DNA of 20,443 nucleotides from a virus. Shown here piece by piece: positions 1 through 20,443 of the stretch (positions within the stretch are counted from its first letter, which is position 1; the number at the start of each line of letters is the position of its first letter). The stretch lies in the IMG/VR virus record IMGVR_UViG_3300009466_000021, positions 1 through 20,443 of that record; one strand, 5' to 3'. The notes under the pieces are model-generated. The model did no database searches and had not been told where the DNA came from. It was given only the letters and a program-made list of their open reading frames with translations. Both the position numbers and the translations under genes were made by a program.

Positions 1-1031
1 TGCCAGATCGGAAAATGCACAGTGGCCGATCCTCCTCGCACACCATTCTGTGTGCAACATCTAACTGTTGATTCAAATTTCTTCAGGAACGGAACTACAC
101 CTGTGTGTTGTACCTCTCCACCTCTTATCTTGGCGTTGATTCCTCTGATTCTACCAGCGTTGATACCGATGCCAGCACGACGTGCCACATATAGACCAAT
201 AGCCATATCAGTACTAAAGATGCTAGGAAGAGTGTCGTCACTGTCCACGAGAACACAACTTGCAAACTGTCTGATAGGTGTCCTAACACCCGCCATGACC
301 GGAGTCGGGATATTGATTTTGAAAGTTGAAATTGCATCATAATATTTTTTAACATAGGTCATCCTCTTGTTTTTTGGATAATTTTGAAAAAGTGTAGCGG
401 CGATCATCATATACATATCTTGAGGAGTTTCGTATAATTGCCCAGTGCTTCTGTCCTGTACAAGATATTTGTCCACAACCTGTCTTAATCCTGCATAAGC
501 AAAATTTAGATCTCTTTCTCGTTTAATCCAGGTGTTCATTTTTTTAATTTCTGTCTTATTATACCTTTCCACCACGCCTTTATCATATACACCAGACTTG
601 ATGTTTCTTAAAATTAATTTTAATAATGGAAGGTATTCGTACTGACCATGTGCCTCTTTCCTTATATCATATAGCAATAGTCGAGCCGCGGCATATTGAT
701 AGTTGGGATTTTCCAAAGTAGTCAGGTCATTGGCCGAACGCACCAAAACATTCTGTATGTCCTTGGAAGTGATACCATCATAAAATTGCAGGTTGGCATT
801 GATCTCTATCTGTGATGATGAGACACCGGAAAGTCCCTCACAGGCCTCTTCAACCACGAAATGAATTTTGTTGATATCTAATTCTTCTGTTCTGCCGTCT
901 CTCTTTTTGACTTTAATGGTAGATGTGTTTGTGTGTGTCATTATCTTATAGGTCTCATTGGAATTTTGTTTAAGTCTTGTATCCATATTTATCTGAATTT
1001 TTTTTTCTGGTGTTAAAATTGTTTTTGACAT
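1..1031 (-). CDS. nrdA: Ribonucleotide reductase class I, large (alpha) subunit, 3' part outside window
   Basis: This reads from an ATG at 1031 through the window edge, giving 343 residues of an enzyme normally about 750 long. It reduces ribonucleoside diphosphates to deoxy forms, feeding phage DNA synthesis in the cytoplasm with a beta subunit (NrdB) not seen here. An ATP-cone allosteric domain lies at about residues 38-130 (VKKRDGRTEELDINKI; then NPNYQYAAARLLLYDI). The start of the catalytic barrel follows: NIPTPVMAGVRTP, then RQFASCVLVDS, whose Cys259 matches the redox-active cysteine equivalent to E. coli C225, then ARRAGIGINAGRIRG. The first ~36 residues precede the ATP cone, and a second Met at residue 16 is an alternative start. 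No SD is visible, but a sigma70-like promoter sits just upstream. The family assignment is secure; only the C-terminal half and its remaining cysteines are unseen. Confidence 0.95.
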   Translation of the reverse strand, partial: MSKTILTPEKKIQINMDTRLKQNSNETYKIMTHTNTSTIKVKKRDGRTEELDINKIHFVVEEACEGLSGVSSSQIEINANLQFYDGITSKDIQNVLVRSANDLTTLENPNYQYAAARLLLYDIRKEAHGQYEYLPLLKLILRNIKSGVYDKGVVERYNKTEIKKMNTWIKRERDLNFAYAGLRQVVDKYLVQDRSTGQLYETPQDMYMMIAATLFQNYPKNKRMTYVKKYYDAISTFKINIPTPVMAGVRTPIRQFASCVLVDSDDTLPSIFSTDMAIGLYVARRAGIGINAGRIRGINAKIRGGEVQHTGVVPFLKKFESTVRCCTQNGVRGGSATVHFPIW

Positions 1032-1062
1032 ATCATATAATGTTTTTTTATTATTATATGCT

Positions 1063-1091
1063 ATTATAAAGAAAATAATAAAGGATGTCTA
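1063..1091 (-). promoter_or_regulatory. sigma70-type promoter for nrdA
   Basis: On the minus strand TAGACA (1086-1091) is followed by a 17-bp spacer and a perfect TATAAT (1063-1068). Transcription would start near 1056, leaving a leader of about 25 nt before the nrdA ATG. The box lies in the 100-bp gap between the tail fibre stop and nrdA and suits early or middle expression of a nucleotide metabolism gene. The rest of the gap is AT-rich, with no convincing terminator. Confidence 0.6.
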
Positions 1092-1131
1092 GATTTAATA
1101 TTTTTATTTCGTTATACAACTTTTGATAGAT

Positions 1132-2760
1132 CTATAACATTTCTGTTATTTGATAATCTAGGACAGCATCATTACCGGTATTTGACGTGTTATATAAAAC
1201 TCTAATAGTGTCATTGTTGGTATCACTATCCGAATCTGCTAAATCGGCAAACAGTGTAACCTCCATATCTGAATTTTCTTCATAACTATCGTTGTAAGAA
1301 ACAGAACTTCCAGCAACGTTGACACTAAAAGTTCCAGAACGATAATTTGAGCCTCTAGAAATTTTATATTTCATAGTTAAATTTTTTCCAGACTGAAGAT
1401 AAACTCGTATACCTGTAAATCCCGATACTGTGTTATCCGACAACGTTGTTGATTTAAATGCTCTTGTTTGTATTCCTGAACCATGAATATATTCCAGTGG
1501 TTTCACCGATGTTGATCTATTACCTTCAGCATCAAAAAAGTCTAGTTGTGAAACACATTCTTGGCCCTTGATAAAATTAATTATAGGATATGTTTCGGTA
1601 TTGTTTATATTTCCGTTGGCTAATCCGACCGTTCTAGAAAAATAGTTACTGAAACTAACAATGTTTCTCACATCACCGGTACCCGCATCGGCACCCGGAG
1701 AATATCCAAAAACTTTAATACCATTTTCATAGATGTTTGAAAAATTACTAAATGCTATTTGAACATTTTTTGGTCCAACATTGAGACCATTGGTGGATCC
1801 GTCAATTTGTTCTCCAATGAAAACTCCGATTCTTGCTTCTGAAAAATCACAATTTATTAATCTAATGTTAGATGAATTATAACTTAGGTCCACTAGTCTA
1901 GCAAATTTTGTAAATGTACATCCATCAAACAAGACATTTTTAGTATAATGTGTTTCGGCATCTGTACTTCTAACAGTTATACCTTTTGAAAAGGCGCTGT
2001 CGGCTCCACCTGCCGCATAAGATCCTATAAATTCACAATCAATAAATCTGACATTCGAAGCACAATCTAGACTCACACCACCATGACCTGTAGGATTTTC
2101 AAATGTTAATCCTTCACAAGTTATTTTTGTTGGAAGTTCAGCACTTGCGGTACCGATTGATAAATGTTCGTTGCCATCATTGTCGACGGTTTGTGCTACC
2201 GGACCAGACGCACTGGCCTGAACAATAATACTTTTGCCTTTGCCTTCGCCAACCAATTGGGCATAAGGCGGAATTTTTAATGTGTTAGAAATTCTATATG
2301 TGCCTGCAGGAAAAAATAATATTCTTCTACTTTGAGCATCGTCTTCGTCTACGATATCAGAATATAATTCATCTAATGCTCTCTGGATAGATGCTGTTGT
2401 CACAGACATATTTGCAATGGAATTATTTCCCACCGCGCCAAACGATTTCACAGAAACATAATCATCTAATCTTTCTTGTAAAGTTCTTATCGTTGGTGTG
2501 TTTACATTTGCACCTGTTAGAACAGTTCCGTCTTGTCTATATCCTTTGTAGATGTAATTTAGTGCCGCTGAAAATCCCGATGATCCTGCTGTAAGAATTT
2601 CTGTATTGCCCACCGCCGGAGCACCATCCGACACTGTACCATTTCCTATGAATAATCGTTGTTCATCAATAACCCAACCCAACTCGCCCGCGGCCAGTTG
2701 CGGCAAATCAATTGCTTTTCCACGTCTGTGCTGTATTCTACTAATTTGTACTATTGGCAT
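1132..2760 (-). CDS. Tail fibre / receptor-binding protein with pectate-lyase-like beta-helix
   Basis: 542 aa. Residues 1-58 (MPIVQISRIQHRRGKA, GELGWVIDEQRLFIGNG) form the short N-terminal module common to marine myovirus fibres, probably the attachment part. Residues ~95-190 match the start of the Pectate_lyase_3 fold: VKSFGAVGN, SIQRALDEL, ILFFPAGTYRISNTLKIPP, LVGEGKGKSII. A right-handed beta-helix follows (many N/S/F-rich turns such as VRFIDCEFIG and VLFDGCTFTKF), and a beta-rich C-terminal domain of ~110 aa would be the receptor-facing tip. It is a virion surface protein likely to bind, and perhaps trim, host envelope glycans; no catalytic residues can be assigned by eye, so enzymatic activity is uncertain. 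A perfect late promoter box ends 10 bp before its ATG, and there is no SD. Confidence 0.85.
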   Translation of the reverse strand: MPIVQISRIQHRRGKAIDLPQLAAGELGWVIDEQRLFIGNGTVSDGAPAVGNTEILTAGSSGFSAALNYIYKGYRQDGTVLTGANVNTPTIRTLQERLDDYVSVKSFGAVGNNSIANMSVTTASIQRALDELYSDIVDEDDAQSRRILFFPAGTYRISNTLKIPPYAQLVGEGKGKSIIVQASASGPVAQTVDNDGNEHLSIGTASAELPTKITCEGLTFENPTGHGGVSLDCASNVRFIDCEFIGSYAAGGADSAFSKGITVRSTDAETHYTKNVLFDGCTFTKFARLVDLSYNSSNIRLINCDFSEARIGVFIGEQIDGSTNGLNVGPKNVQIAFSNFSNIYENGIKVFGYSPGADAGTGDVRNIVSFSNYFSRTVGLANGNINNTETYPIINFIKGQECVSQLDFFDAEGNRSTSVKPLEYIHGSGIQTRAFKSTTLSDNTVSGFTGIRVYLQSGKNLTMKYKISRGSNYRSGTFSVNVAGSSVSYNDSYEENSDMEVTLFADLADSDSDTNNDTIRVLYNTSNTGNDAVLDYQITEML

Positions 2761-2770
2761 AATTTATTAC

Positions 2771-2778
2771 TATTTATA
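2771..2778 (-). promoter_or_regulatory. T4-type late promoter TATAAATA for the tail fibre
   Basis: The minus strand reads TAA (stop of the exonuclease gene) then TATAAATA then 10 nt and the fibre ATG at 2760. The box is a perfect match to the T4 late promoter core and to the NATAAATA consensus of T4-like cyanophages. Initiation normally falls 6-7 bp past the box, so the leader would be only ~3-5 nt. Confidence 0.75.
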
Positions 2779-3486
2779 TTAAAGTATGGACTTATAATAC
2801 TGCTCTACTCTGCGATACCATCGATCTGACCATTTGTCGTAGTCGTCTATTTCAAAGGTCTGGTACTCGTTTTTCTGTGTGCATATAAAGATACGACCCG
2901 TGCGTATGTCCGTGTCAAATAGTTTGTTGTGTGCCTCCGCATAGGCCACCAACTGTAGGAAATAGTCCTCTACCCACTCTGCCTTCTTTAATTTACGGGC
3001 CTGTTTGAAATCCATTATGGCAGGTGCACCGTTGTAAACGCCCGCAAGGTCTGTGGTGCCGGCATACAGTTCTGGATAGTAGAGATTGATCTCTGATCCC
3101 CATACTTCGTCCACACCTTTTAGACCGTGCTCAATGATCACATTGGCCATTGCGTGTGCTTTTTGTTGTATAAGGTTACTGCCAGGTGTGCGATCCTGCC
3201 CCAACACATGGCGCTCAAGGCTCTTGTGCATGACCGTTCCTATGTTGGCCGACTCTGTGGCTATCCTCTGTGCTTCCGCCTCTCCTACTCGCTTCCTCCA
3301 AGCGTGTAGGTGTGTCATGTCCTTGGTCTGTGACAGTATCGTTGTCACAGAAGGTACCTGACGACCATCCGGTGTGGCATAATGCCTGGATCCATTACGG
3401 GAGACACGCTCTATCTCACTGTATGGATATTTTTTTACCAGGGAGATACCCTTATTTTTTAATATGTCTTCTGGCAGTTTCATCAT
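2779..3486 (-). CDS. PD-(D/E)XK exonuclease, RecB/MGME1-like
   Basis: 235 aa from ATG 3486 (a second ATG follows at 3483); the reading frame is open further upstream but would overlap the radical SAM gene by 55 bp. Catalytic signature, numbered from 3486: GTVMHK with His87, Glu122 in SEINLYY, Asp136 in AGTTDLAG, Asp149-x-Lys151 in IMDFKQARK, and the RecB-type QLVAYA motif near residue 168. This is the RecB/Cas4/MGME1 branch of the fold, which digests linear or single-stranded DNA ends. In a T4-like phage it probably acts in host DNA breakdown, recombination or end processing; I infer this role from the fold. It starts 11 bp after the radical SAM stop, so it is probably co-transcribed with it. 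The upstream SD is weak. By eye it is richer in GC than its neighbours. Confidence 0.85.
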   Translation of the reverse strand: MMKLPEDILKNKGISLVKKYPYSEIERVSRNGSRHYATPDGRQVPSVTTILSQTKDMTHLHAWRKRVGEAEAQRIATESANIGTVMHKSLERHVLGQDRTPGSNLIQQKAHAMANVIIEHGLKGVDEVWGSEINLYYPELYAGTTDLAGVYNGAPAIMDFKQARKLKKAEWVEDYFLQLVAYAEAHNKLFDTDIRTGRIFICTQKNEYQTFEIDDYDKWSDRWYRRVEQYYKSIL

Positions 3487-3497
3487 AATATTATATA

Positions 3498-4784
3498 CTA
3501 ACCAACGGCTTTTGTCAAAGCAGTTTCTAGTTCTGGCAACAGTTGTCTCCAAGTGGTGCGGCCTCTATGGGCGTCCAATCTATCATTGTATTTTATAAAA
3601 CACTCTTGTAGATATTTTTCTGTGTCTTTGTCCAGTGTGTTCTTCCTCAAATTTTCTATTTGATTTTTATAAAGAGTTATTATTGATTTGTAATTTTCAA
3701 ATGAATCAATTTTCTGTTCCAATTTGTCTGCCACTTTCGATCTGTATTCGCTTGGCGCTATATCATAGTTACAGATACGTGGATACCAGACCTGGGCCAG
3801 CCAAGATACATCAAAACTATTCCCCCATTCACCGTCAGCAAAATCCACAAACCACTCCAGCATCTCATCCAACTGATCTATGTTCAATAGTTGTATGGCT
3901 GGGCTGAACACAATTTTTCCATTGTTGTGTTGATTTAGTAAAGATTTATAGATATTTAAATTTTCTTTTATCTTGTTAAAATTGCTGGGATATCTAATAT
4001 ATTCTGTCCTCTCACCAATGCCGTCTATGCTGGCCCATATGGTCCAACTTTTTAATTTGGGCAATCTTTCCAGCATCTTGGGATGAGTGTTGGTAAGATT
4101 CGTTACTATGGTAAATTGTTTTTCTTTGAGAGTACCTTGCTGATCACAATGATCAAATAATTCATAGAACTCGGGGATGACTGTGGGCTCACCTCCTATA
4201 ACTGTCAACTGAGTTATGTTTTCACTGACGAAAGAACTTAATTTGTTTTTGTTCTTTTCGTTCTCAAACCATTTATATTCTACGGAAAGGTTATTGGTCC
4301 AGTTGTTGACATTGCCACTTTGTTTGACCACCCAACTTAAAAAATCTTTATCCTGCTCCCCAATTTCTAATAGTTCTTTGCCTACCTGATTGGAATAGTT
4401 CTGTGAACACATCCTACATTTTAGATTACATACATTTCCGTAATGCAGTTCCATAGAGCTGGGCATCACAGATACTCGTCCGTCTGATTCTGTGTTGTTA
4501 AAATTTTGTTCTTTGTCTGCTGTGGATCTCATAGATGCATATCCTCTAGACTCCTGTTCCATGCATTTTCTACATTCTGTTACTTCCTCCCCGCGTATCA
4601 TTTTGAGTCGAGTGTTTCGCACGTGCTCGCTGTTCCACACGTTTTCCAATGACGTGTCGTTGACATGATAACGATTCCCTGCGTGGTTGTTGATGTTATC
4701 ATTGGTGGCACAACAGAAACGTAAACTGCCACTCATGTGAATGTATTGGTGATCCCATAATTTAGAACAATAGGTTTTACTCAT
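3498..4784 (-). CDS. Radical SAM protein with N-terminal twitch/SPASM-like domain
   Basis: 428 aa from ATG 4784; an in-frame GTG at 4793 is the longer option. The radical SAM cluster motif CxxxCxxC is CNLKCRMC at residues 119-126, followed by GGEPT (SAM-binding GGE motif) and SIDG. Unusually, the cysteines of the auxiliary cluster come first: CSKLWDHQYIHMSGSLRFCC (residues 6-25), then SLENVWNS and CRKC (71-74). This order is that of the N-terminal-twitch radical SAM family found widely in marine phages. The enzyme would cleave S-adenosylmethionine to make a 5'-deoxyadenosyl radical; its substrate is unknown. Its start codon overlaps the end of a second radical SAM gene by 8 nt (ATGAGTAA), so the two are translationally coupled and probably work in one pathway. 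Confidence 0.85.
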   Translation of the reverse strand: MSKTYCSKLWDHQYIHMSGSLRFCCATNDNINNHAGNRYHVNDTSLENVWNSEHVRNTRLKMIRGEEVTECRKCMEQESRGYASMRSTADKEQNFNNTESDGRVSVMPSSMELHYGNVCNLKCRMCSQNYSNQVGKELLEIGEQDKDFLSWVVKQSGNVNNWTNNLSVEYKWFENEKNKNKLSSFVSENITQLTVIGGEPTVIPEFYELFDHCDQQGTLKEKQFTIVTNLTNTHPKMLERLPKLKSWTIWASIDGIGERTEYIRYPSNFNKIKENLNIYKSLLNQHNNGKIVFSPAIQLLNIDQLDEMLEWFVDFADGEWGNSFDVSWLAQVWYPRICNYDIAPSEYRSKVADKLEQKIDSFENYKSIITLYKNQIENLRKNTLDKDTEKYLQECFIKYNDRLDAHRGRTTWRQLLPELETALTKAVG

Positions 4785-5850
4785 ATTTTCCACACACGTT
4801 TTGACAAGTCACCAAACGATAGTCTTGTTGCTGTCCTATAATGCCTTTCCATATTTCTTTAAAATACTGCCCATTTAAAATTTCTTCCAGACTGCTATAT
4901 TTTATATTGACGCTGTTGTAATCTTTAATTATATTTTTACTTTCGTGGATTTTTAAATCTCCTAACCAACAACAAGGACTTACATTGCCATTAGCGTGTA
5001 AAAATATTTCAACATTGTGTTTCATAAAAGAATTACATACAATTTTTGTCGAATTTTTTTTAATATCTTTTACTTTTATATCTTTGGTATTGTTAACATT
5101 CAACACTTTCTCAACTGGCGGGTTTTCTATATCTTTTACTTTTATATCTCTGGTATTGTTAACATTCAACACTTTTTCAACCGATGGTTTTTCTAAGTCA
5201 TATCCGTCTACTTTTATTTTTGTTTTTTCGATCCAATTTCCATCAGAATCAAAATCATTCCACCTTGTAGTTGTTTTTTTGTTGAAAGATTTAAAACCCA
5301 TTTTTTCACTTAATTGTTTGGCCAAATCTACTTGATGTTGGTTATGTTTAAAAACTAAAAAATCCCATTGTGCGTGGCCGCCTGATTTTATAAAACTTTC
5401 GGCGTTAGACATCAATTTACCCCATTTAACATTTCTTCTATATAGATGATTTGTGTCTTCGAGCCCATCAATTGAAAAAATAATATCTACTCCAATTTTT
5501 GCCATTTCTTTATAAAATTCTTCACTTCTGGCCCCTCCGTTGGTGTTAATACTTAACTTTATTTTTTTATTTTTGCTCCTGATAAAATCATAAATTTCAG
5601 CACAGTCCGGATTCATGGTTCCATCTCCTAAATTACCACAGGACCTAAATATTCTTAAATTGCTTATTATTTTTTCTCCAATCTTATGTTTAATATCATT
5701 CAAAGTTGTATGACTATTATTTGTTAGATCTTTTAACAGATTTTGATTGCTATCAAACCTTGCACACATTGGACAAGCGGCATTACAAAAATTAGAAAGT
5801 TCTGCGTTGATATGAGTTATGTTGTCGATTGAAATATAAGGAGTAGACAC
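4777..5850 (-). CDS. Radical SAM/SPASM-type enzyme
   Basis: 357 aa from a GTG at 5850, 14 bp after the upstream stop; no ATG is available nearby. Residues 22-29 carry CNAACPMC, the 4Fe-4S site that binds SAM; GDGTMNPDC (core strand 2 region), INTNGG and SIDGLED follow as in radical SAM cores. The C-terminal part has LHANGNVSPCCWLGD, SLEEILNG and CQNVCG, the layout of a SPASM/twitch auxiliary cluster. Substrate unknown. A linker of about 44 residues (219-262) is a 22-residue unit repeated twice; see the repeat entry. It shares an overlapping junction with the next radical SAM gene. Both would act in the cytoplasm; a peptide, sugar or nucleotide substrate are all possible. Confidence 0.85.
   Translation of the reverse strand: MSTPYISIDNITHINAELSNFCNAACPMCARFDSNQNLLKDLTNNSHTTLNDIKHKIGEKIISNLRIFRSCGNLGDGTMNPDCAEIYDFIRSKNKKIKLSINTNGGARSEEFYKEMAKIGVDIIFSIDGLEDTNHLYRRNVKWGKLMSNAESFIKSGGHAQWDFLVFKHNQHQVDLAKQLSEKMGFKSFNKKTTTRWNDFDSDGNWIEKTKIKVDGYDLEKPSVEKVLNVNNTRDIKVKDIENPPVEKVLNVNNTKDIKVKDIKKNSTKIVCNSFMKHNVEIFLHANGNVSPCCWLGDLKIHESKNIIKDYNSVNIKYSSLEEILNGQYFKEIWKGIIGQQQDYRLVTCQNVCGKYE
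5063..5194 (-). repeat. In-frame 66-bp tandem duplication inside a radical SAM gene
   Basis: Two adjacent 66-bp units (5063-5128 and 5129-5194) differ at 6 positions (60/66 identical). Each encodes 22 residues containing VEKVLNVNNT and DIKVKDI. The unit length is a multiple of three, so the frame is kept and the linker between the core and the C-terminal cluster domain is lengthened. The high identity suggests a recent slippage event. Confidence 0.95.
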
Positions 5851-5864
5851 TATTGTAATTATAA

Positions 5865-6224
5865 TTATTGTCTACGTTTTAATGCTGATTGGGCCATCTT
5901 CTTAACTGTGTCCGTGGAACCTTGATTGTCATAATCCATGGGTGCATCTTTGGCCATTTCTTTTTCGGTCTTTAAAATAATCTTTTCTTGATTGAAATCA
6001 TTCACCACACTTTTAAGAGCATCCGATTCGTCATACATGGATTTGAATAGTTCATAATTGAATTGCGGATATCCGGTATTTTTTATTATCTGCTCCAGGG
6101 CGGCGAAACTTATTTCTGCTGTCTGTTCGGCATCATTCGCATCTCCTCGGATTCCGTTGAGAGTATTGATGACTGCAGATTGAAGTTCCACTGTCTTGCT
6201 GTCTTGGAATTCAAAGAACCTCAC
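5865..6224 (-). CDS. Small conserved phage protein of unknown function
   Basis: 119 aa, starting at a GTG at 6224 with a good SD (AGGGAGA, 7-8 nt upstream) that lies in the last codons of the preceding gene. It begins MRFFEFQDSKTVELQSAVIN and ends in a basic tail (KKMAQSALKRRQ). The sequence is largely helical and charged, with no Cys and no membrane segment. The N-terminal MRFFEF start resembles small proteins I recall from marine T4-like phages; I cannot give it a function. It sits 4 bp after the 285-aa coiled-coil gene and 14 bp before the radical SAM pair, so it is probably part of one transcript. Confidence 0.7.
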   Translation of the reverse strand: MRFFEFQDSKTVELQSAVINTLNGIRGDANDAEQTAEISFAALEQIIKNTGYPQFNYELFKSMYDESDALKSVVNDFNQEKIILKTEKEMAKDAPMDYDNQGSTDTVKKMAQSALKRRQ

Positions 6225-6228
6225 GGGA

Positions 6229-7086
6229 TTATCTCCCTTTTGATTTTGATGATAATTTGGAAATTATTCTTGATGTGGTTTCAAATACTTCTCGAGATTC
6301 TCTTTTCTCTCTGCCTTCGGGCTCTGTACCGCCGGCGTTGGCATCTGTGGCACCAAACTCGTCTTCACTACCTGTATCTAAGTTCATAGAATCTAAATCT
6401 GTGTCCAGGCTATCTGTTGGTTCTTCCTGTCCCATGGGGTCGGATTCCGTTTCTTCTCCGGTCAATATTCTCACACCACTTTCTAGATCTTGTCTTGTCT
6501 GAGTCAATGTTGCTTCTGCTGATTCTATGGCTGGTTGAATTTTTGCGATGAAGGCATCTGCCTTGTCAGCACCCATCTCATCTCTGATCCTGTCTGCCAA
6601 TTCCAGCATGCCTTCTGTCTTCATTGACGCAAGGTCTTCCAGGTAACCTGTCACCTTGTCCATCATGTCTTTGGCGGCAAGGATTAATTCTGACTGTTGT
6701 TCTATTCCCTCAGCAACTTCCGTGGTCACTAGGTCTCCAATGATCTCTTTTTTCTCTTTGTCTTGTAGAGTTGGAATATTCTGAATTTTTTTCACTATTG
6801 TTTTGGTCTTTGGATCTGTTTTCAACTCACCTGTGCCATATTCCTTTATCGCTTGATTGACCACATCCAGCATTGCTTGTGACTTTTGATAATTTTCGTT
6901 GTTTAACTCTTTTCCAAAGTGGGTGTTATCTGTGATTGTATGAATTTTGGTTCTGATATGATTTGCTAGATCTTCTAAATTTTCTAAAGTCATTCCAGAA
7001 AGATTCATTGTTTGTCCAAAACGAGATTGAAACTCTTTTAGTAGTCCTTCAACGGTGACTTTTTTTGTCAGATCAGATGCTTTCAT
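6229..7086 (-). CDS. Conserved marine T4-like phage protein, helical with acidic tail
   Basis: 285 aa from ATG 7086 with SD GAGGAA in the end of the previous gene (2-bp gap). It is almost entirely alpha-helical with coiled-coil character: LKEFQSRFGQTMNLSGMTLE, then NENYQKSQAMLDVVNQAIKE, then ILAAKDMMDKVTGYLEDLAS and LADRIRDEMGADKADAF, ending in an Asp/Glu/Gly-rich low-complexity stretch (~residues 215-262) and a basic tail. The middle part resembles proteins I recall from T4-like cyanophages, where it is either hypothetical or described as a virion protein; that is memory, not a search. The acidic segment and coiled coils would suit a head core/scaffold or virion internal protein, but this is inference. 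Confidence 0.75.
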   Translation of the reverse strand: MKASDLTKKVTVEGLLKEFQSRFGQTMNLSGMTLENLEDLANHIRTKIHTITDNTHFGKELNNENYQKSQAMLDVVNQAIKEYGTGELKTDPKTKTIVKKIQNIPTLQDKEKKEIIGDLVTTEVAEGIEQQSELILAAKDMMDKVTGYLEDLASMKTEGMLELADRIRDEMGADKADAFIAKIQPAIESAEATLTQTRQDLESGVRILTGEETESDPMGQEEPTDSLDTDLDSMNLDTGSEDEFGATDANAGGTEPEGREKRESREVFETTSRIISKLSSKSKGR

Positions 7087-7088
7087 TT

Positions 7089-7388
7089 TTATATTTCCTC
7101 TTGCGTTTCAATTGTTTTTGTTATGTTGTTTTCGGTATTGTAAGCATCGTTGTTTGCCTTATAATTTGTTTCGAACCAATTATTAAATTCATCAAATGTC
7201 GCTTTGTCTTGCCAATCATTGATGTATTTCGCTGTTATCATATTACTTTCGTCTAGTTCTACTTCTCTCACTAACTGCAATTTTCCGGCTTTTTTATAAC
7301 TTTCCAGTTTTGCTTTTAATTCCGGAGTAACTGTGTAGTACCTTTGTGTGCCACGTGGCATTTTGAATGTTGTTGTTACTCTATACAT
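7089..7388 (-). CDS. Small phage protein, tandem paralogue B
   Basis: 99 aa from ATG 7388 with SD GAGGAG 9 nt upstream in the 6-bp gap and tail of the preceding gene. It aligns with the gene just upstream (7395-7709): FKMPRGTQRYY against WQIPAGKKRFY, the GK following, an IT-K strand pair, then FNNWFETNYKANNDAYNTEN against FFSWFSDKYGEQKKQYEQEN, and an acidic end. This order of conserved blocks over the whole length indicates duplication. It has no Cys and no membrane segment; the mixed beta/alpha pattern suggests a small globular fold. Function unknown. The shared late promoter hints at a virion or late role. Confidence 0.75.
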   Translation of the reverse strand: MYRVTTTFKMPRGTQRYYTVTPELKAKLESYKKAGKLQLVREVELDESNMITAKYINDWQDKATFDEFNNWFETNYKANNDAYNTENNITKTIETQEEI

Positions 7389-7394
7389 TGTTGT

Positions 7395-7709
7395 TTACTC
7401 CTCTATTTCTACAGTTTTAGAATATTTAATGTTATTTTCTTGTTCATACTGTTTTTTCTGTTCTCCGTACTTATCAGAAAACCAGGAAAAAAAACTATCA
7501 GCATCTTCAGAATCGTTCCATATGGTTTTTAAAGTTATAATGTCACCATCATCAGAAGTATCCACATTTTTATGTGCTATTACCTTTCCAATATTGAGAT
7601 AATCTCTGAATCTAGTTCTTATATCCATCATCTTATCTTGATCATGGGCATAAAAACGCTTCTTTCCTGCAGGAATCTGCCAAGTTTCATTAATAATTGT
7701 TTTAGCCAT
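7395..7709 (-). CDS. Small phage protein, tandem paralogue A
   Basis: 104 aa from ATG 7709. It is the first gene after a late promoter box (AATAAATA, 7719-7726) that ends 9 bp before the ATG; no SD is present. Visible blocks are TWQIPAGKKRFYAHDQDKM, ITLKTIWNDSEDADSFFSWF and YEQENNIKYSKTVEIEE, which line up with paralogue B directly downstream (6-bp gap). The paralogue has its own SD, so A may be read from a near-leaderless mRNA while B depends on ribosome binding. Function unknown; the late promoter suggests assembly or structure. Confidence 0.75.
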   Translation of the reverse strand: MAKTIINETWQIPAGKKRFYAHDQDKMMDIRTRFRDYLNIGKVIAHKNVDTSDDGDIITLKTIWNDSEDADSFFSWFSDKYGEQKKQYEQENNIKYSKTVEIEE

Positions 7710-7718
7710 ATTACGATG

Positions 7719-7726
7719 TATTTATT
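7719..7726 (-). promoter_or_regulatory. T4-type late promoter box AATAAATA
   Basis: AATAAATA on the minus strand fits the NATAAATA late consensus. It sits in the 29-bp gap between the 167-aa gene and paralogue A, 9 bp from the ATG at 7709. The geometry matches the box before the tail fibre (10 bp) and the plus-strand box at 17230 (8 bp). Confidence 0.55.
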
Positions 7727-7738
7727 ATCAATGTTGTG

Positions 7739-8242
7739 TTAAATCTGTGTTTTGAAAGTGGCATCAAACATAGAGTGTATTTTGTCTTTAATCTCATCGG
7801 CTATTCTGTTGGTCTCAATAAGTTTGTTTTCATATATAAATTCCAGTTTTTCATCGCCTTCTTTTTGTGCCAATCTATAGTGCCTTTTAAAATTTTTGAT
7901 GTCGAACAATTTGGAGGCAAATCTGCCATCCAACTCTATCACACTAAAAGGAATGGACTTTTGGTCTGCCAGATAATGTGCTATCAATATTGCCGTTTGT
8001 TTCAGACACACATCATCAAATAACACTTTTGCCTTGATCATGTCTGCTATCACATACACGTATCTAGTCTCGTCTGACTTTCGAGGAACAATTGCGATAT
8101 TACCAATTAAAATGCCTTTTGAAAATTGTTTGGGTAGGTGACGGAATGGCCGTTTTTCCTCGTCCTTTTTGGCTAACTCTTTTAGTTTGCCGTCTAGGTT
8201 GTACGCCTTGATCTGTTTTATTAATTCTTCTCTTTTTTGCAT
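7739..8242 (-). CDS. Conserved hypothetical phage protein
   Basis: 167 aa from ATG 8242, overlapping the stop of the preceding gene by one base (TAATG), so translation is likely coupled. N-terminal helix rich in Lys/Glu (MQKREELIKQIKAYNLDGKL), then a central mixed alpha/beta part (GILIGNIAIVPRKSDETRYV, then FDDVCLKQTAILIAHYLADQ, PFSVIELDGRFASKLFD), then charged C-terminal helices. The central block, with strands flanking a helix that contains AILIAHYLADQ, looks like a compact folded domain. I do not recognise a family. It belongs to the run of small minus-strand genes between two late promoters. Confidence 0.7.
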   Translation of the reverse strand: MQKREELIKQIKAYNLDGKLKELAKKDEEKRPFRHLPKQFSKGILIGNIAIVPRKSDETRYVYVIADMIKAKVLFDDVCLKQTAILIAHYLADQKSIPFSVIELDGRFASKLFDIKNFKRHYRLAQKEGDEKLEFIYENKLIETNRIADEIKDKIHSMFDATFKTQI

Positions 8243-8463
8243 TATAAAAACAACTTAATGTTTTTATTTACTGCATATTGAGTGTCGTTGTTTAATTTTT
8301 TTCTTACCAAAATACACTTATCAGACAGTATCTTGGCAGTCTTGTGTTCTTCGGGCGAAAGTTGGCTTTGTAGGAAACTGCTAAGATCTTTATGTTTCTT
8401 TAGGAATTCCATGTCCTGTTCTGATATTGTGACTCGAACGTATCGAGATATATTGATTTTCAT
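8242..8463 (-). CDS. Small hypothetical protein
   Basis: 73 aa from ATG 8463. It begins MKINISRYVRVTISEQDMEF, has a helical middle (LKKHKDLSSFLQSQL) and ends in basic residues; net charge is positive. Its stop codon overlaps the next start by one base, and an 11-bp gap separates it from the membrane-anchored gene upstream, so it is part of the same operon. No SD is clear. No family recognised; the coupling to both neighbours supports it as a real gene. Confidence 0.65.
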   Translation of the reverse strand: MKINISRYVRVTISEQDMEFLKKHKDLSSFLQSQLSPEEHKTAKILSDKCILVRKKLNNDTQYAVNKNIKLFL

Positions 8464-8474
8464 TGGGTCTGTTA

Positions 8475-8705
8475 TTATGATGGCATCTTCATCAGGATAA
8501 CCACTATAGTGGATAATAATCCTGCTACAACCGTACCGGCTGTCATTATGAGTGTTTTGCTGGAACTTTTATGGTTGACTAATAGATCGTCGTTCATTTT
8601 TTTCAATTGATATTCAATCGCGGAAAGACGGTCGTGTAGGCCTTTATACCTTTCGGCGCAAAGGTCCACGTGTGCTTCTAGATTTGTTTTTTCTAATTCA
8701 CTCAT
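8475..8705 (-). CDS. Small membrane-anchored coiled-coil protein, XhlA/holin-accessory-like
   Basis: 76 aa from ATG 8705 with SD AGGAAA 6-7 nt upstream. Residues 1-48 form a charged amphipathic helix with heptad spacing (CAERYKGLHDRLSAIEYQLK), and residues ~51-72 are one hydrophobic membrane span (TLIMTAGTVVAGLLSTIVVI) with a three-residue tail. This layout, a soluble coiled coil followed by a C-terminal membrane span within ~75 aa, is that of XhlA-type haemolysin/holin partners and of other small phage envelope proteins. A role in lysis or superinfection control is therefore possible but not shown. No endolysin is in this window to support it. Confidence 0.7.
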   Translation of the reverse strand: MSELEKTNLEAHVDLCAERYKGLHDRLSAIEYQLKKMNDDLLVNHKSSSKTLIMTAGTVVAGLLSTIVVILMKMPS

Positions 8706-8815
8706 TTTAATTTCCTTTTTGCATCGCTCAGATGCTGGTTCTTTGCCTGGAAATATGCCTGTGCTGTGCCTATGTGCTTGAAGCCTTGATTAAGTTTATT
8801 TAGTCTGCAATCCAC
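8702..8815 (-). CDS. Possible 37-aa small ORF, GTG start
   Basis: In the gap of about 90 bp upstream of the membrane-anchored gene, a GTG at 8815 opens a frame that reads through NKLNQGFKHIGTAQAYFQAK and AKRKLK and stops at TGA 8702-8704, which overlaps the next ATG in an ATGA junction. It also overlaps the last 20 bp of the 157-aa gene. The sequence is basic, helical and protein-like, and the ATGA coupling is typical here. Against it: no ATG, no SD and very short length. It could be a real leader-type small protein or the remnant of a longer gene. Confidence 0.35.
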   Translation of the reverse strand: MDCRLNKLNQGFKHIGTAQAYFQAKNQHLSDAKRKLK

Positions 8816-9269
8816 AGAAAGTAAACACTGTGTTTTTGAATTTATGATCTTGCGTTATAAAGGCGTTGGCGGGAAATGTAACAGACTCTTTACAGAAATT
8901 TAATATAGGTACATAATCAAAATCAATAATTAGATTTCCGCACACAACATCATTGTCATTATAAATTTCCGGTTGTTCTACTTCCCATTTAAAGGTCCAC
9001 ACATTGGCCTTGCCTTCATAGTGTGATCCAAACAATTTTTCCTGTGTCAAAATAATTTCGGATCGGATAGGCACATTCTCCCAGACTATGTTTCCTCTCA
9101 TTTGTAATAACTGTATCAATGTTTCAAAATTGTTATTTTGATTTTTTGCTATGTCGAGGCTGTGTTTGTCGTGGATAAGTTCTCCGCTCTTGGTCTTGAA
9201 GGGGAAGTTCTGTTTCAAATTTCCGTTGTCGGTTATATCTATTAGGGTTTGAATTTCAAATGAATACAT
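8796..9269 (-). CDS. Conserved hypothetical protein, beta-rich
   Basis: 157 aa from ATG 9269. Starts MYSFEIQTLIDITDNGNLKQ and contains LIQLLQMRGNIVWENVPI, ANVWTFKWEVEQPEIYND and CGNLIIDFDYVPILNF, with alternating strands and few long helices. The SGELIHDKHSLDIAKNQNNN segment is polar. No membrane span or catalytic motif is visible. An imperfect late box (AATAAATT, 9281-9288) lies 11 bp before the ATG; the terminator of the upstream structural gene precedes that. Function unknown; the beta-rich make-up and position suggest a structural or assembly protein, with little certainty. Confidence 0.7.
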   Translation of the reverse strand: MYSFEIQTLIDITDNGNLKQNFPFKTKSGELIHDKHSLDIAKNQNNNFETLIQLLQMRGNIVWENVPIRSEIILTQEKLFGSHYEGKANVWTFKWEVEQPEIYNDNDVVCGNLIIDFDYVPILNFCKESVTFPANAFITQDHKFKNTVFTFCGLQTK

Positions 9270-9292
9270 TGTAACATTATAATTTATTCAAT

Positions 9293-9330
9293 AAAAAAGG
9301 GCCAACCTAAATTAATAGACTGGCCCTTTT
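9293..9330 (-). terminator. Intrinsic terminator after the small structural gene
   Basis: AAAAGGGCCA (9295-9304) pairs perfectly with TGGCCCTTTT (9321-9330) around a 16-nt loop. On the minus strand the stem is followed by six T residues, so it ends the transcript of the 135-aa gene. A smaller hairpin, GGTAA-AGTG-TTACC (9331-9344), lies just before it in that transcript. Confidence 0.8.
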
Positions 9331-9357
9331 GGTAAAGTGTTACCTTACGGTAGACTA

Positions 9358-9765
9358 TTAGCTTACAGCCGCCGCAGTTAAGATACCAAGTTTAGTTTCT
9401 GTAACTGTTGCTGACGTGATGTCCGCAGTGATGTTAGGGTAAGCCGCTGAAGACTGGTCTAACGCTCTGATTGCAGTTTGTAATGCCGCTAACGTAGTAG
9501 TAGCAGATAAATCATCTAATTGATCAGCTCTAACCATAAAAGTTTTTTGAGTTCCTGAATCAGTTAATGGACCTTCTGCTAAGATAGTCACGTATTGGTT
9601 GATTGTGTTTCTCACAAGATCGATACCAGCAACAGCTGAACCAGATGATACATCACCTGTCTCAGACGCCATAGTGTTGATAAAGTCTACTGTGAAGAAC
9701 TTTACATCTACTGAACCAACTTCGTAGTTTTGGTTTAGTGAGAAGTTGTTTTTTGTAATTGCCAT
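9358..9765 (-). CDS. Abundant small structural-type protein
   Basis: 135 aa from ATG 9765. Its expression signals are the strongest in the window: a late promoter (9825-9832), a 5' hairpin, SD AAGGAG at 9773-9778 and an intrinsic terminator, making it a one-gene transcript. Codon use is also biased, with many GCT/GTT/ACT and AAC codons, as in highly expressed genes. The protein is Ala/Thr/Ser-rich and acidic, without Cys or membrane span: LNQNYEVGSVDVKFFTVDFI, NQYVTILAEGPLTDSGTQKT, then DLSATTTLAALQTAIRALDQ and a Thr/Ala-rich end. Such features suit a capsid decoration, tail or other high-copy virion protein. I do not recognise the family precisely. Confidence 0.8.
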   Translation of the reverse strand: MAITKNNFSLNQNYEVGSVDVKFFTVDFINTMASETGDVSSGSAVAGIDLVRNTINQYVTILAEGPLTDSGTQKTFMVRADQLDDLSATTTLAALQTAIRALDQSSAAYPNITADITSATVTETKLGILTAAAVS

Positions 9766-9797
9766 TTTTTTTCTCCTTTTTTCTCTGTTAATGGCGA

Positions 9798-9814
9798 GTC
9801 ATCGCTCCGATGAC
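9798..9814 (-). promoter_or_regulatory. 5'-UTR hairpin in the structural gene mRNA
   Basis: GTCATC and GATGAC pair perfectly around the five-base loop GGAGC (minus-strand reading). The hairpin begins about 4-5 nt after the predicted start of transcription and ~33 nt before the ATG. Hairpins at the extreme 5' end stabilise bacterial and phage mRNAs, which fits a high-output gene. The loop itself reads GGAGC, SD-like, but is far from the start codon. Confidence 0.55.
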
Positions 9815-9824
9815 ACGTTGCAAT

Positions 9825-9832
9825 TATTTATC
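9825..9832 (-). promoter_or_regulatory. T4-type late promoter box GATAAATA
   Basis: GATAAATA on the minus strand fits NATAAATA. The predicted start near 9818 gives a leader of ~53 nt containing the hairpin and the strong SD of the 135-aa gene, unlike the other late boxes here, which lie almost on the start codon. Confidence 0.6.
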
Positions 9833-9876
9833 GTTATGATTGGTAAATTTTAATATATTATTAAGATTTTTGGCTG

Positions 9877-9900
9877 TTTTTGTACTTTCAAGCACAAAAA
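9877..9900 (-). terminator. Possible terminator after the 208-aa gene
   Basis: TTTTTGTACTT and AAGCACAAAAA (plus strand) form an inverted repeat with one mismatch and a two-base loop, six bases past the 208-aa gene stop and before the late promoter of the next gene. The stem is AT-rich and the T tract is part of the stem, so termination is plausible but weak; it could act in both directions. Confidence 0.4.
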
Positions 9901-9906
9901 TAAGGT

Positions 9907-10533
9907 TTAATCTTGTTCTAATACTTTTTTTGCAATTTCGGTTCCGGTTAACTTGCTTTTAACTAACATAGACAATCGGTCTTTTAATTTCTTTTTTTCT
10001 ATGGAATTTAGATTATTGAAGTCGGCCAATTGCCTTCTCATAATTTTATAAACTGGGTCTTTTATGTTAAGGCTATTTTCCAATTGAACTAAAAAAACGT
10101 AATCATCTCTAAATTTATGTAGATATCTTCTCACAGCAAATGTTGGTAGGATGTGTCTTTGTCTTAGTGCTTCGGCTTGTTTTGAATTTTTTAATTTTTT
10201 AACAATGTCTTTTTGTCCATCAACAACAGATAACATATTATATAAGTCATTTCCTGCCATCCTCACCAAGTCAAAATTACCAAAAGTTAGTGTGTTATCT
10301 GCATAACTTTTAAGCCATGACTGATTGTTTTTAAAATTTTTTAAATACGATAGTGCTAAAAAACTAAGATATAGTTTTTCTTGTATCTCGGAAAAAGTAT
10401 ACCTACGTAGGTCACTTTGTCTTCTCACCACTCTTCCTTCGGATACATACTGTAAAAACTTTAACATAAACGTATTTACCGTGTCATGGAACGCAATTTT
10501 TTTCTCACAGACGTGATGAAAACTGGTAATCAT
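9907..10533 (-). CDS. Conserved hypothetical helical protein
   Basis: 208 aa from ATG 10533; ATG 10467 (186 aa) is an alternative. The start zone overlaps that of the divergent plus-strand gene. The protein is basic and mostly helical: HDTVNTFMLKFLQYVSEGR, RRQSDLRRYTFSEIQEKLY, LSFLALSYLKNFKNNQSW, LYNMLSVVDGQKDIVKKLKN, LRQRHILPTFAVRRYL, and a Lys-rich C-terminal region. HDTVNTFMLKFL seems part of the domain, which favours the long form. No Zn site or membrane span is visible. No family recognised. No SD precedes either start, and no clear promoter was found. Confidence 0.65.
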   Translation of the reverse strand: MITSFHHVCEKKIAFHDTVNTFMLKFLQYVSEGRVVRRQSDLRRYTFSEIQEKLYLSFLALSYLKNFKNNQSWLKSYADNTLTFGNFDLVRMAGNDLYNMLSVVDGQKDIVKKLKNSKQAEALRQRHILPTFAVRRYLHKFRDDYVFLVQLENSLNIKDPVYKIMRRQLADFNNLNSIEKKKLKDRLSMLVKSKLTGTEIAKKVLEQD

Positions 10534-11517
10534 AACCAGTTAGAGGACTTCATACAGTTTGGAAATATAAAAAATCAATGCTTTGATCTGACCGGGGAAT
10601 GGTACACATTAAAAAATTACGACTTAAAAAACTATCATAGAAAATTCGCCCTCATAGATCATAGACTAGAAAATCGTAGGCTTTGGAATAACAAAGAATA
10701 TTGGAAAGATTTAAATTATAGAATTGAATATTTGGCGCAGGAGAATTTTACTTTTATCATTGCAAATCCTTGGGAATCAAAATCTAATATTGCCGAACTG
10801 GAACAGATAGAATTAAAAAATAAGAGTTATGTTTATTGGACCGGTCAAGACAGTTGGTTTTGGTGGATGATGCACCAAAGATACAAAAACAAGATATTTG
10901 ATATCAATCACAATGAAAAAAAATATGACTTTTTTTATCTGAATAAAAATCCCAGAAAACATAGAATAAAACTTTTTGATAAAATGTACAACAATAATCT
11001 TTTAGACAGAAGTTTGTATAGTTTTCTGGATAAAAAGATAAAACTAGATGCCGAATATGAACTACCTTGGGTGGATGCCAACAACTATCCCAAATACGGA
11101 TTTGATAGAGATATTTTTGAGAAACCCTATAATCACTCAGTAATTAATTTGATATCCGAGACGCACGACTTTGGAGAAGTTTTTATCACAGAGAAAACGT
11201 GGAAAGCAATAATAATGAAACAATTGTTTGTAGTACACGGAAAAAAAGATTATCTTTCCGATTTAAAAAAATTGGGTTTTAAAACATTTGATAACATTTT
11301 CAATGAATCGTATGACTCGATCGACGACCCCGATTTAAGAATCAATGCCATTGTCGATCTTTGCAAACAGTTAAAGACCAAGGACTGGAAGGTGTTATAC
11401 GAAAGAACAGAGTCTATTAGAGAACATAATTATAAAATGTTTTTTGATTCTCACAATTTAAAAAATTGTGTCAGCAATACACTAGGCGGTTTTTTGAAAT
11501 TTGCCGATAGCAGATAA
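10516..11517 (+). CDS. Glycosyltransferase-like protein of phage type (GT10-like C-terminus)
   Basis: 333 aa from ATG 10516; ATG 10486 would give 343 aa. Residues ~141-170 carry YLNKNPRKHRIKLFDKMYNN followed by NLLDRSLYSF, and residues ~214-270 carry ETHDFGEVFITEKTWKAI, LFVVHGKKDYLSDLKKLGFK and TFDNIFNESYDSI. The FITEKTWKAI...FVVHG pattern recalls the nucleotide-sugar-binding C-terminal half of alpha-1,3-fucosyltransferases and a group of phage proteins with the same blocks. A role modifying host or phage glycans is the best inference. It is a lone plus-strand gene inside a minus-strand block: its 5' end overlaps the 208-aa gene and its 3' end overlaps the 407-aa gene by 36 bp. It is very AT-rich and rich in Lys, Asn and aromatics. 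No SD or promoter is clear. Confidence 0.7.
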   Translation: MKTGNHNQLEDFIQFGNIKNQCFDLTGEWYTLKNYDLKNYHRKFALIDHRLENRRLWNNKEYWKDLNYRIEYLAQENFTFIIANPWESKSNIAELEQIELKNKSYVYWTGQDSWFWWMMHQRYKNKIFDINHNEKKYDFFYLNKNPRKHRIKLFDKMYNNNLLDRSLYSFLDKKIKLDAEYELPWVDANNYPKYGFDRDIFEKPYNHSVINLISETHDFGEVFITEKTWKAIIMKQLFVVHGKKDYLSDLKKLGFKTFDNIFNESYDSIDDPDLRINAIVDLCKQLKTKDWKVLYERTESIREHNYKMFFDSHNLKNCVSNTLGGFLKFADSR

Positions 11518-12705
11518 ATTTCTACGAGAGAAAGTCAAACGATCTACCAGTTTAACTGCACCACCATTTGTGCCCACCGCTACGAAGCCTTCTGGGTCTG
11601 TAACTTCTAGTCCCGAATCGGTCTGTGTGAACGTGCCTACCTGCATTGCCTGATTCATTTTTTGTAGTGCTTTTAATTTCAATGCCTGCGCCTGTTTATA
11701 AAATGTCAACATGGCTTGTAAAGGTTTTTTCATTGTGTTTAAAAACTTAGGCATATCTGCCATTTTTTGTTGTCGTAAAGCTAATGCCTTTTGTGCTTTC
11801 AATCCGGCAATCTGCTGTTTTATTCTATCCAGATAAAACTCCTGAAACGATTTTAAAAATTGAGTAACATCGGTCGGTATTCTTCCTTGTTTGATTTCTG
11901 AATTAATAAACATCTGAAACATTGGAACGAAATCTTTATTTGTGGTTAACATTGCTGATAGATTTTTAGGCACCGAGTTCAACAGTGTCTGTAATATTTT
12001 AATTCCTTGTGCAAATTCTTGAGATTCTGATTTAGTGAATGTGGCAGAACCTGACACGTTCTTATATGTGGCATTATCAAACCAGACATCTGCGGTTTTT
12101 GTAAACTTCGAAACATCTGCTCCGGCTTCGGCATTCATGTCTGCTAGTCTTTCTCCCACATATGTAGTATGGAATATTATGCCTAGTTTGGCCTGTTCTA
12201 TCTGTTTGCCTATCTCCGAATCCACCGGCACCGCATAAACGATTTCGTTGGGTCGGAACGTGAAGAACGGTGTGCCGTTGATGTCCCTAGACGTTAGGTC
12301 GTTGTCGGTGAACATCATGTCTCCTTGTACCACACCTTGGATATTTAATTTGGGTAAATGCACCAGGCACTTTAATAATTTTTGTCCAAGGTCATCTGTT
12401 CCGTGATTGCGAGCGATGTCCTGTTTGGTATAATTAATCTTTGGCTGTGTTGTGTTGAACACACTTTTGGTTCCTACAAAAAATTTACCATTGTCTGGAT
12501 TTATTCCACATATTACAGCGGGTGCTCCATCCCATTTAACAGAAATTTGTAAGGGAGACGATGACTCGCCTTTTAAGGTGTTGTAGATATTGGTAAAATA
12601 GCCAACTACTGCTTGACCGCCTTCATATCCGTTGAGAAGAATAATATCTTCTATGTGCTCTAGATGTGTTCTTTTAAATTCCGATAGTACTTCTTCTATT
12701 AACAT
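11482..12705 (-). CDS. Nucleotidyltransferase/ligase-like phage protein
   Basis: 407 aa from ATG 12705 with SD GAGG ~8 nt upstream; the start overlaps the previous stop by one base (TAATG). The sequence contains the motif order of the covalent nucleotidyltransferase superfamily (DNA/RNA ligases, capping enzymes): motif I KWDG at residues 57-60 inside QISVKWDGAPAVICG; a motif III-like GVVQGDMMF (124-132); a strand pair TFRPNEIVYAVP; motif IV-like EGFV at 372-375; and motif V-like VKLV around Lys385. Between III and IV lies a helical insert of ~170 residues (Gln/Lys/Met-rich). Lys57 would take AMP. It is known to me only as a conserved marine T4-like phage protein, so RNA or DNA ligase, or another adenylyltransferase, remains inference. 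Confidence 0.65.
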   Translation of the reverse strand: MLIEEVLSEFKRTHLEHIEDIILLNGYEGGQAVVGYFTNIYNTLKGESSSPLQISVKWDGAPAVICGINPDNGKFFVGTKSVFNTTQPKINYTKQDIARNHGTDDLGQKLLKCLVHLPKLNIQGVVQGDMMFTDNDLTSRDINGTPFFTFRPNEIVYAVPVDSEIGKQIEQAKLGIIFHTTYVGERLADMNAEAGADVSKFTKTADVWFDNATYKNVSGSATFTKSESQEFAQGIKILQTLLNSVPKNLSAMLTTNKDFVPMFQMFINSEIKQGRIPTDVTQFLKSFQEFYLDRIKQQIAGLKAQKALALRQQKMADMPKFLNTMKKPLQAMLTFYKQAQALKLKALQKMNQAMQVGTFTQTDSGLEVTDPEGFVAVGTNGGAVKLVDRLTFSRRNLSAIGKFQKTA

Positions 12706-13007
12706 TAATCATCCTCTTCTTTTAACTCTCCCTCTTTAATGTGTAAAGTACTTTTTATTTCTTTTAATTCTTTTATTTTGTTGACGCCTCGAGAAAATTT
12801 ATTACCATCTAGATTTTTAATAGCAGAATGAAATTTTTTTTCTAAAGTAAATGCTGTTTGGCTGTCAAAATTTTCTCTTATATAAAAAATAAGATTAATT
12901 GCACTTTCAATAATGTGAGATGCTCTGGATTCTACAAAGTTTTCTGGCTCTTTGTTGATTCTTACTGAGCCTAATTCTTCTAAAATACTGCGAGTTCTTT
13001 TATCCAT
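12705..13007 (-). CDS. Small helical protein, coupled to the ligase-like gene
   Basis: 100 aa from ATG 13007 (MDKRTRSILEELGSVRINKE); the open frame reaches 13085, but the upstream stretch is AT-rich and unlike the rest. It is helical with NFVESRASHIIESAINLIFY, QTAFTLEKKFHSAIKNLDGN and an acidic end (KEGELKEEDD). Its stop overlaps the ATG of the 407-aa gene, so translation is likely coupled and the product may be a partner. No SD is seen. It is transcribed away from the membrane protein gene at 13106. Function unknown. Confidence 0.65.
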   Translation of the reverse strand: MDKRTRSILEELGSVRINKEPENFVESRASHIIESAINLIFYIRENFDSQTAFTLEKKFHSAIKNLDGNKFSRGVNKIKELKEIKSTLHIKEGELKEEDD

Positions 13008-13105
13008 ATGTCTATTTAACTTAATTTTAACATAAAATTTGTATTTGTCTACTTTATTTAATTTGGTAATTAATAGTATATACAACTAATATTAAATAAA
13101 AAACA

Positions 13106-13501
13106 ATGAGAATCTATTACTATGACCCTAATGATGATATTAATGACTCCGAATTAGTATTTTTTTTGTTGTTAATTTTATCTACTTGGTGGGGTCTAAT
13201 TCATTTTTTGGATTGGTTGACATTTGATTCTATTACTTGGTGGATAGAACCTTTTACAATAGTATTGTTATATCCTCTTTTGATACTGTTCTCAAAATAT
13301 GGAACAAATCCTTTACATTGGTGGCCACTTATTTTGGGCACCAAAATAAGTCTTTCAGAAGAGTTTTTTTATCGTGTTGATTGGGACATTGATGATTTTA
13401 TTGAAAAGAACGGTGGGCTCAAAAACGTTTTTGTCAGTGATGAGTTTATAAAATTTAGAAAAAAAAGAGATGCTGTTCGTTTTTGTTTACTTTACCCGTG
13501 A
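13106..13501 (+). CDS. Small Trp-rich membrane protein
   Basis: 131 aa from ATG 13106. Two membrane spans are visible: about residues 17-39 (LVFFLLLILSTWWGLIHFLD) and 46-63 (WWIEPFTIVLLYPLLILFSK), joined by a short polar turn and flanked by an acidic N-terminus (DPNDDINDSE). A soluble C-terminal part of ~55 aa carries RVDWDIDDFIEKNGG and a basic end (FIKFRKKRDAVRF). It would sit in the inner membrane. The divergent gap before it (13008-13105) is very AT-rich; a loose promoter (TTGGTA, 18 bp, TAATAT) could serve it. Its 3' end overlaps the 54-aa minus gene by 15 bp. No family recognised; superinfection exclusion or host envelope change are only possibilities. Confidence 0.65.
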   Translation: MRIYYYDPNDDINDSELVFFLLLILSTWWGLIHFLDWLTFDSITWWIEPFTIVLLYPLLILFSKYGTNPLHWWPLILGTKISLSEEFFYRVDWDIDDFIEKNGGLKNVFVSDEFIKFRKKRDAVRFCLLYP

Positions 13502-13651
13502 TGATATTTTATCACTGAGTTCTTTTACTATCTGTTGATATTCCAGTACTTGAAATTTTAAGTTTTCGATCTCGATTTTTTGTTTTTTTATTATGATTGC
13601 TTGTTCTTCGTTTGTCAATAACTCTTCTTCTATGGGTCTTACATTAATCAT
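13487..13651 (-). CDS. 54-aa coiled-coil protein
   Basis: An ATG at 13651 opens a 54-residue frame ending at TAA 13487-13489. It starts MINVRPIEEELLTNEEQAII and continues as a heptad-type helix (KKQKIEIENLKFQVLEYQQI) to a basic end. The ATG overlaps the stop of the acetyltransferase gene as ATGA, a junction that strongly suggests a real, translationally coupled gene. Its 3' end runs 15 bp into the convergent membrane protein gene. It is probably a small oligomerising accessory protein; function unknown. Confidence 0.65.
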   Translation of the reverse strand: MINVRPIEEELLTNEEQAIIIKKQKIEIENLKFQVLEYQQIVKELSDKISSRVK

Positions 13652-14211
13652 TTATTTTCACTTGCGTTATGATTCCACTTTTCTTTCGAAAGGTTTTCCC
13701 ATGGTGTTTTAGATTTTAAAGACATCTTTACTTTTCTTTTTTCTAATTCCGGTTGGAGGTCTTTATATAATCTCAGATATTGTGGCAACATTCCTTCTCG
13801 TTCTCCTGCTTTCAATCGAGGTATATTATCTTTGTGTGCCATACTGGCAATGCTAGTCCCGCCTAATTTGATTGTCTCGTCTTCTACTGCTCTTTGTAAT
13901 AGAGTATATATGTGTCGTCCCCTAAACTTGTCATCGGTAAAAATTAATACAAAAAACCCTTGGCGATTGGCTTTATGATATTCATAGACTACACCGCCCA
14001 TTACTTCACCTTTATTGTTCTCGGCCCAAATCACCTTGTGATTGTTATTGATAAAATGAAAGGGATTCATTACCCACCCTTTTTCTTGCAAAAATGTAAT
14101 TGACTTATTGTATAAAGCGGCCACTGCCTTTTCCTGTACAAAACAATCCGAATGCCACAACGAAATGTTCTCTCCGGTATTATCTGTAGTATCTTCAATT
14201 TTATACTTCAT
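13648..14211 (-). CDS. GNAT-family N-acetyltransferase
   Basis: 187 aa from ATG 14211; the frame is open further upstream but would run through the promoter region. The GNAT core shows VIWAENNKGEVMGGVVYEYH (strands 2-4), GFFVLIFTDDKFRGRHIYTL (strand 4 and the acetyl-CoA pyrophosphate loop, FRGRHIYTLL as the R/Q-x-x-G-x-G/A-type motif A, with His in place of the last small residue), then LLQRAVEDETIKLGGTSI and MAHKDNIPRLKAGEREGM for strand 5 onwards. It would transfer an acetyl group from acetyl-CoA to an amine on a protein or small molecule in the cytoplasm; the target is unknown. A sigma70 promoter with perfect TTGACA lies just upstream and no SD is present. Confidence 0.75.
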   Translation of the reverse strand: MKYKIEDTTDNTGENISLWHSDCFVQEKAVAALYNKSITFLQEKGWVMNPFHFINNNHKVIWAENNKGEVMGGVVYEYHKANRQGFFVLIFTDDKFRGRHIYTLLQRAVEDETIKLGGTSIASMAHKDNIPRLKAGEREGMLPQYLRLYKDLQPELEKRKVKMSLKSKTPWENLSKEKWNHNASENK

Positions 14212-14221
14212 AAAAATATAT

Positions 14222-14249
14222 TTTATATTAACTTTACAGATACTGTCAA
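14222..14249 (-). promoter_or_regulatory. sigma70-type promoter for the GNAT gene
   Basis: Minus strand: TTGACA (14244-14249), 16-bp spacer, TATAAA (14222-14227). The -10 box ends 10 bp before ATG 14211, so the leader would be about 3-5 nt. It interlocks with the divergent promoter at 14233-14261. Confidence 0.7.
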
Positions 14250-14261
14250 TATGTTTATAAT
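14233..14261 (+). promoter_or_regulatory. sigma70-type promoter for the DUF1178 gene
   Basis: Plus strand: TTTACA (14233-14238), 17-bp spacer, perfect TATAAT (14256-14261). The -10 box ends 10 bp before ATG 14272. Each promoter's -35 element lies in the spacer of the other, so RNA polymerase cannot occupy both at once. Confidence 0.7.
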
Positions 14262-14271
14262 AAGTATGTAT

Positions 14272-14715
14272 ATGATCAAATATAAACTCATTTGTGATTC
14301 CGAACACGAGTTTGATGGCTGGTTTCCTGACAGTGATGCTTTTGATTCTCAAAAGAAAAATGGTTATTTAACTTGCCCTATTTGTGAAAGTCCTTCAGTA
14401 GATAAAGCATTGATGGCGCCAAGTATAAGCACTTCAAAAAAAAAATCCGAGAAAAAAATGGAAACCTATAAGAAAAATATGGTAAACGATGAGATGATGC
14501 TGGCCACACAAGCGAAAAATGTAATGCGTCATATTCGTAAGCATATATTGAAAAACTTTGAGAATGTGGGAGATAAATTCTATGACGAAGCCGTCAAAGC
14601 GAGCGAAGGCAAGAGAGATGATAAATTTTATGGAACTCCTTCAAAAGAACAAGTGAACGAATTGCTTGATGACGGCGTAGACCTATTTCATGTTCCAGAT
14701 ATTAAGGATAATTAA
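14272..14715 (+). CDS. DUF1178 family protein
   Basis: 147 aa from ATG 14272 (MIKYKLICDSEHEFDGWFPD). ATGs at 14266 and 14251 are upstream alternatives, but 14272 gives the family's usual start. It matches DUF1178: a first Cys with an xEHEFDGWF block, then CPICESPSVDKALMAPSI, with CPIC likely completing a metal-type Cys set. A Lys-rich helical linker follows, then the conserved C-terminal block ENVGDKFYDEAVKASEGKRD, YGTPSKEQVNELLDDGVDLF and HVPD. Length is normal for the family (about 140-170). DUF1178 is common in Alphaproteobacteria and related bacteria; its function is not known to me. A phage copy suggests capture from a host. It has no SD and a -10 box only 10 bp upstream. Confidence 0.85.
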   Translation: MIKYKLICDSEHEFDGWFPDSDAFDSQKKNGYLTCPICESPSVDKALMAPSISTSKKKSEKKMETYKKNMVNDEMMLATQAKNVMRHIRKHILKNFENVGDKFYDEAVKASEGKRDDKFYGTPSKEQVNELLDDGVDLFHVPDIKDN

Positions 14716-14728
14716 CCTTTACCAAAAT

Positions 14729-14771
14729 AGTCACAATTAGCGGTTGACTTTTTTTCAAAATAGTTTAAAAT
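14729..14771 (+). promoter_or_regulatory. Overlapping weak terminator and sigma70-type promoter
   Basis: AGTCA (14729-14733) can pair with TGACT (14745-14749), followed by seven T residues: a weak terminator for the DUF1178 transcript. The same TTGACT (14744-14749) serves as the -35 box, with TAAAAT at 14766-14771 (16-bp spacer). Transcription would start near 14778, ~54 nt before the next ATG. The TTGACTTTTTTT string is also present at 20131-20142. Confidence 0.5.
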
Positions 14772-14831
14772 ATATTTTTATATGATGTTGAGAATAATCT
14801 CTGCATTAAACAATAACAGAAAGAGGCACAT

Positions 14832-15209
14832 ATGTTTTTTGGATTATTTGGATCTAACAAAACTGTCTCTTCAAAAAACAAAGGAAGAGAAAAAATGGCA
14901 AGAAGCACACCATACGTAGTATACACTAGAGAGTTCAAATCAAGAGCAAAACAAATCGGTGTATTTGCGGAACCAGCAAGAGCATACACAGTGAACGGTC
15001 AAGTTCACGGTGGTAAAATCAAGTTCAGAAATCTAGCAGTGAAAAACACAGCGAGAAAAACTGCGACTAACAAATTGTTAGCAAAAGGTTTAGATTTCAC
15101 AGTGAACGTGATCGGTACTGCTCCTCAATCTTCTGCATTAGAAATGAAAAACAATATCATTTCTCTATTGAAGAAATCAGGCAGAAAAGTAATCAATCAC
15201 TCTGCGTAA
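14832..15209 (+). CDS. Basic, highly expressed small protein
   Basis: 125 aa from ATG 14832, with SD AGAGG 5 nt upstream in a context like that of the 18103 gene. A second ATG at 14895 has its own SD (GGAAGAG) and would give 104 aa starting MARSTPYVVYTREFKSRAKQ; both forms may be made. The main part is strongly basic (KIKFRNLAVKNTARKTATNK, ending LLKKSGRKVINHSA) and lacks Cys and membrane spans. The extension (MFFGLFGSNKTVSS) is more hydrophobic. Strong promoter, SD, biased codons and a near-perfect terminator make it a one-gene, high-output transcript. A nucleic-acid-binding or packaged protein is a fair inference; no family recognised. Confidence 0.75.
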   Translation: MFFGLFGSNKTVSSKNKGREKMARSTPYVVYTREFKSRAKQIGVFAEPARAYTVNGQVHGGKIKFRNLAVKNTARKTATNKLLAKGLDFTVNVIGTAPQSSALEMKNNIISLLKKSGRKVINHSA

Positions 15210-15232
15210 TTAAACTTTTTAGTTGAGTTGTT

Positions 15233-15265
15233 AAAAGGGCGGCAAGAAATTGTCGCCCTTTTTTT
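15233..15265 (+). terminator. Strong intrinsic terminator with GAAA tetraloop
   Basis: A 13-bp stem (15233-15245 with 15250-15262, one G-T pair) closed by a GAAA loop and followed by T residues to 15265. It ends the transcript of the basic-protein gene. The opposite strand has a shorter T tract (four), so it may also stop minus-strand readthrough from neither neighbour or only weakly. Confidence 0.9.
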
Positions 15266-15271
15266 ATGTCT

Positions 15272-15571
15272 TTAGAATAGATGTATTTTAGGATTATGTA
15301 TTATTTCTGTGGGATTTTTAAACCACAATCCTTTGATCGTTAATTCTTCTTTTCTGTCTCTCCAAAGATCAGACCACGGTTTTTCTTTAGGATTTTCTGG
15401 CACACCAAAATCAATAGTCCAATGTAACGCACGATTGTCTATTAATTTTTGTTGGAATTTATGACAATATTTAAAACTATCTATTGCCTTTCTTGTAAAA
15501 AAATATGTTAAAGATTGTTCCAGGGTTTCAAAAATTATATTTTTATCTTTTGGTAGATAAATTTTACTCAT
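15272..15571 (-). CDS. Hypothetical protein next to the sugar-nucleotide dehydrogenase gene
   Basis: 99 aa from ATG 15571 (MSKIYLPKDKNIIFETLEQS). In-frame ATGs at 15598 and 15622 would start within or just after the end of the dehydrogenase gene. An unusually long purine run (GGAGGGGGACC) lies ~12-15 nt upstream of 15571, a poor distance for an SD, so the true start is uncertain. The protein contains LTYFFTRKAIDSFKYCHKF, RALHWTIDFGVPENPKEKPW and KGLWFKNPTEIIHNPKIHLF, rich in aromatic and Lys residues. It is probably co-transcribed with the dehydrogenase 35 bp upstream. Function unknown; no membrane span. Confidence 0.6.
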   Translation of the reverse strand: MSKIYLPKDKNIIFETLEQSLTYFFTRKAIDSFKYCHKFQQKLIDNRALHWTIDFGVPENPKEKPWSDLWRDRKEELTIKGLWFKNPTEIIHNPKIHLF

Positions 15572-15605
15572 TTTATTGAAGGTCCCCCTCCTTCCCATGA
15601 CTTCT

Positions 15606-16739
15606 TTATTGGGTAAATCCATAGTAAATTACATTTTTTGATTTAGGATAAGTTCTCCACGGATCAAATATAATTTCTTTGCCGGTATTCATTATATTAT
15701 CCTTTTCGTGTACTCTCACAATTACATCTGCATCTTCTAAATCTTTGACCACATACCCTGAGTGTTTTTTAATATAATATTGTACTAATAGAGAATAAGA
15801 GCCATCTATCAAGTCGGTGTTGGGTTTATAAGAATCTGAGGTAAAATGTATGTTTGATCCGTGAGTCAATATTGCTTTAGCCATATTCTCTGCCTGTTGT
15901 TCTCTCGCAGTCATCACAGCACCAAACAGATCATAGCCTAGATTGAGTTCCTTGGACAGCCAACGCAGAGCAATGTTATCTCTGGGATGACAAGCACCAC
16001 CATCGCCCATGCCTGCCCGCATATAATTGCCACTGGTAATTCTTTTTGTGCTGTTGGCCAAAGCACGAGTCACTGTGTCCACATTCATGTGTCCCAACCG
16101 TTCGCTCACATCCTGTATCATATTGACCAAACCTATTTTGGTACTGATAAAAGTGTTGTAAAATATCTTAATGGCTTCGGCATCTTCCCAAGTGCCCATT
16201 TCATAACGAGCATTGTAGCCCAATATCCTTCTGTAGAATTCTTGTAAGCGATAGGCATCTATGCTGGCCTGGCCGGTATCTGTGCCAACAATTATCATTT
16301 CTGGTAACAAAAAATCCGACTTCACTGTACCCATGGCAATGAGATATGGATTATAAATCAAATTTGTAGAACTAACATAATGAGATAATTTTTGTCTTGT
16401 CGTTCCTGGTAACACTGTGGATATCAGAACCAATGTTTGATCTCTGGTCATCCACTGATCGCATTCACTGAGCACTTCAATTACAGACGAATAATCAAAG
16501 TCTCGAGGCTCTAGATGACTGCTGGGTTCACGACCATCGTATCCAGACTCGTGTGGTGTGGGCGTGGCAACGAACACAATCTCCTGTCCCTCCACTGCTT
16601 CTCGTAGACTGAACTTGACATCTATCTTTGTGCTGATCTTGGTCACTATGTCATAGCCAGATACTGTGGCACCACGCTCTGCCATGGCTTCCGCACAGGG
16701 CATACCCAGTTTACCAAGACCTATGAATCCTATTCGCAT
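15606..16739 (-). CDS. UDP-glucose/GDP-mannose dehydrogenase family enzyme
   Basis: 377 aa from ATG 16739. N-terminal Rossmann domain with GFIGLGKLGMP (residues 4-14) binds NAD; VFVATPTP and LVLISTVLPGTT follow as usual. The central region has EDAEAIKIFYNTFISTKIGL, giving the conserved Lys191 and Asn195, and GDGGACHPRDN with catalytic Cys250. The C-terminal domain begins YKPNTDLIDGSYSLLV. The reaction is the four-electron oxidation of a nucleotide sugar to its uronic acid, for surface polysaccharide or nucleotide-sugar synthesis. It is shorter than usual (~430 aa), mainly in the C-terminal part, but every key residue I looked for is present. The precise sugar is unknown. Two 19-bp direct repeats lie in its 5' region. 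By eye it is GC-richer than its neighbours. Confidence 0.85.
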   Translation of the reverse strand: MRIGFIGLGKLGMPCAEAMAERGATVSGYDIVTKISTKIDVKFSLREAVEGQEIVFVATPTPHESGYDGREPSSHLEPRDFDYSSVIEVLSECDQWMTRDQTLVLISTVLPGTTRQKLSHYVSSTNLIYNPYLIAMGTVKSDFLLPEMIIVGTDTGQASIDAYRLQEFYRRILGYNARYEMGTWEDAEAIKIFYNTFISTKIGLVNMIQDVSERLGHMNVDTVTRALANSTKRITSGNYMRAGMGDGGACHPRDNIALRWLSKELNLGYDLFGAVMTAREQQAENMAKAILTHGSNIHFTSDSYKPNTDLIDGSYSLLVQYYIKKHSGYVVKDLEDADVIVRVHEKDNIMNTGKEIIFDPWRTYPKSKNVIYYGFTQ

Positions 16740-16750
16740 ATTGATAGTTA

Positions 16751-16799
16751 TGGCTCGCTATTGGGTTTTATATATACTGTTGGCTCGCTATTAGGTTTT
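16751..16799. repeat. Pair of 19-bp direct repeats, 30 bp apart
   Basis: TGGCTCGCTATTGGGTTTT (16751-16769) and TGGCTCGCTATTAGGTTTT (16781-16799) differ at one base. They lie between the dehydrogenase start and the end of the upstream basic-protein gene, separated by ATATATACTGT. The 30-bp period is close to three helical turns, which would put two protein-binding sites on the same DNA face, flanking a TATATA stretch that could be a promoter -10 on the minus strand. Confidence 0.8.
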
Positions 16800-16813
16800 G
16801 TTATTTTTGATAT

Positions 16814-17056
16814 CTAGGCAGAATAGTCTGGCAGTGGACCGCCATACTTTTTACCTTTTATTCTCTTACCGGCTACTTTTATTGTTTTTCCGTGTACTTT
16901 TTGTTTTCTGTCGCCGGTTCTCTTTCTTTTACCTTGTGATTTACAAGAAGATAGCCACGAAGCCGGTAATGAAGAAGCAGGGCGAGAACATACACCTCGA
17001 GGGGCAGGACCAATGTTTTCTGATGTGTCGACACTGATAATCTCTGTAATTTTCAT
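16814..17056 (-). CDS. MKITEII-tagged very basic protein
   Basis: 80 aa from ATG 17056. It starts MKITEIISVDTSENIGPAPR, then RPASSLPASWLSSCKSQGKR, and ends in a Lys/Arg/Gly-rich region with KGKKYGGPLPDYSA. The first residues match those of the divergent gene at 17246 (MKISEII), although the rest differs. I recall the SLPASWLSSCKSQG...KKYGGPLPDYS pattern from other marine T4-like phages. Two Cys are present. High positive charge suggests binding to DNA or RNA, perhaps a packaged protein. A degenerate late-type box (ATTAAATA) lies 7 bp before the ATG. It starts on the minus side of the 14-bp repeat array. Confidence 0.7.
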   Translation of the reverse strand: MKITEIISVDTSENIGPAPRGVCSRPASSLPASWLSSCKSQGKRKRTGDRKQKVHGKTIKVAGKRIKGKKYGGPLPDYSA

Positions 17057-17126
17057 AACATTATATTTAATTAAATTTACAAGTGAATGTCTTTGTTTCA
17101 CGGTACTGTTATTAGTTTGGTGAGAT

Positions 17127-17210
17127 AAGTTGTTAAGGTTAAGTTGTTAAGGTTAAGTTGTTAAGGTTAAGTTGTTAAGGTTAAGTTGTTAAGGTTAAGT
17201 TGTTAAGGTT
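17127..17210. repeat. Six perfect tandem copies of a 14-bp unit
   Basis: AAGTTGTTAAGGTT occurs six times without gap or mismatch from 17127 to 17210. The array sits in the space between the divergent MKITEII and MKISEII genes and is not coding: the unit is not a multiple of three and two of its frames meet stops. Options are iterons of an origin, a cooperative operator, or a slippage-grown spacer. Confidence 0.95.
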
Positions 17211-17229
17211 TAATATGATGTTTAATGAC

Positions 17230-17237
17230 AATAAATA
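17230..17237 (+). promoter_or_regulatory. T4-type late promoter box AATAAATA
   Basis: AATAAATA lies 20 bp past the repeat array and 8 bp before ATG 17246. It therefore overlaps the upstream ATG at 17225, which argues for 17246 as the real start, on an almost leaderless mRNA. No SD is seen. Confidence 0.6.
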
Positions 17238-17245
17238 ATGTCATA

Positions 17246-17719
17246 ATGAAAATTTCAGAAATCATACAGACCAAACCTATTAGTGCCATACAAGAAACCA
17301 AGGCACAAAATATTGTGGCACAAGATATAGTATCACATAATGTCAATCAGACACAAAATCTAGCCTCATATATTGATGAAGGCATAGGTCAAATATTAAG
17401 AAGAGTCAAAGGAAAAGGATTAAAAACTGGTTTTAGATGTTTGGCGGGACCTCGAAAAGGCAGAGTCGTTGCGAACGCTTCAACCTGTACCGCTAGATTA
17501 AATCCCAAAAAAGGTGCCAAGATCGCTCAAAAAAGGCAGGCCAAAGCAAAGGCCACTGCCAAAAAGAGAGCAAGAACACTAGGATCGGGTGGAGCATCTA
17601 AAAGATTAAAAACAATTCAGGTAGGTCAAAGAAAAGGAACCGCTAGACCTAAACAAGGAAAAAAACTAAGAAAAGGTCATGGATATCAAAAATCCAAAAT
17701 AATCAAACCTAAAAAATAA
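17246..17719 (+). CDS. MKISEII-tagged Lys/Arg-rich protein
   Basis: 157 aa from ATG 17246; a start at 17225 would add seven residues but runs through the late box. N-terminal part MKISEIIQTKPISAIQETKA with a polar Asn/Gln-rich stretch to ~residue 55, then GIGQILRRVKGKGLKTGFRC, AGPRKGRVVANASTCTARLN, and a histone-like basic tail of alternating Lys/Ala (KRQAKAKATAKKRARTLGSG; KLRKGHGYQKSKIIKPKK). Two Cys are present in the GFRC...STC block. Predicted pI is very high. It is probably a DNA-binding protein packed with or ejected with the genome, or a condensation factor, with the acidic/neutral N-terminus as tag or cleaved leader; this is inference. It ends exactly where the convergent 17720 gene ends. 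Confidence 0.75.
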   Translation: MKISEIIQTKPISAIQETKAQNIVAQDIVSHNVNQTQNLASYIDEGIGQILRRVKGKGLKTGFRCLAGPRKGRVVANASTCTARLNPKKGAKIAQKRQAKAKATAKKRARTLGSGGASKRLKTIQVGQRKGTARPKQGKKLRKGHGYQKSKIIKPKK

Positions 17720-17929
17720 TTATTTTTGCCCAATCTTCTTGATTGCATTTTTCACAATCTGATATGATTCTTCGTGTGCCGATGCTCCCCAAGTGCCTTG
17801 TTCTGTCTTGGTGATCACCTTGTCCACTATCACGGCTCCCTGATAGATGTTCTTGGCCGTGAAGGCCTCTCCCACTGATGCGGATTGTATCAACATCACC
17901 ACCGATGCCAATAAACTTTCTATACCCAT
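17720..17929 (-). CDS. Small protein with probable signal peptide
   Basis: 69 aa from ATG 17929, chosen over the longer frame (17968) because a strong SD, AAGGAGGC, lies 5 nt upstream. Residues 1-19 (MGIESLLASVVMLIQSASVG) are hydrophobic without Lys/Arg, a weak signal peptide or membrane anchor, possibly cut near GEA. The remaining ~48 residues (YQGAVIVDKVITKTEQGTWG, then SYQIVKNAIKKIGQK) would be outside the inner membrane. It has its own early promoter and stands apart from the neighbouring plus-strand genes. Function unknown; an envelope role early in infection is possible. Confidence 0.65.
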   Translation of the reverse strand: MGIESLLASVVMLIQSASVGEAFTAKNIYQGAVIVDKVITKTEQGTWGASAHEESYQIVKNAIKKIGQK

Positions 17930-17947
17930 CTTGCCTCCTTCACTATT

Positions 17948-17975
17948 AATATATATGAATTTGATCAATGGTCAA
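17948..17975 (-). promoter_or_regulatory. sigma70-type promoter for the 69-aa gene
   Basis: Minus strand: TTGACC (17970-17975), 16-bp spacer, TATATT (17948-17953). The leader would be ~12 nt and includes the strong SD. Confidence 0.6.
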
Positions 17976-18047
17976 TCTGGTATTTTTTATGGCAATGCAC
18001 AACGAATTCAGTGTCCAAATCGATCAAAAATTACACTGGATATCACA

Positions 18048-18075
18048 TTGACGGATCTTGCTACTATATTATTAT
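18048..18075 (+). promoter_or_regulatory. sigma70-type promoter for the 59-aa gene
   Basis: TTGACG (18048-18053), 16-bp spacer, TATTAT (18070-18075), giving a leader of ~20 nt with SD AGAGGTG before ATG 18103. The divergent gap 17976-18047 holds nothing else I can identify. Confidence 0.55.
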
Positions 18076-18102
18076 ATAAGAAACAAAAGAAAGAGGTGTA
18101 CC

Positions 18103-18282
18103 ATGAAAATATCCCGATACATAACCCATCCACAATGTTTTTTTCCTGATCAAATTGATTATGAAATAAAACGCCTAGAGTCCTTGCCAAAATTGACAGC
18201 TCGAGATCAACAGTATCTTGACATCTTGATCTCCAAGCAATCGGCCGAGGCACTTTGGAACAAAATCCGTATCAAGAAATAA
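18103..18282 (+). CDS. Small early protein of unknown function
   Basis: 59 aa from ATG 18103, preceded by SD AGAGGTG 5 nt upstream; the frame is open from 18058 but that start lies in the promoter. Sequence: MKISRYITHPQCFFPDQIDY, then helical KRLESLPKLTARDQQYLDIL and a basic end. One Cys; no membrane span. Its TAA begins the 62-bp promoter module that drives the nuclease gene, so it is the first gene of the early plus-strand run. The mix of helices with basic patches would suit a small regulator or host-interaction protein, but no family is recognised. It is not an obvious restriction controller (no helix-turn-helix motif seen). Confidence 0.65.
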   Translation: MKISRYITHPQCFFPDQIDYEIKRLESLPKLTARDQQYLDILISKQSAEALWNKIRIKK

Positions 18283-18341
18283 GTCATTGATTTTATTAGG
18301 TTTTTTTTAGATTGGCTTATTTCACCAAATACCTTATAATG
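18280..18341 (+). promoter_or_regulatory. Repeated early promoter module, copy 1
   Basis: This 62-bp stretch is 50/62 identical, without gaps, to 20115-20176. It starts with the TAA of the previous gene, has a T8 tract, then TTGGCT (18312-18317), a 17-bp spacer and perfect TATAAT (18335-18340). The -10 ends only 6 bp before ATG 18347, so the nuclease mRNA would be leaderless. The hairpin arm present in copy 2 is degraded here. Confidence 0.75.
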
Positions 18342-18346
18342 TAAGT

Positions 18347-19243
18347 ATGGAAAATAAAATTGTTAAATTTATTGAACAAATTAGGACCATCGCCAATCAA
18401 GGTGGAATCAGTGAGAAGACTAGCAATCACAACTTAAAAGGATCAAAGAGTCTTGAAGCAGTGGCAGGGCAGATCATGGATGACTTAGGTTTTCCTCAAT
18501 GGATTGCCTACAATCATCTGCAGAAAGGGGAGGATCCCGATTCAGAATTTCCACGCTTACCAAATAAACATCTTAGAAAAGAATATTTTGATATTCTGAA
18601 GAATTACCTTTTTGATAAATTACCTAAGGATGGAAAACACTTTGTCAAAGACGATGACAACCTCATAGGACCCGGAGGAGATGATTGTTTCATTCTACAA
18701 CCAGGTGGTACTCAATACTCGGTAGATATGATTGTGAAATACAGAGGCTATTTGATATATTTTGAATTCAAAACAGGCGGCGGTTCGATGCCAAAGTATA
18801 ACGACAGATTTCCAGCACCTTCAACTATTGTTTTATTTGTTTCGAGTCACAAAGGAAAGACAATGAAAACAGGAGAGGTTGAGCAGATCGATTTAGGTTA
18901 TTATCGTGGAGGGCCTAAAAAAGGCCAGCATAGAGGGTACAAAGAAAAACAAGTGACCATTGCTAACCCCTTCCTCAAAGATAAAATGCGAGTGTTTTTC
19001 CAAGGAGATATCGTTAGTATCTCCAACTATTCAAAGTTTCCTAAAGTTATAGAAGAAATAAATGCTCTTGCCAAACAAGTGATTGAAAAAGCAGGATTTG
19101 ACCAAACTGTGGCTTCGATTGGTTTGAGACCAATCATGAACCAGAAACTAGGCAATATCAACAAGCCCTGGAAGGCCAATGGCGTTGTAAAAACTTGCGA
19201 AGAGCGAGAACAAGATGTTATAATTAAGTTGAATGAATTATAA
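18347..19243 (+). CDS. Putative type II restriction endonuclease (PD-(D/E)XK)
   Basis: 298 aa from ATG 18347. The nuclease core is visible as Asp127 in TQYSVDMIVKY and Glu140-x-Lys142 in YLIYFEFKTGGG, i.e. D-x12-E-x-K on two strands, followed by STIVLFVSSHKGKT. The N-terminal ~95 aa (SKSLEAVAGQIMDDLGFPQW) and the basic middle part (GPKKGQHRGYKEKQ) may handle DNA recognition. Its 3' end overlaps the start of a DNA methyltransferase by 11 bp, the usual layout of a type II restriction-modification pair; the length also suits such enzymes. It would cut unmethylated host or competitor DNA at a site protected by the partner. It has no SD and a -10 box 6 bp away, so translation may be weak or leaderless. 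The fold is inferred by eye. Confidence 0.7.
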   Translation: MENKIVKFIEQIRTIANQGGISEKTSNHNLKGSKSLEAVAGQIMDDLGFPQWIAYNHLQKGEDPDSEFPRLPNKHLRKEYFDILKNYLFDKLPKDGKHFVKDDDNLIGPGGDDCFILQPGGTQYSVDMIVKYRGYLIYFEFKTGGGSMPKYNDRFPAPSTIVLFVSSHKGKTMKTGEVEQIDLGYYRGGPKKGQHRGYKEKQVTIANPFLKDKMRVFFQGDIVSISNYSKFPKVIEEINALAKQVIEKAGFDQTVASIGLRPIMNQKLGNINKPWKANGVVKTCEEREQDVIIKLNEL

Positions 19244-20117
19244 AATCCTACAAGGTGATAATATTGATCATTTAAAACAATTACCAGAGAATTCTTTTGA
19301 TGCCTGTATCACAGATCCGCCCTATGGTATGGATATGGAAGATTGGGATAGCAAGGTTCCGGAGTCGGATACTTGGCAAGAAGTCCTAAGGGTTTTGAAG
19401 CCGGGAGCATTCTGTCTTTCATTCTGCTCAACAGACCTCTATCACAGGATGGCATCCAATATGGAACAAGGCGGATTCCGTATCCTCGATATGATCAATT
19501 GGATAGTGACAACGAAGATGTCTAAAAACAATAGATTGAAACCAGCCCACGAGCCCATAGCGGTGGCGCAGAAGCCGTTCAAAGGAACGATCAAATCTAA
19601 TTTCGAAGAGTGGGGTGTTGGACAGATCAATATCGAAAAGGCCAAAGTGCCATGGGACGGCAAACCACCCACAGGATGGTTGAAAGGCGGATCTAAGAGA
19701 AGAGTCTTTGGCAAAGGAAAGACCAACAAAGCCAGCAAGGAACAAACAGGTACAGAGGACGCAGATCCAACAGGTAGATATCCATCGAACATAATAGGAT
19801 ATCTAGATGATCCCGAACATCAGAAGTATTTTTATGCTCCTAGAGTCACTAGAAAAGAAAAAGGTGAGTATAATGATCATCCAACGGTTAAACCAATATC
19901 TCTGATGAGATATTTGACTAGGGTTTATTCTCCCTTAGGCGGACAGATATTGGATCCATTCAACGGCACAGGCACCACAGGCATAGGTAGTCTAATAGAA
20001 GGAAGGTCATATACAGGTATAGAACTTTCTGAGCATTATGCTGAAATATCTAAAAGAAGAATAAATGATTATTTGAAAGATTCTGACCAGTTTTCCAAAC
20101 TGTTTGATTACGAATAA
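19233..20117 (+). CDS. DNA methyltransferase, beta class (N6-adenine or N4-cytosine)
   Basis: 294 aa from ATG 19233. The catalytic motif IV DPPYG is at residues 28-32 (ACITDPPYGMDMEDWD), followed by VLKPGAFCLSFCST. Motif X-like HPTVKPISLMRYL and the SAM-binding motif I DPFNGTGTTG (241-250) come near the C-terminus, then GRSYTGIEL. Motif IV before motif I defines the beta class. The variable part between (~100-200, with KPPTGWLKGGSKRRVFGKGK) is the likely target recognition region. DPPY alone does not separate N6-adenine from N4-cytosine. Overlap with the upstream nuclease gene (11 bp) suggests coupled translation and a shared recognition site. Stop codon TAA begins promoter module copy 2. Confidence 0.9.
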   Translation: MNYKILQGDNIDHLKQLPENSFDACITDPPYGMDMEDWDSKVPESDTWQEVLRVLKPGAFCLSFCSTDLYHRMASNMEQGGFRILDMINWIVTTKMSKNNRLKPAHEPIAVAQKPFKGTIKSNFEEWGVGQINIEKAKVPWDGKPPTGWLKGGSKRRVFGKGKTNKASKEQTGTEDADPTGRYPSNIIGYLDDPEHQKYFYAPRVTRKEKGEYNDHPTVKPISLMRYLTRVYSPLGGQILDPFNGTGTTGIGSLIEGRSYTGIELSEHYAEISKRRINDYLKDSDQFSKLFDYE

Positions 20118-20176
20118 GTCATTGATTTTATTGACTTTTTTTGGTGGTTGACTATTTTACCAAATACCTTATAATG
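20115..20176 (+). promoter_or_regulatory. Repeated terminator-promoter module, copy 2
   Basis: Begins with the methyltransferase TAA. AAGTCA (20116-20121) pairs with TGACTT (20132-20137) and is followed by a T7 tract to 20142: an intrinsic terminator. Then TTGACT (20148-20153), a 16-bp spacer and perfect TATAAT (20170-20175). Start of transcription near 20182. It is 81% identical to 18280-18341 and insulates the next gene from the restriction pair. Confidence 0.75.
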
Positions 20177-20201
20177 AAACTATAACAACAAGGAGGTGTA
20201 A

Positions 20202-20443
20202 ATGAAAGACATAATAAACAAAATATTCTCACTAGATGCCACGGACCTAGATCAGGTAATCCAGGCAGTCAAGATGAGAAGAAATCAACTTCATTTTCAA
20301 AATGCCAACAAATTAAGAGTGGGCGACAGGGTGGAGTTCGAAGGCAAGAACGGTAGAACCCTACAGGGCACCGTTTCCAAGATCAAGATCAAATATGTAT
20401 TGGTGGCCTGTGACAACGGTCAGAGATGGAATGTTCCGGGATC
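20202..20443 (+). CDS. Small early protein with KOW/SH3-like domain, 3' end outside window
   Basis: 80 complete codons from ATG 20202, open at the window edge. It has the best SD of the plus-strand genes (AAGGAGGTG, 20190-20198, 3-4 nt from the ATG). The N-terminal ~35 residues are helical (MKDIINKIFSLDATDLDQVI, AVKMRRNQLHFQNANK). The rest, LRVGDRVEFEGKNGRTLQGT followed by VSKIKIKYVLVAC and WNVPG, has the VGDxVxF...GxV..I....V.V pattern of small KOW/SH3-type barrels that I recall in many marine phage small proteins. Binding to RNA, DNA or RNA polymerase is possible. It is strongly expressed early, judging by its promoter and SD. Confidence 0.7.
   Translation, partial: MKDIINKIFSLDATDLDQVIQAVKMRRNQLHFQNANKLRVGDRVEFEGKNGRTLQGTVSKIKIKYVLVACDNGQRWNVPG

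What the first reader, a model, noticed from the sequence alone, without database searches (positions are those of the whole stretch)
18347..20117. Complete-looking type II restriction-modification pair carried by a lytic T4-like phage
A PD-(D/E)XK protein (Asp127, Glu140-x-Lys142) overlaps a beta-class DNA methyltransferase by 11 bp. Orphan methyltransferases are common in phages, but a nuclease-methyltransferase pair in a T4-like marine phage is unusual. The closest known parallel is the chlorella virus restriction pairs, which help degrade host DNA. With nrdA and a RecB-like exonuclease in the same window, host DNA recycling, or exclusion of rival phages, is a reasonable inference. The nuclease comes first, with no controller gene and a weak or leaderless start, which could delay cutting relative to methylation.
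Basis: partly seen in the sequence, partly recalled or inferred. Interest (0 to 1): 0.75.

Follow-up and report, generated by a model that had tools for sequence, protein, structure and literature searches.

The report
Phage-borne restriction-modification gene pair
A marine T4-like virus of bacteria carries a DNA-cutting enzyme gene overlapping the gene for a DNA-marking enzyme, and dozens of related marine viruses carry the same unannotated pair, so these viruses probably mark their own DNA and cut DNA that lacks the mark.

Summary
A 298-aa ORF (18347-19243) overlaps a beta-class adenine-type methyltransferase (19233-20117) by 11 bp, and D127, E140 and K142 are where stated. Alone the nuclease finds nothing in Pfam, NCBIfam or PADLOC, but it is a very diverged member of an unannotated family (phrog_18119 and relatives): hhalign E 1e-16 to a 26-sequence profile that excludes it. 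D127, E140 and K142 are invariant in 98 of 98 members. A relative models at pLDDT 91 as a PD-(D/E)XK fold, with EcoRV the best restriction-enzyme match. In contigs chosen by the nuclease alone, 59 of 60 (not all independent) have the same methyltransferase downstream; six methyltransferases stand alone. Distant relatives in a Helicobacter phage, two jumbo phages and a Mycoplasmopsis genome adjoin an unrelated type II methyltransferase. This is strong comparative evidence for a type II restriction-modification system. Activity, recognition site and role are untested: host-DNA breakdown and exclusion of rivals both remain open. In cyanophage relatives a covarying RNA hairpin sits just before the nuclease start codon and almost nowhere else; the window has a promoter on top of the start codon instead. 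Viral restriction-modification is known; this phage family, its nuclease and its leader hairpin appear undescribed.

The parts
18347..19243 (+). Putative restriction nuclease, 298 aa, PD-(D/E)XK family (relative of phrog_18119)
   Evidence: hhalign E 1.1e-16 to a 26-sequence family profile that excludes it
18725..18772 (+). Catalytic core codons D127 (18725-18727), E140 (18764-18766), K142 (18770-18772)
   Evidence: for the codons; invariant in 98 of 98 aligned members
18851..18985 (+). About 45-residue insertion in the window nuclease (residues ~169-213) that most relatives lack
   Evidence: gap in alignments; limits approximate
19233..20117 (+). Beta-class N6_N4 DNA methyltransferase, 294 aa (DPPY 19314-19325; DPFNGTG from 19953)
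19233..19243 (+). 11-bp overlap of nuclease stop and methyltransferase start; the same 11 bp in L054, L056, L057, L058, L092
18312..18340 (+). Sigma70-like promoter TTGGCT-17-TATAAT; predicted transcription start falls on the nuclease ATG, so possibly leaderless
   Evidence: consensus match only
19195..19224 (+). Possible internal extended -10 promoter (TTGCGA-18-TATAAT) just before the methyltransferase ATG
   Evidence: 55 sites found against 38 (sd 7) expected in shuffles, so it may be chance
18278..18348 (+). Left copy of a 71-bp direct repeat (80% identical) flanking the gene pair, containing ACCAAATACCTTATAATG
20113..20183 (+). Right copy of the same repeat, in front of the next gene (20202)

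Best explanation
The two genes form a type II restriction-modification pair carried by a T4-like marine phage. Shown by comparison: the upstream protein belongs to a conserved PD-(D/E)XK nuclease family that is almost always encoded next to this methyltransferase. Inferred: the methyltransferase marks one short site in phage DNA and the nuclease cuts the same site when it is unmarked. Inferred: DNA injected from a virion is already methylated and newly copied DNA is hemimethylated, so the phage genome is protected from the start of infection, while unmarked host DNA or the DNA of a rival phage is cut. That would let the nuclease come first with no controller protein. Which target matters in nature is open.
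For: Family membership: hhalign E 1.1e-16, phmmer E 8e-9 to L065. E37, Q118, P119, G121, D127, E140, K142, P149, N152 and R261 are invariant or nearly so in 98 members. A relative models at pLDDT 91.3, pTM 0.87; of the 50 entries listed by the structure comparison all but two (human Rep15 complexes) are PD-(D/E)XK-type nucleases, EcoRV Z 6.8 over 117 residues, also Hjc, RecU, I-Ssp6803I, HincII, SwaI. Nuclease-selected contigs have the methyltransferase downstream in 40 of 41 by tblastn, the 41st ending at the methyltransferase start, and in 18 of 19. Asymmetry: six methyltransferases without the nuclease against one nuclease without this methyltransferase. Distant homologues adjoin a different type II methyltransferase in Helicobacter phage Pt11470_1 and jumbo phages XbC2 and Kaldavass, and a relative of it, with an 11-bp overlap, in Mycoplasmopsis cynos.
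Against: No cleavage, methylation or recognition site is known. The window nuclease is extremely diverged (tree end branch 5.5; best identity 27% over 132 columns) although its methyltransferase is 56-71% identical to the others, so it may have changed role or partner. The window protein itself modelled poorly (pLDDT 46.7); the good model is of a relative. Structural Z values are under 8, which alone would not identify a fold. One record (L246) has the nuclease without this methyltransferase.
Confidence: 0.8

Rival explanations
1. Only the methyltransferase works, as protection against host restriction; the window nuclease is a decaying or repurposed remnant.
For: Six related phage contigs keep the methyltransferase without the nuclease, including L002 and L003, whose methyltransferase is closest to the window's (about 70%). 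The window nuclease sits on a very long branch and lacks a Shine-Dalgarno sequence.
Against: The ORF is intact over 298 codons and keeps all ten family-invariant residues at about 25% overall identity, which is not expected under decay. The 11-bp overlap is kept.
Confidence: 0.1
2. The nuclease is a junction resolvase or repair nuclease of phage replication that happens to neighbour the methyltransferase.
For: Hjc and RecU resolvases are among the structural matches at similar Z.
Against: Pairing with the same methyltransferase in 59 of 60 nuclease-selected contigs, and with an unrelated type II methyltransferase in other phages and a bacterium. It is patchy: tblastn with S-SKS1 and L065 queries found it in only 9 cyanophage or marine phage records of the collection, unlike a core replication gene.
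Confidence: 0.04
3. A homing-type mobile nuclease, with the methyltransferase protecting the phage.
For: I-Ssp6803I, a PD-(D/E)XK homing enzyme, is among the fold matches; a 71-bp direct repeat flanks the pair in the window.
Against: No intron, intein or interrupted gene was seen. The conserved unit is nuclease plus methyltransferase, not a free-standing nuclease. The core of the repeat is not in L003 and it holds promoter-like sequence.
Confidence: 0.04
4. Sub-question of role, not exclusive of the best explanation: the pair mainly breaks down the host chromosome to supply nucleotides, as in chloroviruses, rather than excluding rival phages.
For: Chlorovirus restriction enzymes contribute to host DNA degradation (PMC7253447). 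nrdA lies in the same window.
Against: Marseillevirus pairs, related to the chlorovirus ones, do not degrade host DNA and instead can cut rival virus DNA (PMC7253447). Occurrence among cyanophages is patchy. Nothing here measures host DNA.
Confidence: 0.4

Closest known systems
Chlorovirus and marseillevirus type II restriction-modification systems (PMC7253447)
   Same: A virus-borne nuclease beside an adenine methyltransferase, proposed or shown to act on host or rival DNA; patchy presence among related viruses
   Different: Eukaryotic viruses. No homology to the chlorovirus enzymes was tested here. The phage context and the leader hairpin differ.
R-M system of temperate phage NrS-3 (Nph3I, RGATCY; PMC10734518)
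   Same: Complete type II pair in a phage, verified in vitro
   Different: A temperate phage of a deep-sea Campylobacterota host, whose nuclease was annotated as BglII-like; no sequence comparison was made here. The present pair is in T4-like phages and is a widespread lineage.
phrog_18119, hypothetical proteins of Synechococcus phages S-SKS1 and S-CAM4
   Same: Same nuclease family with the same methyltransferase downstream
   Different: Short form (about 176 aa) with a leader hairpin; in S-CAM4 one extra gene lies between nuclease and methyltransferase. The window form is 298 aa with an insertion and no hairpin.
Helicobacter phage Pt11470_1 and Mycoplasmopsis cynos pairs
   Same: Homologous nuclease (hhalign E 9e-21 and 6e-16) directly beside a methyltransferase or its homologue
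   Different: A different methyltransferase (PADLOC MTase_II PDLC03274 type; the M. cynos one is 44% identical to the Helicobacter phage one); gene order reversed in the phage
EcoRV and other PD-(D/E)XK restriction enzymes
   Same: Predicted fold; invariant helix glutamate plus D...ExK (in EcoRV E45, D74, D90, K92, from own knowledge)
   Different: Only about 10% identity, Z under 7; no significant sequence match in the PDB

Membership tests
Type II restriction-modification system | Separate nuclease and methyltransferase genes, adjacent and conserved as a pair | tested here: met
   59 of 60 nuclease-selected contigs, not all independent
Type II restriction-modification system | Nuclease with an intact known catalytic motif and matching fold | tested here: met
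   D127/E140/K142 invariant in 98 of 98; relative's model pLDDT 91 with PD-(D/E)XK matches. The fold is shown for a relative, not for the window protein.
Type II restriction-modification system | Methyltransferase with catalytic and SAM-binding motifs | tested here: met
   Pfam PF01555 E 2.5e-30; DPPY invariant and DPF-G-G conserved
Type II restriction-modification system | Both enzymes act on the same site and methylation blocks cutting | not testable with these tools
   needs enzyme assays or long-read methylation data
phrog_18119 nuclease family | Significant profile similarity over the catalytic core | tested here: met
   phrog_18119 E 2.5e-4; hhalign E 1.1e-16 to the wider family
EcoRV-like restriction enzymes | Clear structural match standing above other folds | tested here: inconclusive
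   EcoRV Z 6.8, rmsd 3.3 over 117 residues, but tied with other PD-(D/E)XK nucleases and a human Rep15 complex
Controller-protein (C-protein) restriction-modification systems | Small helix-turn-helix controller gene in the operon | tested here: inconclusive
   No ORF lies between the two genes; the nearest upstream ORF (18058-18282, 74 aa) was not characterised, so a controller is not formally excluded
Chlorovirus-type host-DNA-degrading systems | Nuclease packaged in the virion and degrading host DNA | not testable with these tools
   needs proteomics and infection experiments

The most novel reading that the evidence does not exclude
A widespread lineage of T4-like phages carries an offensive restriction-modification system whose nuclease is held back by a dedicated RNA operator hairpin (bound by the nuclease, the methyltransferase or another phage protein), so that cutting is timed against methylation without a controller protein. 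Other members, including the window, reach the same end with leaderless nuclease mRNAs.
Probability: 0.35. Interest if true: 0.8.

Novelty: new variant of a known kind. Interest (0 to 1): 0.68.

Why it matters
Complete restriction-modification systems have been described as nearly absent from phages (PMC10734518, citing Oliveira et al. 2014). Here is an unannotated nuclease family paired with a methyltransferase in dozens of marine phage contigs and in cultured Synechococcus phages, so the idea can be tested at once in an existing phage-host system. If active, it would be a phage weapon against host or rival DNA in abundant marine viruses, a new family of restriction enzymes with unknown sites, and possibly a new way of timing a restriction enzyme by an RNA hairpin. 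It would also change the reading of some phage methyltransferases from pure shields to one half of a weapon.

Tried and rejected
AF2 with the window protein first gave pLDDT 46.7 and was not used. PDB sequence searches with A1, A2 and A5 gave only chance-level matches. Rfam had no match for the leader hairpin. P0001 (gene between nuclease and methyltransferase in S-CAM4) was first taken as a candidate nuclease; it belongs to another family, phrog_2615. The 98 loci are not independent: they collapse to 58 at 95% identity. MTase-selected loci are biased for pairing, so the pairing figure uses nuclease-selected loci only. The pattern CAACGGGC..AGTCCGAG gave many chance hits in unrelated contigs; 40 of the 80 fetched contigs had the nuclease. 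Considered and held unlikely: decayed remnant, resolvase and homing readings. The recognition site was not guessed. No paper naming this pair turned up in nine literature searches; that library lacks most subscription journals, and REBASE was not available.

Full report
What is there. The window holds two overlapping ORFs on the + strand: 18347-19243 (298 aa) and 19233-20117 (294 aa), sharing 11 bp. The second is a beta-class N6/N4 DNA methyltransferase (Pfam PF01555 E 2.5e-30; DPPY followed by DPFNGTG). The first has no match in Pfam, NCBIfam or PADLOC, and one weak PHROG match, phrog_18119, E 2.5e-4 over residues 115-172. tblastn of it alone finds nothing in 50,697 phage or 72,556 plasmid records. 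Neighbouring genes place the record among T4-like marine phages: nrdA is about 70% identical to cyanophage and Pelagibacter phage homologues, and a DUF6267 protein is best matched by Pelagibacter phage HTVC008M and cyanophages. The host is not settled. The record is a 20,443-bp virus record, probably a fragment.

How the nuclease was identified. The methyltransferase led to relatives in Synechococcus phages S-SKS1 and S-CAM4 and in Marine virus AG-345-F15. The gene overlapping the S-SKS1 methyltransferase (P0002, 176 aa, 'hypothetical') is phrog_18119 and matches the window nuclease at E 6e-6 in a single pairwise comparison. A viral scan with P0002 gave 41 loci, and a scan with the window's methyltransferase clade gave divergent relatives that bridge to the window: phmmer of the window nuclease against L065 gives E 8e-9. 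A family profile built without the window aligns to it at E 1.1e-16 over 138 columns. In 98 aligned members D127, E140 and K142 (window numbering) are invariant, as are Q118, P119, G121, P149, N152 and R261; E37 is present in 97, with one gap.

Fold. With the window protein first the model was poor (pLDDT 46.7). With relative L065 first and 42 sequences it was good (pLDDT 91.3, pTM 0.87). Foldseek gave no PDB hit below E 0.001. In VIA-align the 50 entries listed are PD-(D/E)XK-type nucleases (EcoRV Z up to 6.8, I-Ssp6803I, Hjc, RecU, NhoI, HincII, SwaI, HhaI) except two human Rep15 complexes. Each Z is middling, so the inference rests on the consistency of the list together with the invariant motif. 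Weak sub-threshold profile hits to RmuC, Hjc, NERD, PDDEXK_5, Cas4 and CARF-PDDEXK point the same way.

Pairing. Among 41 contigs selected by the nuclease, 40 have the methyltransferase downstream by tblastn, and the 41st (L038) ends a few codons after the methyltransferase start. In a second nuclease-selected set from the divergent branch, 18 of 19 have it (L262's record was checked). The exception is L246, whose 56.7-kb record has no match to this methyltransferase. These loci are not all independent; the full set of 98 nucleases reduces to 58 at 95% identity. In some phages one gene, either phrog_2615 or a 465-aa protein, lies between the two. Six related methyltransferases have no nuclease upstream although there is room: L002, L003, L051, L052, L055, L059; five of their records gave no hit to the family profile (L052 was not searched, and that search had no positive control). 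This one-way asymmetry is what a nuclease that is harmful without its methyltransferase would show (inference). The 11-bp overlap recurs in L054, L056, L057, L058 and L092.

Independent pairings. Distant homologues sit beside a different type II methyltransferase (PADLOC PDLC03274) in Helicobacter phage Pt11470_1 and in jumbo phages XbC2 and Kaldavass, in the order methyltransferase then nuclease (the Kaldavass nuclease rests on a tblastn E of 0.009 and its synteny with XbC2). In Mycoplasmopsis cynos the homologue precedes, with an 11-bp overlap, a protein 44% identical to that Helicobacter phage methyltransferase. That methyltransferase shows no similarity to the window's by BLASTP. The nuclease family therefore keeps company with type II methyltransferases even when the partner changes.

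Mechanism. Best reading: the methyltransferase marks phage DNA and the nuclease cuts unmarked DNA at the same site. Steps shown: genes, family, catalytic residues, pairing. Steps inferred: activity, site, blocking by methylation. DNA arriving from a virion should already be methylated, so a nuclease-first order without a controller need not be dangerous to the phage. Targets could be the host chromosome or a rival phage. Published parallels go both ways: chlorovirus enzymes contribute to host DNA degradation, whereas marseillevirus systems leave host DNA intact and can cut the DNA of rival viruses (PMC7253447). I cannot choose between these.

Expression control. In the cyanophage branch the nuclease start codon is preceded, usually by 7-8 nt, by a small hairpin with flanks CAA...AGA. 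On 24 distinct leaders the 8-pair structure is 94% paired, four pairs have changes on both sides, and the covariation score 0.525 exceeds all 500 shuffles and all slid versions. The sequences are related, so the shuffle count is not a probability; pair 16-28 occurs as GC, AU, UA and CG. In four phage genomes of 103-208 kb that carry it (G001, G002, G003, W01) the best match of the model is the nuclease leader and no other match has E below 0.1; one genome of the divergent branch (G007) has an unexplained weak match at E 0.012. Nine of nine contigs fetched from 2.9 million by one hairpin sequence alone carry the nuclease immediately after it. Rfam has no such family. A translational operator is the natural guess but is untested. 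The window lacks the hairpin; there a TATAAT ends 6 nt before the ATG, and L031, L086 and L094 look similar, so these may be leaderless mRNAs.

Open problem. The window methyltransferase is 56-71% identical to its relatives, but the nuclease is at most 27% identical and carries a ~45-residue insertion. Either it evolved very fast or it was acquired separately from a distant part of the family. Retention of every invariant residue argues against decay.

Verdict. Observation confirmed; interpretation as a restriction-modification pair well supported (0.8); biological role open. It is a new phage-borne variant of a known kind of system, with an undescribed nuclease family as far as the tools could show.

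Noticed in passing
Upstream of nuclease starts in relatives, e.g. L014:273-302, L029:2200-2229, L026:3962-3991, L068:4362-4399: Covarying RNA hairpin a few nucleotides before the nuclease start codon, nearly exclusive to this gene; no Rfam match.
   Followed up: yes
window 18278-18348 and 20113-20183: 71-bp direct repeat (80%) with an identical 18-mer ACCAAATACCTTATAATG flanks the gene pair; no other copy in the window with up to 3 mismatches. A shared early promoter or a cassette boundary.
   Followed up: partly
L002:6001-6885, L003:6001-6885, L051, L052, L055, L059: Methyltransferases of the same family without the nuclease; in L051 and L052 the upstream overlapping gene looks like a clamp-loader ATPase (read by eye).
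   Followed up: partly
L246 / L263:4342-4986 (- strand): Family nuclease in a record that lacks this methyltransferase; a 191-aa ORF of unknown function follows it. Possible different partner.
   Followed up: partly
L264:1854-3474, L265:1295-2917, L266:1268-2890, L267:2441-4115: Distant nuclease homologues beside another type II methyltransferase (annotated hypothetical in L266 and L267) in a Helicobacter phage, two jumbo phages and Mycoplasmopsis cynos.
   Followed up: partly
BFVD fold hit G9E696: Best viral structural match of the nuclease model is an uncharacterised protein of Micromonas pusilla virus SP1 (E 9e-6, 22% identity), an algal virus.
   Followed up: no
window 17112-17223: Tandem array of the 14-mer TAAGTTGTTAAGGT between two divergently placed ORFs.
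   Followed up: no
window 3498-5850 (- strand): Two adjacent radical SAM/SPASM proteins in the phage genome.
   Followed up: no
L158 around 3992-4012: The CGGGC hairpin sequence occurs before an ATG that is not followed by the nuclease family.
   Followed up: no
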